Assembly: GCF_002933775.1 (NCBI RefSeq)
Contig: NZ_BEWV01000216.1
Span: forward strand, 1 to 64,000
Source of the DNA: Prevotella sp. MGM1
Lineage (GTDB): Bacteria > Bacteroidota > Bacteroidia > Bacteroidales > Bacteroidaceae
Direction of reading: 5' to 3'
Length of the DNA stretch: 64,000 nt
The notes beneath the pieces are model-generated. The model was not told the origin of the DNA, searched no databases, and worked only from the letters and a program-made list of their open reading frames with translations. Positions 1 to 64,000 of the stretch are shown piece by piece (position 1 is the first letter of the stretch; each line of letters begins with the position of its first letter). The translations under genes and the position numbers were made by a program.

Positions 1-24
1 TATACTCTTGATACTCTCTCCCGC

Positions 25-48
25 CCACCGGAAAAATCCGCTGACCCA
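25..48 (-). repeat. possible terminal inverted repeat of a second IS
   Basis: Read on the minus strand, this 24-bp stretch begins TGGGTCAGC and contains TCCGGT. It matches about 17 of 24 positions of the left tip of the ISAon1-like element that starts at 112, but points the other way. It could be the end of a related element whose body lies left of the window. The rest of 1-111 shows no gene. Confidence 0.35.
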
Positions 49-168
49 TTATTTCCGACCGATACACTTACCACTCATTTGTCGCTATAACATATATATA
101 TTCAAGAAATGCTGGGTCAGCAGCAAAATCCGGTTGAAGTGTTAAAAATTTCCGAGAGTAAAAAAATA

Positions 169-1068
169 TTAGGCACACAGTTTGGACAGTCGGAAAAGGA
201 AGAATGGAATGTCCGTCACTCCCCAGAACTGGCTTCTGAATGCTTTGACTTTGGCATTGAACGATTCTGCTCCTGCATTTGTGGACCGGTTTATGAAGTA
301 GTTCAGGATAGTATCATAGTGATTGCGGAAAGTCTCGGTGACTGTGCGGAACTGTCCTCCGTCCATTTCATCCACTTTGTTATACCACCGGGCAAGATTT
401 AGCCGTGCTACATCCTTATCTACTTTCTGATTGAAAATGTCTGTCAGATCCATAGCAAGATCGTAGGCTTTTTCCAGCTCCGGGTAGAACTCAAAGATGA
501 TGTCGGCTCTCCACCGCTGTGAGTGTGTCCACTTCGAGGCGTGTTTGGTGAGGATGTATTTTGCTCTGGCAAGCAGTTGCTTGCCAGTGTCACCGTTGGC
601 GTAGCGAAACGGGACATAAGCCACGCCTTCCTTACGACAGCGTGCCATTTCATCGTTTTCAATGTCGCGGGCCGTCCATCGCAGGGAAATGCGCAGTTCG
701 TCGATGGCGTCATAATAGAGTTTATGGACATGGAAGCGGTCGTTGGTGACAGTTGCCTTGGGGAATGACCTCCGGGCTATGAGCATCAGGGATGATGACA
801 GATCCAGTGTAATCTCTCTGACGGTATTGCGCTTTACAAGCGGTATCTTTTCAAGAACGGCCATGACGGCCTCGGCCTTTGTGCCGCATATGGCGGCAAC
901 CAGTGCTCCCTTGCCGCCATGAGCGTCGCGGTTGGTAACGAAAGTATAAAGCTCGCCGCAACTTAGAGATGACTCATCAATGGCGAGATTAGGACCGATA
1001 TTCTGAGGATACAGAATATATTCCCCTGCATGGTCAAGCTGCTTACAGCTTCGGTAGTCACTGAACAT
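169..1068 (-). CDS. ISAon1-like transposase, DDE domain (orfB)
   Basis: Catalytic half of the transposase, 299 aa from the first ATG. It contains the acidic stretches expected of an ISL3-type DDE fold: LAIDESSLS near residue 30, ITLDLSSS near 88, NDRFHVHKL near 109, and a C-terminal TNAGAESFNAKVKAFRSQFW segment, where the Glu of the triad probably lies. The reading frame stays open upstream of the ATG to about 1161, and that stretch encodes a helix-turn-helix-like segment (GAHYGVNGANLSRQY). So the functional protein probably starts earlier or is made by a frame change from the upstream ORF. OrfB is in the +1 frame relative to that ORF. No internal damage is seen. Confidence 0.8.
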   Translation of the reverse strand: MFSDYRSCKQLDHAGEYILYPQNIGPNLAIDESSLSCGELYTFVTNRDAHGGKGALVAAICGTKAEAVMAVLEKIPLVKRNTVREITLDLSSSLMLIARRSFPKATVTNDRFHVHKLYYDAIDELRISLRWTARDIENDEMARCRKEGVAYVPFRYANGDTGKQLLARAKYILTKHASKWTHSQRWRADIIFEFYPELEKAYDLAMDLTDIFNQKVDKDVARLNLARWYNKVDEMDGGQFRTVTETFRNHYDTILNYFINRSTNAGAESFNAKVKAFRSQFWGVTDIPFFLFRLSKLCA

Positions 1069-1147
1069 TTCCTTGTATTGCCTTGACAGATTGGCCCCGT
1101 TTACACCATAGTGCGCCCCTATGGAACGGATGCTTTCGGGTGTTGAC

Positions 1148-1495
1148 TCAATCCGCTTCTTTTAAAAAAGCTACGAACTCAGGGGGCAGGCGTGAGCCTT
1201 CTTCCGTCATGTCGTAGTCGTAGGTGAATATGCTTCCAGCCTCTGTATCTCGCCATTTCCTGCGCCTCACATGCAGGAAAACCGCTTTGCCGCGTATGGG
1301 GAAATCCTGTATTTTACGCTCGTCTGTAAATCCATATTCGCGGACTGTCCCTTTCTTGTAATCCTCGAGTGACATATAACCGCGCTCATCAAGCCTGTAG
1401 TCCAGTTGATTGTCGCTTTCCTTATAATCAAAAAACTCAAAATTCTCTGTTATAAATTCCGGAAATATTGTCCGTAATACTTGCCATTGTTTCAT
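1148..1495 (-). CDS. ISAon1-family transposase N-terminal region protein (orfA)
   Basis: A 115-aa protein matching the small first ORF typical of ISAon1-type elements: acidic N-terminus, LDERGYMSLEDYKKGTVREY in the middle, then FPIRGKAVFLHVRRRKWRD. It lies directly upstream of the DDE ORF, in a different frame, with a 12-14 nt overlap of open frames around 1148-1161. In this family it is thought to supply the DNA-binding N-terminus. The end of the ORF contains the run TTTTTTAAAAG. A simple -1 slip there would hit a TAG stop, so any fusion must be +1 (or -2), or orfB must be started separately. Confidence 0.75.
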   Translation of the reverse strand: MKQWQVLRTIFPEFITENFEFFDYKESDNQLDYRLDERGYMSLEDYKKGTVREYGFTDERKIQDFPIRGKAVFLHVRRRKWRDTEAGSIFTYDYDMTEEGSRLPPEFVAFLKEAD

Positions 1496-1748
1496 TCGGC
1501 AAAGTTCTCCCTTTTTCTCCTTTTTAACAACCGCTTTTTTACATTGACCCAGTATTTAATCCATCGGAACGGCTGACCACAAAAGAAAGAAAAGCACGCA
1601 CAACCCAACTTACAATTTAAAAAACAAACAAGGCACACCGATTACACATTGCAACAAAACAAGACTGATACCAATAATTATATAACAATACATCGGATTT
1701 AAACAACAATATGCCGGACAACAGGCATCTTTTCATGTCATAATGTTG

Positions 1749-1756
1749 TAATTTTG
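1749..1756 (+). promoter_or_regulatory. putative -7 element upstream of amt
   Basis: TAATTTTG fits the Bacteroidota -7 consensus TAnnTTTG, 85 bp before the amt start. The expected -33 TTTG is only weakly matched (TTTTC near 1730). The remainder of 1553-1840 shows nothing else. Confidence 0.4.
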
Positions 1757-1840
1757 CACCATAATTCCCGCATGATGCCGTTATAAACCGGCGGCAATAA
1801 TGCGGAAAGGGGCTGCGATGACAATACAAACATATATATA

Positions 1841-3211
1841 ATGGTTATGAAAAAAAGATGGATTATATTGATGACGGCCATGGCACTTACCGCCGTCACC
1901 GGCCTGTTTACAGACGAGCCTTCGTTTGAGTGCGACTTTTCCGTTATAAGTGCCGCCGATGTGGCATGGCTCATCACAGCCACCATTTTCGTCCTTATGA
2001 TGACTCCCGGCCTGTCATTCTTTTACGGCGGAATGGTCGGCGCCAAGAATGTGATATCGACAATGCTCCAAAGTTTCATCGCCATGGGAGTCATATCGGT
2101 AATGTGGGTAGTGTTCGGTTTCAGCCTGTGCTTCGGCGATGACATAGGCGGCGTGATAGGAAATCCGCTGACATTCTTCATGCTCGACGGCGTAGGCGCC
2201 TCGGTATATACCACCGATACCGGCAAGACACTCGGAGGAGCAACCATCCCGCTGGCTCTCTTTGCCCTGTTCCAGATGAAGTTTGCCATTATCACCCCCT
2301 CGCTAATCACAGGCTCTTTTGCCGAGCGCGTGAGGTTCTCGGCCTACATGTTTTTCATGATGTTCTTTTTCGTGGCCATATACTGTCCGCTGGCCCACAT
2401 GACATGGCATCCCGACGGACTGTTCATGCGCTGGGGCGTGGTCGATTTTGCAGGAGGAATAGTGGTACATGCCTCTTCCGGCGTGGCGGCTTTGGCAGGT
2501 GCCATATTCCTCGGACGCCGCCGCACGTCCACACGCCGCTCCACCCCGGCCAACATACCGTTTGTTCTTCTCGGCGCCGCCATGCTGTGGCTCGGGTGGT
2601 TCGGATTTAACGCCGGCTCGTCTCTCATGGCCGACGGCACCGCAATAAAGGCCTTTCTCAACACCAATACCGCATCGGCCACAGCCATGATGACGTGGAT
2701 TTTCTTCGATTGCCTCCGCGGTCGCAAGCCATCGGCCATGGGGGCTGCCGTGGGATGCGTGGTAGGCCTGGTGGCCATAACGCCGTCGGCAGGTTATGTC
2801 AGCGTTGGACAGAGCATCTTCATATCGTTCGTGACCACCATAATATGCAACATCGCCGTATATTGGCGCAGCCATACACGCATAGACGACGCGCTCGACG
2901 TATTCCCCACACACGGCACCGGAGGCATTGTAGGCACCGTGCTTACAGGTATTTTCATCCGTGAGGGATTGGTATCCGGCTCATGGGAGGGAGTGGTAAT
3001 ATTCCTTTACCATCTGCTGGCCGTGGTGACGGTTGCCGCATATACGTTTACGATGAGCTATCTCGGATACCGGTTCATAGACAGCATGATTCCGATGCGG
3101 GTGTCGGCTGGCAGCGAACTTATAGGACTCGACATGAGCCAGCACGACGAACATTACGGCTTTGCCCGCTCCGGCGAGCGAGAGATAGCCGAATACAGCC
3201 GTGAGGAATAA
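1841..3211 (+). CDS. amt: ammonium transporter, Amt family
   Basis: Inner-membrane ammonium channel/transporter, 456 aa, the usual length. A hydrophobic N-terminal segment is followed by about eleven membrane segments. The family signature DFAGGIVVHASSGVAALAGA is present, and the pore twin histidines are visible: H210 in VHASSG and H358 in FPTHGTGG. The early PGLSFFYGGMVGAKN motif is also typical. The start used is ATG 1841; a second ATG two codons later is equally possible. No glnK/glnB gene follows, although amt is usually paired with one; the gene is monocistronic, with a hairpin downstream. Together with gdhA 4 kb away it suggests ammonium assimilation by the Amt-GDH route. Function is secure from motifs. 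Confidence 0.95.
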   Translation: MVMKKRWIILMTAMALTAVTGLFTDEPSFECDFSVISAADVAWLITATIFVLMMTPGLSFFYGGMVGAKNVISTMLQSFIAMGVISVMWVVFGFSLCFGDDIGGVIGNPLTFFMLDGVGASVYTTDTGKTLGGATIPLALFALFQMKFAIITPSLITGSFAERVRFSAYMFFMMFFFVAIYCPLAHMTWHPDGLFMRWGVVDFAGGIVVHASSGVAALAGAIFLGRRRTSTRRSTPANIPFVLLGAAMLWLGWFGFNAGSSLMADGTAIKAFLNTNTASATAMMTWIFFDCLRGRKPSAMGAAVGCVVGLVAITPSAGYVSVGQSIFISFVTTIICNIAVYWRSHTRIDDALDVFPTHGTGGIVGTVLTGIFIREGLVSGSWEGVVIFLYHLLAVVTVAAYTFTMSYLGYRFIDSMIPMRVSAGSELIGLDMSQHDEHYGFARSGEREIAEYSREE

Positions 3212-3272
3212 ACCGGCGCGCCGGAAAATGCGCAAAAGCCATGCCCGGCACCAAGATTAATGATTACGAACC

Positions 3273-3306
3273 GCGCCCCAAAAGTTTTCCAAAACCTTTG
3301 GGGCGC
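3273..3306 (+). terminator. strong hairpin downstream of amt
   Basis: Arms GCGCCCCAAA and TTTGGGGCGC pair perfectly and extend inward through TTTT/AAAA with one mismatch. There is no clean T-run behind it, so it may be a terminator or an mRNA-end-protecting stem. The rest of 3212-3560 contains no gene I can support. Confidence 0.55.
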
Positions 3307-3561
3307 AGTTATTTCCGGACTCCAATCCATACCGTCGCGGGCTTCTCTCTTTTTCCATCCAACTGCCGCCACACAAAACACGGTTGGAGCCATACCGCCG
3401 AGCCACCTTATCTTCAATAAACCAAATCCATGGCTTTGCTTTCTCCGTCAGTTGAAGCCCTGTCGACAACACACATTGATATTTGCAAATCCATAATGCG
3501 ACATATCCGCTTTAAAGTCAATTTATGCTTTCTTTTCCGTTTCTTTTTCAATTTAATATCG

Positions 3562-3569
3562 TAACTTTG
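3562..3569 (+). promoter_or_regulatory. putative -7 element of the original metY promoter
   Basis: TAACTTTG matches TAnnTTTG and lies 63 bp before a copy of the metY start codon (3632). The sequence between fic and the intact metY gene has no equally good match, so this promoter probably drives the whole stub-fic-metY unit. Confidence 0.55.
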
Positions 3570-3576
3570 CGGACGA

Positions 3577-3696
3577 CAAACAAAACAGTTTGAAAGCAAA
3601 AATAGTAAAAGACGAGTAATACATAATTATAATGGCAAACAAACTAAGAACCGAATCACTCTGCATACGCGGAGGATGGAAACCGAAAAACGGGGA
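3577..3696 (+). repeat. 5' copy of direct repeat (metY leader and first codons)
   Basis: About 120 bp duplicated at roughly 4890-5011. The coding part (3632-3696) matches 63 of 65 bp; both differences are synonymous. Just upstream, 19 bp (CGAGTAATACATAATTATA) are identical, and further upstream the copies diverge but stay alignable back to TTTGAAA. The repeats flank the fic gene. Confidence 0.9.
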
Positions 3697-3757
3697 AGTT
3701 CTTAGATTACAACCGGCGAATAAAACACGTTCAAAGGTGCCCACAGGACACCTTTAA
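3632..3757 (+). pseudogene. metY: truncated metY 5' fragment (41-codon ORF)
   Basis: Starts with the same ATG and the same first 21 residues as MetY (MANKLRTESLCIRGGWKPKN), then runs into unrelated sequence after the GE codons and stops at 3755-3757, 22 bp before fic. It retains the leader and promoter region of metY. It may be translated as a 41-aa peptide, possibly coupling translation into fic, but it cannot be an enzyme. It is best read as a remnant created when fic was inserted. Confidence 0.8.
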
Positions 3758-3779
3758 ACATAAAAAAGCGAAAAGCGGC

Positions 3780-4847
3780 ATGGAAAATTTATACAAGCTG
3801 TACGACAAATGGATGAGCATCCGGCCACTCAGTGAGCGAAAGCAATATCTGCTAAGCCAACGGTTTACCGTGGAATATAACTTCAACAGCAACCATATAG
3901 AAGGCAACACGCTTACATACGGGCAGACAGAGTTGCTGCTGCTATTCGGAAAGGTTAGCGGCGAAGGCGACTTAAAAGACTTCATTGATATGAAAGCGAG
4001 CCAAGTGGGATTGAAAATGACGACAGAGGAAGCCGAAGAAAAACGTTTTCCGCTGACACAGAACTTCATACGACAGTTGCACAAAACACTGCTCAGGGAG
4101 GACTATACGGTATATCGACAGTTGCCGGACGGCAGGCAAACAAGCTACACGATACATGCGGGGACATACAAGACACGTCCGAACAGCGTAATCACACGGT
4201 ACGGCGACAAGTTCGACTACGCCACACCGGAAGAGACGCCCGCCCTGATGACCGACCTCATAGACTGGTACAACGAAGCCGAGACCGCAGGTGATTTATC
4301 ACCCGTAGAACTCGCCGCACTGTTTCACTACCGATATATCCGCATTCATCCGTTTGAAGACGGTAACGGACGTATTGCCAGACTGTTGGTAAACTACATT
4401 CTTTCTCGGCACGGATGGCCTATGATTGTGGTCCGCAACCGTAACAAGAACGAATATATAGAAGCCCTACACAAATCCGATGTCGAAACAGGACCTACCC
4501 CGTCGGCAGGCGCACACGCCACACTGGAACAAATACGCCACTTCATGAAGTATTTCAAGGCACTTGTTGCCCAAGAAATGCAATACAACATTAATTTCGC
4601 ATCTGAACAATCACCAAATGTATGGTGGTATGACGGCCAACGCATAGTATTCAGGAGCAAAACGACCGCTATTTTGCTCAAAGCCATGCAGCAACGGCCT
4701 GACATCACGATAGACACCCTCAGTAAAGAAGCGGGAATAGTGCCCACTGCCGTGAAAAAGCAACTGCGCCAAATGACAAATAAAGGTTACATCCAAAGGC
4801 AAGGAGAAGACGGGGACTGGTATGTGTTTGCCACCTCTTCTATTTAA
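3780..4847 (+). CDS. Fic domain protein (class II, autoinhibited)
   Basis: Putative protein AMP transferase, 355 aa, cytoplasmic. The Fic active-site motif HPFEDGNGRIAR is complete at residues 190-201, with the catalytic His190. The N-terminal region carries the inhibitory motif SNHIEGN (residues 37-43), which fits [S/T]xxxE[G/N] and marks a class II Fic protein whose own helix blocks ATP binding. The C-terminal 90 residues look like a winged helix, suggesting DNA binding. Known family chemistry is transfer of AMP to a hydroxyl side chain, or its removal; the target is unknown. No antitoxin gene is adjacent, consistent with built-in inhibition. The gene sits between two copies of the metY 5' end, a clear sign of recent insertion. 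Confidence 0.9.
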   Translation: MENLYKLYDKWMSIRPLSERKQYLLSQRFTVEYNFNSNHIEGNTLTYGQTELLLLFGKVSGEGDLKDFIDMKASQVGLKMTTEEAEEKRFPLTQNFIRQLHKTLLREDYTVYRQLPDGRQTSYTIHAGTYKTRPNSVITRYGDKFDYATPEETPALMTDLIDWYNEAETAGDLSPVELAALFHYRYIRIHPFEDGNGRIARLLVNYILSRHGWPMIVVRNRNKNEYIEALHKSDVETGPTPSAGAHATLEQIRHFMKYFKALVAQEMQYNINFASEQSPNVWWYDGQRIVFRSKTTAILLKAMQQRPDITIDTLSKEAGIVPTAVKKQLRQMTNKGYIQRQGEDGDWYVFATSSI

Positions 4848-4889
4848 TATCCTATATAATAAAGATGTAAGGCAACAACTGTTGAGAGG

Positions 4890-5011
4890 CAAACGAGACT
4901 ATTTGAAAAATAAAAAAGGTAGAAAACGAGTAATACATAATTATATATGGCAAACAAACTAAGAACCGAATCGCTCTGCATACGCGGAGGATGGAAACCG
5001 AAAAATGGGGA
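4890..5011 (+). repeat. 3' copy of direct repeat (metY leader and first codons)
   Basis: Second copy of the repeat at 3577-3696; it continues into the intact metY gene. Upstream of the ATG it has lost the TAACTTTG promoter motif of the 5' copy. Homologous recombination between the copies would remove fic and restore a single metY. Confidence 0.88.
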
Positions 5012-6233
5012 GCCGGTGGAGCTGCCCATAGTGCAAAGCACCACATTCAAGTATGACAACAGCGAAGAGATGGCGATGCTCTTCGACCTGAAAAAAGAGG
5101 GATATTTCTACACACGGCTGCAAAACCCGACAAACGATGCCGTGGCAGCAAAGATTGCGGCTCTCGAAGGCGGAGTCGGGGCGATGCTGACATCGAGCGG
5201 ACAGGCGGCAAACTTCTACGCAGTGTTCAATATATGCGAGGCCGGCGACCACATTGTGGCATCGACCGAGATATACGGCGGAACATACAACCTGTTCGGA
5301 GTGACGATGAAGAAACTCGGAATAGACTGCACTTTCGTGAGCCAGGAAGCGAGCGAAGAGGATATTGAGGCTTCGTTCCGGCCGAACACGAAACTGCTTT
5401 TCGGGGAGACCATATCAAATCCGGGATGCAAAGTGCTCGACATTGAGAAATTCGCACGCATAGCCCACCGAAAAGGCGTGCCGCTCATGATAGACAACAC
5501 TTTCGCCACACCGATAAACTGCCGTCCGTTTGAATGGGGAGCCGACATCGTGACACACTCTACTACAAAATACATGGACGGGCACGCCACGCAAGTAGGC
5601 GGCTGCGTGGTAGACAGCGGCAATTTCCAATGGGATGATTACGCGGAAAAATATCCCGGACTGACCTCTCCCGACGAGTCTTATCACGGACTGACATATA
5701 CCAAAGCATTCGGGAAAATGGCGTATATGACCAAGCTTGTGGCCCAACTGATGCGCGACTTAGGCTCAATTCCCGCACCGCAGAACTCATTCCTGCTAAA
5801 CCTCGGTCTCGAAACGCTGCACCTGCGGGTGGAACGGCACTGCCAAAACGCACAGCGGGTGGCCGAATTTCTTGGCAACGATCCGCGCGTGGCATGGATA
5901 GACTACCCCGGACTGAAAGATGACAAATGCCACGACCTTGCCATAAAATACCTGCCGAAAGGCAGCTGCGGCGTAATGGCATTCGGCCTGAAAGGCAACC
6001 GCGATACGGCTATAAAGTTCATGGACTCACTTGAAATGGTGAACATAGCCACCCATGTGGCCGACTCGCGTACTTGTGTGCTGCACCCGGCAAGCCACAC
6101 CCACCGCCAACTGAGCGAAGAGCAACTGAAAGAAGCAGGCATTGCCCCTGACCTGATACGGCTGTCTGTGGGAATAGAGAATGTCGATGACATCCTCGAT
6201 GATATCAGGCAGGCTCTTGACAAAGCTCTCTGA
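4947..6233 (+). CDS. metY: O-acetylhomoserine sulfhydrylase (MetY type)
   Basis: PLP-dependent enzyme of the Cys/Met metabolism family, 428 aa. The length fits MetY (about 430) better than MetB/MetC (about 390). The PLP lysine is K208 in THSTTKYMDGH. The C-terminus has the typical SRTCVLHPASHTHRQLS and IRLSVGIENVDDI blocks. Known reaction: O-acetyl-L-homoserine plus sulfide gives homocysteine plus acetate, the direct sulfhydrylation route to methionine. It lies 99 bp behind fic and is probably co-transcribed with it from the promoter at 3562. The gene is intact. O-acetyl versus O-succinyl substrate cannot be proven from sequence alone. Confidence 0.92.
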   Translation: MANKLRTESLCIRGGWKPKNGEPVELPIVQSTTFKYDNSEEMAMLFDLKKEGYFYTRLQNPTNDAVAAKIAALEGGVGAMLTSSGQAANFYAVFNICEAGDHIVASTEIYGGTYNLFGVTMKKLGIDCTFVSQEASEEDIEASFRPNTKLLFGETISNPGCKVLDIEKFARIAHRKGVPLMIDNTFATPINCRPFEWGADIVTHSTTKYMDGHATQVGGCVVDSGNFQWDDYAEKYPGLTSPDESYHGLTYTKAFGKMAYMTKLVAQLMRDLGSIPAPQNSFLLNLGLETLHLRVERHCQNAQRVAEFLGNDPRVAWIDYPGLKDDKCHDLAIKYLPKGSCGVMAFGLKGNRDTAIKFMDSLEMVNIATHVADSRTCVLHPASHTHRQLSEEQLKEAGIAPDLIRLSVGIENVDDILDDIRQALDKAL

Positions 6234-6256
6234 GCTATCATGGTAACACAAAAAAA

Positions 6257-6281
6257 CTTACCGGACGGTTGTTCCGGTAAG
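6257..6281 (+). terminator. hairpin downstream of metY
   Basis: Perfect 9-bp stem CTTACCGGA / TCCGGTAAG with a 7-nt loop, 24 bp after the metY stop. Preceded by an A-run, so it also works for minus-strand read-through. Confidence 0.6.
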
Positions 6282-6296
6282 CAGACAAAAAACATA

Positions 6297-6332
6297 GTAA
6301 AAGAGGCGGAGCCGACGCTCCGCCTCTTTTAC
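6297..6332. terminator. bidirectional terminator between metY and the YitT gene
   Basis: Perfect 15-bp stem (GTAAAAGAGGCGGAG with its complement) and a 6-nt loop, with A4/T4 at the stem base on both strands. It separates two converging genes and touches the stop codon of the minus-strand gene. Confidence 0.85.
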
Positions 6333-7231
6333 TACCTAATCTTGTCAAATCCCTCACCGAACACACCCTGGCAGAACGACTGCGAAACAAGAGCATAAGG
6401 GTCTATGGCCTTAATCCAGTTGAAAACATCCTGCGACTCATACTTTCGGGCAAGTACAATGAGCAGTTTCACATCGCTCTTGGAATACCAGCCCTTGCCT
6501 TCTATCATGGTAACACCGCGACGGACTTTCGTGTTTATCGTGTCGGCTATCTTCTCGTATTCTTTCGATATTATTATAAACTGCACCGTCTGGCGGGAAC
6601 CGTTGATAACATAATCACACACGAAACTGGCCACCAGGGTGAAAGCCACACCGTATACAATTGTCTCAACACTGTGGAACAGGACATAGGAAGAGCAAAT
6701 GATACTTATATCTATGAACTGCATGGCACGTCCGAAACTCATACGGAAATACTTGTTAAGCAACGCTATGATAATATCCGTGCCACCGGTAGAACCGTTA
6801 TGAGAGAACACCAGGCCAAGGCCGGCACCGCTCATGGCACCGCCGATAAGGACATGCATGAACTTATCCTCACCCGCCGTTATTATGGGGTTGGCAGAAA
6901 AAAAAGGCTGCAAAACACCGATAATCACAGACATTATCGTGACACCTATTATGGTACGCACCGTAAACTGACGTGTCAACGCACGGAAAGCGATCAAAAG
7001 CATCGTCACATTGAGAACCCATATGGATATGGCAGGGGGGAAGCCGAAGGCATAGAACAGCAACGCCGAAATACCCGACACTCCTCCCATGACAACCTGC
7101 TCGGGAAGGATGAAAGCCGTATATCCCACGCCATAAAGCAATATACCAAAACTGATGAAAAAAAGGTCTTTCTGTGCCTGACGCACATTCTTTAATATAT
7201 GTTTGTCTGTTGTGCCACTCATGATAATCAC
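6332..7231 (-). CDS. YitT family membrane protein
   Basis: Inner-membrane protein of 299 aa. It has about five hydrophobic segments in the first 200 residues, with the family blocks LPEQVVMGGVSGISALL (about 43-59) and FSHNGSTGGTDIIIAL (about 142-157). A soluble C-terminal domain of the DUF2179 type follows (GVTMIEGKGWYSK, then VLARKYESQDVFNWIKAIDP). The molecular role of the family is unsettled; the C-terminal domain resembles small ligand-binding regulatory domains. It stands alone on the minus strand, converging with metY. Start at ATG 7231, or at the next ATG three codons in. The family call is firm; function is unknown. Confidence 0.88.
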   Translation of the reverse strand: MIIMSGTTDKHILKNVRQAQKDLFFISFGILLYGVGYTAFILPEQVVMGGVSGISALLFYAFGFPPAISIWVLNVTMLLIAFRALTRQFTVRTIIGVTIMSVIIGVLQPFFSANPIITAGEDKFMHVLIGGAMSGAGLGLVFSHNGSTGGTDIIIALLNKYFRMSFGRAMQFIDISIICSSYVLFHSVETIVYGVAFTLVASFVCDYVINGSRQTVQFIIISKEYEKIADTINTKVRRGVTMIEGKGWYSKSDVKLLIVLARKYESQDVFNWIKAIDPYALVSQSFCQGVFGEGFDKIR

Positions 7232-7339
7232 ATTTTATTATATTAGTAAAAACACCTTTATTATATTAATAACAAAATCCCTGCCTCTCAATGAAAACGC
7301 AAGTATGACAACCCGAAAAACAGTCCCGGATTGCCGTTG

Positions 7340-7347
7340 CAAAGATA
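7340..7347 (-). promoter_or_regulatory. putative -7 element of the YitT gene
   Basis: On the minus strand this reads TATCTTTG (TAnnTTTG). It is about 108 bp upstream of the start codon; no exact -33 TTTG partner is seen. Between it and the gene are two 12-bp copies of TTTATTATATTA 23 bp apart. Confidence 0.4.
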
Positions 7348-7480
7348 TATCAAATTATTGATAACAATCTATGTTTTTGCCATTTTTTACTATTTTACAA
7401 ACACGTAGGCGCAAAAGGGTAAAACGGGTATCAGCATTTAACAATTTGTAACCTTACGGATATTTTTTCTTTGCTTTACT

Positions 7481-7511
7481 TTTGCCGTATGAGAGATTTT
7501 CACTATTTTTG
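7481..7511 (+). promoter_or_regulatory. Bacteroidota-type promoter of gdhA
   Basis: TTTG (7481-7484), a 19-bp spacer, then TATTTTTG (7504-7511), an exact match to the -33/-7 consensus. The predicted start of transcription is near 7518, giving a leader of about 50 nt. Confidence 0.75.
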
Positions 7512-7570
7512 TAGTGTACAAATAACATAAATGACAAAGAGTTTTTCAAACCTTTAAAAAATACATTACT

Positions 7571-8908
7571 ATGGAAGTGGAAAAAATAATGCAAGCCCTG
7601 GAACAGAAACATCCGGGCGAGGCCGAATACCTGCAAGCCGTCAAAGAGGTGCTCGAATCCGTAAAGGACGTATACAACCAACATCCGGAATTCGAGAAAG
7701 CGAAACTGATAGAACGCATCGTGGAACCGGAACGTGTGATAACTTTCCGTGTACCATGGGTAGACGACAAAGGAGAAGTACACGTGAACATCGGCTATCG
7801 TGTACAGTTCAACAGTGCCATAGGCCCATACAAAGGAGGTCTCAGATTTCACCCGTCTGTAAATCTTTCCATTCTTAAATTCCTCGGATTCGAACAGACA
7901 TTCAAAAACGCCCTGACCACTCTTCCTATGGGAGGAGGCAAAGGTGGCTCCGACTTTTCCATCAGAGGCCGTTCGGACAACGAAGTGATGCGTTTCTGCC
8001 AGTCTTTTATGACAGAGCTTTACCGTGTCATCGGACCAGACGAGGATATTCCGGCTGGCGACATCGGTGTGGGAGCACGTGAAATAGGCTATCTGTTCGG
8101 AATGTACAAGAAGCTCACTCACGAATGGAGCGGCATGATGACAGGAAAGGGGCTCGAATGGGGCGGCTCGCGAATACGTCCCGAGGCCACAGGATACGGA
8201 GCGTTGTATTTCGTAAACAAGATGCTGCACACACACGGACACGACATTAAAGGCAAGACTGTCGCTATCAGCGGATTCGGAAACGTGGCATGGGGCGCAG
8301 CCAAGAAAGCCACCGAACTGGGAGCGAAAGTAATAACGATATCGGGACCCGACGGTTACATTTACGACCCGGCAGGACTCGATGACGAGAAAATAGAATA
8401 CATGCTTGAACTGCGTGCCAGCGGAAACGACGTATGCCAACCGTATGCCGATGAGTTCCCCGAGGCCACATTCGTTGCAGGAAAAAAGCCGTGGGAGGTG
8501 AAGTGTGACATCGCATTGCCTTGCGCCACACAGAACGAGCTTAACGGTGACGATGCCGACATGCTTCTGACAAACAAGCCGCTGTGTGTAGCGGAAGTAT
8601 CCAACATGGGTTGCACGGCAGAAGCGGCAGAGAAATTCATAGCTGCGAAAACGCTCTTCGCTCCCGGTAAGGCCGTAAATGCCGGCGGAGTCGCCACGTC
8701 AGGACTGGAAATGACACAAAATGCCATAAGACTGAGTTGGAGCGATGCCGAGGTCGACGAAAAACTGCACGGCATCATGCACAATATACACGAGCAATGC
8801 GTGAAATACGGAAAGCAGCCTGACGGATACATAGACTACGTAAAGGGAGCAAACATTGCCGGATTTATGAAAGTAGCCAATGCCATGATGGCACAAGGAA
8901 TAGTATAA
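7571..8908 (+). CDS. gdhA: NADP-type glutamate dehydrogenase
   Basis: Converts 2-oxoglutarate, ammonium and NAD(P)H to glutamate in the cytoplasm. At 445 aa it has the length of the hexameric bacterial GdhA class. The substrate-binding [12 protein letters not shown] (K88) and the [11 protein letters not shown] block with the catalytic Lys K124 are intact. A Rossmann motif [11 protein letters not shown] follows near residue 236, and [13 protein letters not shown] near 317. It is preceded by a good promoter and followed after 10 bp by rlpA, so the two are probably co-transcribed. With amt upstream it gives a low-affinity ammonium assimilation route. NADP rather than NAD preference is inferred from overall similarity to this class. 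Confidence 0.95.
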
Positions 8909-8918
8909 AACCAAAACC

Positions 8919-9605
8919 GTGAACGTGAACCACATAAGAAAAACGTTAATATTAGCAATATCCCTATTATGCCTTACTCCTCTGCGGGCACAAAACCCGC
9001 AGAAGGGTAAGGCTTCATATTATTCCAAAAGAGCCACGGGAGCGAGAACGAGCAGCGGCGAAAGACTGCACCATGACAGTCTGACCTGCGCACACCGCAC
9101 CCACCCTTTCGGCACAAGATTAAAAGTAACAAACCCGGCCAACGGGAAATCGGTCATCGTAAGAGTGACAGACAGGGGGCCATTCGGACGCGGACGCATA
9201 ATAGACCTATCATGGCGGGCGGCAAAAGAGCTCGGAATACTCGTCCAAGGTGTGGCAATGGTATCGGTGGCACCTGTGAATACCACAATAGTCCCGTTCA
9301 GGCCGAACGAGAACATCGAACTGCCCGAACTCGATTTCAGCAACAACAACTTCACGGATTGCATCAGGCCGGAATGGTACGAGATGAAAAAAACTATCAA
9401 AGAACGCAATCACACAATACCGAAAAAACGGAACATCCAACCCGCCAAGCCACAAATACAGAAAAAAACACAGGGAAAAGCGGAAAAAGCGAACAAAACA
9501 AATACCAACCAGGAAAAAGAAATAGACGAACTTAATACCAAACAGAACAACTCGAGAGTATATTCCAAAAGAAATAAAGGAATGCACGGGAACAAAAAAC
9601 ATTAG
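8919..9605 (+). CDS. rlpA: RlpA-like septal ring lytic transglycosylase
   Basis: Periplasmic or outer-membrane-associated peptidoglycan enzyme, 228 aa. A signal peptide (cut near residue 25) is followed by a double-psi beta-barrel domain at about 30-115. The residues known to be needed in RlpA proteins are present: H59 in [14 protein letters not shown] and D85 in [16 protein letters not shown]. The C-terminal 80 residues are rich in Lys, Asn and Gln, and there is no SPOR domain. The start is GTG at 8919: no ATG exists in frame between the upstream in-frame stop (8901) and the signal peptide. It follows gdhA by 10 bp. Known family activity is cleavage of glycan strands lacking stem peptides; here that is inferred. 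Confidence 0.85.
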
Positions 9606-9707
9606 CTACTGACAAACTGTCAGCATATAAAGTGCGGGCATGTTTTTTGTCTCTTTTCTTACGACCCGGGATAATCAATAACACAACAAAAGAAAGGAGA
9701 CAAAGAC

Positions 9708-12311
9708 ATGACATTGGAAAAATTTACCATTAAAGCACAAGAAGCCGTACAAGAAGCGGTCAACACCGCACAACGCACAGGACAGCAAAGTATAGAACCG
9801 GTGCATATACTGTACGGAATCATATCGAAAGGCAAAGACGTCAGCAACTTCATATTTCAAAAGCTCGGCGTAAATGCCGCACAAATAGAAAACTTAGTAA
9901 ACAATGAGATACAGCACCTGCCCCGTATCCAGGGTGGCGGACAGCCGTATCTAAGCAACGAATCGAACAATGTGCTGCTCAAGTCGCAGGACATAGCCAA
10001 AAGCATGGGCGACGAGTTTGTGTCGGTGGAACCGATAATGCAAGCCCTATTGGCCGTAAACTCTACGGCATCCAGAATACTGAAAGATGCCGGAATGACC
10101 GAAAAAGACATGCAAGCGGCCATCAATGAACTGCGGCAAGGCCAGAAGGTGCAGTCGCAAAGCGCTGATGACAACTATCAAAGCCTGTCCAAATACGCGA
10201 AAAACATCGTGGAACAGGCTCGTGCAGGCAAGCTCGACCCAGTCATCGGACGTGACGACGAAATTCGCCGAGTGCTCCAAATACTATCCCGCCGCACCAA
10301 GAACAACCCCATACTAATAGGCGAGCCGGGTACGGGCAAGACCGCGATAGTAGAGGGGCTGGCCGAACGTATCGTGCGTGGTGATGTTCCCGAGAACCTC
10401 AAGGAGAAGCAACTGTACTCCCTCGACATGGGAGCACTCGTGGCAGGAGCGAAATACAAAGGTGAGTTTGAAGAGCGGCTGAAAGCCGTCATCAACGAGG
10501 TCACAAAGGCGGAAGGCCGCATTATACTGTTCATCGACGAGATACACACACTCGTTGGCGCGGGAGGCGGCGAGGGAGCGATGGACGCCGCCAACATCCT
10601 CAAACCGGCATTGGCACGAGGCGAGCTGCGTGCCATAGGCGCAACAACGCTCAACGAGTATCAAAAGTATTTTGAGAAAGACAAGGCACTGGAGCGTCGT
10701 TTCCAGACGGTTCTTGTGGAAGAACCGGACGAACTGAGCGCGATAAGCATCCTCAGGGGACTGAAAGAGCGGTACGAGAACCACCATAAAGTGCGCATCC
10801 AGGACGACGCATGCATTGCGGCTGTACGTCTTTCGGAACGATACATCAGCGACCGCTTCCTGCCGGACAAAGCGATAGACCTAATGGACGAGGCCGCGGC
10901 CAAGTTAAGGATGGAGCGTGACTCCGTGCCTGAGGAACTTGACGAAATCACAAGAAGGCTGAAACAGATGGAAATAGAGCGCGAATCGCTGAAAAGAGAA
11001 ACGGAGCATGCCGGCAGCGGGGATAAGATGAAGCAGCTTGAAAAGGACATCGCCGACCTGCACGACCAGGAAAAGCAGTTCAAGGCAAAGTGGGAAAGCG
11101 AGCGGGCGCTCGTCAACAAAATCCAACAGCACAAGCAAGAGATGGAGCAACTGCGCTTCGAGGCTGAGCGGGCCGAACGCGAAGGAAACTACGGACGAGT
11201 GGCCGAAATAAGATACGGCAAGCTAAAAGAACTTGAAAACGACATCGACAGGATACAGAGCCAACTTATAAACGCCCAAGGTGCCGAAGCGATGGTAAGG
11301 GAAGAAGTGACTGCCGACGACATCGCCGAAGTTGTAAGCCGCTGGACAGGGATACCGGTCACACGGATGATGCAGAGCGAGCGGGAGAAACTGCTGCACC
11401 TCGAAGAGGAACTTCACCGCAGGGTTATAGGACAGGAAGAGGCCATCAGGGCGGTAAGCGATGCCGTGAGACGCAGCCGTGCCGGTCTGCAAGATCCCAA
11501 ACGTCCAATCGCCTCGTTCATATTCCTCGGAACGACAGGCGTAGGGAAAACAGAACTTGCCAAAGCATTGGCCGAATATCTGTTCAACGACGAAACGATG
11601 ATGACCCGCATAGACATGAGCGAATATCAGGAAAAGTTCAGCGTCAGCCGGTTGATCGGAGCGCCTCCGGGATATGTAGGATACGACGAGGGCGGCCAAC
11701 TGACAGAAGCAGTGCGGCGCAAACCATACTCGGTGGTACTGTTCGATGAAATAGAGAAGGCTCACCCGGATGTTTTCAACATACTGCTGCAAGTGCTTGA
11801 CGACGGTCGTCTGACTGACAATAAGGGCAGAACGGTTAACTTCAAAAACACCATCATCATAATGACGAGCAATCTCGGCAGCCAGACGATAAGGGAAGAT
11901 ATCGAGAAAAACGGAGGAACGATGAGCGACAGCCAGACCGACGCGCTCAAAGCCAGACTGTTCAACATGCTGAAACAGACGATAAGGCCGGAGTTTCTCA
12001 ACCGAATAGATGACACAATCATGTTCCTGCCGCTCACACAAAATGAGATCGCCGATGTAGTGAGACTGCAAATGAACGGTGTCAGCAGGATGCTCGCCGC
12101 ACAGGGACTTGTCCTCAAAGTGACCGAGAGTGCTATAGATGCCGTGGCAGAAGCCGGTTTTGACCCGGAATTCGGTGCCCGTCCGGTAAAACGAGCCATC
12201 CAGAACCTCGTGCTGAACGACCTGTCGAAGAAAATCCTCTCAGGAGACGTGAACAAAGACAAACCTATCATAATAGATTCATTCGGAGAAGGGCTTGTGT
12301 TCAGGAACTAA
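9708..12311 (+). CDS. clpB: ClpB protein disaggregase
   Basis: Cytoplasmic AAA+ chaperone (Hsp100) that rescues aggregated proteins with DnaK. At 867 aa it has the normal length and domain order: double N-terminal Clp repeat (1-145), AAA-1 with Walker A GEPGTGKT (K211) and Walker [11 protein letters not shown], the long middle coiled coil (about 405-530) that separates ClpB from ClpA/ClpC, and AAA-2 with Walker A GTTGVGKT (K614) and [14 protein letters not shown]. An AGGAGA-like site precedes the ATG. No CIRCE operator is visible upstream. A strong terminator follows, so it is monocistronic. Confidence 0.97.
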
Positions 12312-12377
12312 GAAGCAATCTTTAATGTTATCAGAAAAAACATTATTGGCTTCCTCCAAACACTCAGCGATCTCCAA

Positions 12378-12396
12378 TTACGGATCTGATCCGTAA
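12378..12396. repeat. 19-bp perfect palindrome
   Basis: TTACGGATC-T-GATCCGTAA is a perfect 9+1+9 inverted repeat just after clpB. The loop is too small for an RNA hairpin, so a protein-binding site is possible; nothing else supports a role. Confidence 0.5.
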
Positions 12397-12402
12397 ACAA
12401 TA

Positions 12403-12442
12403 AAAAATCGCTTGGACGCAAATGCGTGTCCAAGCGATTTTT
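12403..12442. terminator. terminator between clpB and the sensor kinase gene
   Basis: 15-bp perfect stem (AAAAATCGCTTGGAC with its complement), loop GCAAATGCGT, flanked by A and T runs so it can act on both strands. It lies between converging genes. Confidence 0.88.
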
Positions 12443-12538
12443 ATTTTAACGTCAGTCCGATTATTTACTTGAAGTATAACACCCCCAATTACAAACCGAC
12501 GAAATAAAGGGCTATACAATTTTTCAGCAGGGCCACAT

Positions 12539-14443
12539 TCATTTTTTCAACGGAAGAGTGAACACAAAGCGTGCTCCATTCCTGTATTCAGGATCCACAA
12601 ATATCCTGCCACCCATCTTCTCTATGATTGTCTGACAGATAGACAGCCCCAATCCAGTGCCTTGCTTAAACTCATCCAGTTTCTCAAAACGACGGAACAC
12701 AAGTTTCTGCTTTTCAAGCGGAATACCAATTCCCGTATCGGTAACCGAGAAGACGATCTCACTCTTTTCCTTTTGCAATTCCAGAGTTACAGTGCCCTCG
12801 TCCGTAAACTTTATCGCGTTATTGAGCAAATTGATGATAACCTGCTGCAAATAGCGCACGTCTATCATATACCACAGCTCATCGTAAGACGTTATGAAAC
12901 GTAGTTTTACGCCATTCTTCAAATTACTCTGTGTCTCTGTCTGTATCAGAGAACGAGCCAGGCCGACGAGTTCCACACGCTCTGGATTAAGCTGTACCCT
13001 GTTAGACTCTATGCGTGAGAAGTCAAGAACGTCGTTTATCAATTTAAGAAGTAGTTGCGTATTCTGGGCGATAAGTCCGGAAATATTGTTAATCTCGTCT
13101 TCAGGCAATTCCTTGTAACTTGTCACTATAAGCTCCGAAAATCCCACAATGGCATTGAGTGGGGTTCTTATCTCATGACTCATATTTGCCAGGAATTTCG
13201 ATTTAAGCATGTCCGCCTCCTCGGCTTTATCCTTTGCTTCCACGAGCTGTGCGTTCACCTGTTTCAAACGTTCGAGATTGCGACGTCGCGTATTGGTATA
13301 TAACACGAGGAAAACTATTATTATCACCAATATCACCGTTACCGAGAAGAACAACATGAACTCCAGCGGGTTCGACTCGTAGAGAGACAACGGTTTGTTT
13401 ATTATTTCAGAACCGGCAGGAAGCCGCCTCTTGTCTATACGCCACTTGCCAAGCAGATCGTAATCGAATGAATAATGGTTTTCCACCAGTTCTATCTTCT
13501 GTGGCTCACCGGTAGCCAGCCACCTGCTGACCATCTTCCCTATCCGCTCTCCCTGCGAGCCGTAGCGAGGTATATATCCTCCCATGCTAACATCACCGAT
13601 ACCCGTGGTGGAAATGGATATTCCGGGAATACCGCTGTTATACCCAAGCAGTTTCTTGGTGGTGCTTATAACGAAATAGTTTCCCGTCGCGTCTATGCGC
13701 CAGGAGGAAAACATAGCAATATCCTTCGCCGGGTTCATTTTACTGTAAATATTTCCGGCATTCTCGAACGTACACGAGCGACCGTCCACAATTCTGAAAT
13801 CCGGCTTTCTTGCATTTACGCCGGTCTTTATCCAGTCTTCCACAAGCCCCAACAGATTTAATCCACCGAATGTATTGTCCACAAAAAAGAACATACGCTC
13901 CATCCTTGGAAACAGGTTTTGTGCCAACTTCACATTCTTGCCAATGTCATAATGATATGCCACAGCGCCCATCAGCCTGCACTCATCCATATCCGTAGTC
14001 AAAGAACGCATCTTCGGCTGCCACGTCTTTATGTCCACAGGCTCGTCCATTATCTCGACAATCTTATCGTTCACAAGCATCGCAAAGCACGGAACGGTTT
14101 TCACGAAATCGTCATTTATAGACAGGTAAGACGCCAAAGCCTCATTACCGAGAATCAAGACCAACTGCGGTTTACGATCCACGTATTTCCCTATTATCTC
14201 TTTCATGCGCCCCTGCCACTCGTTAAGCTCGCTAAGCGAACGGCAATTCATGTTCTCCACGACAAACTCCAAGTCAGGATGTCCACCATTCACCTCATGA
14301 TAAAAATCATTAAGGTTCATCTGATATTTGTTCAACTCAACCTGAAAGGAAGTTATGATCAGGGCATATTTGCCGTTCTCGGCATACGATACCGCATGCA
14401 CGACAAACACCAAAAACATTATGGCAAATAATCTGTAACGCAT
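12539..14443 (-). CDS. sensor histidine kinase with periplasmic ABC substrate-binding-like domain
   Basis: Membrane sensor kinase, 634 aa. A signal peptide/first membrane anchor (1-20) leads into a 330-residue periplasmic region resembling ABC-type substrate-binding proteins (opening KYALIITSFQVE, later LVLILGNEALASYLS). A second membrane helix lies at about 365-385 and a short coiled coil at 388-415. Then come HisKA with FLANMSHEIRTPLN (phospho-acceptor H423) and HATPase_c with NLLNNAIKFT, DTGIGI and GTGLGLSI. There is no receiver domain and no response regulator next to it, so its partner is elsewhere. The start is ATG 14443; the TTG two codons earlier is less likely. The ligand is unknown; a small molecule or peptide is plausible from the fold. 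Confidence 0.9.
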   Translation of the reverse strand: MRYRLFAIMFLVFVVHAVSYAENGKYALIITSFQVELNKYQMNLNDFYHEVNGGHPDLEFVVENMNCRSLSELNEWQGRMKEIIGKYVDRKPQLVLILGNEALASYLSINDDFVKTVPCFAMLVNDKIVEIMDEPVDIKTWQPKMRSLTTDMDECRLMGAVAYHYDIGKNVKLAQNLFPRMERMFFFVDNTFGGLNLLGLVEDWIKTGVNARKPDFRIVDGRSCTFENAGNIYSKMNPAKDIAMFSSWRIDATGNYFVISTTKKLLGYNSGIPGISISTTGIGDVSMGGYIPRYGSQGERIGKMVSRWLATGEPQKIELVENHYSFDYDLLGKWRIDKRRLPAGSEIINKPLSLYESNPLEFMLFFSVTVILVIIIVFLVLYTNTRRRNLERLKQVNAQLVEAKDKAEEADMLKSKFLANMSHEIRTPLNAIVGFSELIVTSYKELPEDEINNISGLIAQNTQLLLKLINDVLDFSRIESNRVQLNPERVELVGLARSLIQTETQSNLKNGVKLRFITSYDELWYMIDVRYLQQVIINLLNNAIKFTDEGTVTLELQKEKSEIVFSVTDTGIGIPLEKQKLVFRRFEKLDEFKQGTGLGLSICQTIIEKMGGRIFVDPEYRNGARFVFTLPLKK

Positions 14444-14511
14444 AAACAATGATCCGTTGATAGTATAACTCTTAAAATAACCGATGTTTTGTTTTTATGA
14501 ATCAGCATGCG

Positions 14512-14519
14512 CAAAAGTA
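14512..14519 (-). promoter_or_regulatory. putative -7 element of the sensor kinase gene
   Basis: Minus strand TACTTTTG fits TAnnTTTG, 69 bp upstream of the ATG. No -33 TTTG at the right distance is seen. Confidence 0.4.
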
Positions 14520-14596
14520 CATCTTTTTGTTCATTCCGGATAATTAAATATGACAAAAGATATTAATCCATTACTGAATTTTAACAAAATTAATGC

Positions 14597-14624
14597 TTTG
14601 GATTTAATAATATCCGTATCTTTG
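14597..14624 (+). promoter_or_regulatory. putative promoter of the Oar-like receptor gene
   Basis: TTTG (14597-14600) and TATCTTTG (14617-14624), spacer 16 bp, shorter than the usual 19-21. The start codon follows 35 bp later. Confidence 0.55.
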
Positions 14625-14659
14625 TACCTGTTTTCGGTTTTTATTTAATTTTTTATTTT

Positions 14660-17600
14660 ATGACAGCAACAAAGGTGAAAACCATAATGGCGGTAATCAT
14701 GCTTTTGATTACTTCCGCAATCAAAGCCCAGGTCACCTCCTCGTCTATCAACGGTAAAATCACCGACGAGAAAAACGAAACAGTCATCGGCGCAGTGATC
14801 AAGGCTGTGCACGAGCCGTCGGGAACGACGTACAAGACTGTGACAGACAGGAACGGACGCTATTCCGTAACGGGGATGAAAGCCGGCGGCCCTTATAAAG
14901 TGGAGATTTCATATATCGGCTACCGCACTGCCGTCGTGAAAGGCATCACCTTGAAACTGGCAGACAACCAGACGCTTAACACATCGTTGCAGGAATCGGC
15001 CGAATTGCTCAACGAAGTGGTGGTGACGGCAGACAAAAGCATGAGAAGCAGCCGTTCGGGCGCGGTGACAAACGTGAACATCGAGCAGATTGCCGCCGTG
15101 CCTACAGTCAGCCGGAGCATGACAGACCTGATGCGACTGACACCGCAAGGCTCGGGCACCACAAACGGCTTTGCCATCGGCGGAGGCAATTACCGGCAGT
15201 CGAACGTGACTGTCGACGGAGCGCAGTTCAACAATACGTTCGGTCTCGGCTCAAACGTTCTGCCCGGCGGAGGAAGCCCCATTTCTATAGACGCACTCGA
15301 GCAAGTAACCGTTTCCATCACCCCCTACGACGTGCGGCAGAGCGGATTTACCGGCGGAGCCATCAACGCCGTGACACGCAGCGGTACAAACAAGTTTAAA
15401 GGCTCGGCATACACATACCTCACGAGCAACGACCTTGCAGGCAAAAAAGTAGGCGACTACGACAAGATGGCACTTGAAGACGCGCACGCAAACACATACG
15501 GGTTTACTCTCGGAGGCCCCATAATAAAAGACAAGCTCTTTTTCTTCGTCAACGGTGAGTATGAAGACAAGGTGACTGCCGGCCCATCGGCCGTGGCCAA
15601 TGGCGGAGTAAACGGAAAATTCGACAATACCAACCGCCGACCGGTGCTCTCCGACCTCGAATCGCTGACCCGATACATGCAAAACACGTATGGATTTACC
15701 ACCGGACCATGGCAGGGATATAACGCCAAGTCGCCGTCGTACCGTATCCTGGCACGCCTCGACTGGAACATAAACAACGACCACAAGTTCAACATCCGCT
15801 TCACGAAATCAAACCGTAAAGCAAACTCAGGCGCCTCAAACTCACGCAATATAGGCACAAACCAGCAAAATAACATATACAACGGCAGCAACTCTGCATA
15901 CGGCAGCAACTCTGCTTACGGAATGAGCGCACTGTCTACACGCTACTACAGCGAGTACCGCTTCACGTCGCTGGCAGCCGAGCTGAACAGCCGTGTCGGC
16001 AACTGGAACAACACGCTCCGAGGCACATACTCTTTCCAAGACCAGCCGAGAAGCAACGAATACGGTGACCAGCCGACCGTGGAGATTGTCATGGACGACG
16101 GACAAGGCCACTTCCCCACATGGGCATTCATGGGTAACGACGTGTTCACGGCCGGCAACCTCTCACAGACCAAAAACTTCGTGCTCACCGACGAACTGAG
16201 CACCACCATCGGCAGGCATCACCTTTTCGCCGGATTGCAGTATGAATACAACAGGGCCGTGAACGGATACGCACAGGCCGCATCGGGATATTACGCATAC
16301 GAGGCTACAAAGGAGCAGATCGACAACAGAGACTGGGCATCGGTGTTCGCCGCCACACCCCGCCTGTTCGCCATCACATACGGCAACAATCCCGGCCACT
16401 CCATGTTCGAGGCACAGATGTCTACCCATCAGTATGCCCTCTACCTGCAAGACAACATGGACCTGACCGACAACCTGAAACTGTCTCTCGGACTGCGCTT
16501 CGAACTGCCTCACTACCCCTCTTTGTCAGACAATTTCAACCAAGAATACTACGACCTCGCTTTCGGCAGCGAGCATTACCGCACGGACAACGTGCCGGGC
16601 AACAGTATCAGCGTATCGCCGAGAGTGGGATTCAACTGGGATGTCACCGGCGAGCGCAAGTACATTCTCCGTGGCGGTACGGGCATCTTCGTGGGCCGTA
16701 TGCCGTTCGTATGGCTCGTGTCGGCTGTCGGCAACTCGGGAATGGGACAGACCACATACACCAGCGTGGCAGGAAACATTGCGTATCCGAAGTTCACAAT
16801 GAACACCGGTGACATGCTCACACAGATAGGAGCCACGAGCAAGACAAGCGTTCCGGGCGGCCCCACCATCCTTGGCGACGATCTGCGGATGCCGAAGACA
16901 TGGAAGATGTCGCTTGCGTTCGACGCAAAACTGCCATACGATATAGACTTCACGCTCGAAGGTATATACAATCGAGACCTCAACCCGTGCGTCGTGACCA
17001 ACAAGAACGTGTACTGGGACGGCAAGTCTACCATATGGCTTGCCCCATTCGACGAACGCAAATACATGAGTACATACGGCAGAAACCAGGCTTACGTAAT
17101 AGAGAACGCAGGCAAAAAAGCATACTACTGGTCGCTGACGGCACAACTCCACAAAAAGTTTGCTTTCGGTTTCGACATCTCGGCGGCCTACACGCACTCG
17201 CACGCAAAGAGTTACAGCGAGGGCATCGGAGACCAGGTTTCGTCGGCATACACCAACTACCGCAACTCGATAAACGCCGTGAACGACCACGAGACGGGCT
17301 ACGCCACATACGTGGCACCCAACCGCGTGCTCATCTCCGCAAGCTACAAACTGAAAGAGGGACGCAATGCCGCCTCCACATTCAGCCTCATCTACGACGG
17401 TTCAGAGAACGGATACATGGGCAACTACTCTTACTCCAGATATTCATACATATTCAACGGCAACGTGACGAACGATCCCTCGGCACCAGGCAACCTCATC
17501 CGAATACCCGCCTCGCGCGAGGAACTGAACGACTGGAACTTCGCCGACAACGGACAGTATACCGACGCGGCTGGCAACAGGCAGACATACACGGCCGACA

Positions 17601-18007
17601 TGCAGCGCGACGACTTCTGGGCATACATCAACCAGGATGACTATCTGAAAGACCGCAAAGGACAATATGCCGAGCGCGGCGGAGCGAAAATGCCGTGGCA
17701 CCACCAGCTCGACTTCAAGTTCAAGCAGGATTTCAACCTAATGGTCGGCGGAAGGAAGCACACACTGCAACTCGGTTGCGACATATCCAACGTACTCAAC
17801 ATGCTCAACAGCGACTGGGGAACATACAAACAGATTATCGGAAACAACCTGCTGTCTTACCGTGCTGGCAACGGCAAGAACGGAAGCAACGGTTCGTTCA
17901 CATACAACATGATGAACGGCGCACGCCATCTGACAACATATCAGAAATACAACAGCGTGGCATCTACATACAAGGTGATGTTCAGCATAAGGTACATATT
18001 CGACTAA
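14660..18007 (+). CDS. Oar-like TonB-dependent outer-membrane receptor
   Basis: Outer-membrane beta-barrel transporter, 1115 aa. A signal peptide (cut after IKAQ, about 24) is followed by a carboxypeptidase-regulatory-like beta-sandwich (about 27-112) and a TonB plug (about 115-240) with VDGAQFNNTFG and the Oar-type block TPYDVRQSGFTGGAINAVTR. The rest is a large aromatic-rich barrel ending in an aromatic strand. Proteins of this class (Oar, from myxobacterial surface-adhesion work) are common in Bacteroidota; some export or import peptides or proteins, but substrates are mostly unknown. There is no SusD partner, so it is not a glycan SusC by context. It is followed by ferritin after 123 bp; whether they share a transcript is unclear. 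Confidence 0.9.
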   Translation: MTATKVKTIMAVIMLLITSAIKAQVTSSSINGKITDEKNETVIGAVIKAVHEPSGTTYKTVTDRNGRYSVTGMKAGGPYKVEISYIGYRTAVVKGITLKLADNQTLNTSLQESAELLNEVVVTADKSMRSSRSGAVTNVNIEQIAAVPTVSRSMTDLMRLTPQGSGTTNGFAIGGGNYRQSNVTVDGAQFNNTFGLGSNVLPGGGSPISIDALEQVTVSITPYDVRQSGFTGGAINAVTRSGTNKFKGSAYTYLTSNDLAGKKVGDYDKMALEDAHANTYGFTLGGPIIKDKLFFFVNGEYEDKVTAGPSAVANGGVNGKFDNTNRRPVLSDLESLTRYMQNTYGFTTGPWQGYNAKSPSYRILARLDWNINNDHKFNIRFTKSNRKANSGASNSRNIGTNQQNNIYNGSNSAYGSNSAYGMSALSTRYYSEYRFTSLAAELNSRVGNWNNTLRGTYSFQDQPRSNEYGDQPTVEIVMDDGQGHFPTWAFMGNDVFTAGNLSQTKNFVLTDELSTTIGRHHLFAGLQYEYNRAVNGYAQAASGYYAYEATKEQIDNRDWASVFAATPRLFAITYGNNPGHSMFEAQMSTHQYALYLQDNMDLTDNLKLSLGLRFELPHYPSLSDNFNQEYYDLAFGSEHYRTDNVPGNSISVSPRVGFNWDVTGERKYILRGGTGIFVGRMPFVWLVSAVGNSGMGQTTYTSVAGNIAYPKFTMNTGDMLTQIGATSKTSVPGGPTILGDDLRMPKTWKMSLAFDAKLPYDIDFTLEGIYNRDLNPCVVTNKNVYWDGKSTIWLAPFDERKYMSTYGRNQAYVIENAGKKAYYWSLTAQLHKKFAFGFDISAAYTHSHAKSYSEGIGDQVSSAYTNYRNSINAVNDHETGYATYVAPNRVLISASYKLKEGRNAASTFSLIYDGSENGYMGNYSYSRYSYIFNGNVTNDPSAPGNLIRIPASREELNDWNFADNGQYTDAAGNRQTYTADMQRDDFWAYINQDDYLKDRKGQYAERGGAKMPWHHQLDFKFKQDFNLMVGGRKHTLQLGCDISNVLNMLNSDWGTYKQIIGNNLLSYRAGNGKNGSNGSFTYNMMNGARHLTTYQKYNSVASTYKVMFSIRYIFD

Positions 18008-18130
18008 CACATCGGACAATATAATTAAAGATAGTTAATTGCGGCATGACAGATTGTCGACAATACTCTTTCGGTACGGAATTTGTAAATTAACCATCAG
18101 ATGAATATTAACTTTTAAAAATTAAACAAT

Positions 18131-18613
18131 ATGATTTCACAGAGATTACAAGACGCTATAAATGCGCAGATTACAAGAGAGATATGGTCGGCCAACCTCT
18201 ATCTCTCAATGGCTTTCTACCTCGACAAAGAAGGATTCAACGGCTTCTCGGCATGGATGAAAAAGCAGTCTCAGGAGGAGATGGAGCATGCTTACACCAT
18301 GGCAGACTATATAATCAAGCGAGGCGGCATGGCCAAAGTGGGACAGATAGACAACGTGCCAGGAGATTGGAGCACCCCGCTCAACGTGTTTGAGAGCGTA
18401 TACGAGCACGAGTGCAAGGTATCGCGCTGGATAGACGAGCTGGTAGACATCGCCATCGAAGAGAAAGACAAGGCATCGCAAGACTTCCTCTGGACTTTCG
18501 TACGCGAACAGGTGGAGGAAGAGGCCACGGCTTCGGGCATAGTAGACCGCATCCGCAAGATGGGCGACTCGGCCATCTTCAACCTCGACCAGCAGTATGG
18601 CGGCAGAAAATAA
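18131..18613 (+). CDS. ftnA: non-heme ferritin
   Basis: Iron storage protein forming a 24-mer shell in the cytoplasm, 160 aa, the standard length for bacterial ferritin. All ferroxidase ligands are visible: E17, E50, H53, E94, Q127 and E130 (in REIWSANLY, QEEMEHAY, YEHEC and REQVEEE). It lacks the heme-ligand Met of bacterioferritins. It oxidises Fe(II) and stores Fe(III), protecting against oxidative stress. It is monocistronic, with a strong terminator 40 bp downstream. I see no Fur-type box. Confidence 0.96.
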   Translation: MISQRLQDAINAQITREIWSANLYLSMAFYLDKEGFNGFSAWMKKQSQEEMEHAYTMADYIIKRGGMAKVGQIDNVPGDWSTPLNVFESVYEHECKVSRWIDELVDIAIEEKDKASQDFLWTFVREQVEEEATASGIVDRIRKMGDSAIFNLDQQYGGRK

Positions 18614-18656
18614 GAACGCCGCTCAAGGTTGACAACAACCTACACGACATAACCGA

Positions 18657-18693
18657 AAGAAGGCAAGGGCATGCAACATGCCCTTGCCTTCTT
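18657..18693 (+). terminator. terminator of ferritin gene
   Basis: 17-bp perfect stem AAGAAGGCAAGGGCATG with its complement, 3-nt loop CAA, followed by ATTAT. Confidence 0.88.
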
Positions 18694-18790
18694 ATTATAA
18701 AAAGCCGGTGACCGAAGGCTATCACTTGGAACCACAGTAAAAAACAAACCGGCCATGACTTTCCGTATCGTCAAATGTATCGCGATAAAA

Positions 18791-18822
18791 TTTGGCATTC
18801 GCTACTTTTTAATGTAAATTTG
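18791..18822 (+). promoter_or_regulatory. consensus Bacteroidota promoter ahead of micro-ORFs
   Basis: TTTG (18791-18794), a 20-bp spacer and TAAATTTG (18815-18822): an exact -33/-7 pair in a region with no large gene. It predicts a transcript starting near 18829. Confidence 0.7.
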
Positions 18823-18856
18823 CCGGCAACAAGTAAGCTTTCACAAACAGACAGAC

Positions 18857-18922
18857 ATGTTGAAACTTCATCATGAAACAAGTTACATACTGTTGGCAAA
18901 TACATTCGCAGGAGGCAAATAA
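18857..18922 (+). CDS. micro-ORF 1, 21-residue peptide
   Basis: ATG to TAA, 21 residues, beginning MLKLHHETSYILL and ending TFAGGK. It starts about 28 nt after the predicted transcription start of the consensus promoter at 18791-18822, behind the A-rich sequence TCACAAACAGACAGAC, which suits Bacteroidota ribosome binding. I recognise no family. It is listed because of its promoter, its position as first ORF of a short bounded transcript and the second ORF behind it. It could be a regulatory leader peptide, a small membrane-active peptide, or chance. Confidence 0.4.
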   Translation: MLKLHHETSYILLANTFAGGK

Positions 18923-18944
18923 ACAGACTTAAAACAAAAGAGAC

Positions 18945-19040
18945 ATGACATTTACATTACAATCAGCACCATTAACTCCGCATATTTATGCAATATCAGG
19001 AACCATAAAATATGATATAAGTCAGGACTTACAGGTCTGA
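18945..19040 (+). CDS. micro-ORF 2, 31-residue peptide
   Basis: ATG to TGA, 31 residues, beginning MTFTLQSAPLTPHIYAISG and ending SQDLQV, 22 bp after micro-ORF 1. The upstream AAAACAAAAGAGAC is a plausible A-rich ribosome site. There is no signal peptide, no membrane segment and no recognised domain. The stop codon lies inside a small inverted repeat (GTCAG/CTGAC, 19021-19041), and a strong hairpin follows 47 bp later. Coding is inferred from architecture only. Confidence 0.4.
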   Translation: MTFTLQSAPLTPHIYAISGTIKYDISQDLQV

Positions 19041-19086
19041 CCGGGTTTCCTTTACTTATGACGCATCGGTATTGATTGACATGCAT

Positions 19087-19124
19087 GTTTGCGGGGCCTC
19101 ACCATCGTGTGATGCCCCGCAAAC
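19087..19124 (+). terminator. hairpin closing the micro-ORF transcript
   Basis: Perfect 11-bp stem GTTTGCGGGGC / GCCCCGCAAAC around a 16-nt loop that itself can pair CAC/GTG, followed by CGTTTTATG. A GC-rich stem plus a short T-run suits an intrinsic terminator or the end of a small RNA. Confidence 0.65.
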
Positions 19125-19229
19125 CGTTTTATGACGGAATGTATATTTATGCAAGACTCTTATCCGACACATTATGACAAGCAAAAAAGCCTTTCATTTG
19201 GATACCCGTCACATTCCATTCAGCCGCTC

Positions 19230-19286
19230 GTTGCGATGCATTTAGATACCCATTGCAATGCAATGGGTATCTAAATGCATCGCAAC
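19230..19286. repeat. perfect 57-bp palindrome
   Basis: Two 28-bp arms around a single central A, starting GTTGCGATGCATTTAGATAC and ending with its exact complement. It can form a cruciform, or a very stable RNA stem if transcribed. The sub-motif TTTAGATAC flanked by CGTTGCG recurs in the repeat at 48577-48646. The other parts of 19125-19556 are AT-rich and show no gene. Confidence 0.9.
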
Positions 19287-19556
19287 CACTATACTTACTG
19301 TAAAAAGTATGTCTGCCATCATATCATCATCGCCATACATATCAAATATCAAAGTCTCGCCACATGCAAAACGGCTTTTCTTGCATAAATATACAACAAC
19401 GGCATGATAGTGAAACATACGAATAATGTTTACATTAACACAGGCATACAAAACTTTGACCGCAAGCAATAATAAGCATACGGCATAAAAAGCAAAGGGA
19501 AGACGAAAAGGGAAAGCAAACAGAAACCACACTTGGGAAAAAGCGCAAAAACAGAA

Positions 19557-19592
19557 AAAAGAGAGTCAGGCTCGTGCACCTGACTCTCTTTT
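19557..19592 (-). terminator. terminator of the SusCD-fasciclin operon
   Basis: 14-bp perfect stem AAAAGAGAGTCAGG with its complement, 8-nt loop. On the minus strand it is followed by TTTTTT, as expected for the end of the operon finishing at 19614. Confidence 0.85.
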
Positions 19593-19613
19593 ATATATTC
19601 AGACAACCGGATT

Positions 19614-21659
19614 TTATTTCATATCCAAATACCAGTTGCTTTCAACCGTCAGGTCCTTGACAGGATTCTTGAACGCAAGTTTCTTGGCCAGCCAACGACC
19701 ACCGAAATTGGCACCGTAACCGGCCGGACTTCCGGAATAGCCACCGGTTCCCTTACCGTTCTTATTACGCGCGAGGCGCGCAAGGTCGGCAAAGCGGCTG
19801 CCCTCGAAAGCAAATTCCATCGCATACTCGTCGCAGATGATGTCTTCGACCGCATTGATTACGTCTTGCAGGCTCCATTTACCGAGACTGTTAAACTCCT
19901 TGTTGAGTTTCGCAAGCCGTGCGTCAAGCTCTTTCAACCTCCGGGTCTTTTCTTCATCACTCATCGAAGCGTCATTACCAACCGCATCAATTTCAGCCTC
20001 GACAGCCTGAATGTCTGCGGCGCGATCCACTACACTGACATTCCACTGCTCCCCGTCGAAAATATCTTGAAGCTCGGCAATCTTTTTCTCCACTTCAACA
20101 GACATCTTGTAAAGAGACTTATCGCCGGATATACCGTACTGGTCGCTGCATCCGTGGCGATGAATACCATAGTTATGATTTGTGCCCGTTCCGCTGAAAA
20201 GCTGAGACTGCTCGCTTCTTCCATCATTAGAGCAGAAAGGGATTTCCGTGGTCAGCATGTTCCACGTCTCATCGCGCACATACTGATATGAACGCATATT
20301 ATCCGTAATGCCGTCTTTCAATATGGCAAAGGCGGCATCAGGATATCCCATGCGGTTCAAAGCCTCGGCCAAATGCAACCAGATGGTTGACGGACGGTAA
20401 AGTACGACACGGGGCAAAGCCTTTTTGGTAATATAAGTCTGCAAAATCTCCTCTCTTACATTATCACGGTTGATAACATCTATACGAGCGCGGGCGCGCA
20501 TGTCTCCCACTCTCTTCAATACACTGAGCTGCGGGTCGATGGGATCGTTTGTCTGATAATAATAATCGGCACTGTCAGCAAGAAGATTATATACATCGGA
20601 AGCCACAATCTGCTTGTTCTTAAGATACACGCTGTCAATAATCTGCTCTGATTCGGGGTGTGAATTATAGTAATAATAATCAAAACCGAACAACTTGGGT
20701 ATCTCCGTCGTATATCCGTTCAGACTCTTATCCGCCATCGGGATATATGTAATCGCACCCGATGATGTACCGTTGACAGAAGACAGGGTTGTTGACACAT
20801 TATTGATCCTCGTTATCCATGTCATACCGGAAACACCTCCGGGAGTGAAATCATTAGGCAGATCCACGATTTCACCTGTATACCTTATATAAAAAAACGA
20901 ACGCATATCCTCGGCAAGAATCTTGTTGCGGAACAGGAACTCATAATAGCATTTCGCAGCATCGGAGTAACGTCCCACCTCAAGATAAAGCTCTCCAAGA
21001 ATGACATTTACAGGTATGCAGCAACGCTCCCAAATAAATTCATAATCTCCCAACTTAGATATAGAGTTACTATAAGGTATACCTGAGTTGCGGAACTGTA
21101 TAAGCTGTGGAGCGAGCTCGTTTACAATACCTTCTATATCCAACATTGGAGAGTTGTCGTTCTCTATCTGTGAAAGAGAAGTCAAAGGATGAGTGAAGAA
21201 CTTGACTTTCCCATAAGTACGGGCAAGCTGCAAATAAGCCCATGCACGATATGACAGAACAGCCGCATACTCGTCGAGTGTCACATTATATGCCCCGTCG
21301 TAAAGAGCGGTGTCACGATGAGCGAGATAATAATTGCAGTTGTTCACGACCTTATAATATACGTATGCGCTGTCATACTTATTGGTGGTAGTGGCTGAGA
21401 AGTTTGCCAGCTCCTGCAAGTTCCTGTCAGAATGGACCGTTGTCGTAGCCAGATCGCCACGCATCTCATTCTGAATCACATAAACCTCGGCTGCCTGCTG
21501 CATGGCCTGCATGATTCCTGCCACATAAAACAGAGAGTCGGTCTTTTGGTTTATTTCCGGCATTTCCACCTGACGGCCGCCATCCACATCAAGCATGTCA
21601 TCACATGACGAGACCATGAGTGTCATCACGCCGGCAAAAAACAATATAATTTTTTTCAT
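19614..21659 (-). CDS. SusD/RagB-family outer-membrane lipoprotein
   Basis: Surface lipoprotein that forms the lid of its SusC channel and captures substrate; 681 aa, longer than the usual 500-600. The lipobox ends at C19 (LMVSSCDD). The N-terminal helical repeats (LDEYAAVLSYRAWAYLQLARTYG) and the C-terminal family block with EYAMEFAFEGSRFADLARLAR are typical. The extra length includes a charged coiled coil (about 555-615, with MSDEEKTRRLKELDARLAKL), an unusual insertion for SusD. It is the last gene of the operon, 15 bp after its SusC partner, with a terminator behind. The substrate is unknown. Confidence 0.92.
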   Translation of the reverse strand: MKKIILFFAGVMTLMVSSCDDMLDVDGGRQVEMPEINQKTDSLFYVAGIMQAMQQAAEVYVIQNEMRGDLATTTVHSDRNLQELANFSATTTNKYDSAYVYYKVVNNCNYYLAHRDTALYDGAYNVTLDEYAAVLSYRAWAYLQLARTYGKVKFFTHPLTSLSQIENDNSPMLDIEGIVNELAPQLIQFRNSGIPYSNSISKLGDYEFIWERCCIPVNVILGELYLEVGRYSDAAKCYYEFLFRNKILAEDMRSFFYIRYTGEIVDLPNDFTPGGVSGMTWITRINNVSTTLSSVNGTSSGAITYIPMADKSLNGYTTEIPKLFGFDYYYYNSHPESEQIIDSVYLKNKQIVASDVYNLLADSADYYYQTNDPIDPQLSVLKRVGDMRARARIDVINRDNVREEILQTYITKKALPRVVLYRPSTIWLHLAEALNRMGYPDAAFAILKDGITDNMRSYQYVRDETWNMLTTEIPFCSNDGRSEQSQLFSGTGTNHNYGIHRHGCSDQYGISGDKSLYKMSVEVEKKIAELQDIFDGEQWNVSVVDRAADIQAVEAEIDAVGNDASMSDEEKTRRLKELDARLAKLNKEFNSLGKWSLQDVINAVEDIICDEYAMEFAFEGSRFADLARLARNKNGKGTGGYSGSPAGYGANFGGRWLAKKLAFKNPVKDLTVESNWYLDMK

Positions 21660-21674
21660 AATTCCTGATTTTGT

Positions 21675-24600
21675 TTAGAGGTTTATCTTCATTCCTAATG
21701 TAAACGCACGGCCCTGAGCGAGGTTGCCGCAGTCTATGCCCTGATACATCACACCATTGTTGATGCTGAACTCCGGATCATTGCCCAGATATTTCGTCAA
21801 CGTGAAGAGGTTCACCGCCTCTGCCCACACGGAGAGTCCTTGCAGCCATGTGAAGTTCACCGGAACACGGTATGCCAACTTCAACGTCTTAAGACGAAGA
21901 TAGCTTCCGTCCTCAATCCAACGGTCGCTGAATCTATTGTTACCCATCGGGTCGTTGAACATCACACGCGGCATATCGGTAACCTGTCCCTCATAGCGCC
22001 AGTGGTTTGTCATGGCAACCTGCTGATTGTAGAAGTTGCTTCCCGAGTTAAAAATCATGCGCTGGTAATTGAACACATCGTTACCGAGACTGTAATTGAA
22101 GTTCATGCTCAAAGTAAAATTCTTCCAGTTCACGGTGGCAAAGATATTTCCGTATATATCCGGATTGGGGTCTCCGATGACAAACCGGTCGTTACCGTCT
22201 ATAATGCCGTTACCGTCTTTGTCTACGAAATGTACGTCACCGGCCTTGAAGTCGTGGCGTTGTCCGGTATTGTCCTCAATATAAAGATAACCGCCATTAC
22301 CTGCCGATTTAGCCGCTGCGTCATCCGCGAACACGCCGGCAGTCTTATAGCCATAGAACATTGCCACGGGATTACCGACGGATGTAAGAATGTTGTTGTT
22401 GCCATATATTGAAGATGTATAATCTCCGTCAGGCAGTTTGGTCACCTCATTCTTGTAATGGCCGACACTCGCTCCAAGTTCTACATTCCAGTTCTTTGAT
22501 ACAACGGGCTTCACCGATACCGCGGCCTCAAAACCTGTATTCTTCAACTCACCCCCATTCGTCCAGTAACTGTTTATGCCGGAAATAGGATCGCTAAACG
22601 ATTTCATTGTAAGCAGGTTGGTGGTCTTATGAATATAGTAATCGAAACTTACGCCTATACGGTTGTGGAGCAAATAGCTCTGGAAACCGACATTGAACTT
22701 ATGTGTCTTCTCGCTCTGGATCTTGTCGTTACCTATGTTTACCAACTGCAAGGCCGGGAAACCGTTATACTTTGTCATGGCATAAACGGTACGTGCGGCA
22801 TTGTTCATGATATCGTCATTACCGCTGACATCATATCCTGCATTGATACGCAAGTAATTGATGCCTGCATTCTTAGGAAACCACTTCTCGTTTGTGGCAA
22901 CCCATCCGGCCTGTACACTCGGGTAAAGCTCCCATTTGGTACCGAACATGTCAAGACCGTCACATTCCACGCCGAAACGGCTGTTCGCCTCACCCAGCAA
23001 TGAAAGAGTAAGGAAATAGCGGTTCATATAGTTATAGTCAACATTGCCATACCACTGAATCTGCTTCCATACATCATTTGCGCCGCCGGAAGTGTTTATA
23101 TCGGAAGAACTTGCCGAGATATGAGGGTTCTTGTCATCCTGACGGCTCGTATACTGTGTGCTCATGGCATCACTGTCGAACGAGAAGTAATTATAACGGA
23201 AACCGGCATAAGCGCTTAACGTGTGCGCACCGAAGATATGGGAGAAATCGACTCTTGTGTCGCTTACGATATTATTTTCGTTCGAGAACAATGTGGAGAA
23301 CTGGTTGTACACCGTGCCAAGATTTTTCAGTTCAAATCCGGGTACACCGGTACTCGGACGGGTATAACGCTGTGAATTACGGTTCAATACATAGCTGAAC
23401 ATTTCTGTAACAGACCAGTCACGACCCAATTTCAATGTAGGCGCAATCATTGCCTGGAAGTATGTATTCTCGGTATAGTTCCTGTTCACACCCTCAGCCT
23501 TCTCCAATATGGCAACGGGATTGGCCAAAGAATAGCCCTTGCCGATAGCGTCAAAAAGGTCGTCGCTTTCGCTCAGCAAACTTGAAAATCCGCCAAGATG
23601 GGTATTATACTGATAAGGAGTTACCAAAGGCGACTTGATTGCGGCGAGGAACGTGGGAGAAGTAGGTGTCGCCTTGGAAAAATCTTCCGGCACGCCATCG
23701 TTCTGGGAGTTTGTCGTTGTACGGGATATAGACATGTTGAACTTTGTCTTCAAGTTCTTCAAAATATCAATATCCGTATTGAAACGCACATTCATTCTGT
23801 TATAGTCATTTCCCTTCGCGGTACTCTCGCCGTCAACATAACCGACAGAAAGATTATACATGCCGACATCGTCTCCTCCCTGCACGTTAATACTGTAATT
23901 CTGGGTCAAAGCCGTATGATAAACAGCGTCCTGCCAATCGAAATCATTATGGTATGTATGATAATAGTATCCGTTGGGATCATCGTTGAGGAAGTTAAGA
24001 GACGGGGTGTTCTTGTCGATACCGTCAATCGTTCCCAATATCTCTGTCGCGTAATTACGGTACTGTGAGGCATTCATCATCTTCTGCAATCTCGGAACGA
24101 GACTCAGGCCGACAGATATGTTGGCATCGATACGGGTTGCCATGCTGTGACCGCGCTTGGTGTCAATAAGGATAACACCGTTACCTCCACGGGCACCGTA
24201 AAGAGCCGTCGCGTTTTTGAGCACAGTGACCTTCTCTATATCCGAAGGCATAACATTCGCCAGCATATTATTAACGTTGCCGCTATGCAACATTTCACGT
24301 CCCAGCTGCATATCCATCTCAACGCCGTCTACGATTACAAGCGGTTGAGAGCTGGCATTGATGGAGTTAAGACCTCTGATAAACATATTGTTACCAATGC
24401 CGACACTTCCCGAACGTTGTATGGAACGGAGATCTCCGGACAGACGGTTTTCTATTTCCGTATCTATCGTGAAATTATGACCTCCTGTCGCCGTAAAATC
24501 ACGTGACGCTGTTATTGAGGTTCCGTCATTATACATCGGGCGGAACTTGTCGCTGAGCATATACACGACAAGTCCATCCTCCTTATCAGCGTCTATACCT

Positions 24601-24956
24601 ACCTGCTGGGCAGAAAATTCCTGTGCATAGACATACAATGAGGTGGTAAACACCGGCACCTTTATAGTGAATGTTCCGTCATCGTCGGACATTGCCGTGT
24701 AGCGGCTGTTACCGAGTGCTTTCACCTGTATACCGCCCAACGGCTTTTTAGTGACTTCATCAAGAATAACTCCCTTTACAGTCTTCAACTGATATTTCTC
24801 CTGCTCAACCTTAGGACGCTTGGGAGCGGCTGCCACCTCGTCACCGGCAAGTTCGTCCTGAGCGAATACAGGCATGGCCAAACCTACTGCAATGAGGCAG
24901 AAAGCGTTTCTATGAAACGACTTCTTAATATTAAATATAATGCTCTTCATAATCAT
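21675..24956 (-). CDS. SusC/RagA-family TonB-dependent transporter (second of operon)
   Basis: Outer-membrane channel that takes up large substrates with TonB energy, 1093 aa. A signal peptide (cut after VFAQ, about 33) leads to a carboxypeptidase-regulatory-like domain (about 58-130) and a plug (about 165-275) with MFIRGLNSINASSQPLVIVDG and LYGARGGNGVILIDTKRG, then the barrel ending in ALGMKINL-type sequence. The plug lacks the usual LxGKIAG motif, so it is divergent. Its ATG overlaps the TGA of the preceding fasciclin gene by four bases, showing translational coupling, and its SusD follows 15 bp later. No enzyme or sigma/anti-sigma pair is nearby. Confidence 0.92.
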   Translation of the reverse strand: MIMKSIIFNIKKSFHRNAFCLIAVGLAMPVFAQDELAGDEVAAAPKRPKVEQEKYQLKTVKGVILDEVTKKPLGGIQVKALGNSRYTAMSDDDGTFTIKVPVFTTSLYVYAQEFSAQQVGIDADKEDGLVVYMLSDKFRPMYNDGTSITASRDFTATGGHNFTIDTEIENRLSGDLRSIQRSGSVGIGNNMFIRGLNSINASSQPLVIVDGVEMDMQLGREMLHSGNVNNMLANVMPSDIEKVTVLKNATALYGARGGNGVILIDTKRGHSMATRIDANISVGLSLVPRLQKMMNASQYRNYATEILGTIDGIDKNTPSLNFLNDDPNGYYYHTYHNDFDWQDAVYHTALTQNYSINVQGGDDVGMYNLSVGYVDGESTAKGNDYNRMNVRFNTDIDILKNLKTKFNMSISRTTTNSQNDGVPEDFSKATPTSPTFLAAIKSPLVTPYQYNTHLGGFSSLLSESDDLFDAIGKGYSLANPVAILEKAEGVNRNYTENTYFQAMIAPTLKLGRDWSVTEMFSYVLNRNSQRYTRPSTGVPGFELKNLGTVYNQFSTLFSNENNIVSDTRVDFSHIFGAHTLSAYAGFRYNYFSFDSDAMSTQYTSRQDDKNPHISASSSDINTSGGANDVWKQIQWYGNVDYNYMNRYFLTLSLLGEANSRFGVECDGLDMFGTKWELYPSVQAGWVATNEKWFPKNAGINYLRINAGYDVSGNDDIMNNAARTVYAMTKYNGFPALQLVNIGNDKIQSEKTHKFNVGFQSYLLHNRIGVSFDYYIHKTTNLLTMKSFSDPISGINSYWTNGGELKNTGFEAAVSVKPVVSKNWNVELGASVGHYKNEVTKLPDGDYTSSIYGNNNILTSVGNPVAMFYGYKTAGVFADDAAAKSAGNGGYLYIEDNTGQRHDFKAGDVHFVDKDGNGIIDGNDRFVIGDPNPDIYGNIFATVNWKNFTLSMNFNYSLGNDVFNYQRMIFNSGSNFYNQQVAMTNHWRYEGQVTDMPRVMFNDPMGNNRFSDRWIEDGSYLRLKTLKLAYRVPVNFTWLQGLSVWAEAVNLFTLTKYLGNDPEFSINNGVMYQGIDCGNLAQGRAFTLGMKINL

Positions 24957-26623
24957 TCTTCATTTTTTAAGTATTCGTCATATTCAACCGGACGGAGAAT
25001 AATACCGGCTATTTTCAGTCTGTTGGTATAATTCTTCTCCTTGCTGTTATACTTGTTACGGTTTATTCGCAAGTGAAGATAAGGATAAGCTTCCGTTGCC
25101 GAATAAGAATAAGGGAATACAATCTCTCCCACATGGAACGTATCAACCTTACCCAAATTTACCGAATCGGTAATGAGCTTGGCAAACTTCTTTTCCACTA
25201 TCTTACCTCCTTCGCCGAAGTAACTGAAATTAACGTCAAACTGAGTAATCTTGTTTTCTTCACTCTCACCATAAACTTCCGGTAACAATACGACATATGC
25301 GTTATATGCCGCAGACCTCACCCCGTTGTTAAGTTTGAAATACATTTCCGGCCTGGAACTGTCATTAACCGGATCCAAAAGAAGATACCGTTGGATATCA
25401 GGGCCGTAAGTACCGCCAACAACATTAAAATTAGTCGGAGGAGTACAACCGGAATACAACGGGCGAACATCCTGGCTGAAAATACCGACATTGATCTCGG
25501 GACACCATGACTCCCATGGATGAACGGCAAGAGTATCGACTATGCGAACATATCCATTACTCATTTTAAGCACGTCACCGACCGTATGCGACAGGATTTC
25601 AGGCCCATTGGACAGCAAATTCCATCTAGTGGAACACAGTGTATCACTCTGCCATACATTGCCATTGTCGACTTCCGGCATCCATGAGTTATACTTGTTG
25701 GTATGAGTGAATGGCAGATTGCCTGCGATCCTCAAGCGTGTAAGTGAGTCTGACACATACTCGGACTGCACGGTCACAGGCAACGCCTGTCCCACCATAT
25801 CCTCCGTCAATGGCAGATACTCGATCTTTCCGGCACTCGGATAGGTATAGCAGCTCTTTATTCTGTCATAAGATTTTTTATATGCCTCATCTGTGGGTAT
25901 AAGCAATGTATAGACACTGTCCTCATTTGTCAGTTCTGCATTGAGAAGACCTGTACGCTCGTCCGTAAGCCTGTTTTTCTTTATTATGACAGAGTCACTG
26001 TATGTCTGCTGACCCAACGAATCTATCGGGCCGATGACACTCTTGCTCTCGTCAAAGTACAAGTATTCAAAATGCTTGAAATAAGAAGCCAGACTGTCAC
26101 TTCCCGATTCAAATATATATTCGTATATATTCGGATGATATTCCGCATAACCGTCGATAATATGCAAAATACCGTTCACACTCGGGATATTCTTCTTTTC
26201 GATATTCAATCCGCCGTAAGTGTTGTTCTCCATAATGATTGACTTCTCATTGAGGGTATATACACGGCGTTCGTCACCGGTAGAGATATTATAGTTGTAG
26301 TTGGCCACATGATTTTTAATGAACCTCTCCACCAGAGTTTCCTTGTCCATCGCCAATAACGATGTATTATCGTATGTTCCGTCTTTCGGCGCCCACACTG
26401 TAACAAAACGTGAACTTTTGAGAACCTCATCATAACCACCTTTTTTCAACAGTTCGGCAAACTGCGTCAACTCCGGGTTCCCTGAGATATTATCCCAAAG
26501 AGTCTGCTGACTTTCAGTATTACCGCCCGTATAGGCCTCGTTGTAATCATCGAAGTCAGAACATGATGCGGCAAACATTGTCGCTGCCGCCATCATGCAA
26601 TATATCAATTTATTTCGTCTCAT
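24953..26623 (-). CDS. fasciclin-domain lipoprotein
   Basis: Probable outer-membrane lipoprotein, 556 aa from ATG 26623, chosen because the signal peptide then ends in a good lipobox (MFAASC, C21); the longer frame would begin with TTG. Two FAS1 (fasciclin) units are visible. The first runs from about 45 to 160 (VTVWAPKDGTYD, NGILHIIDGY). The second is degenerate, from about 220 to 390 (VYTLLIPTDEAYK, VRIVDTL). The last 150 residues look like a beta-sandwich. FAS1 domains mediate adhesion and ligand contacts. In the SusCD setting this protein occupies the position of the glycan-binding SusE/F lipoproteins. It overlaps the following susC by 4 bp. Confidence 0.85.
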   Translation of the reverse strand: MRRNKLIYCMMAAATMFAASCSDFDDYNEAYTGGNTESQQTLWDNISGNPELTQFAELLKKGGYDEVLKSSRFVTVWAPKDGTYDNTSLLAMDKETLVERFIKNHVANYNYNISTGDERRVYTLNEKSIIMENNTYGGLNIEKKNIPSVNGILHIIDGYAEYHPNIYEYIFESGSDSLASYFKHFEYLYFDESKSVIGPIDSLGQQTYSDSVIIKKNRLTDERTGLLNAELTNEDSVYTLLIPTDEAYKKSYDRIKSCYTYPSAGKIEYLPLTEDMVGQALPVTVQSEYVSDSLTRLRIAGNLPFTHTNKYNSWMPEVDNGNVWQSDTLCSTRWNLLSNGPEILSHTVGDVLKMSNGYVRIVDTLAVHPWESWCPEINVGIFSQDVRPLYSGCTPPTNFNVVGGTYGPDIQRYLLLDPVNDSSRPEMYFKLNNGVRSAAYNAYVVLLPEVYGESEENKITQFDVNFSYFGEGGKIVEKKFAKLITDSVNLGKVDTFHVGEIVFPYSYSATEAYPYLHLRINRNKYNSKEKNYTNRLKIAGIILRPVEYDEYLKNEE

Positions 26624-26655
26624 ATAAATTTCTGTTAGTATTTTTAGAACCAAGA

Positions 26656-28770
26656 TTAATACATATCTTCCAGATAACGATCATTCTGCGCTACATTAAC
26701 AGGCACGAACTCGACATAATCAATCTGGAACTTACGTTCCTTATTACCGTCATCAAGAACGGTCTTCAACCTAAGCCAATAATCCTGCTGTTTTAAATCG
26801 CGGGTATCCAATATTCTGCGAAGCTGGTGTAATTTGAATCGTGAAACAATACTGTTATCATTTTGTCTCCATATACATAGTGGTGCCCTCATGTACTTAT
26901 GGGTGCGCATCACCCTGTCCGATTCAAGGCCTCTGTCTTCTTTTGCATCGGGATCCGCATAGATATCCACACATCCCATATCCACCACACGAGGATCATT
27001 AAAATCATTTTGCGGTATACGCATATCCAGCGGGATGTCGAGAGGCTGCATTGAAGATATGTCCGGTGTTTCTCCGAGATAATATTGAAGCATCGTACCG
27101 TGCATCATACAATCCAGGTTTATGCGAAGCTCATAAAGACCATCCGGAACCGGCGGCAATTTGATCGCAAAGTCAAATATACCCATACCCTGGAAACTGT
27201 CTCCCCTATATAATGAGTAGTTACTGTCGCCGGTCTTTGCAATAATATTCATGTCGATTTGAGTATTATTGCCGTTATAAACCTTGACATTATCAAAATA
27301 GTCCACGGGGAAACGCACACGGCCGGCGCCTTTACCGCCATTCAACACTGTAAGCTCATCGGTGTGCATTCCACGGAATCCGTTTGTGCATATTTCGGGA
27401 AGCATGGTCAATGCGTCAATACGTATTCTCTCATTCAGGACTCCCATAGGAACCTGAGAATTATAAAGCAGAATGTCGTCTATCGGATATATATAACCGT
27501 TAAGAGGGGCTATCAATGAGTCTGTCTGTATTTTACAACCTTTATATATGAGCCTGTGCATTCCATCCGAACCGAGTGTCTCCACTCCATCGGTAAGAGT
27601 GTTGTTCTCTACATATCTGTTGATATAAATCTTATTCTCTTTCTTCACTTTCCACGTCTTCATCAATGTCTTGGGAAGCATGGTCTCATAATAGTCATAT
27701 ACGTCTCCATTATATCCATATCCAGTTACCGTATTGTGATCCAAGGCCAAAATATCCTTGGACACCGCCGCCTTCAAGATATGGTATCTCATAAACATGT
27801 TCAACACATTGGTTTCTTTCGTATAATCATTACCTGTACTGACTGTTATACCGTTATTCCTGTAATAATCATACCAGCCTTCCGTTTCTGTTCTCTTATC
27901 TCCGGAAGCGGACTTTCCATACCATTCCTTCGCCTTCTCAACCAGATCGTCAAAAGTATGGATACCGTTTTTGGCAAACACGGCATCTGTCTCGGCAAAC
28001 ACCGTGAAGCCGACCTTGCACTCTGTCGGAGTATAATAGCCACTCACGGGAGCCGGTTTCTCTGCTTTAAGCTCTTTGTTCACGGCATCCAACTCATTAA
28101 TAAGTCCTGTTGCCTCCAACGCCTTATAGAAGATGCTGAATCTGGCGGTATCCAATTGCAACTCTCTGACAATGGTCTTATTGGAACGAGGTATCACATG
28201 GTCAATGACATGTACGACACCATTCTCCACTTCATAATCACGCATGATTATAGCGGCCACTTCATTCAACACCGTAAGACCGTCAGCCCGTGTCGTTGTC
28301 GTGACGGTACGGCCGAGCAGGGTCCTGACACCAGAAGCGTTCATGTCTGTTGTCAGCTTCTTTGTTCCCAATATATGGAATAATGTAATATCGGCGCAAA
28401 GGCTGTCCGACAGGCCTTCAATGGAATTCTCAGTCATTCCATTATGCTCTATTTTACTCTCCTTATCGTTATAGAGGCTGTCAATATATCTCTCCACTGC
28501 CGCATTATTCGGAGCGAAACATGTATAATATTGCTGTGAGCCGCTTCCATAAGAACTCAATATTCTGTCGTAGCCCGCTCTCTTCAATATATAATTGAAA
28601 TTGCTGAATGCCGTATCGTTATTTACGAGAAAATCCTCAATTGTCTCACCGGTAAAAGTATAAAGGTTTGACTCATCGATGTCCTCGCTACAAGATGACA
28701 TGGTAAGGCAAACGGGAAAGAACAATGCCCCCGCAGCCTTTAACAATGATTTAAATATATTCATTTTCAT
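26656..28770 (-). CDS. fasciclin-domain lipoprotein with C-terminal beta domain
   Basis: Lipoprotein of 704 aa; lipobox LTMSSC with C27. Two FAS1 units: about 40-200 (YTCFAPNNAAVERYIDSLY, NGVVHVIDHVI) and about 210-450 (VGFTVFAETDAVF, YIYPIDDILL). The C-terminal 230 residues (for example GMGIFDFAIKLPPVPDGLYELRI split over this domain) have a beta-sandwich pattern that may bind ligand. It is 15 bp after susD and 32 bp before the next fasciclin gene. Function is inferred from position: a surface accessory protein of the two SusCD pairs. The substrate is not known. Confidence 0.83.
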   Translation of the reverse strand: MKMNIFKSLLKAAGALFFPVCLTMSSCSEDIDESNLYTFTGETIEDFLVNNDTAFSNFNYILKRAGYDRILSSYGSGSQQYYTCFAPNNAAVERYIDSLYNDKESKIEHNGMTENSIEGLSDSLCADITLFHILGTKKLTTDMNASGVRTLLGRTVTTTTRADGLTVLNEVAAIIMRDYEVENGVVHVIDHVIPRSNKTIVRELQLDTARFSIFYKALEATGLINELDAVNKELKAEKPAPVSGYYTPTECKVGFTVFAETDAVFAKNGIHTFDDLVEKAKEWYGKSASGDKRTETEGWYDYYRNNGITVSTGNDYTKETNVLNMFMRYHILKAAVSKDILALDHNTVTGYGYNGDVYDYYETMLPKTLMKTWKVKKENKIYINRYVENNTLTDGVETLGSDGMHRLIYKGCKIQTDSLIAPLNGYIYPIDDILLYNSQVPMGVLNERIRIDALTMLPEICTNGFRGMHTDELTVLNGGKGAGRVRFPVDYFDNVKVYNGNNTQIDMNIIAKTGDSNYSLYRGDSFQGMGIFDFAIKLPPVPDGLYELRINLDCMMHGTMLQYYLGETPDISSMQPLDIPLDMRIPQNDFNDPRVVDMGCVDIYADPDAKEDRGLESDRVMRTHKYMRAPLCIWRQNDNSIVSRFKLHQLRRILDTRDLKQQDYWLRLKTVLDDGNKERKFQIDYVEFVPVNVAQNDRYLEDMY

Positions 28771-28785
28771 AATTAATTGTCATTA

Positions 28786-30558
28786 TTAATTCTTCACATA
28801 AGCATCATTCTCCTTATACGCAGGATTTTGCTTCAATAAGGAATTGACCTTTATCTCACTATTCAATACAGGGAAATAAAGGAATGGTTCTGTCGGCATC
28901 TTGAACGTTGCGGCGGCATTTCCCTCAGACATGCCTCTTGTCATTAGATCCATCATAGGTCCGTAATTCTTTACCATCGCTTTTGCGTCAGAACTGATAT
29001 TTGCTAAAATCTTATCTGCCTGTATACCTTCTACGTGACGGTAATTGAATCTCATCAGATCGAAATAACGCTTACCCTCAAAACACAACTCACGCAAACG
29101 CTCTGCCAACACCAACTCTTCCATTGCGGCCTTGGTATTATATGTGCTGAATTTCAAAGTGTCGGCATCACCAAGAGTAGTAAGAGCAAGCGAACGCTTG
29201 TTAACTTCATTGACAAGAGTAAATGCTGTACGCAAGACATCCGCTTCTTCCACCTCACTCTCCGAATCGTCCTGAGCGACTTCTGCCTCAGGCGCAAGCT
29301 GTACAAGTGCCTCCGCTTTCATCAGCATCACATCGGACAAACGGTAGACAATCCAGTTCTGGCCGACATCGGCATAGGGACGTGCGACTCTTGATGTCAC
29401 AGGCTTTTGGGTTGTCTCATCATTACCTGTAGTTTGGGTTGATACCATTTTGAACACATCCAATTCCGTCTGATCGGAAGATTTCACATTATAACAACTC
29501 TCATACCATCTGTAATCTTTATCCTTTATATAAATGTAATCATCTCCGACTTCATTGAAATTTAACGACGCTCTCATCAAACCATTCGAACGTGCCCTAT
29601 CATCATAATTCCAATAACTGTTACGCAGACCGAAATTATCATCATTACGTCCGTCCATCTGCAATTCGAAGATGCTCTCACGGGAATTACCCTGAATAAA
29701 CACGTTACGATATACTTCTGAGCCATTATATATGAGGTTGGGCCACTTACGATCCTGCAACATGAAATCGTCAGAAGTCGACTGCTTCTTTGAATTGAGA
29801 ACCACATCGCAATACTCAACGCACTTCTGGTAATCGCCGGCATCATGGGTCATAGAGCCTCTCCACAAATATACATCCGCAAGCAATGCCGCAATACCTT
29901 CACGATTAAGATAACCTACACGGCGCCAGTCTGTATATCCTAATGGTGACAGAGGTGTCTTTATCGCCTCTTCCAAATCAGCGATACACTTGTTCAATAC
30001 GGTAATAGGCGCCTGTTGGGGTATCTCAAAATTCTGACTGCTCACAAAATAAGCACCCGGCGTAACCGGCACATCGCGGAAAGCCCTCACAAGGTAAAAA
30101 TAACACAACGAACGCAAAGCAAGCATCTGCGACCTGTCAGTATTCAATGTGTTTACCGTATAAGACGGGTCTATGTTCACCACACCGGGAGCACGCTCCA
30201 ATACAAGGTTGCACTTATTGATCACATTATAGAAACTCGCCCAATCCGCATACAGGTTGTTATGGGTCATGTTACCGGCTTTTATGTCTCTAAGAGCTGT
30301 TTCCTTGCCGTTATTGAACGTCTGCACGATAGGATTCAACTCGTCTGAACGGAAACTACCCCACACGATGCAACGCTCTATCACACCTTCCGAGCACATG
30401 GCCTTATATGCGCTATTAACCATGGCCGACACATCATCCCTGCTCTTCCACATGTCTTCACCGATAGTAATGTCATCCGGCAATACCACAGTGTCTATAC
30501 AAGATGTTGTCAAGAACCCGGACAATATGAATAATATATATTTTTTCATTGTCTTCAT
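28786..30558 (-). CDS. SusD/RagB-family outer-membrane lipoprotein (first of operon)
   Basis: Substrate-capturing partner of the SusC at 30580-33942; 590 aa. Lipobox FLTTSC with C20. N-terminal TPR-like helices (QMLALRSLCYFYLVRAFRDVP) and the C-terminal block LVLAERLRELCFEGKRYFDL are the family hallmarks. It follows susC by 21 bp. An acidic loop (QDDSESEVEEADV, near 440) replaces a usually short turn. Ligand specificity cannot be read from sequence. Confidence 0.94.
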   Translation of the reverse strand: MKTMKKYILFILSGFLTTSCIDTVVLPDDITIGEDMWKSRDDVSAMVNSAYKAMCSEGVIERCIVWGSFRSDELNPIVQTFNNGKETALRDIKAGNMTHNNLYADWASFYNVINKCNLVLERAPGVVNIDPSYTVNTLNTDRSQMLALRSLCYFYLVRAFRDVPVTPGAYFVSSQNFEIPQQAPITVLNKCIADLEEAIKTPLSPLGYTDWRRVGYLNREGIAALLADVYLWRGSMTHDAGDYQKCVEYCDVVLNSKKQSTSDDFMLQDRKWPNLIYNGSEVYRNVFIQGNSRESIFELQMDGRNDDNFGLRNSYWNYDDRARSNGLMRASLNFNEVGDDYIYIKDKDYRWYESCYNVKSSDQTELDVFKMVSTQTTGNDETTQKPVTSRVARPYADVGQNWIVYRLSDVMLMKAEALVQLAPEAEVAQDDSESEVEEADVLRTAFTLVNEVNKRSLALTTLGDADTLKFSTYNTKAAMEELVLAERLRELCFEGKRYFDLMRFNYRHVEGIQADKILANISSDAKAMVKNYGPMMDLMTRGMSEGNAAATFKMPTEPFLYFPVLNSEIKVNSLLKQNPAYKENDAYVKN

Positions 30559-30579
30559 CTTTTCTAAAATTCAAGTTTA

Positions 30580-33500
30580 TCAGAACCCTACATTAATACC
30601 AAGCGTGAACGATTTAGCACGAGGTGTCTTTGCCTTATCTTCGGCAAATCCCCAGCCACTTGCTGAATGTTCCGGATCAGAACCGCTGTACTTGGTCCAG
30701 CAATAAAGATTATTTGCAGAAGCGTAAATCTTGAATGTGTTAAGACCTAACTTCTTTGTCATCGTTTTCGGCATGTCATAGGTCAACTGCACATATTGGA
30801 AACGGACAAAAGAACCGTCTTCCACATATCTGTCGGAACCCATCCAGTTGAAAGCGACCTCATTACCATACATTGCCCGCGGTATCGGAGTGTCATCTCC
30901 ATCCTTACGCCAACGGTAATTGACAGTAGCGCACTGATTATAAGCCGTTGACATCTTTTCCAATTCCATACGCGCGAAATTCACGACTTTATTACCGAAG
31001 CGATAGTTGAAGTTGGTACGCAATGTAAACCTGTCATAGCGGAAAGTAAATCCGAAACCTCCATTTACCTTAGGCATCGAATTACCAAGATAAACAACAT
31101 CAAGACTGTTTATCTGTCCGTCATGGTTGACATCCTCATAAATAGCGTCACCACCCTTGAACTCATAGTTTCTTGTGGCATAGTCGAAGACCATGTGCAT
31201 AGGTGTCCCGTCTGCATTCATCAGCACCTTTCCGTTCTTGTCTCTTGCCACAGGCGCAGTATTGCCGGCCGCAAGCTGCTGATTGATCCAATTTTCAAAA
31301 GAGGCGTTGGTCGGGAATTCAGAAGGATGTTCCTTTCTGTAATTTATCAAATACTCATAAGAATACTTATAAACTCCCTTATATCTGTAACCGTAAATAG
31401 AACCGAGCGGGTTACCCACCTGGACACGATTCAGATAAAGTCCGTTCTTGTTCGACCATTCCGTATTTACGGATGCCAACACCTTGTCATCCATCTCAGT
31501 GATTTCATTGAAGTTCTGAGACACGTTTATATTGGCACTGGCAGAGAACTTACCTGCCTTTATGATATTATTCAGACTTACGTTCAACTCCCATCCCTCA
31601 TTGCTCATCTCGCCGACATTCGAATATGCCAAGGTTGCATAACCCGCGGTAGAAGGAATGCGCACGTCTTTCATCAGCAAGTCTTTTGTTGTCTTCTTAT
31701 AGTATTCAAACTCAGCCTCAATCTTATCGTCGAGCAATCCAAGGTTAAATCCTAAGTTATAACTTGTCGTTGTTTCCCATTTGAGGTTATCAAGTTTCAA
31801 ACGCAACATTGTTGTCGTGGGAGCACCGGAACCTGTACCATAGTTTCCGGCGGCAGTGTTATATGCCTCGTAGAACAAAGATTCCGAACTCGGCGCATTA
31901 CCAACCTTACCCCAGCTGGGACGGAAAGCAAGCATCGAGACTACCTTACGAATAGGTTTCATAAACGGTTCGTCAATAATGTTCCAACGTCCGGATACAC
32001 TTGGGAAATAAGCCCACTTGTGCTCAGGACCGAATTTTGAGTCACCGTCTGCACGCAACGTAACGCCAAGTGAATAACGGCTCTTGTAAGAGAAATGACC
32101 CGTATAGCTCCAGCTTTGCGATTTGGACTTGCCGGTACTGCTACTTGTCCCATCATCAATAAGCACACCCAAGGATGGAATGTCGAGTCCCGGAGGAGTC
32201 AGATATCCCGTCTCATATTGTTGGCTGCTCGTACTTGTTTTTATCTGATAACGGAACTTCATTGTTGCCGTCCAGTCTTCATTCTTGAAATGCGGTGTGA
32301 AAGTAAGGTCATTGGTGAAAGTAAATCCCATTGAGTTACTTTCCAAATTATACGACCTGTTATAGTTCTTTGAATCCATGTTGTCTGTTGACAACTCCGC
32401 CGGATAATAACTGGGCTTGCTGTTTGCGTAAATATCAAAATACACGTCGCCCCTATATGTAAGACGGCTCTTTCCTTCCTCTATTCCAAGCAATTCATAT
32501 TGCAGACTGAAATCAGGGTTTACACGATAGACATTCTCTTTTGAAAATGCAAGATTTGCTATTGCGACAGGATTGCCAAGAGCACGTATATCCTTCAACT
32601 CCTCCGATGACGGATTACGTACGCCCGAACTTGGATTCATTATATAATATTCATTCGTATCCTCACCGTTGGCATTCTGACGATAGATACTCATATTGGG
32701 GGCCATCTTCTGAGCCAGACCGAGCAAGTCGCTGTAATTCTTATTGTTATTGGTATAAGTGAAAGCAAATGTTGTCATGAACTTGATCCGCTCACTTACA
32801 AAATAGTCAAGGGCAAGACGTGTCGTAAAACGATTCAACGTCTGCTTTATGATAGTACCCGTCTGATGGTCATATCCGGCTGATATACGGAAGTTTGCTT
32901 TCGATCCACCACCCGTGAGGTTCAGGTTGTAGCTATGCATCTGTCCGAACTGGGTGACAGCGTCTACCCAATCCGTATTGTTGTTCCAATTCTCATAGTC
33001 GCCCCAACTCTTTACATAGTTCAACTCATTGATATTAATCGTAGCGTCAGACTGTTGCGTCGGATTATATATTTCCTCCTTCATAAGCATGGAGTAATTG
33101 TCACCATTGAGAAGCTCATATCCCTTGGGCTGCCAGTTGCCGGTGAACTTATACGAGAAATTGACCCTTGTCTTTCCACGTGCGCCACGCTTTGTCTTTA
33201 TCTCAATTACACCGTTTGCGCCACGCGATCCCCAAATGGCAGTGGAAGCGGCATCTTTAAGGACCGTGATACTCTGTATGTCTTCCACATTCACTGAAAG
33301 CAGAGAAGCATAATCTTCGTCAGTAGCATTTTCAACATCAAAATCAGGAGCGTCATAAATCTGGTCATCAACGACAATCAAAGGATTCTTATTACCATTA
33401 ATTGATGTCACGCCACGCAAACGCATCTGGGTGCCGGAACCGAGGTTACCGGAACCGACCACAATATCAAGACCCGCTATCTTACCCTGCAATGCCTCAT

Positions 33501-33942
33501 CGGCACTGGTGAAGGAAAGTCCTTCAACATCGGCCATATCCATTGTCTGCTGAGCCACGGAGACTTCGCGTTTCGGAATGGAAAGACCGCCGGAATTAGA
33601 CTTGCGCTTTGCAACGACCTTCACTTCTTGCACTGTTGTCTGCGAAGAGAGGTTCTCATTAAATTTCGTACGTGTACCGATGGATAATACTTTCGTCTTG
33701 GCTCCCACGTAGGAAATAACCAACTTGTTTTTCGGATTCTTGACAACCATAGAGAAATTACCGTTGACATCCGTCACCGTTGCCGTCACGATACGGTTGT
33801 TGGCATCACGCTCAACAACATTCGCCATCATAACAGGTCCGAAATTATCTGTTATCGTACCTGATATTCGTTGCCCTTGCGCCATCACAGCCTGTACCAT
33901 GACAAGCAAAATGGCAGTAAGCATTAATTTTATCTTTGGCAT
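30580..33942 (-). CDS. SusC/RagA-family TonB-dependent transporter (first of operon)
   Basis: Outer-membrane channel, 1120 aa. Signal peptide cut after VMAQ (about 21); carboxypeptidase-regulatory-like domain (about 25-100); plug (about 120-250) with the classical LQGKIAGLDIV, MRLRGVTSINGNKNPLIVVD and SRGANGVIEIKTKRG motifs; barrel ending in a GINVGF strand. It pairs with the SusD downstream. A 103-bp gap separates it from the 953-aa fasciclin gene, and I find no good promoter in the gap, so one transcript from 36.98 kb is likely. Confidence 0.95.
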   Translation of the reverse strand: MPKIKLMLTAILLVMVQAVMAQGQRISGTITDNFGPVMMANVVERDANNRIVTATVTDVNGNFSMVVKNPKNKLVISYVGAKTKVLSIGTRTKFNENLSSQTTVQEVKVVAKRKSNSGGLSIPKREVSVAQQTMDMADVEGLSFTSADEALQGKIAGLDIVVGSGNLGSGTQMRLRGVTSINGNKNPLIVVDDQIYDAPDFDVENATDEDYASLLSVNVEDIQSITVLKDAASTAIWGSRGANGVIEIKTKRGARGKTRVNFSYKFTGNWQPKGYELLNGDNYSMLMKEEIYNPTQQSDATININELNYVKSWGDYENWNNNTDWVDAVTQFGQMHSYNLNLTGGGSKANFRISAGYDHQTGTIIKQTLNRFTTRLALDYFVSERIKFMTTFAFTYTNNNKNYSDLLGLAQKMAPNMSIYRQNANGEDTNEYYIMNPSSGVRNPSSEELKDIRALGNPVAIANLAFSKENVYRVNPDFSLQYELLGIEEGKSRLTYRGDVYFDIYANSKPSYYPAELSTDNMDSKNYNRSYNLESNSMGFTFTNDLTFTPHFKNEDWTATMKFRYQIKTSTSSQQYETGYLTPPGLDIPSLGVLIDDGTSSSTGKSKSQSWSYTGHFSYKSRYSLGVTLRADGDSKFGPEHKWAYFPSVSGRWNIIDEPFMKPIRKVVSMLAFRPSWGKVGNAPSSESLFYEAYNTAAGNYGTGSGAPTTTMLRLKLDNLKWETTTSYNLGFNLGLLDDKIEAEFEYYKKTTKDLLMKDVRIPSTAGYATLAYSNVGEMSNEGWELNVSLNNIIKAGKFSASANINVSQNFNEITEMDDKVLASVNTEWSNKNGLYLNRVQVGNPLGSIYGYRYKGVYKYSYEYLINYRKEHPSEFPTNASFENWINQQLAAGNTAPVARDKNGKVLMNADGTPMHMVFDYATRNYEFKGGDAIYEDVNHDGQINSLDVVYLGNSMPKVNGGFGFTFRYDRFTLRTNFNYRFGNKVVNFARMELEKMSTAYNQCATVNYRWRKDGDDTPIPRAMYGNEVAFNWMGSDRYVEDGSFVRFQYVQLTYDMPKTMTKKLGLNTFKIYASANNLYCWTKYSGSDPEHSASGWGFAEDKAKTPRAKSFTLGINVGF

Positions 33943-34045
33943 ATTATATATCTTTACTTTTATTATTTTAGATTTATTAATCTACAATAAATGCAGCGCC
34001 TCGGCATAGTCAAAATAAATTTTGTTTCTGCTCTCGGCTTGCGAT

Positions 34046-36907
34046 TTACTTGTGATTCTTTGAAGCGGAAACTTCTGTACTTCCCTTGCTGTAATCAACA
34101 GCCTTGTTATAGCTCAGAGGTTTCGTAAGTTCATGAACGACCGCAAACGAAGACGAACTTGCATATGATGCCTTGGAAGTATTTTCCATGACAAACTCGA
34201 ACTCCCGGGTCATTTCATTGACAAGACCGGTCGACGCCGATATTACCTTTCGCTCATCCGTGGCATCCCTGATTATTATCTGTCCGTTGCCGCCACTTAT
34301 ACTCAATTCCTGACTTATGCTATTGTCATTGACAAAGAATGTAATGAAATTACCTGTCTCAACCTCATTGTCAACATAAACGGAAGTATTCTGGAAATGA
34401 TAACGTGTAAAAGCCTTTATTGCCTCAACCATGGCCCTAACCTCTTTTTTAGCCTCTATGGCATCATCCGTCTCTTCTTCCTGTTCAGCAAACTTGACAT
34501 ACAGTTCGTTTACCGTTTCCCACTTAGGCAGTCCATGCTCATAAGCGAACTTCATCGCCTCATTATTAGGCGCAAATACAGTATAGTTATAGCTGTTGAA
34601 GAATTTCACATTCAGGTCTATACACCCTTTTTTCGCATTACGCTGGTTAGGATTGTAGAATACCTTATATCTGTCAACGGCATAAATACCGGTTTGCGGA
34701 TCTTTCGATTTGGAAATTCCGGCCCAGTCAAGAATATCATCATCGAAACCGTTACACAACTCGAAGAACTCGCTAAACTGCGGTTTCTCGCTCAATACAC
34801 CGTACACGCTCTTTGTCGGGCCGTGTATAAGCCTGTCTACCGAATATGAACGACCGTTCTTCTGGATATATTCTTCCGTTATGTTGGATACCGGCATCAC
34901 GCCATTAATCTGGTTTCCTGACACGACTGTCTTATTGTTCATATCCACTATAACAGTACCGCCGTGCTTGGTCTTGTAATACTTATTGTTTCCAAGCACC
35001 TCGCCATCCTTCAATACCACAGTGTTATACTGCACGATATCAGACAGGTGTGACTTGACAACAGGCCAGTTTGTCTGGTTCGCCGCACCTTCTATTTCGA
35101 ATATGACGGAGTCAGACGCGACACCTGTCTGTATGTCATATTTCCACCTGGAAACACCTATACCCGACTTGGAAGTCGGAGAATAATAATAATGATATAC
35201 ATAAGGAGAACCTATCAACTGTCCGTTTCTCTTTATCAAAGATGCCGGATCAAGATAATAAGCGTCAAAAGCCTTGTCAGTCGGAAGGAACAAGGCATAG
35301 TTTGACGATGTCGTCAACAAATAGGCATAAAAGTCCAAACCAAGGGCGAATGCGTTATTAAACGTCTGATTCTGTATGATCCAGTTTATCATGTGCATCT
35401 CTTTGTTGAACAAAGCCGGTGCCGAGACCACAACATAAGCCTTCGGGCCAAACACTTTATTGGTCGTATAAATAACACCATTATTGGCAATCTTTATATC
35501 ATAACTGTTATCATCCTTTTTCTTGATGTCATCAAGTGTTATACCCATCAAGTCCTTTGCGTCATCAACGATAGAGTTGAACTTACTCGGAACTGCCGCG
35601 GCAAAAGAAGTTCTCAGCATATTGGATATGAACTTCGCAAGGATATTCATCGGAACATCGTCAAGATTGCGCTTTAAGTTTTCTTTCGTATTAGGCAATG
35701 AGCCATAAGTATCTATTATAGATTTGCCTTCATCCTCTGTAAAATACTTTATCAGAGCCTCATCTTCCGGAGCAAATGCCACGGCAAGATCCGTAAGGAA
35801 TGTTTCAGGCTGACCGCTTTGCGTCGGCGCCACATAAAACTCGTTCCATCCCGGATCAAGATTCAACAGATATTCATTTATCACGTCAGCGCCATTCACA
35901 TCTTTATCAAAAGCAGCGTTTCCTTGTGACAAGCGGCTTTGGTAACGGACTTCAAATATCGAGTCGGGAGCCATCTGGTCGGCCGGTATGGCACCTATCG
36001 CTTTCTGCGAATTATACCAATCGGCATAGTCATTTGTCACCTTCTGGTTGAATACCGGCACTGCGAAACGGTCAAGCATATGGCTGAAAAGAGACAAATT
36101 GGGAGTCTTCTTCAATACCTGCGCCATGTTTCCCGGGGGTGTTATCACATTCTGCACCTGATGTATATATCCGTTCTGGCAGGTAACATCCTGTGCGAGC
36201 ACTCTTTCTCCGAATATGTAGGCATCACCTTCCTTGTAGTCTCCTCCGGTAATAAGCGAAAAATCGTTATTAGAGCCGGCAGTTGTTATACTATTGTTGA
36301 GCATATACTCACGGGTGAAATGCACCAACATGGGCTTTGTCGCGTCTGAGACCACGGCCACTCCTTTCTGAAATCTTGTCCAGTTAGGATTATTCTCTCC
36401 GTAAGCAGCCAAAACGGCAGGAAGTGTCTGGTATGAAGTAACGGTATCGATAACACTTGTAGATGTGGCATGCTTCAACGCACGTCCCTGAACAACACCC
36501 GTGGAAGAGCTTGTATTGGATAACATACCGATGAGAAGCGCATTGTCAAGCATCGAAGAATACAGAAGCATTTTCTTCTGGGCTGCTGAAAGGTCTTCAT
36601 ATCTTTTCACGCCCGGCCATGTCTCACTGGCGAAAAAGCGGGCAAAAGCCTCGTCGTTTGCCGGGAATACGGTCTTACTACCCGTACGACTCAACGTCTC
36701 GGTATATCCCAAATCATCGACCAAACGAAGATATGTTTTAAAAGAACCGGTAAGTCCCTTGCCGGGATCCGGATTTTTCAACTCGCCGTATATACTCGAG
36801 CCAAGCCATCCCGGTAACGATTCTTCATCCACAAGTTCGTTCTTGTCCACACAAGAAGACAATACTCCCATGCAGACAAAAGAAAAACAAAAGATGAGTT
36901 TTCTCAT
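34046..36907 (-). CDS. large fasciclin-domain lipoprotein, first gene of SusCD operon
   Basis: Lipoprotein of 953 aa with lipobox GVLSSC (C19). About four FAS1-like units can be followed by their H1 motifs: TVFPANDEAFARFF near 84, VAFAPEDEALIKYF near 385, ALFLPTDKAFDAYY near 545 and YTVFAPNNEAMKFAY near 770. Their closing motifs include GYIHQVQNVI and FAVVHELTKPL. FAS1 repeats are known from adhesion proteins. Here three such lipoproteins share an operon with two SusCD pairs, suggesting a surface complex, perhaps an elongated ligand-capturing arm. No catalytic domain is seen. Confidence 0.87.
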   Translation of the reverse strand: MRKLIFCFSFVCMGVLSSCVDKNELVDEESLPGWLGSSIYGELKNPDPGKGLTGSFKTYLRLVDDLGYTETLSRTGSKTVFPANDEAFARFFASETWPGVKRYEDLSAAQKKMLLYSSMLDNALLIGMLSNTSSSTGVVQGRALKHATSTSVIDTVTSYQTLPAVLAAYGENNPNWTRFQKGVAVVSDATKPMLVHFTREYMLNNSITTAGSNNDFSLITGGDYKEGDAYIFGERVLAQDVTCQNGYIHQVQNVITPPGNMAQVLKKTPNLSLFSHMLDRFAVPVFNQKVTNDYADWYNSQKAIGAIPADQMAPDSIFEVRYQSRLSQGNAAFDKDVNGADVINEYLLNLDPGWNEFYVAPTQSGQPETFLTDLAVAFAPEDEALIKYFTEDEGKSIIDTYGSLPNTKENLKRNLDDVPMNILAKFISNMLRTSFAAAVPSKFNSIVDDAKDLMGITLDDIKKKDDNSYDIKIANNGVIYTTNKVFGPKAYVVVSAPALFNKEMHMINWIIQNQTFNNAFALGLDFYAYLLTTSSNYALFLPTDKAFDAYYLDPASLIKRNGQLIGSPYVYHYYYSPTSKSGIGVSRWKYDIQTGVASDSVIFEIEGAANQTNWPVVKSHLSDIVQYNTVVLKDGEVLGNNKYYKTKHGGTVIVDMNNKTVVSGNQINGVMPVSNITEEYIQKNGRSYSVDRLIHGPTKSVYGVLSEKPQFSEFFELCNGFDDDILDWAGISKSKDPQTGIYAVDRYKVFYNPNQRNAKKGCIDLNVKFFNSYNYTVFAPNNEAMKFAYEHGLPKWETVNELYVKFAEQEEETDDAIEAKKEVRAMVEAIKAFTRYHFQNTSVYVDNEVETGNFITFFVNDNSISQELSISGGNGQIIIRDATDERKVISASTGLVNEMTREFEFVMENTSKASYASSSSFAVVHELTKPLSYNKAVDYSKGSTEVSASKNHK

Positions 36908-36984
36908 AAAGTTTTAATTAATAAGTTATTATTTTATTGCAGTAGTTTCAAGACGGGCACAATGCCCCCTAATAGATTTAGCCA

Positions 36985-36992
36985 CAAAGATA
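36985..36992 (-). promoter_or_regulatory. putative promoter (-7) of the SusCD-fasciclin operon
   Basis: Minus strand TATCTTTG fits TAnnTTTG, about 78 bp upstream of the first gene. No exact -33 TTTG is seen at the right spacing. It is the only good candidate for the 17-kb operon. Confidence 0.5.
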
Positions 36993-37116
36993 ATATAAAA
37001 TAAATTCATAAACAATAATTTTTTGTAAAAAATCAAGTTTTATTTTAAACCGGATAAACGTCTGTAATGATAAATAAACTATTGAACATACGCCACACCT
37101 CGCCGCAATATATAAA

Positions 37117-37150
37117 CAAAGTGGGAAAGACGTTAATCTTTCCCGCTTTG
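37117..37150 (-). terminator. terminator of the orphan lipoprotein gene
   Basis: 14-bp stem CAAAGTGGGAAAGA against TCTTTCCCGCTTTG with one G-T pair and a 6-nt loop, followed on the minus strand by TTTATA. Confidence 0.7.
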
Positions 37151-37163
37151 TAATAAAGTATGT

Positions 37164-37826
37164 TTATTCAAGATTTGCAAGATAGTCACCTTCTACAAAC
37201 ACTTCCCATTTATTGTTATACTTACCGTATCTAATAAGTGTTTTCTCGCCCAAAGTTGCAATACAGTAGCATTGGAAAGTTCTAGAAACCTTTTCAAAAT
37301 AAGCATCGTCGCCATCATGGTCTCTCAAATCATTAAAAGTATATTTCTCTTTACTTGCCCAAATGGCAATTTTATCACCAACATTCATAGTATAATGGTA
37401 TCCTATACCGTTTTCATTATCATAACGATAAGCAACAGACGACCTTAATCCTCGCTCATCAAAGTGAATCCTTGTTTTCCCATCACAGATAGCGTCATAT
37501 TGGGAATAGTCCGACACTGTTATCAGATTTCTTTCATCGTCTTCATAAAAGGGGAACGGATTCCGGTCACCGAATGCACGTCCATCTGCTTCTGATATAA
37601 TGAAGGTCTGAAACTTTTCGCCATAATTATCATATATATCGAACTCCAAATAGTAGTCGTTTCCTGTTGCAGCTCTTGTCTTAGCCCCTTTTGCGGTAGA
37701 TGAATTTGACGCCGCAAGTTTTTGGTTTTTCTCGGTGTCTGTGCCATACATCTCATCACCATTATCACAAGACACTGCCAATCCTCCAATCAAGAGGATA
37801 AAAATATAACTGAAAATGTTTTTCAT
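37164..37826 (-). CDS. putative lipoprotein of unknown function
   Basis: 220 aa from ATG 37826, chosen because it gives a clean signal peptide ending in GGLAVSC (C20) and has an A-rich ribosome site; the frame extends 23 residues further up without a sensible signal. After the Cys comes a low-complexity Ser/Thr/Lys linker (about 35-55), then a single globular domain rich in Tyr and Asp (YYLEFDIYDNYGEKFQTF, FDERGLRSSVAYRYDNENG). I recognise no family. It stands alone between two terminators. Likely exported and surface- or periplasm-facing. Confidence 0.7.
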   Translation of the reverse strand: MKNIFSYIFILLIGGLAVSCDNGDEMYGTDTEKNQKLAASNSSTAKGAKTRAATGNDYYLEFDIYDNYGEKFQTFIISEADGRAFGDRNPFPFYEDDERNLITVSDYSQYDAICDGKTRIHFDERGLRSSVAYRYDNENGIGYHYTMNVGDKIAIWASKEKYTFNDLRDHDGDDAYFEKVSRTFQCYCIATLGEKTLIRYGKYNNKWEVFVEGDYLANLE

Positions 37827-37858
37827 TATCTCTGTTTTTTTAGTTGGTTTATAAAAAA

Positions 37859-37892
37859 GGCAGGGAAAAAGCATAATAGCCTCTCCCCCGCC
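37859..37892 (-). terminator. terminator after the 861-aa secreted protein gene
   Basis: On the minus strand GGCGGGG pairs with CCCTGCC (one G-U) and is followed directly by TTTTTT. It lies 40-70 bp after the stop at 37931. Confidence 0.55.
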
Positions 37893-37930
37893 CAAAACTC
37901 AATAGTAAGCTTATTTATTTTTTATCATAA

Positions 37931-40516
37931 TTATTTTACAACGTATTTCTTACCGTTCATGATATAGATACCCTTAGCAAGACCTTTGAGAGATGTTGCA
38001 TTGGCACGTACCTTAACACCATTGAGGTTGTAGATATCGCCACGGTTCATGTTTTCAGTGGCTGTTACATCAGAAATACCTGTCTCATAATCCTCGATAG
38101 AACCGAGATAGTAGAGATGTGAAGAACCGAAGTAAATCAGACCAAGCTGAACGGCATTCTCTTCTCTCATTGGCTTCTCCAAACCTACACGGATTACACC
38201 GGGAGTCTCCAACGCATTAATGTCGGCAATCTTAGTTATTATGGAGAACTTGGTTACATGACCCGGGAAAGCCATTGAGTTACCATCTCCTATTCCGGGA
38301 GTATACACCTCAATAGAATCGTTATTCATAAACAGGTATGTATCAGAATGTACGCCTGTTGTATCAGTCCAGCTACTATTGTTTACAGCACACTCGGCAA
38401 CATACATGTATACACCGTTTCTCGGAGCGTCAACATCCTGCCAAGCCCACTTGTAGTCTGTCGCTGTTCTTCCTCTGTTGAAGTATGCGCAATATCCGTC
38501 TGTAAAATCTCCATTTGATTCGAACTTCCAATTAGATTTTCCGGGAGTAGACGCTCCTCCGTCCTCTGTCCAACCCTCGGTATTCTTCTTTTGGAATGAG
38601 TTGTTTACCAAAACAACCTCTGCCGGTGTTTTAACAGAAGCATTAGCCAAACCGTAAGCCAAGCGAGCCTCTATCAAAACAACATCCTGTCTTACCAGTT
38701 CTGCCGAGTCACGGCTTGTCTCTATCTGAGCTTTGTAATAATCCTCAGCTACTTTAATGGCAGCGCCGAACTCTTCCTTACCTTTCGAACGGTTTTCGTC
38801 TGCGAGTTCGTTTTTACACACTGCTATATCATTACCGAGCTGAACATACTCTGTGTTAAGAGTATAAAGAGCACGGATAGCGTCACGCATATAGTTCATC
38901 TGCTTATCCAATGCGTCGATACATTCCTGTGTAAGATCCGTATTTGCGGCATAAACAGCCTCAGACACAGCGATGGAGTCACGAAGAACAGTCTTGCCGA
39001 ATACATACATATCCTTACCGGCGACAACGATTGCTGAGTCTGTCATCACTCTCAGAGCATTGCGTGAAGCGGCAAGTTTTCCTTTAAGGAAATAACCTTG
39101 CAGTTCCGCCTCAGACATACCCAACACACGGATCTCGACATTGTCAAAGTCTATACGGCCGCCACCGCTGTGACCTTCATAATTTGCTGTTTCGCATTGA
39201 CCTATTGTCGGATATGTGAAACCGATTGTCTTAACACCGTCTTCATTAATATCAAAAACGTGCATATATACGTTGGCTCTTCCACACTCAACGTTCTCCA
39301 TCGCGATGGTATCATTATTGATAAAATACTTCAAACCGTCAACTGGAGAATGGAAGTCTATATGATAATAGTTGCTGCTGCTACCTTTTCCGTCCTGGAA
39401 ATACTTGTTGGCCATACCGCGGACTATATAAAGATATTTGCCTGCGGGAAGATCCTGACCTTGCGAGAAAGCACTTGTATTCAAAGCATAGTTCGCACCT
39501 ATTTCAGCAACGAGGTGATTGGTAGTCATGTTATATTTCGGCTCTGCGACACCCCATCTTTCATTACCAGTCGATGATGTCCAGCCCTTTGCTATACCTT
39601 TACCGGGATTGATTTTAGCCAGGTCATCGAAAGTGAAGTTCGTAAAATAAGACGACGCGTCTGCCGAGTTGGCGTTAAGGAATTCGGATACGGGGCCACC
39701 CTCACCGAATATACCATCCATGAAAGACTCTACGTCAGCCACAGTCATATCCCCCCCCACTAATCCTTTCAGGTCGGCAAGCGGCTCTTCGAGCAAATCA
39801 CGCTCATTGGGGAAGTTTGCCTCGTCATTCTTATAAAACTCGATCTGGCTTATCGCATCCTTGATTATACGGTCGTCACCTACCTGCTTGGCTTCATATA
39901 TACCGAAGTCAGTATAAGAGTCGTTTACGACAAGGTTAAAGAAGAACACGTTCAGATACACGGCAGAATCAGCCCTGTAATCCATTGTTCTCTCGTACCA
40001 GTCGGCTGAACATGTTCCGAAGCTGAATATGCTTGCCTTGATTTTCGCTCTATCCTCGGTGCCTTTTGTCATAGGCCATGAACCATCGTCATTTACAAAC
40101 ACATTCTGATAGTTATTGTTACGGTCAAGCGAGACAGAGGAGATACGCGGCGTAACAAAAGCCTTAGTTTTGTAAGTCACGATATAAGTGGTATTCTCCT
40201 GTACCGCGACAGACTGTCTGAAGTTTGTTGATGTGGCAAAACCGTCAGACTTCTGTATTCCGCCCGCAATGGCCGTCAGGCACGCCATACCGCCGGGTCC
40301 GTCGTTGCTTACCGCAAATGTATCGGCAGACAATGGCTCACCGCCCGCATTTGTCCAACCTTCCATGCCCTTGGAGAAATCTCCGTTTGTCAACAGGTTC
40401 TTACCGGTGATTTGGAATCGGCCATTGGGTGTGTACACATACTGACCCACCTCATAAGCAAACGATCCCACCGCACCAATAGCTGCGGCAAACATTAAAA
40501 GTAATCGTTTTTTCAT
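37931..40516 (-). CDS. secreted multi-domain protein with type IX-like C-terminal domain
   Basis: 861 aa, signal peptide cut near SFAYE (about 20). At least three beta-sandwich segments resemble carbohydrate-binding modules: NLLTNGDFSKGMEGWTNAGG near 41, FTNFTFDDLAKINPGKG with a long beta region near 290-460, and LVNNSFQKKNTEGWTEDGG near 650. A helical stretch (about 470-630) joins the last two. The C-terminus (GDIYNLNGVKVRA, then GLAKGIYIMNGKKYVVK) is the pattern many Prevotella-like secreted proteins use for export by type IX secretion. No catalytic motif is visible. It lies behind the giant PL11 gene but is bounded by its own promoter and terminator. A polysaccharide-binding role is inference. 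Confidence 0.75.
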   Translation of the reverse strand: MKKRLLLMFAAAIGAVGSFAYEVGQYVYTPNGRFQITGKNLLTNGDFSKGMEGWTNAGGEPLSADTFAVSNDGPGGMACLTAIAGGIQKSDGFATSTNFRQSVAVQENTTYIVTYKTKAFVTPRISSVSLDRNNNYQNVFVNDDGSWPMTKGTEDRAKIKASIFSFGTCSADWYERTMDYRADSAVYLNVFFFNLVVNDSYTDFGIYEAKQVGDDRIIKDAISQIEFYKNDEANFPNERDLLEEPLADLKGLVGGDMTVADVESFMDGIFGEGGPVSEFLNANSADASSYFTNFTFDDLAKINPGKGIAKGWTSSTGNERWGVAEPKYNMTTNHLVAEIGANYALNTSAFSQGQDLPAGKYLYIVRGMANKYFQDGKGSSSNYYHIDFHSPVDGLKYFINNDTIAMENVECGRANVYMHVFDINEDGVKTIGFTYPTIGQCETANYEGHSGGGRIDFDNVEIRVLGMSEAELQGYFLKGKLAASRNALRVMTDSAIVVAGKDMYVFGKTVLRDSIAVSEAVYAANTDLTQECIDALDKQMNYMRDAIRALYTLNTEYVQLGNDIAVCKNELADENRSKGKEEFGAAIKVAEDYYKAQIETSRDSAELVRQDVVLIEARLAYGLANASVKTPAEVVLVNNSFQKKNTEGWTEDGGASTPGKSNWKFESNGDFTDGYCAYFNRGRTATDYKWAWQDVDAPRNGVYMYVAECAVNNSSWTDTTGVHSDTYLFMNNDSIEVYTPGIGDGNSMAFPGHVTKFSIITKIADINALETPGVIRVGLEKPMREENAVQLGLIYFGSSHLYYLGSIEDYETGISDVTATENMNRGDIYNLNGVKVRANATSLKGLAKGIYIMNGKKYVVK

Positions 40517-40583
40517 TTTGTTTTGTTTAATATTTAAGTTAATAGATAAATTGATAATAGTTGTAATGAATAATATTCGGTTG

Positions 40584-40591
40584 CAAATATA
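40584..40591 (-). promoter_or_regulatory. putative -7 element of the 861-aa protein gene
   Basis: Minus strand TATATTTG fits TAnnTTTG, 68 bp before the start codon. No clear -33 partner. Confidence 0.45.
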
Positions 40592-40702
40592 TGATTTTTT
40601 ATCCGTTTACACCACCGAATTTTGCTTTTTTAACTTTAAAATCACACATCCGTCAATGGTCCTTGCCTATGGCATCAATGGGCACGCAATGTGATTTAAA
40701 TA

Positions 40703-40759
40703 AAAAAGGTTATTGCCGGCAACCGCCTAACATTCAGTCTTACTGACAATAACCTTTTT
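40703..40759 (-). terminator. terminator of the PL11 fusion gene
   Basis: 13-bp perfect stem AAAAAGGTTATTG with CAATAACCTTTTT, 31-nt loop, 32 bp after the stop at 40791. T-runs flank the stem on both strands. Confidence 0.7.
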
Positions 40760-40790
40760 GTACTATATCATCCGTGACAATCCGGAGTTC

Positions 40791-43700
40791 CTATCTTATC
40801 ACCACCTTGATTGCCCCTGTTGCCTTGTCTGACACCGCACGCACTATATACGTGCCCGGTTCCAGTCCGAGTTTACGCGCTTCCGCAACCACATCGGCGG
40901 CTTTTGCCTCAAATTCGCCCACAAGCAGGCCGCCGGCAGTGTACACACGGCAACGGACAGTGGCTGCGGAACCTATCGACAATATTCCGTCAGTACCTTT
41001 CACGCGCAACAACCCGCTTGGCTTGAACAGTTCCGCCGTATCCCATTCATAGCCTTCCGGCAGTGCCGGCAGGTTCAACGTGGGATTTCCCGCAAATGCG
41101 CCAGCCGTCCAAAGTATTACCTCATCGCCTGCGGCTGGTTGGTAGCTCTCGCTCACGCTGATATTCAGCGTTCCGTTCAGGGTCAGCGTTCCGTCTGATT
41201 TCAGGAACGAGCGTGACGAGGCCGAGTTTGTGGCATTCTTAATATTGAGATTTACCACCGAACCGGTATTTGCCGTCAGATTGCCCTCTGCGGCTATGAA
41301 TCCCGACACATCGGCAGTGGTGGTCCGTCCGGGAGTGATTGTGCCGCCGCTGTTCACGTTCAGGGTACCCACCGTTCCCGAACCGTTTATGGTACCGCCG
41401 TTGTTCACGTTTATCGGGTTCTTGCCCACAAGCGATGCCGTCGAGTTATAGGTATTCAGATACAGATAACCTCCGTCCACATTTATCGTTCCTATGTTTT
41501 TCTGCATCGTCGTATTAGACAAAGTCCATGTACCAGTTCCGGCTTTTCTCACCGGAGACAGTATCGAGCCTTGGAACATTATGTCCTCACCCGTTCCTCC
41601 GATAATATAGATACCCGTTCCGCTCAGTGTTCCCTTGCCGGTGATGTTTGCCACAGCCACGTTGTTGCCGTTATTCTTGAACTCGATGCCCTCATTCATC
41701 TGCAATGTGGCCTTGCCGAGTCCTTTCGAGTTGTTGAAGTCGAAAGACGGGTCGTACGATCCGCGCTTGCTGTAGCCCGGAACTATCGTTCCTTCGAAAT
41801 TGCTCCAATCGCCCTTGAAGTAATTACGCACTCCGGCCGCATATATATAGAATGTGCCCGCACCGGTGAGCGTACCGCTGTAATCGCACCTCGGGTCGGC
41901 ATAGAGTGTTCCGGAATATCCTTCCGTTACCACGAAGTTGGTCCTGTTCTTTGTCCCGGGCAATCCCTCGCTGTTAGGATCGTAAAGTTTGCCGCCGTGG
42001 AACTCCACCGTGGCGGGAAGCTGTGTCACCCCGCCGCTCTCCGATGCGTTCACCACTCCGCCTGTAATCAGAAGACGTGACACACCGTTGCCGTTGCCGA
42101 GATTGAGCGTTCCTCCTCCCGACTTGGTAAGAACGGCGTTGCTTGCCGCCGTCTTTATTCCCGAAGCCATTGTCAGGGATATGCCGGTCGGAATGTCGAG
42201 CGTCGCTCCACCCTCGCCCACGATGACGGTCTGCCCCGATGTCGAGTTCGCGCTGACACCGAGAGTGGCGTTTCCAGATATGGTTATGGTCTTGTCTATC
42301 ATTCCCAACGAGCCGACATCCTGTCCTATCGCGTTGGCAAATGAGGCCACCGTAAGCTTTCCTCCGGCTATCACCGTGTTGCCCACACGGTTCAGATTAT
42401 TTATATTCACCGTTCCGGCACCAGTCTTTGTCACCGTACCCTCACCCACGATACTGTCGCCGGTGATAGTCAGCGCCTTCGTCTCGTTTGCGAAAACGAC
42501 GCTCTTCGGAGCCACCGTACCCGACACGTTGACGGTAGCCGACTGTGCGTTATCGTCGAAAATAACATTGTCTCCCGGAACGAACGAACGCTTGACGCCG
42601 GTTCCTTTCTCCTCAAAATTGGCCGTAACGTCCACATCCCATGTTCCGTCCACGCTTCCGATCCATGTGACGTCGCCGGCAACATAGTTCTCTATCACCA
42701 CATACAGCTTTCCGTTCTCGAAAGCCAAAGTGGCTTTCTGGCTGTTGAGCCCTTCTATCCGCACGTCGGCGAGATTGCCCGCCACTTTCTCCACCTCACC
42801 GATGAGGTAGCGGCCGTTGGCCACATTTCCCTCTCCGGCGGCCGGATGCTTAACAAACCTGAATACGGGAGTCGAGTATGCCGGACCGTTGGTCCAGTTT
42901 TTCTTCTCTATCACCATCGTCCTGGCTTTCACCACGTCTGCCGTCACATCCTCGCCATACAGGTCGAAGAGTACCACCGAGCCGAAGTTAAGCCACAGCG
43001 AATCGGTCTCTATCGTTCCTTTCTTATTCTTTCCGCCGGGCACGATGGTCGCATTGTAGTCTGCCTTGATGCCATTCATGAACTTTCCGCCGTCGGACAC
43101 AAGCGTGGCGTGACGGTTGAGCCACACGCGGCTTGCCTGCATCGTACCGTCGAAAGCGAGCGTTCCCGCCCAAACGTTTGTCTCTCCCGTATATGTCTGT
43201 GTCACTTTCGGCAGCCGCAGCGTTCCGTCGCCCTGCTTCACAAGCCGCATTCCGCCCGTGAAAGCGCCGCCCGTAAGCGTGTGCGTGTACTCGGTTGTGG
43301 CGATCCTGTCGTTGTCGTCATTTCCCTGTACCCATGTAGGGGCGTTGTCGGTAAAGATATAAGGAGCGGCACCGTCGCTCACGGACACTGTCATGTCTCC
43401 CGTCTCGCACATCATTATATGCTTGTCTGCCTCACCGCCGCCTATCACGGCCCCGTTTTTAATCTCGGTGCGTCCCGTCATGGTAAGCGGGGCGGGAGCC
43501 ACCGTTATTCCCTCCAGCTCACCGAGGAAATAGCTTGTGTGGGGCGGCTGGTTGTAACCGCACATCTGCCACACCATCGCCTGACGGTACTGATGGTCGT
43601 GCCACAATGAGTAATTGCGCCACTTAGTCTCCACATCCGTGGTATATATGCGTATGTTGTTAGACGCGGTACGCATTATCACCTCCTCGCGCCAGTCTCC

Positions 43701-45335
43701 GAATATGTCGCCCTGATAGCACGGCGTACCTTTCGTGTCGTTGTTTGTCATACTGCCGCCGAGCGTGGCAATCTTTCCGTGTCCCGGCTTGTATATGGCA
43801 CCGGCAGTGTTCTTGCCGTTCTCATAGTTGAACGTCTCCGAGCACAAATCTCCGTCCCAGTATATACGCATGTTCTGCGCTATGTCGGCTTTCGAGCCGC
43901 CAGGTATCGCCGCGTGTGTCACCGAACTTATCAGCGATCCGTCGCGTGACGATGTTCCCTGCGCGCCGGGATAGCTGTTGCTGAAATTGCCCATTATGGC
44001 ACGTCCGTCGTCTTCCGTCGCCGAATAGCGATAGTAAATCTTAGATGTCGTGGCATCACGGAAATTGTTTCCAGGACGATCTTCGTTGCAGGCGAAAATC
44101 TCCTGTCCGTGTATGTACGGGTCGAAATCGCTGCAATGCTGCGCGTCGCCGTGTCCAAGGCCTGTGGTAGAGAGTCCCTTGCCGTTATCGTCGATAACCA
44201 TCGAGCCGAATACGATCTCATCGCGTCCGTCCCAGTCCACATCAGCAATACCATAGTTGTGATAGCCCTGTCCGAACCACGGCGAGCCCGGCGTGTTGCA
44301 GTTCCAGCGCCAACGCTCGGTCAGTTCGTGCGTGGCCGGATTTACGTCGAGCGCAATCATCTTATGGCGGGTATAAATACCGCGTGCGAGGAATATGCTC
44401 GCCTTGCGCCCGTCGAGCACCGGCGCTCCGAAGAAGTGCTTCGTCGAGCGGTGTCCGTAGCCGTCGCCCCAGGCCGCATTCAGATCATTCTCACCCGGTT
44501 CGAGACGCCTCAACGGATACTCCATCACCTGATACGGTTTTCCTGTAGCTCCGTTCAGATACAGCAGAAACTCGTCTCCGTCGTGCATGAAGAAGTTGAC
44601 GCCGCCTCCTCCGCTTGCCGGACGGTAGTTCTTGCTCTTGTCTCCCACAACGTATGTAGTGCCGTCGGCCATGTGGATGGTGGTGCCGTCGGCGGCACGC
44701 AACACGGCCTCTGCCTTGCCGTCGCCGTCCCAGTCGTATGCCACGATATTGTTCTCGTTGTTCTGGAAGTCGGCCATATTGGGTCCGAAGTCGAGCCACC
44801 ACAGTTTTGTGCCGTCCAGCTTGTACACTTCCACTATCGCGTACTCACCGTTATGCCCGTTCGGCTTGTATCCGTTCTGGATATCGTTCTGGTTGTCGAA
44901 TTTGAGCAATATCTCCAACTGTCCGTCCCCGTCGACATCGGCCACGCAGGCATCGTTTGGTATATATGTACTCGTGAGCGCCCCGTGATTCATCTTCACT
45001 TCGAGATAGTTGTTCTTCCACGGTGTCACGGGAGCGCACTGCCCCTGCGACTTGCCGCGCACGATGGCTTCCACCGTGTATTTGGCAGTGCTCGTCCCGC
45101 CGTTGTCACGATAGTTTGACACCGTCAGCGGAGTATCGTTCAGTTTCTTGCCGTCACGATATATGTTGTATGTGACATCATAGTATTCCTCTGCCGGAAT
45201 ACGCCAACTGCAATACACGCCGCCGATATATTTCACGGCCACAAGCCCACGGTCAATCACGTCCGTGGCACGCTGCGCCCATGCACCGACAAACGCCATG
45301 CCGAGCAAAAGTAAGAGAGATAGTTTTTTTCTCAT
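40791..45335 (-). CDS. PL11 rhamnogalacturonan lyase fused to autotransporter-type beta-strand repeats
   Basis: 1514 aa, more than twice a normal PL11 enzyme. After a signal peptide (cut after GAWAQ, about 21), residues about 22-630 form a full PL11 domain: calcium-type DVDGDGQLE and YDWDGDGKAE loops, GDWREEVIMRT and CGYNQPPHTSYFLG. PL11 cuts the rhamnose-galacturonate backbone of rhamnogalacturonan I by beta-elimination. Residues about 690-1440 are repeat-rich beta sequence with autotransporter-associated strand motifs (KQGDGTLRLP, KTGAGTVNINNLN, KSGGGTLNLGNGNG, KAGTGTWTLSN). The end (AGGLLVGEFE, then LGLEPGTYIVRAVSD) resembles a type IX sorting domain. There is no translocator barrel, so the repeats are probably a passive stalk. 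The fusion is unusual. Confidence 0.88.
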   Translation of the reverse strand: MRKKLSLLLLLGMAFVGAWAQRATDVIDRGLVAVKYIGGVYCSWRIPAEEYYDVTYNIYRDGKKLNDTPLTVSNYRDNGGTSTAKYTVEAIVRGKSQGQCAPVTPWKNNYLEVKMNHGALTSTYIPNDACVADVDGDGQLEILLKFDNQNDIQNGYKPNGHNGEYAIVEVYKLDGTKLWWLDFGPNMADFQNNENNIVAYDWDGDGKAEAVLRAADGTTIHMADGTTYVVGDKSKNYRPASGGGGVNFFMHDGDEFLLYLNGATGKPYQVMEYPLRRLEPGENDLNAAWGDGYGHRSTKHFFGAPVLDGRKASIFLARGIYTRHKMIALDVNPATHELTERWRWNCNTPGSPWFGQGYHNYGIADVDWDGRDEIVFGSMVIDDNGKGLSTTGLGHGDAQHCSDFDPYIHGQEIFACNEDRPGNNFRDATTSKIYYRYSATEDDGRAIMGNFSNSYPGAQGTSSRDGSLISSVTHAAIPGGSKADIAQNMRIYWDGDLCSETFNYENGKNTAGAIYKPGHGKIATLGGSMTNNDTKGTPCYQGDIFGDWREEVIMRTASNNIRIYTTDVETKWRNYSLWHDHQYRQAMVWQMCGYNQPPHTSYFLGELEGITVAPAPLTMTGRTEIKNGAVIGGGEADKHIMMCETGDMTVSVSDGAAPYIFTDNAPTWVQGNDDNDRIATTEYTHTLTGGAFTGGMRLVKQGDGTLRLPKVTQTYTGETNVWAGTLAFDGTMQASRVWLNRHATLVSDGGKFMNGIKADYNATIVPGGKNKKGTIETDSLWLNFGSVVLFDLYGEDVTADVVKARTMVIEKKNWTNGPAYSTPVFRFVKHPAAGEGNVANGRYLIGEVEKVAGNLADVRIEGLNSQKATLAFENGKLYVVIENYVAGDVTWIGSVDGTWDVDVTANFEEKGTGVKRSFVPGDNVIFDDNAQSATVNVSGTVAPKSVVFANETKALTITGDSIVGEGTVTKTGAGTVNINNLNRVGNTVIAGGKLTVASFANAIGQDVGSLGMIDKTITISGNATLGVSANSTSGQTVIVGEGGATLDIPTGISLTMASGIKTAASNAVLTKSGGGTLNLGNGNGVSRLLITGGVVNASESGGVTQLPATVEFHGGKLYDPNSEGLPGTKNRTNFVVTEGYSGTLYADPRCDYSGTLTGAGTFYIYAAGVRNYFKGDWSNFEGTIVPGYSKRGSYDPSFDFNNSKGLGKATLQMNEGIEFKNNGNNVAVANITGKGTLSGTGIYIIGGTGEDIMFQGSILSPVRKAGTGTWTLSNTTMQKNIGTINVDGGYLYLNTYNSTASLVGKNPINVNNGGTINGSGTVGTLNVNSGGTITPGRTTTADVSGFIAAEGNLTANTGSVVNLNIKNATNSASSRSFLKSDGTLTLNGTLNISVSESYQPAAGDEVILWTAGAFAGNPTLNLPALPEGYEWDTAELFKPSGLLRVKGTDGILSIGSAATVRCRVYTAGGLLVGEFEAKAADVVAEARKLGLEPGTYIVRAVSDKATGAIKVVIR

Positions 45336-45453
45336 GTTATCGTTGGTTAGTTAATATTTTAATTGTCAGGATATAAGGGATTATCGAGTGGCGGCAGGCA
45401 CGTGTTTCCGTCAAGGTACCACGCCACAAGAACGGTGACACTTCATCGAGCCG

Positions 45454-45461
45454 CAAATGTA
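45454..45461 (-). promoter_or_regulatory. putative -7 element of the PL11 fusion gene
   Basis: Minus strand TACATTTG fits TAnnTTTG, about 119 bp before the start codon. The -33 box is not recognisable. Confidence 0.45.
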
Positions 45462-45526
45462 AGCATTTTTTTCAATCTACGGTTGCTCCCTGTCATTTTT
45501 TAGTTTCAAAAAAACAAAAAACACAC

Positions 45527-48274
45527 CTACTTCCAATATACCATAAACCGTCCGTCAGGGGTTATTCCCGCCACGGATATTTTTAAGGCCGAGGTCTTGC
45601 CGTTGTTGAAAAGCCTCAACCTCAACCGCCCGTCGGCATCGGCATGGGCATTGGGATTCCAGTAGAGCGTGCGGCGATAATCGGCAGGCTCAGCCGGACG
45701 CGTCACGCTGTAATCGGGATTATAGAAATCGGCCGGTTCGTTCAGACCGGGCAATATGATGTGCCGGTCACGGAATGCCGGCTGAACCGCGTCATCGGCA
45801 AAGGGCACCATCTCGACAGTAACGTCGGCATTATACCGGTCTTGCTCGATCGGAATGTCCTCATTGCGCGGCTCATAGTCGCTGTATATCCTCACTTCTC
45901 GCAGCCGCCGCAACCCGAGGTCGTCCAACAGCGCGTCCTCATTGCGGTTTGTCCATGTCTTTCCCGCATCTTCCATATCGGGAACATAGCTTCTGAAATA
46001 GGTATATCCGTCTATCCGCGAGTCGATGTTAAACCTGTTCCGCCTCCCCATGTTGCCGTAGAGGAAACGGGCCACCTGCACCGGGAACATACGCCTGTCG
46101 AACATCCCGTAGCTCAGGCCGTAGTCAGTGATGTTGTTGTACAGTTCGTATGCGTCGGTCACGCACGCCGGCTGTTCGAAGTCGATGCCACGCCTGCCAC
46201 GCCGATGACCGCTCACGCTGACATTGCCGAGCATGTGCACGCCGCGCTCCATGGACAGCAGAGAGTCTCCCGACCCGTCAGGCATCGCCACGCCACCGTA
46301 ATTCTCAGGAGCGTGTGTACGGTAATAGTCGTACTTGTCCGAATATATAGGGTAAAAAAGATCTCGCTTCACATAGTAGTCCGGCATGGCGGTATCATCC
46401 ATCATACCCTTGACTTTCCTCGATGTCATGCTCTGCCTCAGCGAGTCTTTCTCCTTATAGGCTTTCATCTTCAATATCGCCTCGCCGTAGTATGGCGGTA
46501 TCTCAAAGAGATAACGTCCGCCGTCGTGCGTCAGTTGCGTGCCGCCGAGCACCTCGGTACCGAATATTATCTCGGCCTCCACCAGTACTTCTTTTTTCAA
46601 GTCGGGATGGTTCACCCCCAGATGCCCGTTCACCTGCGATATGTCGCCCAGTTCAAAATTCTCATTCTGCACGCCCACGGCGGTATCGGTGGCTATGCCC
46701 ACATTAAACTGTCCGTACCTCCAATTCCTCGCCTCTCCGTTCTCCACGTCGTAAACAGCGAGAGACTTGTGCGCGCTACCTTCCACGGTGAGTGTTTTTT
46801 CAGGTGTATAACGCAACGGCCGGAACACCGTATCGGCATGTTCGCTCCACTTATACCGCCGCCAGCCCTGCACCATCATGAGAAGGTCGAGAGCCGCGTC
46901 GCGCTCGGGAGTGGCCTCGGCAAAATAATATGAAGGATCGGCCACAAATCCGCGCAACTCGCTTCCAAGCAGGAGATCGGTCATTATGTTTCCGTTGTCG
47001 TACGTTGGCTCGTCGGTACCGGCGTCCCGCACGGACACGGACATCGGCGCCCCGCCTGCCGTCCGGTCGCAAACAAGGTCGAGCGTGATTTCCTCATATT
47101 GTGAATATGTCGCTTTGATATTTCCATCCACAGCCACACGCACTGTCTGCCCATCGGCCGGACGGACGAAGAAAAGACGGTCGGCGAGTATGCGGCCGCT
47201 CCCGTCGAACAGCGTCACGTCGTTCACACCGGCCGGCAGGCTGTCGGGCAGCGTCAGGGAGGCATGCCCCGAGGCACCAAGGGTAAAGGTGGTGAAATGG
47301 CGCAACACGCCTCGGCAAAGCACAGACAGCCCGTATTCGCCGGCAGGCATGCCGGAAGAGGAGATCTCGACACCGCGCCCCGACAGGCGGAGCGACACTC
47401 CGGCCGGCTCAGCGGCTGGCAGGGCAAACGAGTAGTCGCGTCCCTGCCACGAGAAAGACGCTCTGAGGCGACCGGCCGCAGGAGTGACGGAAAACACGCC
47501 GCGCCCCATGTATGTGGTGGAAATCTCCGTCGGGCTGATTCCATCGCCAGTCAGTTTACCCTTTATGTCGACAGCGGCTCCCTGCTCGTCTGTAAGTTCG
47601 AAAGCCACACGACAGGGCACGCCGACAGTCATAGTGCCGCCCTCAGGAAAAAACACGGCTTTCAATGCCGGCTTCGATGCTGATGATATACGTTGTTTAT
47701 GACGACTGTACATCCGCTTGAAAGCATAGTCGCCGGCCGAGTCGGGACGCTCGTATACGGGAAACACACGGGAGTAAAGCCCCTCCCAATGACGGAAATA
47801 GTCGGCCGCCATCCTGTTGTTATAGAAATAGTGTGCGTCGTCTTTCGTGTATCTGTGCTCCGTCACATTGAAATTGAGCATCCACCGGGTGTATGCCCTG
47901 AGTTCGTAATATCCGGAATATAGCGAGTCTTTAATAGCGAAATTACCGCAGGTAAATCCGTCGGGGCTGACGATGACGCTCTGACGCTCGGCCACAATAC
48001 CGTCGGGCGTGAGCAGTTCAACATAAAGTATGCGGCTCATGTCAGTGGGGCGGAGATCTCCCGCGCCCACCACATACGCCTTATACCAAAGCGTGTCGCC
48101 TATGAAATAGCACATATTGTCGGTATGCACGTACACTTTTTCCTGCAATCGGCTCACCGACGACCGCTCCAACGCCCTGCGTATGGCATCGAGCTTTTCC
48201 GACGCCGACAACCGCACTGGCCAAAGCATGGCAAGCAGCGGCACGGCAATGACAGCCATATAACGAGTCATCAT
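45527..48274 (-). CDS. MG2 (macroglobulin-like) domain protein
   Basis: 915 aa from ATG 48274; the frame opens 4 codons earlier with a TTG. A signal peptide spans about 1-25. An MG2-like domain opens the protein (KVYVHTDNMCYFIGDTLWYK, about 44-63), the strand pattern shared with alpha-2-macroglobulins. A second beta-rich region follows (KAVFFPEGGTMTVGVPCRVA, about 205). The C-terminal half contains a region resembling TonB-receptor plug/carboxypeptidase-regulatory domains of this Bacteroidota family. There is no thioester motif and no catalytic residue. Such proteins are often found near surface transport genes; their role is unknown. It lies 191 bp upstream of the PL11 fusion. Confidence 0.75.
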   Translation of the reverse strand: MMTRYMAVIAVPLLAMLWPVRLSASEKLDAIRRALERSSVSRLQEKVYVHTDNMCYFIGDTLWYKAYVVGAGDLRPTDMSRILYVELLTPDGIVAERQSVIVSPDGFTCGNFAIKDSLYSGYYELRAYTRWMLNFNVTEHRYTKDDAHYFYNNRMAADYFRHWEGLYSRVFPVYERPDSAGDYAFKRMYSRHKQRISSASKPALKAVFFPEGGTMTVGVPCRVAFELTDEQGAAVDIKGKLTGDGISPTEISTTYMGRGVFSVTPAAGRLRASFSWQGRDYSFALPAAEPAGVSLRLSGRGVEISSSGMPAGEYGLSVLCRGVLRHFTTFTLGASGHASLTLPDSLPAGVNDVTLFDGSGRILADRLFFVRPADGQTVRVAVDGNIKATYSQYEEITLDLVCDRTAGGAPMSVSVRDAGTDEPTYDNGNIMTDLLLGSELRGFVADPSYYFAEATPERDAALDLLMMVQGWRRYKWSEHADTVFRPLRYTPEKTLTVEGSAHKSLAVYDVENGEARNWRYGQFNVGIATDTAVGVQNENFELGDISQVNGHLGVNHPDLKKEVLVEAEIIFGTEVLGGTQLTHDGGRYLFEIPPYYGEAILKMKAYKEKDSLRQSMTSRKVKGMMDDTAMPDYYVKRDLFYPIYSDKYDYYRTHAPENYGGVAMPDGSGDSLLSMERGVHMLGNVSVSGHRRGRRGIDFEQPACVTDAYELYNNITDYGLSYGMFDRRMFPVQVARFLYGNMGRRNRFNIDSRIDGYTYFRSYVPDMEDAGKTWTNRNEDALLDDLGLRRLREVRIYSDYEPRNEDIPIEQDRYNADVTVEMVPFADDAVQPAFRDRHIILPGLNEPADFYNPDYSVTRPAEPADYRRTLYWNPNAHADADGRLRLRLFNNGKTSALKISVAGITPDGRFMVYWK

Positions 48275-48302
48275 ATATGTAAACAATACGGTTTAACAAC
48301 CA

Positions 48303-48310
48303 CAAATATA
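48303..48310 (-). promoter_or_regulatory. putative -7 element of the MG2 protein gene
   Basis: Minus strand TATATTTG fits TAnnTTTG, 28 bp before ATG 48274. This close placement also argues against the TTG start at 48286. Confidence 0.4.
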
Positions 48311-48406
48311 GGGATTATATATATAATAATGTGTAAAAAGGTGTTTTTTATACCCGTGGTTAATCTTTTTTAAGCATTGGCGGCTATCTGTTAAATATAA
48401 TCAATA

Positions 48407-48613
48407 ATGTTTACAAAAGTGTCTGTAAAAACCTGCCCTTTTGAAAATAAAAAGCCGAAGGCCGAAAATAAGCGTATTATGAGCGGTTTTTACGTAATCT
48501 CCAATGTATCAACCCAATACGCCCGCCACAATAATTTCCCTTACCAAATCCACATCGCCTACCCGACAGATTTTTTCCGTTTAGCGTCCCGTTGCCTCGC
48601 GTTTAGACGCTAA
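48407..48613 (+). other. 68-codon ORF overlapping a palindromic repeat
   Basis: An open frame from ATG 48407 (MFTKVSVKTCPFENKKPKA and so on) whose last codons (FFRLASRCLAFRR) run into the inverted repeat at 48577. It has no recognised domain, and the end is encoded by repeat DNA. It may be part of a dispersed repeat rather than a gene. Apart from this and the repeat, 48311-49108 shows no supported feature. Confidence 0.25.
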
Positions 48614-48646
48614 ACGGAGGCTAACGAGTATCTAAACGCAACGCGA
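48577..48646. repeat. composite inverted repeat related to the palindrome at 19230
   Basis: CCGTTTAGCGTC (48577-48588) and its exact complement (48606-48617) enclose a 17-nt loop. A second pair, GCGTTTAGA (48599-48607) and TCTAAACGC (48631-48639), interlocks with it. The segment ending near 48646, read on the minus strand, is CGTTGCGTTTAGATACTCG, close to the arm of the 57-bp palindrome at 19230-19286. Confidence 0.75.
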
Positions 48647-49108
48647 TTAGCAACCAAACGGACTCCGACAAGCGTCCCGACGCAAGAAAAAGACAAGATT
48701 ATCGACTGACAAAAACCACTATATCGCATTTCATATCGCGACATGTATCGCATACGAAATTCTATTTCAACAAAAAAGAATGTGTTAAATACGTGACATT
48801 ATGTTTACAGGGAAAAACTTTTGTTATTCTTAGGATTATGAACAGTTTAATATAACGGTATGAAGAATTAGCATTTAACGGAGTATTTGAGGGACAGAGG
48901 TAACGAATTGGCGGCCGTGCGATTTTCAACGATTTGCGGTACTATGCTGTCAAATAACTCTTTCTTATGCAAAAGTATAACAATCCTCGGAAAAGACAAT
49001 ATCTGCTATCGGATTTTTATTTCCCATCTTTGTAAATTATTCATCTGGAAAGAGATAATCTCGTGAATTATAGCTACCTTTACGGCTGAAAACCAAAGCA
49101 TAGCCCCA

Positions 49109-49520
49109 ATGGCAAAGATTACTGTTCAAAATACCCGAATAACAGCTCTACAATGGGAAGAACAGGATTATATCTCTCTTACAGATATGACTTCTGCCAA
49201 AGATGGAGACAGTCGGTCTGCAGATATAATCAAGAACCGGATAAGAAATCGCCATACCATCGAATTTCCCGGGACTTGGGAAGTGATTCGCAATCCGGAT
49301 TTTAAAGTGGCCGGATTTGACCACTTTAGAAAAAGTGCGGGTTTGCCTTCTTTTGTACTTAGTGCTTCAGAATGGATTGAACGCACAAATGCGATAGATA
49401 GGGCTTGTTGTGAGAAAAGGGCGATATGGCGAAACGTATGCTCATAAAGACATAGCTTTTGAGTTTGGCTCTGCAATAAACGGCACTTTCTTCACCGGCT
49501 GCCGGCAGGATATCCACTAA
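49109..49520 (+). pseudogene. KilA-N domain protein, frameshifted and truncated
   Basis: The intact frame encodes a KilA-N-like start (QDYISLTDMTSAKDG, then FDHFRKSAGLPSFVLSASEW) up to about codon 95. There a tandem 4-bp duplication (ATAGATAG, 49394-49401) shifts the frame, and the protein ends at 49447. In the restored frame the family sequence continues (GLVVRKGRYGETYAHKDIAF, then EFGSAI) until about 49470, then changes to unrelated residues and stops at 49520. KilA-N domains are DNA-binding modules common in phages and mobile DNA. So this is a dead remnant, both frameshifted and cut off at its 3' end. Confidence 0.85.
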
Positions 49521-49551
49521 ATAACATAAAACAATTAAATACCAACTGACA

Positions 49552-51552
49552 ATGAAAAGACTGATAAGACAGTGGGGCATGGCGCTCGCGGCGGCAATGT
49601 CTCCACTTCTGCTCCCGGCGCAAAACCTGCAAAAGGGAGACTACGGCTATCTGTACTGCCACATGAGCGGACGCGGAGAGTGGACGGCATACGCCCTGAG
49701 CCGCGACGGCCTGCACTTCCACGACCTGATAAACGGCGACCCGGTGTTCCCGCCGTCAGAGCACGCACGCATAGAGGGCGGCACACGCGACGCCTACATC
49801 TGCCGCAAGCACGACGGCACAGGCTATCTGATGGTGACGACAGACATGTGCGTGGCCAAGAGCAAGAAGTGGGACAACTACGGAATAGACCTGCTGACGA
49901 GCGATGACATGATTAACTGGAAGTCGGTGACTTTCGACTTCCGCAAAGGCCCGGGCATATTCAGCGACCCCGACTCACCGGACGTGTACAAGGACTGGAG
50001 CACGGTAAACCGTGTGTGGGCTCCGCAAATATTCTGGGACCCTACGTATGAGTGGGGCGACGGGCGACGGGGCGGATACTTCATTTACTACTCGTTGTGG
50101 AACAGGGCCGAGGAGAAATATGACCGTATGTACTACTCTTACGCCGACGAGAGTTTCACCACGCTGACAAAGCCGAGACTGATGTTCGACTGGGGATATG
50201 CCACGATAGACGCCGACATAAACTATCTTGAAGCCGACGGGCTGTTCCACATGATGATAAAGAAAGAGGGCGGACAGCCCGGACTGTTCACCGCCACGGC
50301 AAAAGCGCTCACCGGACCGTGGAGCGAGCCTGTGGCCGACGACTACATAGACTTCGAGGGCAAGAAAAAATGCGAGGGTGTGTCGGCGTTCCAGCTCGCC
50401 GGCGACTCGACATGGCGCATCGGGTACATCGAATATTCGTCTAACCCGAAACGCTACCGCATCTGCAAGGCCGACAAATACATGCGCAATTTCAGCAATC
50501 CGCAGGACATAGAGGGTGTGAACGGCCCGCAGCACGGATCGTTCATGAGACTGACGAAAGATGAATACGACCGGTTGCAGGACTGGTCGGACGGGCTGCA
50601 AAGCAAGCACGTGGCACCGAATGTGGAAAATCCGGTGATACCGGGGCTGTTTGCCGATCCCGAGATAATGTATAGCGAGAAGACAGGCAAGTACTATCTG
50701 TACCCCACGACGGACGGTAAGGAGGGCTGGCAAAACCACGATGCGAAGGCATACTCGTCGGACGACTTGAAGAACTGGACGGACGAGGGCGTAATCTTCG
50801 ACCTCGAAAAGGACTGCGCATGGGCAAACAAATGCCTCTGGGCGCCGTGCATCATAGAACACAAGAAAGGAAAGAGGAAGTTTAAGTATTACTATTACTT
50901 CACGGCAGAGGGCAAGATAGGCGTGGCGGAGGCCGACAATCCTACCGGGCCGTTCCGCGACGCGCTGGGCAAGCCGCTGCTCGACAGCAGGCCCGAGGGC
51001 ATGAAGGGCGGACAGGTGATAGACCCCGACGTGTTTCAAGACCCTAAGACGGGAAGGTATTACCTCTATTGGGGCAACGGTTTTCTCGCCGTATCGGAAC
51101 TGGGCAAGGACATGAAGAGCATCGTGTCTACCAAGGTCCTGATAGACCGCAAGGACAAAGCGAGATACAACTACAACGAGGGTACATACGTGTTTGAGCG
51201 CAACGGGCTGTACTACTTCATGTGGTCGGAGAACGACACACGCAGTGCCAACTACCGCGTACGCTATCTTATCAGCGACTCTCCCACCGAGTTCACACGC
51301 GGCGGCAAGCCGGCACGGCAGGAACGCACAGTGGTACTGAGCCAAAACCCGGCAAAAGGCATTTTCGGCACAGGGCATCATTCCATACTGCGACTGCCAG
51401 ACTCGGACGACTGGCGGATAGTATATCACCGGTTCGCACGTCCGGAGGCCATAAAATTGGGATGGTCGGCCGGTTACAACCGTGAAGTGTGCATAGACAA
51501 AATGGAGTTTAACGCCGACGGCACCATAAAAGCGATAGATACGACACTGTGA
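49552..51552 (+). CDS. tandem GH43-GH43 glycoside hydrolase
   Basis: Secreted enzyme of 666 aa with signal peptide (cut after LLPAQ, about 24) and two five-bladed-propeller GH43 units. Unit 1 (about 28-340) shows a base-type Asp in GGTRDAYI (D80), the modulating Asp in TIDADINY (D220) and the acid Glu in KKCEGVSAF (E275). Unit 2 (about 358-666) has D369 in GLFADPEIM, D491 in VIDPDVFQD and E543 in YNEGTYVF. Both therefore appear catalytic. GH43 enzymes release arabinose, xylose or galactose; with PL11 and GH2 neighbours, an arabinan or galactan side chain of rhamnogalacturonan I is the likely target. It begins 31 bp after the KilA-N pseudogene, whose DNA may have replaced its native upstream region. 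Confidence 0.88.
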   Translation: MKRLIRQWGMALAAAMSPLLLPAQNLQKGDYGYLYCHMSGRGEWTAYALSRDGLHFHDLINGDPVFPPSEHARIEGGTRDAYICRKHDGTGYLMVTTDMCVAKSKKWDNYGIDLLTSDDMINWKSVTFDFRKGPGIFSDPDSPDVYKDWSTVNRVWAPQIFWDPTYEWGDGRRGGYFIYYSLWNRAEEKYDRMYYSYADESFTTLTKPRLMFDWGYATIDADINYLEADGLFHMMIKKEGGQPGLFTATAKALTGPWSEPVADDYIDFEGKKKCEGVSAFQLAGDSTWRIGYIEYSSNPKRYRICKADKYMRNFSNPQDIEGVNGPQHGSFMRLTKDEYDRLQDWSDGLQSKHVAPNVENPVIPGLFADPEIMYSEKTGKYYLYPTTDGKEGWQNHDAKAYSSDDLKNWTDEGVIFDLEKDCAWANKCLWAPCIIEHKKGKRKFKYYYYFTAEGKIGVAEADNPTGPFRDALGKPLLDSRPEGMKGGQVIDPDVFQDPKTGRYYLYWGNGFLAVSELGKDMKSIVSTKVLIDRKDKARYNYNEGTYVFERNGLYYFMWSENDTRSANYRVRYLISDSPTEFTRGGKPARQERTVVLSQNPAKGIFGTGHHSILRLPDSDDWRIVYHRFARPEAIKLGWSAGYNREVCIDKMEFNADGTIKAIDTTL

Positions 51553-51597
51553 TATAAGCCTCGCTTGTATAAGCAAAGTGTCATTTAGGACATAAAC

Positions 51598-51642
51598 AAA
51601 AAACTACGCGCCGCCATACGTATGGCGGCGCGTAGTTTTTTT
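51598..51642. terminator. bidirectional terminator between GH43 and GH2 genes
   Basis: A 21-bp perfect stem (core CTACGCGCCGCCATA) with A6/T6 ends and the near-palindromic centre ATACGTAT. It separates converging genes. Confidence 0.92.
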
Positions 51643-51672
51643 ATATCCGTTTATAACATATCAAACCGCTTA

Positions 51673-54600
51673 TCAGAGGTTTTTAAGAAACTCTATCTCG
51701 ATTATCTTCAAGGCGTTGTTGCCGCGTTGCTTCTTCTCATTGTTCTTGCTGTCAAGTTCCTGCACCGCCCCGAAAGCGTCTTTCGTGGTGCTCGAACCAA
51801 GCGAGCGGATTGTGTATACATTCGATACGGGAGCGTCTTTGAGCGGTATGTGGATGTAGCTGAGCGACTTTGGCGTCCAGCCCTCCCACACCTTGACATC
51901 GCCTGCGTAAACCGCTATCGGGTAAGTCGTGGCCCGGAATCCTTTCATCTTGATGCAGATATCGTCTATCCGTGTGTTCTCGGCAAGCGTATAGGTAATC
52001 CATGCCTCGTCGAGCTTGTTGCCGCTATCCCACGAAGTGTTCTCAAACGTATCGTAGCTGAGGCGCGGGTCGTTTCCGCTTCCGGCACGGGCCGACTCTA
52101 TCGCCACACCACGGCGCCACTGACGGAACGACGGTGCAGACGGTGTCTCGCCGCGGTCGAGCACACATTTGAGTCCGTCTGACGGCATATAGGTGGCAAG
52201 TCCGCCCTCGACGGCAACGGGATGAGTGGTGAAAGTGATCTTGGCATCGGCCATTCCCTCGGCTTTGGCCGTCAGCGTGACGTTGCCGGCTTTGGTAAGA
52301 GAGCGCAGCATCACACGGTTTACACCGCACTCTACGGGCAATGTGTCGCAGAACACATGATTGTCCTTGCCTTTCGCCACACCGCCCCGCCACTCGGCAG
52401 GACCGCTCAGGCTGAATTTCACGAGGCGGTTATCGAGCGGACAGCGGCGTCCCTGCCTGTCGACAATCTCCACCTGAACAAGAGCGAGGTCGTGGCCGTC
52501 GGCTTTCCATCCCGTAGGATTTTCAATGGCGGTGAGCTTTATACTCGCCGGTTCGCCCGCCGTCTCGAGCGAGCATACCGACTCTGTATGTCCGTTCCTG
52601 TCCATCGCGGTGGCCGTCAGCTTACCGTCTGTATACTTCACGTTCTTGAAAATATGCAGGAAGCGGTACTTGTGCTCGTCGGCGGTGATAGTACAGCCAC
52701 CCTGCGAGAGCGTGACACTGTCGCTCGTAGACACCACATAGACAGTAGGTACCACCTCACCCTGCGTGTAATTCCAGTGTCCGACGATGTGTGTTCTCGG
52801 TTTCAGGTCGTCTACCCAACCGTCCCACATCACCTGATGGGCGTAAAACGCATCCTTGGGAACGCGCATAGGGTCTACAACTCCGCTCACACGGTAGTTA
52901 TCGGCAGAGCGTCCGTGGGTCTGTGTATCGCTGAACACAATCTTCACACCGCCCGAATTGACTTTAGTTCCACTACCGGGACGCTCCAACCAGTATTCAT
53001 ACCAGCGGTTGACAAGCTCACGGGCAAACTCATCCTGATTATGATTATACGCGTCTGCGGGTGCGTTGCGGTACAGAGGGCCGTCGCCTTCCTTGTGATA
53101 CGGGTAGCTCCAAGAGTTCCAATACCAGCGCAAGGCTTCGTCACGGCAATATTCCATCATCCACATCGGCTTGGTGTCGCTCTTGTTCACATAAAGCATC
53201 TCGCCGCCATACTCGGCCTCCGGCCGGTCAAGCATCTCACGGCTGCCTATCGCACGGCCTCCGTTGGGGTCATACTTGTCTCGTATCGCCTTCATGGCTA
53301 CCATGTGCCCGGCGGATATGCGCTGGTTTCCGCACTCATAGAATATGATACTCGGATTGTTGCGGTTGTATATTATGGCATCGCGCATAAGCTCTTCGCG
53401 CTGTTCCCAGCGACGGCCGTCGACATCTTTCTCGGCATCGCCGGCCGGCATGGCCTGTATCAGGCCAACACGGTCGCACGACTCGACATCCTGTTTCCAC
53501 GGGGTGACGTGCATCCAGCGCACCACATTGCCGCCGCTCTTGACCATGAGATCGTTAGAGTAGTCGCTGAGCCATGCAGGAACAGACATTCCCACGCCCG
53601 GCCATTCGTTGCTTGTGCGCTGCGCATAGCCATGCACCATCATCACACGGTCGTTCAAATAGAACATTCCGTTCTTGAACTCGGTCTTGCGGAAGCCCGT
53701 AACGGTAGTCACCTCATCGGTGACGAGAGGAGAAGAGGAGGCCCTTCCCGTGTATCGAGGATCGGAGGCTGAGGATTGAGACTTGCCGGCAATCTGTCTT
53801 CCCGAACCTTTCACGCCGCCATTCTCCATCCTCAATCCCCCATCCTCAATACCTGGATAAACCCAATTATCCACCAAACAAGTCTTTACCTTATATAAAT
53901 ATCCGTATCCCCAACTCCAAAAATGCAGGCCGTAAGCACGGGATTGCGCTTTAAGCACGGCGGTACCATGTGCCGGAATAACCACAGGCTCACTGCTGAA
54001 ACCACACACCTCACGGCCATCCATCTCGGTAAGAGAAACCTGCAAACGCCTGGTTACAGGCGCATCGGTCTCATTGCGCACCTCGCTCTCTACGAAAACA
54101 GTGGCCTGACGTCCCTGAATATCATGGTCTTTGGCATATACATATATACCGGTTGTCTTCAAATTACTGTAAAGCGGCAGCGTCTGATACACATTATCGG
54201 TGATGTGGAGCTTCACGTTCTTGGGCAATCCGCCGTAATTTGAGTTGAAATTATTGTTGTTCCATTGGAAACCCGACTTCGTGGCACGCTCATGATAGTG
54301 CCAATCGTTGTCCGTACGCACCTCTATCAGATTCCTGCCTCTCTTGACATACGGCGTGAGGTCGAAGCCGAAGGCCATCACCCCATTTTCGTGCAGACCC
54401 ACATTCTTACCGTTCACAAACACCTCGGCGGCCTGGCGGGCTCCCTCGAACTCGATAAACACACGACGTCCCTCGGCATTTTTCGGCAGAACAAATGTCT
54501 TGCGATACCATATAACGGAATCGCTCATCTTGTTGATATACACTTTATATGCCTCATTCTCATTCCAGGCATGCGGCAGAGTCACGGTCTTCTTCTGCTT

Positions 54601-54705
54601 TTCAATTCTCCATTCGGAATTGAAATTGTAAGTTTCGCGTGCATTGGCACCAATGGCAACGGCCATGAGCGCAACAGTCAGTAGATGTTTAAAAGTTATT
54701 CCCAT
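51673..54705 (-). CDS. GH2-family glycoside hydrolase with in-frame insertion
   Basis: Secreted enzyme of 1010 aa; signal peptide cut near GANARE (about 22). Order: sugar-binding jelly roll (about 25-190, SVIWYRKTFVLP, FEGARQAAEVFVNG), immunoglobulin-like domain (about 200-335), TIM barrel (about 340-600), then C-terminal beta domains. The nucleophile Glu is seen in PMWMMEYCRDEALRW. At the acid/base position the sequence is YECGNQ (E457, Q461) where canonical GH2 has GNE. GH2 enzymes remove beta-linked galactose, glucuronate or similar; by context a beta-galactosidase for rhamnogalacturonan side chains is likely. Residues about 285-318 are encoded by a small repeat element, inside a linker. 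An upstream tandem operator suggests regulated expression. Confidence 0.88.
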   Translation of the reverse strand: MGITFKHLLTVALMAVAIGANARETYNFNSEWRIEKQKKTVTLPHAWNENEAYKVYINKMSDSVIWYRKTFVLPKNAEGRRVFIEFEGARQAAEVFVNGKNVGLHENGVMAFGFDLTPYVKRGRNLIEVRTDNDWHYHERATKSGFQWNNNNFNSNYGGLPKNVKLHITDNVYQTLPLYSNLKTTGIYVYAKDHDIQGRQATVFVESEVRNETDAPVTRRLQVSLTEMDGREVCGFSSEPVVIPAHGTAVLKAQSRAYGLHFWSWGYGYLYKVKTCLVDNWVYPGIEDGGLRMENGGVKGSGRQIAGKSQSSASDPRYTGRASSSPLVTDEVTTVTGFRKTEFKNGMFYLNDRVMMVHGYAQRTSNEWPGVGMSVPAWLSDYSNDLMVKSGGNVVRWMHVTPWKQDVESCDRVGLIQAMPAGDAEKDVDGRRWEQREELMRDAIIYNRNNPSIIFYECGNQRISAGHMVAMKAIRDKYDPNGGRAIGSREMLDRPEAEYGGEMLYVNKSDTKPMWMMEYCRDEALRWYWNSWSYPYHKEGDGPLYRNAPADAYNHNQDEFARELVNRWYEYWLERPGSGTKVNSGGVKIVFSDTQTHGRSADNYRVSGVVDPMRVPKDAFYAHQVMWDGWVDDLKPRTHIVGHWNYTQGEVVPTVYVVSTSDSVTLSQGGCTITADEHKYRFLHIFKNVKYTDGKLTATAMDRNGHTESVCSLETAGEPASIKLTAIENPTGWKADGHDLALVQVEIVDRQGRRCPLDNRLVKFSLSGPAEWRGGVAKGKDNHVFCDTLPVECGVNRVMLRSLTKAGNVTLTAKAEGMADAKITFTTHPVAVEGGLATYMPSDGLKCVLDRGETPSAPSFRQWRRGVAIESARAGSGNDPRLSYDTFENTSWDSGNKLDEAWITYTLAENTRIDDICIKMKGFRATTYPIAVYAGDVKVWEGWTPKSLSYIHIPLKDAPVSNVYTIRSLGSSTTKDAFGAVQELDSKNNEKKQRGNNALKIIEIEFLKNL
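53752..53852. mobile_element. 101-bp miniature inverted-repeat element inside the GH2 gene
   Basis: Ends are 29-bp inverted repeats matching at 23 positions: GTATCGAGGATCGGAGGCTG on one side and, on the other strand, GTATTGAGGATGGGGGATTG. The element lies in frame and adds residues about 285-318, including LRMENGGVKG, a composition typical of small ATGGAGAATGG-type repeats of this bacterial group. No target duplication was recognised. No ORF of its own. Confidence 0.7.
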
Positions 54706-54724
54706 ATTTCTTGATTTTCAAACG

Positions 54725-54732
54725 CAAAATTA
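54725..54732 (-). promoter_or_regulatory. putative -7 element of the GH2 gene
   Basis: Minus strand TAATTTTG fits TAnnTTTG, 20 bp before the start codon; the predicted start of transcription is near 54718. No -33 TTTG is present at 19-21 bp, which fits a promoter needing an activator. Confidence 0.5.
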
Positions 54733-54760
54733 CGACTTTGCAAATCAAGGAATATGGGAA

Positions 54761-54792
54761 TATCGTACAAAAACTGTGACTATCGTACAAAA
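54761..54792 (-). promoter_or_regulatory. tandem 12-bp operator upstream of the GH2 gene
   Basis: Minus strand TTTTGTACGATA occurs twice, exactly, with 8 bp between (period 20, two helical turns), at about -43 to -74 from the predicted transcription start. This is the usual place for an activator. A looser third copy (TATCGCTACAATG, plus strand) lies at 54823-54835. Confidence 0.7.
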
Positions 54793-54882
54793 TTACGGTC
54801 AACGGCTCGTAAAAACGCCATATATCGCTACAATGACGGAAACTCACTGCCGACGACACGATGAACAGTCGTAAGCCACGAA

Positions 54883-57465
54883 CTATCTTTTCATCATCTT
54901 ACGTGAGAATGTACCCTCAGAAGATTTTACCTTGAGTATATACGCACCTCCGGCAAGCCGTCCGAGACCCATTATCTGCAGCGGAGCATTGTTGCCGGCA
55001 AAGTGATTGACGCCATATACCTTTGCACCGGTGATGGCATATATGCCTATCTCGACGTTCTGAGGTCTCTTAAGATTGAAGCCCAGCACTATATTATCCG
55101 CCATCGAGCTGCCGCTCCTCAAACTTACCCACTCTTCATTTTGACCGGCTACGATGCCGTCAATACCGTTCTTGTCCATACATGTGACACGGATGGTATC
55201 GAAACGTGTGGACTTGTCCACTACATTTGAACCGCTCTTTATCACAAACTCATACGTGCCGACGGCCGACGGCTTGCCTTCGAGTACCAGTTTCTGCTCT
55301 TTTATGGTACGTGTGAACTTGAAACCGTCCATCACCTTGCCAGGAACCTCCGTCCCGTCGGGATTTATCGACAGGTAAAGACTGGGCGTAGTGCAGTTCT
55401 TGTAATTGATAACGACGGGCACGATGCTGTCGCCGAGACTCACGTTCTGTTCCATCGCACCGTCGCCCACAAGAGTATAGCGTGTGAGGAACATGTCGGG
55501 CAGGTAGTATCCGAGGTGAGGAGGCTGGTTGTATGCCGTGTTCTGCCATGTTATACCCATGCGATACGTATGGTCGTGCATCAGCGTGGGAACACGGAAC
55601 TTCGTCTCAACGTTTGTAGTGAAGATGTTCAGATGAGCTGCGTCGCTGCCATCCCACAGTATCAGTTCCTCGCGCCAGTCGCCAAGAATGTCGGCAAGCA
55701 GGTTTGGAGTTTTCTTGGATCCGTTGCATGTAGACGAGTGAGCGATGTCATAGAAATTCTTTCCCGACTTCGGGTATATGCGGCTTGTGCCGTTACCGGT
55801 CCACTTGTCCATCTGGTTTCCGTCGAGAAGTTCGTCTTGCAGGTCGCCATCCCAGTAGGCACGGAAGTTAATGGAAGTTCCCTTATCGCTGATTGCCTGC
55901 CCAGTCACGGCGCTACGCTGCGACCTGTCTGCAGCCGAGCTGAACTCGAAACCACGGTTGTCAGCATCTATATCGGCAGCTATTCCGCGGCCGTTATCTC
56001 CGCCGGAGGTAGCGCTCCATATAATCTCTCCCGTTGCGGCATCGTGCAAATCCCATCCGTAGGGACTGCCTTCATGTACCTGGAACACCTCAAGCCCCGG
56101 GCGATCGGGTATCAGGTCGCTCAGATGTATAGCGTCTCCATGTCCATAGCCGGTGGCATAGAGCAGCTTTCCGTCGTTGTCTATGGCGCAAGAGCCCCAT
56201 ATTATCTCGTCGCATCCGTCACCATCGACATCGGAACAAGAGATATTATGGTTTCCATTGCCATAAGCCGTCTTGCTTCCGGCTCCCCCACGGGTATTCG
56301 TATTATAGGTAAAAGTCTCCTTCTTTCCGTCGGCATCCGTCAGTTCGACCGTCGTCTGCGACTTGGAGTAATGCAGCCATTTCTGCTTCAGGCGCTCGCC
56401 GTCGAAATCAACGGCCCAAAGAAATGCGTATGTATAATATCCGCGGCACATAACGGCACTCGGGTTCTTGTCCGGACCGTCGAGATATGCCACCGTGGCA
56501 AGATAGCGTTCTCCGCGGTTTCCGTACGATCCGTTATCGGTCTTGCCGCTCCGATCGTCCCAGTTGAACGATCCGGGCTTGTCTCCTCCATACTGCGCGT
56601 TGCGGTTAGGGTTATAGAATATGGTATGTATCGCCGCTCCTGTAAGTCCGTCGAACACAGTGAGATACTCCTGCCCGCTATTGATCCTTCCTGCCGAGGT
56701 GCGATGGTCTTTTGAATTGTCGGCACCCTTTATCTCGTCTTCCGTGGCAACCTGATTTACGTATGTGCCCGTCCCGTCAATACTTCCGGGAGCTGTCTTG
56801 CACACAAGCTCGGCCTTGCCGTCACCATCGAAGTCATATACGAGAAACTGGGTGTAATGCGCTCCGGCACGGATATTAGTTCCAAGATCTATCCGCCACA
56901 GTTTCTTACCGTCGAGTTTATAGCAGTCGAGAAATACGTTTCCGGTGTATCCGCTCTTGGAATTGTCCTGCGAGTTGGACGGATCCCACTTCAATATTAT
57001 CTCATAGTTTCCATCGCCATCCACGTCTCCCACGCTGCAATCGTTGGGAGTGTAGCTGTATGTCTGTCCGTCGGGCGATTTCCCGTCTGCCGGTTTGTCA
57101 AGCGGCAACGAACGGTAAATGTCTCCCCACGACGTAACAGCCTCCGTGGTGTCTCTCACCCCTCCCTGTTGATATGTCACAACCTGATACTTGCTGTTCG
57201 CATACCCCACAGGATCGACTATCGACGTTGTTCCGGTGATATTCTTTTTCAGCGACTGTCCGTCGCAAAGTACCTCAAAAACGGTGGAGTCGTTGTCAGT
57301 CCCGAGCATTCGCCAACTGACGAAACGGCCGTTACCGCTGCTTGCCGGCACGACCACCAGTCCGCGGTTGAGCTTTTCCATCTGGCTGACCGGTGTGTTC
57401 TGAGCGCCGGCACCCATAGGCAACACAGCCAACAAGGCTAATCCTAAATGTCTAAATCTTTTCAT
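54883..57465 (-). CDS. PL11 rhamnogalacturonan lyase
   Basis: Secreted lyase of 860 aa. A signal peptide (cut after GAGAQ, about 22) is followed by the PL11 domain (about 30-640), an eight-bladed propeller with calcium loops (VGDVDGDGNYE, YDFDGDGKAELVCK, SDVDGDGCDE), GHGDAIHLSDL, ADILGDWREELILWD and AYNQPPHLGYYLPD. It cuts rhamnogalacturonan I between galacturonate and rhamnose. After a linking Ig-like region (about 660-760) the C-terminus (NVEIGIYAITGAKVYG, then AGGAYILKVKSSEG) is a type IX sorting domain, placing it on the surface. It differs from the PL11 fusion at 40791-45335 and probably has a different mode (endo versus exo), which sequence alone cannot tell. Confidence 0.93.
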   Translation of the reverse strand: MKRFRHLGLALLAVLPMGAGAQNTPVSQMEKLNRGLVVVPASSGNGRFVSWRMLGTDNDSTVFEVLCDGQSLKKNITGTTSIVDPVGYANSKYQVVTYQQGGVRDTTEAVTSWGDIYRSLPLDKPADGKSPDGQTYSYTPNDCSVGDVDGDGNYEIILKWDPSNSQDNSKSGYTGNVFLDCYKLDGKKLWRIDLGTNIRAGAHYTQFLVYDFDGDGKAELVCKTAPGSIDGTGTYVNQVATEDEIKGADNSKDHRTSAGRINSGQEYLTVFDGLTGAAIHTIFYNPNRNAQYGGDKPGSFNWDDRSGKTDNGSYGNRGERYLATVAYLDGPDKNPSAVMCRGYYTYAFLWAVDFDGERLKQKWLHYSKSQTTVELTDADGKKETFTYNTNTRGGAGSKTAYGNGNHNISCSDVDGDGCDEIIWGSCAIDNDGKLLYATGYGHGDAIHLSDLIPDRPGLEVFQVHEGSPYGWDLHDAATGEIIWSATSGGDNGRGIAADIDADNRGFEFSSAADRSQRSAVTGQAISDKGTSINFRAYWDGDLQDELLDGNQMDKWTGNGTSRIYPKSGKNFYDIAHSSTCNGSKKTPNLLADILGDWREELILWDGSDAAHLNIFTTNVETKFRVPTLMHDHTYRMGITWQNTAYNQPPHLGYYLPDMFLTRYTLVGDGAMEQNVSLGDSIVPVVINYKNCTTPSLYLSINPDGTEVPGKVMDGFKFTRTIKEQKLVLEGKPSAVGTYEFVIKSGSNVVDKSTRFDTIRVTCMDKNGIDGIVAGQNEEWVSLRSGSSMADNIVLGFNLKRPQNVEIGIYAITGAKVYGVNHFAGNNAPLQIMGLGRLAGGAYILKVKSSEGTFSRKMMKR

Positions 57466-57494
57466 ATCAGTAGTAATAATTATAGTTTAATGTA

Positions 57495-57502
57495 CAAACT
57501 TA
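57495..57502 (-). promoter_or_regulatory. putative -7 element of the PL11 gene
   Basis: Minus strand TAAGTTTG fits TAnnTTTG, 30 bp before the start codon. No -33 match and no copy of the GH2 operator here. Confidence 0.45.
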
Positions 57503-57699
57503 CGACAAAATAGCTAAATTAATAACCTTTTGCTGTTTTTTAACATTTTATCCTCAATATTTCCGTTTTCCCCTTTCATTATGACGATTTGTCTATGCAG
57601 ACGTATTCACTCATCACTTATATTTCCGCCACACAAGCCATACGGGCAAACATTGGCTTCGCAAATCTCTGCATACCGGTATACCGGTTCTCAAGACTG

Positions 57700-58659
57700 T
57701 CACCACTTCACACGTCCGTACTTCTCTTTATACCACAGTTGCCATGCGTTCACCATATTCTGCCAAATCACGTATGCTCCCGGAGCCACGGCCGCGAGAG
57801 GATTGAGAAACGTGACAGTGAGCCATATCGCCACCACAGTATTTTTCTGGCCGAGCGCCTGACCTGCACTGATATTGTCGCCGTATGGCCGTCCTACTCC
57901 CTTGCCGAGCGAGAAAAGCACAAGAGCGACCACAAGCGGCAAGGAAAGAAGACCCACGAGTACGACACCTGTCACCGAAGAATAGAGAATGTTGTGCACC
58001 GTAAGTCCGGTGACTACAGCCAGATTAAAGCACCACATATAGAAACCGAAGTTTCTCGTGCGGCAGATGCGTTCGTTGAGACGGGGCAGAAATTTACGGG
58101 TGAGCACGGCAAGCACCAACGGTGCCACAAGCACCGAGGCCACATTGCGCAATACAAGCAGCGACGTGGCCACGAAAGGTATGTGCGCCTCTTTCTCGAC
58201 AAAAGGGAAAAGAACGGGGATGATGAGCGATGTGACGAGATTGTCTATGATAGTGAAAATTGTCAGCGAGGCTATGCTGCCACCAAGCTTCTCGGTCACT
58301 ACCGCGGCAGCGGCGGCCGTGGGACATACCACACAGACGAAAGCGCCTTCGAGAACGAGTTTCAGACCCTCATCGTCGACAGACGTGATGAGCCACACGA
58401 GAGCTACAGAAATGGCTACACGGGCTATCTGGAGCCACAAATGCCACGGCCGCGGCTTCATGTCACGGAGTTGTATCTTACAGAACGTGACATAAAGGAT
58501 AAGAAACATACCGTAAGGCAGCGTATCAACCAGAACCGGCCCGACGGTGTAGCCAACAGGTTCAAGCAGCTCCACGTTAGAAAAAAGCAGATAAAATACC
58601 GTGCCAACGCATATTGAAACGGGTAAAGTCCATTTCTTGACAAAAGAAACTATGCTCAT
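57700..58659 (-). CDS. BASS-family (bile acid:sodium symporter-like) transporter
   Basis: Inner-membrane protein of 319 aa with about nine to ten hydrophobic segments. Family features are PTAAAAAVVTEKLGGS (about 113-128) and the crossing-helix block SAGQALGQKNTVVAIWLTV near 270. Members carry organic anions such as bile acids, pantothenate or keto acids with sodium; the substrate here is unknown. It stands alone on the minus strand, diverging from the TonB receptor gene. The best -7 element is so close to the ATG that the mRNA may be nearly leaderless, or the real start may lie downstream. Confidence 0.85.
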   Translation of the reverse strand: MSIVSFVKKWTLPVSICVGTVFYLLFSNVELLEPVGYTVGPVLVDTLPYGMFLILYVTFCKIQLRDMKPRPWHLWLQIARVAISVALVWLITSVDDEGLKLVLEGAFVCVVCPTAAAAAVVTEKLGGSIASLTIFTIIDNLVTSLIIPVLFPFVEKEAHIPFVATSLLVLRNVASVLVAPLVLAVLTRKFLPRLNERICRTRNFGFYMWCFNLAVVTGLTVHNILYSSVTGVVLVGLLSLPLVVALVLFSLGKGVGRPYGDNISAGQALGQKNTVVAIWLTVTFLNPLAAVAPGAYVIWQNMVNAWQLWYKEKYGRVKW

Positions 58660-58667
58660 AACGGATG

Positions 58668-58675
58668 CAAAGGTA
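58668..58675 (-). promoter_or_regulatory. putative -7 element of the BASS transporter gene
   Basis: Minus strand TACCTTTG fits TAnnTTTG only 9 bp before the ATG. If real, the leader would be 2-3 nt. Confidence 0.35.
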
Positions 58676-58854
58676 GCAAAATAATGCGACTAAAAACGGT
58701 TGACGACAGAAAATATGCATAGGGATATGTATCGCTACAATGCCTGTAACGAAATATTCTCTGATGTATATTTCCAATAAGAGAAATAACAACCCTACAC
58801 CCAAACCATGATAAATATTTTTCTGTCAAACTGTCTTTTTTTCATTTTTATTGC

Positions 58855-58862
58855 TATCTTTG
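58855..58862 (+). promoter_or_regulatory. putative -7 element of the TonB receptor gene
   Basis: TATCTTTG fits TAnnTTTG, 53 bp before the start codon. The -33 region is T-rich without TTTG. Confidence 0.5.
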
Positions 58863-58866
58863 CCGC

Positions 58867-58892
58867 CCGCAAGGTAAAATCCTGCGGTTTTT
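58867..58892 (+). terminator. terminator-like hairpin at the start of the TonB receptor mRNA
   Basis: CCGCAAGG and CCTGCGG pair with one bulged A around a 6-nt loop, followed at once by TTTTT. It sits almost on the predicted transcription start (about 58868), so it could be an attenuator or a 5'-protecting stem. Confidence 0.45.
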
Positions 58893-58914
58893 ATTAACAT
58901 CATTTATTAACTTT

Positions 58915-60987
58915 ATGTACAAGACAAACTCAAACAAGAGGGATGTGTTCAAGTTCCACCGTTTCGGACACAAAGGATACTCTCTCTTTGCCAGCTTGGG
59001 TCGCGAGGTGCTCATCGGTACACTCAGCGTTGTCACACTGTCGCACGCAAAGGCCGACGGAGTGAGCGTCGAGCCTGTGACAGCCGATACCACCGCGGTG
59101 CGTACCGACAGGGAACTGTCGCTCGAAGAGGTGAACATCACCGGATCGAGGGCGCCGCTGACAAGAAGCCAGGCAGCGAGAATGGTAACCGTACTGGAAC
59201 GCGACGAGATCGCGCAGGCTCCGGTACAAAGTATTAACGACTTGCTGAAATACGCCGTGGGAGCGGATGTCAGGCAGCGCGGACCGATTGGAGCGCAGAC
59301 GGACATCAGCCTCAGGGGCAGCAACAACGAGCAGATCACAATACTGCTCAACGGCATCAACATCTGCGACCCGCAGACAGGCCATAACACTTTCGATTTC
59401 CCGGTTGACATTAGTGAAATCGAACGGATAGAAGTTCTCGAAGGACCCGCCGGACGTGTATATGGCACATCATCACTACTCGGAGCAATAAACATCATCA
59501 CCAAAACACCGGCACGCAGCAGCATCGACGCACATGCGGAAGCGGGGTCGTATGGTTATGCGGCTGCGGGAGCGAGAGCAAACATTGCACGAGGCAAATG
59601 GAACAACCAGCTATCGGGAGGATATACCCGCAGTGACGGATATAGCCGCAACAAGGCCGGAGGACTGAACGCCGACTTCAGTGGCGGCAAGAGTTTCTAT
59701 CAGGGCAACTATACCGATGACGACATGATCGTGAAATGGCACGCAGGAATAAGCACGAAAGATTTCGGCTCAAACACGTTCTACGGCGTGAAGTGGGACG
59801 ACCAGTTCGAGCACGTCACCAAGACGTTCACAGCCATCCAGGCCGAGAATCGCAGAGGACGTTTCAGAATAAAACCGTCCATATACTGGAACCGCACGGC
59901 CGACCGGTTCGAGCTGTTCCGCAACGCACCTGAAAAATCGAAGTTCAACTATCACCGCTCCGATGTATTCGGAGTGAACATCAACAGTTATTTCGACTGG
60001 GCACTGGGACGCACGGCCATCGGTGCAGAGCTGCGCAATGAGGACGTAATCAGCACATCGCTGGGCGAGCCTCTAGACAAGCCGCACCACATACACGGCA
60101 CAGACCGCGACTATACCGGCGGACTGAACAGGACTAACATCAGTTTTGTGGTCGAACACAACATCCTGCTCAGACGTTTCACACTTTCTGCCGGACTCGT
60201 GGCGGCGAAAAACTCATGGAACAACATGAACATGCGCGTATACCCGGGCATCGACGCAAGTTACCGGATAGGGCACGACTGGAAAGTATATGCCTCGTGG
60301 AACACGTCGCTGCGCATGCCGTCGGTGACAGAACTCTACTACACGCAAGAGGGATACAAGGCTGACAAATATCTGAAACCGGAAGAAATGTCGGCATTCG
60401 AGGCGGGTGTCAAATACGGAGGACGCTGCGTGACGGCAAGCGCAAACGTATATTACAACCACTGCACAAACCTCATCGACTGGATACGGCACACTGACCT
60501 TGGCCCTGACGCCCCATGGGAATCAGTGAACTTCACTGAAGTGAACGCTGTAGGCATGTCAGCATCTGTACGTGTCGACTTGGCACGGCTCATGCCAGGA
60601 CAGCGTGTCCTGAGGTCATTCAACGTGGCATACAGCTACATAGACCAGTCGAAAGACGAGCAAGCGAACATACAGAGCAAGTACTCGCTCGAATATCTGA
60701 GACACAAGGTGGTGGCATCGATGCACGCCGACATACTGCCATCGCTACGGCTCGGAGTGTACTACCGCTTTCAGGAACGCACCGGAACATACGCAGACGC
60801 TGCCGGAACGGTGCTATCATACAGCCCGTACTCCATCGTCGACACGCGCCTGTCGTGGCACGCCTCGGGATACAAGCTTTACGTAGAGGCCAACAATGTA
60901 TTCGACAAGTCTTACGTTGACTATGGCAACATTCCGCAACCAGGCGCATGGATAATGGCCGGCGCGGTATTCAACGTGAAACTGTAA
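58915..60987 (+). CDS. BtuB-like TonB-dependent outer-membrane receptor
   Basis: 690 aa, the size of a siderophore or vitamin receptor rather than a SusC. The N-terminus is an extended signal (KFHRFGHKGYSLFASLGREV, then a hydrophobic stretch ending THSHAKA-like LSHAKADG) seen in many Bacteroidota receptors. The TonB box/plug start is LEEVNITGSRAP (about 66-77), and the plug (to about 205) has DISLRGSNNEQITILLNGI and VLEGPAGRVYGTSSLLGAIN. The 22-strand barrel ends in AGAVFNVKL. No SusD, ABC transporter or cobalamin riboswitch is nearby, so cobalamin, heme or a siderophore are all possible. Confidence 0.9.
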   Translation: MYKTNSNKRDVFKFHRFGHKGYSLFASLGREVLIGTLSVVTLSHAKADGVSVEPVTADTTAVRTDRELSLEEVNITGSRAPLTRSQAARMVTVLERDEIAQAPVQSINDLLKYAVGADVRQRGPIGAQTDISLRGSNNEQITILLNGINICDPQTGHNTFDFPVDISEIERIEVLEGPAGRVYGTSSLLGAINIITKTPARSSIDAHAEAGSYGYAAAGARANIARGKWNNQLSGGYTRSDGYSRNKAGGLNADFSGGKSFYQGNYTDDDMIVKWHAGISTKDFGSNTFYGVKWDDQFEHVTKTFTAIQAENRRGRFRIKPSIYWNRTADRFELFRNAPEKSKFNYHRSDVFGVNINSYFDWALGRTAIGAELRNEDVISTSLGEPLDKPHHIHGTDRDYTGGLNRTNISFVVEHNILLRRFTLSAGLVAAKNSWNNMNMRVYPGIDASYRIGHDWKVYASWNTSLRMPSVTELYYTQEGYKADKYLKPEEMSAFEAGVKYGGRCVTASANVYYNHCTNLIDWIRHTDLGPDAPWESVNFTEVNAVGMSASVRVDLARLMPGQRVLRSFNVAYSYIDQSKDEQANIQSKYSLEYLRHKVVASMHADILPSLRLGVYYRFQERTGTYADAAGTVLSYSPYSIVDTRLSWHASGYKLYVEANNVFDKSYVDYGNIPQPGAWIMAGAVFNVKL

Positions 60988-61002
60988 AGACGACATAAAA
61001 CA

Positions 61003-61047
61003 AGAACTCCATGCTTCATGCCGAACAGGCACTACGCATGGAGTTCT
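61003..61047 (+). terminator. hairpin downstream of the TonB receptor gene
   Basis: 12-bp perfect stem AGAACTCCATGC / GCATGGAGTTCT with a 21-nt loop, 15 bp after the stop. Followed by CATTATATAT. Confidence 0.6.
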
Positions 61048-61191
61048 CATTATATATAAAAGCCCTTAAAGTTATATTCCTTTCCGCTTATTCACTTACC
61101 GTTCTCCGAACGATTGCTTAAAAACCGCCAATCGGCTACCATAACGCCCTTACTCACTATTATCATGACTTAACCATCAGCGACTTGCCGC

Positions 61192-62601
61192 TCACTTCTT
61201 CAGACGGAACGAGTTTTCGATACTGTTAAGTTCCTCCACAAAGGCTTTATCCACCTTTAAACGCTGCTCAACAGTGGAACAACTGTGGATTACGGTAGAG
61301 TGATCGCGATTGCCGATAAGCTGCCCTATGCGAGAGGCCGGCATCTTGGTGTATTTCTGAGCGAAATACATCGACACCTGACGCACTGTCACATAGTCGC
61401 GCTTACGGCTGCGGCTAAACACGTTCTGTTGAGTCACGTTATAGTGAGTACACACTTTTTCAAGAATATCATCCACGGTAAGAGGGCGGTTGTCTACCTT
61501 CACGGCACGTTTGATGACCCGCTCGGCCAAGTGCATGTCTATATTGCAGTTGTATACCACCGAATAAGCCATCAGCGAGTTAATAACCCCTTCGAGATCA
61601 CGCACGCTGCCATTGGCCGTCTCGGCTATAAATCCGATTACATTATCAGGGATTTTAAGACCATCGCGGCGGCATTTCGATTTCAGAATGTCTATGCATA
61701 ACTGCACGTTGGGCTTTTCAAGCTCAGCAATGAGTCCGCAACTGAACCTGGTAAGCAACCGGTCTTTCATTCCCTGCAACTCTACCGGCGGGCGGTCGCT
61801 TGCCAGTATTATCTGCTTTCCGTTGCGGAAAAGATGATTGAAGATATGGAAAAAAGTGTCGAGAGTCTTCGGAGCCGTCGCCCACTCCTGTATATCATCG
61901 ACGATGAGCACGTCGATAGACTGATAGAAATTGATAAAGTCGTTCGTGGTGTTCTGCCGTGTGGAGTCGGTATACTGCACCTGAAAAAGCCTTGCGCTTA
62001 CATAAAGCACGCGCTTGGCAGGATACATCTCCTTACAGCGCACACCGATGGCATTGACAAGATGGGTTTTCCCACATCCCGAAGGTCCGTATATGAAGAA
62101 AGGATTGAATGTAGACTTCCCCGGATGCTCCGCAATGGAAAGTCCCACCGTGCGCGGCAGCTTGTTGCTCTCGCCCTCTATATAGTTATTAAAAGTCTGA
62201 CGAGTGTTCAACTGCGGGTTAAGTTCCTGCGAAACAGCGGCATTTGCCGTCCTCGCTGCCTCACCGCCACGTGCCGTAGCCTGCGGAGCACTGATCTCGG
62301 CAGGCTCTTCCGCCTCCACCTCCTGGGCTATATTGTGGGCCTTGTCCACCACTATGCGATAACGCAACTTAACGCTTGTGCCGAAACAATGTGTCAGAAC
62401 CTTGCCCAGAAGACCTATATAATATTGCTCCAAGTACTCATAAACATATTGACTCGGTACCTGAACCAACAGCGTCCGTGCCTCAACGGAGTAAGACTCG
62501 AAGACTATCGGTTGAAACCAAGTGTTGAACTGCTGCTCCGTGACATTCTCCTTAATCAGTGTAAGGCACTTGTCCCAGAGCATCTTATGCTTATTTACCA
62601 T
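61192..62601 (-). CDS. dnaA: chromosomal replication initiator protein DnaA
   Basis: Replication initiator and transcription factor, 469 aa from ATG 62601. That start is chosen because MLWDKCLTLIKENVTEQQF then sits at the normal N-terminus; the frame extends 30 residues upstream into AT-rich DNA. Domain I (1-90), linker (about 90-140), AAA+ domain with Walker A GPSGCGKTH (K178), Walker B VLIVDDIQEW and sensor ILASDRPP, and C-terminal DNA-binding helix-turn-helix with GQLIGNRDHSTVIHSC. All elements are intact. It is flanked by unrelated genes rather than dnaN, as is common in Bacteroidota. One DnaA-box-like site lies upstream, suggesting self-regulation. Confidence 0.97.
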   Translation of the reverse strand: MVNKHKMLWDKCLTLIKENVTEQQFNTWFQPIVFESYSVEARTLLVQVPSQYVYEYLEQYYIGLLGKVLTHCFGTSVKLRYRIVVDKAHNIAQEVEAEEPAEISAPQATARGGEAARTANAAVSQELNPQLNTRQTFNNYIEGESNKLPRTVGLSIAEHPGKSTFNPFFIYGPSGCGKTHLVNAIGVRCKEMYPAKRVLYVSARLFQVQYTDSTRQNTTNDFINFYQSIDVLIVDDIQEWATAPKTLDTFFHIFNHLFRNGKQIILASDRPPVELQGMKDRLLTRFSCGLIAELEKPNVQLCIDILKSKCRRDGLKIPDNVIGFIAETANGSVRDLEGVINSLMAYSVVYNCNIDMHLAERVIKRAVKVDNRPLTVDDILEKVCTHYNVTQQNVFSRSRKRDYVTVRQVSMYFAQKYTKMPASRIGQLIGNRDHSTVIHSCSTVEQRLKVDKAFVEELNSIENSFRLKK

Positions 62602-62969
62602 CAGAGTATATTTATCGTTATTATATAATCCGATAAGGATTACATCATTATTAGCGAATGCAAATTTCGCTTTTTTTTCCGAAATAGACAAATTTTAAGT
62701 TTCGAACTTTACATGTCCGGCAACACGTAAGTCACTTATCCACGGCACATTAAGTGTAAACCAGCCATTTTTCATGTCTAAATAAGGACACTTACCACCA
62801 ACCCACTGTGTCTCAGCCGTTTAAAATCATAAAACCATCAAAAGACATTTAAAGTGCTTTCAATGGCTTTTCAGACTTAAAACCCATATTCACAATACAT
62901 TCCGCATAATCCGGAACATCATGACATGCGTCTTCATACAATTTAGACGAAATAAAAATCAGGCAATCC
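62602..62969. other. AT-rich intergenic region between dnaA and the MCE gene
   Basis: 368 bp without a gene. It contains one DnaA-box-like site and three copies of a CACTTA core: CACTTATCC (62735), CACTTACCA (near 62791) and, inverted, TTAAGTGT (near 62750). Too few boxes for a convincing origin. Confidence 0.4.
62736..62744 (+). promoter_or_regulatory. DnaA-box-like site
   Basis: TTATCCACG matches eight of nine positions of TTATNCACA, 135 bp upstream of the dnaA start. Plausible autoregulatory site. Confidence 0.45.
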
Positions 62970-63872
62970 TTATTTGGCTTTCCGTCCGAATACGGAGAAA
63001 TGTACGTATCGCTTGGGATGCTGTTTGAGATCTATCATCAATGAATCGGCATCGCGCATGGTGGCCGTCAGATTATTATAAAGCTCCGGATCACGCATGA
63101 GCAACCCGAAAGTACCCTCGTCGCTGTTCATCTTCTCCGTAAGATCATGCACATTTGCGAGCGTGGCATCAACCTTTGCCATGGTCGAGGCAACGTCTAC
63201 GGCTGTCAATTGTGCGGTCAGTTTGTCCGTATTGTCGAGCACTTTATTTGCTTTTTCCATCATTCCGGGTACGTTTCTATTCAGACCGGCCATCAGCCTG
63301 TTGGTCTCCCTGGTGGTAACCATAAGTTCCGAGGTTATCTGATCCACATTATGAATAGAATTTAAAAGCGCCTTATCGTACAGAAGCATATTCAGACCGG
63401 CCATTATCGAGTCGAGCTTCGGCAACATCTTCTCCACCGTAGGTATCATCGCCGCCGCACGTCCGAGCATTCCGGCATCCTTGTTTCCGATGATAGTGTC
63501 GCCCACGACCAGGTGCTCCAACGGATTTCCGGTAAGCATCAGGTTCACTTTAATATTACCGAGCATGTCACTCTCTATCTCGGCTGTCGAGCCTTTGGGC
63601 AGCCGTAAGTTCTTGTCAAGTCCCACAACGGCTATTATCTCGCCCGTCTTATTATAATTGTATATAATGTCTTTCACCACACCGACCTTATAACCTGCGG
63701 CATATACGGGACTCGACGCAGACAAACCGCTGATGTCATCGAATGCCACATAATATGTATCCTCGTTTGAATAAAGGCTCAATCCTTTCAGGAATTGCAG
63801 TCCGAAGAAAAGAACCACAATACCAGCTATGGCCACAAGTGCTATCTGCACTTCCTTATTAAAGAATTTCAT
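62970..63872 (-). CDS. mlaD: MCE-family lipid transport protein (MlaD-like)
   Basis: 300 aa, anchored in the inner membrane by one N-terminal helix (about 8-30) with the periplasmic MCE beta-barrel at about 38-125 (YYVAFDDISGLSASSPVYAAGYKVGVV, here cited only as a region, and GSTAEIESDMLGNIKVNL-like core). A long helical tail (150-270) follows, which may form the needle of a hexameric channel. Such proteins carry phospholipids between inner and outer membrane with an MlaFE ABC transporter, not present here. Its ATG overlaps the TGA of the upstream amidase-like gene by four bases (ATGA), so the two are translationally coupled. Confidence 0.88.
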   Translation of the reverse strand: MKFFNKEVQIALVAIAGIVVLFFGLQFLKGLSLYSNEDTYYVAFDDISGLSASSPVYAAGYKVGVVKDIIYNYNKTGEIIAVVGLDKNLRLPKGSTAEIESDMLGNIKVNLMLTGNPLEHLVVGDTIIGNKDAGMLGRAAAMIPTVEKMLPKLDSIMAGLNMLLYDKALLNSIHNVDQITSELMVTTRETNRLMAGLNRNVPGMMEKANKVLDNTDKLTAQLTAVDVASTMAKVDATLANVHDLTEKMNSDEGTFGLLMRDPELYNNLTATMRDADSLMIDLKQHPKRYVHFSVFGRKAK

Positions 63873-64000
63873 AACGTCTGTTTTTTATTTCTGTTTTGTT
63901 TAAACTCACGTATCGCCTCGACCACATTCACTTTCTTTCCGCCCTTGAAAGCTATGATGAAAGCCTCGGGAAACTTCTCTACAAGTTCTTTCCTCAGGCG
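63869..64000 (-). CDS. C-terminal end of probable N-acetylmuramoyl-L-alanine amidase
   Basis: Last 43 codons of a gene that begins beyond the window. The visible end contains FPEAFIIAFKGGKKVNVVEA followed by a basic tail. This matches the end of the amidase usually found directly upstream of mlaD-like genes in Bacteroidales; the piece looks like the last strands of a SPOR-like domain. The catalytic part is outside the window, so the call rests on this tail and on gene order. Partial at its 5' end. Confidence 0.6.
   Translation of the reverse strand, partial: RLRKELVEKFPEAFIIAFKGGKKVNVVEAIREFKQNRNKKQTL

Follow-up and report, generated by a model that had tools for sequence, protein, structure and literature searches.

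A class II fic gene and its palindrome between two copies of the metY start in Prevotella sp. MGM1

In Prevotella sp. MGM1, a complete fic gene lies between two direct copies of the metY leader and first codons, and it is preceded by a palindrome that recurs upstream of many related fic genes. We propose, with a probability of roughly 60%, that a class II Fic gene entered the 5' end of metY by horizontal insertion and brought its own operator palindrome along, that the locus would be read as a single transcript and that Fic would limit the expression of both fic and metY. Through the insertion, the metY leader and first 21 codons would have come to be present twice; the old metY start would have kept its promoter and turned into a 41-aa stub, and the intact metY would restart behind fic. 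In its working form, one transcript would run from the metY promoter through stub, operator, fic and metY. Fic, as an autoregulating Fic-HTH protein, would bind the palindrome and limit its own transcript, and the corresponding limitation of metY would be a new side effect. A mobile regulatory enzyme gene would thus apparently have taken over a housekeeping promoter, with metY rescued by a duplicated start and now placed behind the fic operator. All positions refer to the window, i.e. the whole stretch of 64,000 nt that was analysed (positions 1 to 64,000 of contig NZ_BEWV01000216.1, assembly GCF_002933775.1).

Anatomy of the locus

Comparison of the two fic flanks by blastn gives one match, in direct orientation, between 3577-3696 and 4890-5011 (122 columns, 88.5% identity, E 8e-40). 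This match is far beyond chance and bears out the preliminary description, in which about 120 bp with the metY start were repeated directly on both sides of a complete fic gene. A repeat search resolves it into 65 nt at 97% (3632-3696 / 4947-5011) and an ungapped stretch of 39 nt of the leader at 85%. The identity between the copies ends 65 nt into metY, hence the earlier count of 21 duplicated codons is correct. The two copies differ at 16 of the 67 leader sites compared, against two sites within the 65 coding nucleotides, both synonymous (TCA/TCG and AAC/AAT). The arrangement is known from one genome, a draft of 225 contigs. Final assembler k-mers are usually longer than 32 nt; because the longest exact run common to both metY-start copies is 32 nt, a false assembly join at the repeat is unlikely.

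The list of open reading frames comprises fic (355 aa), the stub and metY (Table 1). The stub is open over 41 aa in front of fic, as described earlier, and metY is a complete frame of 428 aa that scores above the curated TIGR01326 cut-off (O-acetylhomoserine sulfhydrylase). The space between the repeats is approximately 1190 nt, 1068 nt of which are taken by fic, the sole gene there. Resemblance to the sequence upstream of related fic genes begins near GAATAAAACACGTT, as judged by eye. The G+C content of fic (48.1%) is lower than that of metY (53.3%), a difference that is not decisive. An Rfam scan returned one match, at 6265-6330, with E 0.55 and under the gathering score. On the minus strand, near the amtB-fic-metY stretch, two ORFs at 169-1495 resemble transposase pieces by eye.

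Table 1. Features of the fic-metY locus in window coordinates.
Feature	Position	Strand	Basis
Original metY promoter, -7 box TAACTTTG (TAnnTTTG)	3562..3569	+	conserved in G188
5' copy: metY leader and first 65 coding nt (21-22 codons)	3577..3696	+	122-column direct repeat, 88.5%
41-aa stub ORF: metY codons 1-21/22, then ~20 insert codons	3632..3757	+	ORF list, repeat comparison
Possible RNA hairpin, pairing CUAAGAAC in the metY codons with GUUCUUAG at the insert start	3644..3705	+	RNA fold
Left junction zone, metY codon 22 / fic-family upstream sequence	3697..3713	+	copy identity stops at 3696
Palindromic GTTCAAAGGT...ACCTTTAAAC, probably the operator for the Fic winged helix	3729..3759	+	motif kept across fic loci
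fic, class II Fic with C-terminal winged helix	3780..4847	+	PF02661 6e-21, PF13412 9e-7, motifs, 3cuc
3' copy: leader and initial 65 coding nt of the intact metY; no -7 box left	4890..5011	+	repeat comparison, box scan
metY, O-acetylhomoserine aminocarboxypropyltransferase, intact	4947..6233	+	TIGR01326 579.1 bits vs cut-off 495.1

By sequence, the Fic protein is a self-inhibited class II adenylyltransferase with putative AMP transfer activity. This assignment is made because two motifs are kept in 18 aligned Fic sequences (own included). SNHIEG (residues 37-42) corresponds to the inhibitory motif [S/T]xxxE[G/N] and lies N-terminal to the Fic core; S37, N38, H39, E41 and G42 are invariant and I40 nearly so. 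HPFEDGNGR (residues 190-198) corresponds to the active-site motif HPFx[D/E]GN[G/K]R and is invariant throughout. The winged-helix match (PF13412, HTH_24) covers residues 299-339 with 28.8 bits against a cut-off of 21.9, and the nearest solved chain, PDB 3cuc (E 3.5e-98), covers residues 2-274 only.

Related metY and fic loci

The comparison with relatives supports fic as the derived element at metY and a single-copy metY start as the ancestral state. MetY homologues with at least 69% identity were found in at least 26 other genomes when 60 genomes (own included) were searched, and the first 45 MetY residues have a match in at least 294 of 398 genomes of the genus, taken as Prevotella sensu lato. 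The closest relative among the matches listed (G188) encodes a MetY that is 93.9% identical. Its metY has a single start behind the same promoter (ATATCGTAACTTTGC, which the window retains before the 5' copy), with no fic beside it. Window positions 3514-3696 match this genome at 78.5% and the gene order downstream of metY is kept; positions 1-3513 have no match in the 19.9 kb of G188 that were compared. With G188 as reference, the 16 leader differences can be polarised into ten changes on the 3' copy, three on the 5' copy and three that are unpolarisable.

The search of 299 genus genomes with Fic points in the same direction. Relatives with ≥ 55% identity across ≥ 150 residues occur in at least 44 genomes (own included), the best among the matches listed being 75% identical (G078); among these matches, G188 has one at 28% only. 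Across 68 metY loci from 61 genomes, fic stands beside metY in two entries (L001 and L062), both of which are the locus itself, and metY is absent from all 29 other genus fic loci compared. Together with the single start in G188, this contradicts an ancestral position of fic at this site. At least 572 fic relatives were confirmed in named genomes, of which the best 80 were analysed. Nearly all of these are labelled Bacteroidales or one of its families, and they include one Clostridium MAG and one Capnocytophaga. No metY ortholog was found beside fic in these best 80 loci, the own species not being among them; the sole MetY-like match (L150) is 36% identical. In viral contigs, none of 144 stretches that fitted a pattern was confirmed as a fic relative.

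A second metY start upstream of the first was found at the own locus only (two entries) among 63 starts tested with a median reach of 1500 nt upstream, which is too short for the longer-range copies described below. An apparent second start at L012 is a short tandem repeat. Among the matches listed for the 398 genus genomes, two matches to the metY start occur in five genomes (G000, G031, G140, G255 and G375). The first of these is the window itself. In G031 the apparent second stub is in fact a 127-nt overlap of two contig ends, and G140 carries two full-length metY paralogues on different contigs.

The remaining two genomes lack fic in the intervening DNA compared and do carry a second metY start. 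In G375 (L101, G375:C184, reversed), the second start lies 6.1 kb upstream (1706-1890 / 7802-7986, 185 nt, 87.6%), and metY proper has one TAG in its first codons. The intervening DNA holds a sigma-factor/receptor-like gene set resembling the DNA upstream of metY in G031 (names assigned by eye), which fits incoming DNA that recombined at metY. In G255 (L102, G255:C30), the second start lies 1.9 kb upstream (5528-5627 / 7424-7523, 100 nt, 88%). Relatives that lack fic and yet have two metY 5' copies, the observation named earlier as speaking against insertion of fic, are thus present in form; they carry other inserts, with the copies 1.9 and 6.1 kb apart, and we read them as events separate from the fic insertion. 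The frame of the upstream metY start in G255 appears to continue into the end of a glycoside hydrolase gene (by eye), and a 60-nt element before this copy occurs again 5.4 kb away in the locus (95%). The start of the glutamate dehydrogenase gene, chosen as a control for partial gene duplication, has two matches in most of the genomes listed and was rejected; for this reason the metY duplications are given without a base rate.

Promoter, transcript and palindrome

The motif TAnnTTTG, which we take to be the Bacteroidales -7 box, occurs at 3562 before the 5' copy and at neither of the other two gene starts: even with one mismatch allowed, it is absent from 3697-3779 before fic and from the 120 nt before the intact metY. 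Its absence does not prove the absence of a promoter, as 21 of 54 metY locus entries lack the box within 120 nt before the start (33/54 have it). A scan for sigma-70-type (E. coli-type) promoters gave eight sites against 4.2 expected; one of them, a weak site (9/12) at 4882-4911, immediately precedes the intact metY. A crude scan of the + strand from 3200 to 5000 found no terminator-like site. Since the intact metY has no -7 box before it and no terminator was found on the coding strand, a single transcript is most likely, with the stub, fic and metY probably belonging to the same transcription unit. That fic captured the metY promoter, as put forward in the preliminary description, is well supported at the sequence level by the single box that is common to the window and G188. 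That account was incomplete in two respects, as fic has kept its palindrome and dependence on the 5' promoter now seems to extend beyond fic to the intact metY.

The palindrome has its core at 3733-3755. It lies between stub and fic, i.e. between the metY promoter and both genes, with the stop codon of the stub in its 3' arm, and it arrived together with fic. Many fic relatives share this AAAGGT...ACCTTT palindrome, and its inner letters co-vary on both arms (by eye). Within the 200 nt upstream of fic, 34 of the 80 named loci have a strict form of the motif. This form turns up in 1 of 1310 random tracts taken from these loci and before 3 of the 480 other ORF starts (≥ 150 aa) there; a loose form gives 61/80, 104/1310 and 29/480, respectively. 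The palindrome is therefore not universal, with 46 loci failing the strict and 19 the loose form. In the genus set, which largely consists of the same genomes as the 80 loci, 27 of 28 regions have the loose and 16 of 28 the strict motif. The dyad strength at the own locus is 12.0, compared to a maximum of 10.0 in 100 shuffles. Only 17 of 30 loci, with the own among them, have a dyad above the 95% level for shuffled sequence, and in a few of the 17 the best dyad is another one. Two loci (L108 and L114) have a different palindrome, and two others (L056 and L141) have an extra copy of the fic operator region directly after fic (39 nt at 92% and 95 nt at 88%).

The 96 distinct upstream regions from both sets place the palindrome upstream of TAnnTTTG in 26, downstream of it in 25 and without a nearby box in 18; the remaining 27 have no such palindrome or have boxes on both sides. 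Because the palindrome lies upstream of the box, outside the transcript, in 26 regions, it is more readily seen as a DNA site than as an RNA hairpin. It is probably an operator, bound by the winged-helix domain of Fic, and binding of Fic at 3729-3759 may restrain fic and metY alike. In the own genome, AAAGGT-N6-12-ACCTTT occurs at five places, against three for the reversed control, and no regulon under this motif is claimed.

The conserved AAAGGT...ACCTTT palindrome of this family of class II Fic proteins with a winged helix is new here; no report of it for the Bacteroidales family was found in a literature search that reaches few of the subscription journals. According to the accessible parts of the respective reports, CccR of Yersinia pseudotuberculosis, a Fic protein with a C-terminal HTH, represses its own promoter through palindromes (PMC9755527), and CbFic2 of Coxiella burnetii is stimulated and dimerised by random-sequence DNA, the question of a specific DNA site being left open there (PMC10628234). 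The Fic studied here has in common with both, as far as these parts of the reports describe them, the N-terminal inhibitory motif, HPFxxGNGR and a C-terminal DNA-binding domain, and shares with CccR a palindrome near the promoter (PMC9755527; PMC10628234). In contrast to both systems, the palindrome in the window lies downstream of a captured metabolic promoter, with metY as second gene behind it. The family palindrome offers a concrete DNA site for the role of the DNA-binding domain of class II Fic proteins, which the accessible part of the CbFic2 report leaves open (PMC10628234). A more far-reaching reading, which we consider tentative and on balance doubtful, is that the acquired Fic has become wired to metY through its own operator and would control methionine biosynthesis together with its own synthesis. 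A large group of DNA-binding class II Fic proteins of the Bacteroidales would then have this palindrome as specific DNA partner, and the activity of these proteins might be switched by that DNA as that of CbFic2 is by random-sequence DNA.

Route of insertion

The insert would most likely have entered by recombination with incoming DNA at metY, with homology on one side and an illegitimate joint on the other, rather than by transposition. Between the repeats there is no recombinase, integrase or plasmid gene, and none of the seven inverted-repeat pairs listed flanks fic in the manner of transposon ends; the flanking repeat is the diverged direct repeat described above, not a short target duplication. 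Other bacteria provide precedents for insertion with one-sided homology, and the accessible parts of these reports, on homology-facilitated illegitimate recombination and on merodiploids, describe the same combination of foreign DNA, one-end homology and partial duplication of the target (PMC3240628; PMC3784515). A donor with fic upstream of a metY homologue was not found in the best 80 of at least 572 named fic loci. Some integrating elements, e.g. SXT at prfC, supply their target gene with a new 5' end. The metY locus resembles these in that the target is kept intact through a second copy of its 5' end, and differs from them in the lack of an integrase in the insert and in a repeat of ~120 nt at 88.5%. 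Excision of fic through recombination between the repeats, as suggested earlier, is possible but unsupported.

The same anatomy would result if metY had first been duplicated in tandem and fic had later replaced most of the first copy, sparing its 5' end. Tandem duplication during DNA uptake is documented for another bacterium in the accessible part of PMC3784515, and the divergence of ~11.5% between the copies, mostly in the leader, agrees with this order of events. We regard it as unlikely, given that nothing of metY past codon 22 is left before fic.

Read as reverse complement, the first insert bases (GTTCTTAG) match metY codons that lie 50 nt upstream, and the hairpin predicted from them in the stub message is stable. 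This complementarity is perhaps a trace of joint formation; an 8-mer complement is present by chance in 1.8% of random 26-nt tracts. Alternatively, the stub could work as a leader or attenuator of fic or metY, with the metY codons retained for an RNA structure or a peptide. Such a role would be in line with the fold of stub and joint (3632-3712, z -4.0) and with the slow change of the coding part relative to the leader noted above. The native metY start by itself (4890-5030) already folds with z -2.6, however, the 8-bp pairing with the insert amounts to a 2% coincidence, the comparison with G188 likewise shows more rapid divergence in the leader than in the coding part, and slow coding change could reflect gene conversion. 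We therefore judge a leader function very unlikely.

Apart from direct insertion of fic with its operator, fic could be what is left of a larger integrating element, a plasmid or an island, that entered metY by a single crossover and lost the rest. A 13.4-kb Segatella copri plasmid (L185, NZ_CP152355.1, 9492-11189) carries a fic that is 71.8% identical, separated by 36 nt from a recombinase-family gene in front of it; this fic has no family-type palindrome in the 200 nt before the gene. In G008 (L058, with fic turned forward: 1183-1302 and just behind fic), fic adjoins a tRNA-Lys gene, and a 69-nt repeat (93%) with the 3' end of the tRNA recurs on the other side of fic. Both cases agree with a mobile element, but the insert in the window consists of fic and palindrome only, and direct repeats at a distance of up to 1.5 kb show no clear excess around fic (7 of the 80 loci) over control blocks (11 of 255), which makes this origin improbable. 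The same counts do not support the idea that every insertion of the fic family comes with flanking repeats. Some of the repeats that flank fic are copies of the fic promoter/operator region, and the one at L163 duplicates part of a gene that is encoded on the opposite strand, unlike the arrangement in the window. The repeats in G008 resemble the ends of a small island, with only fic and short spacers between them.
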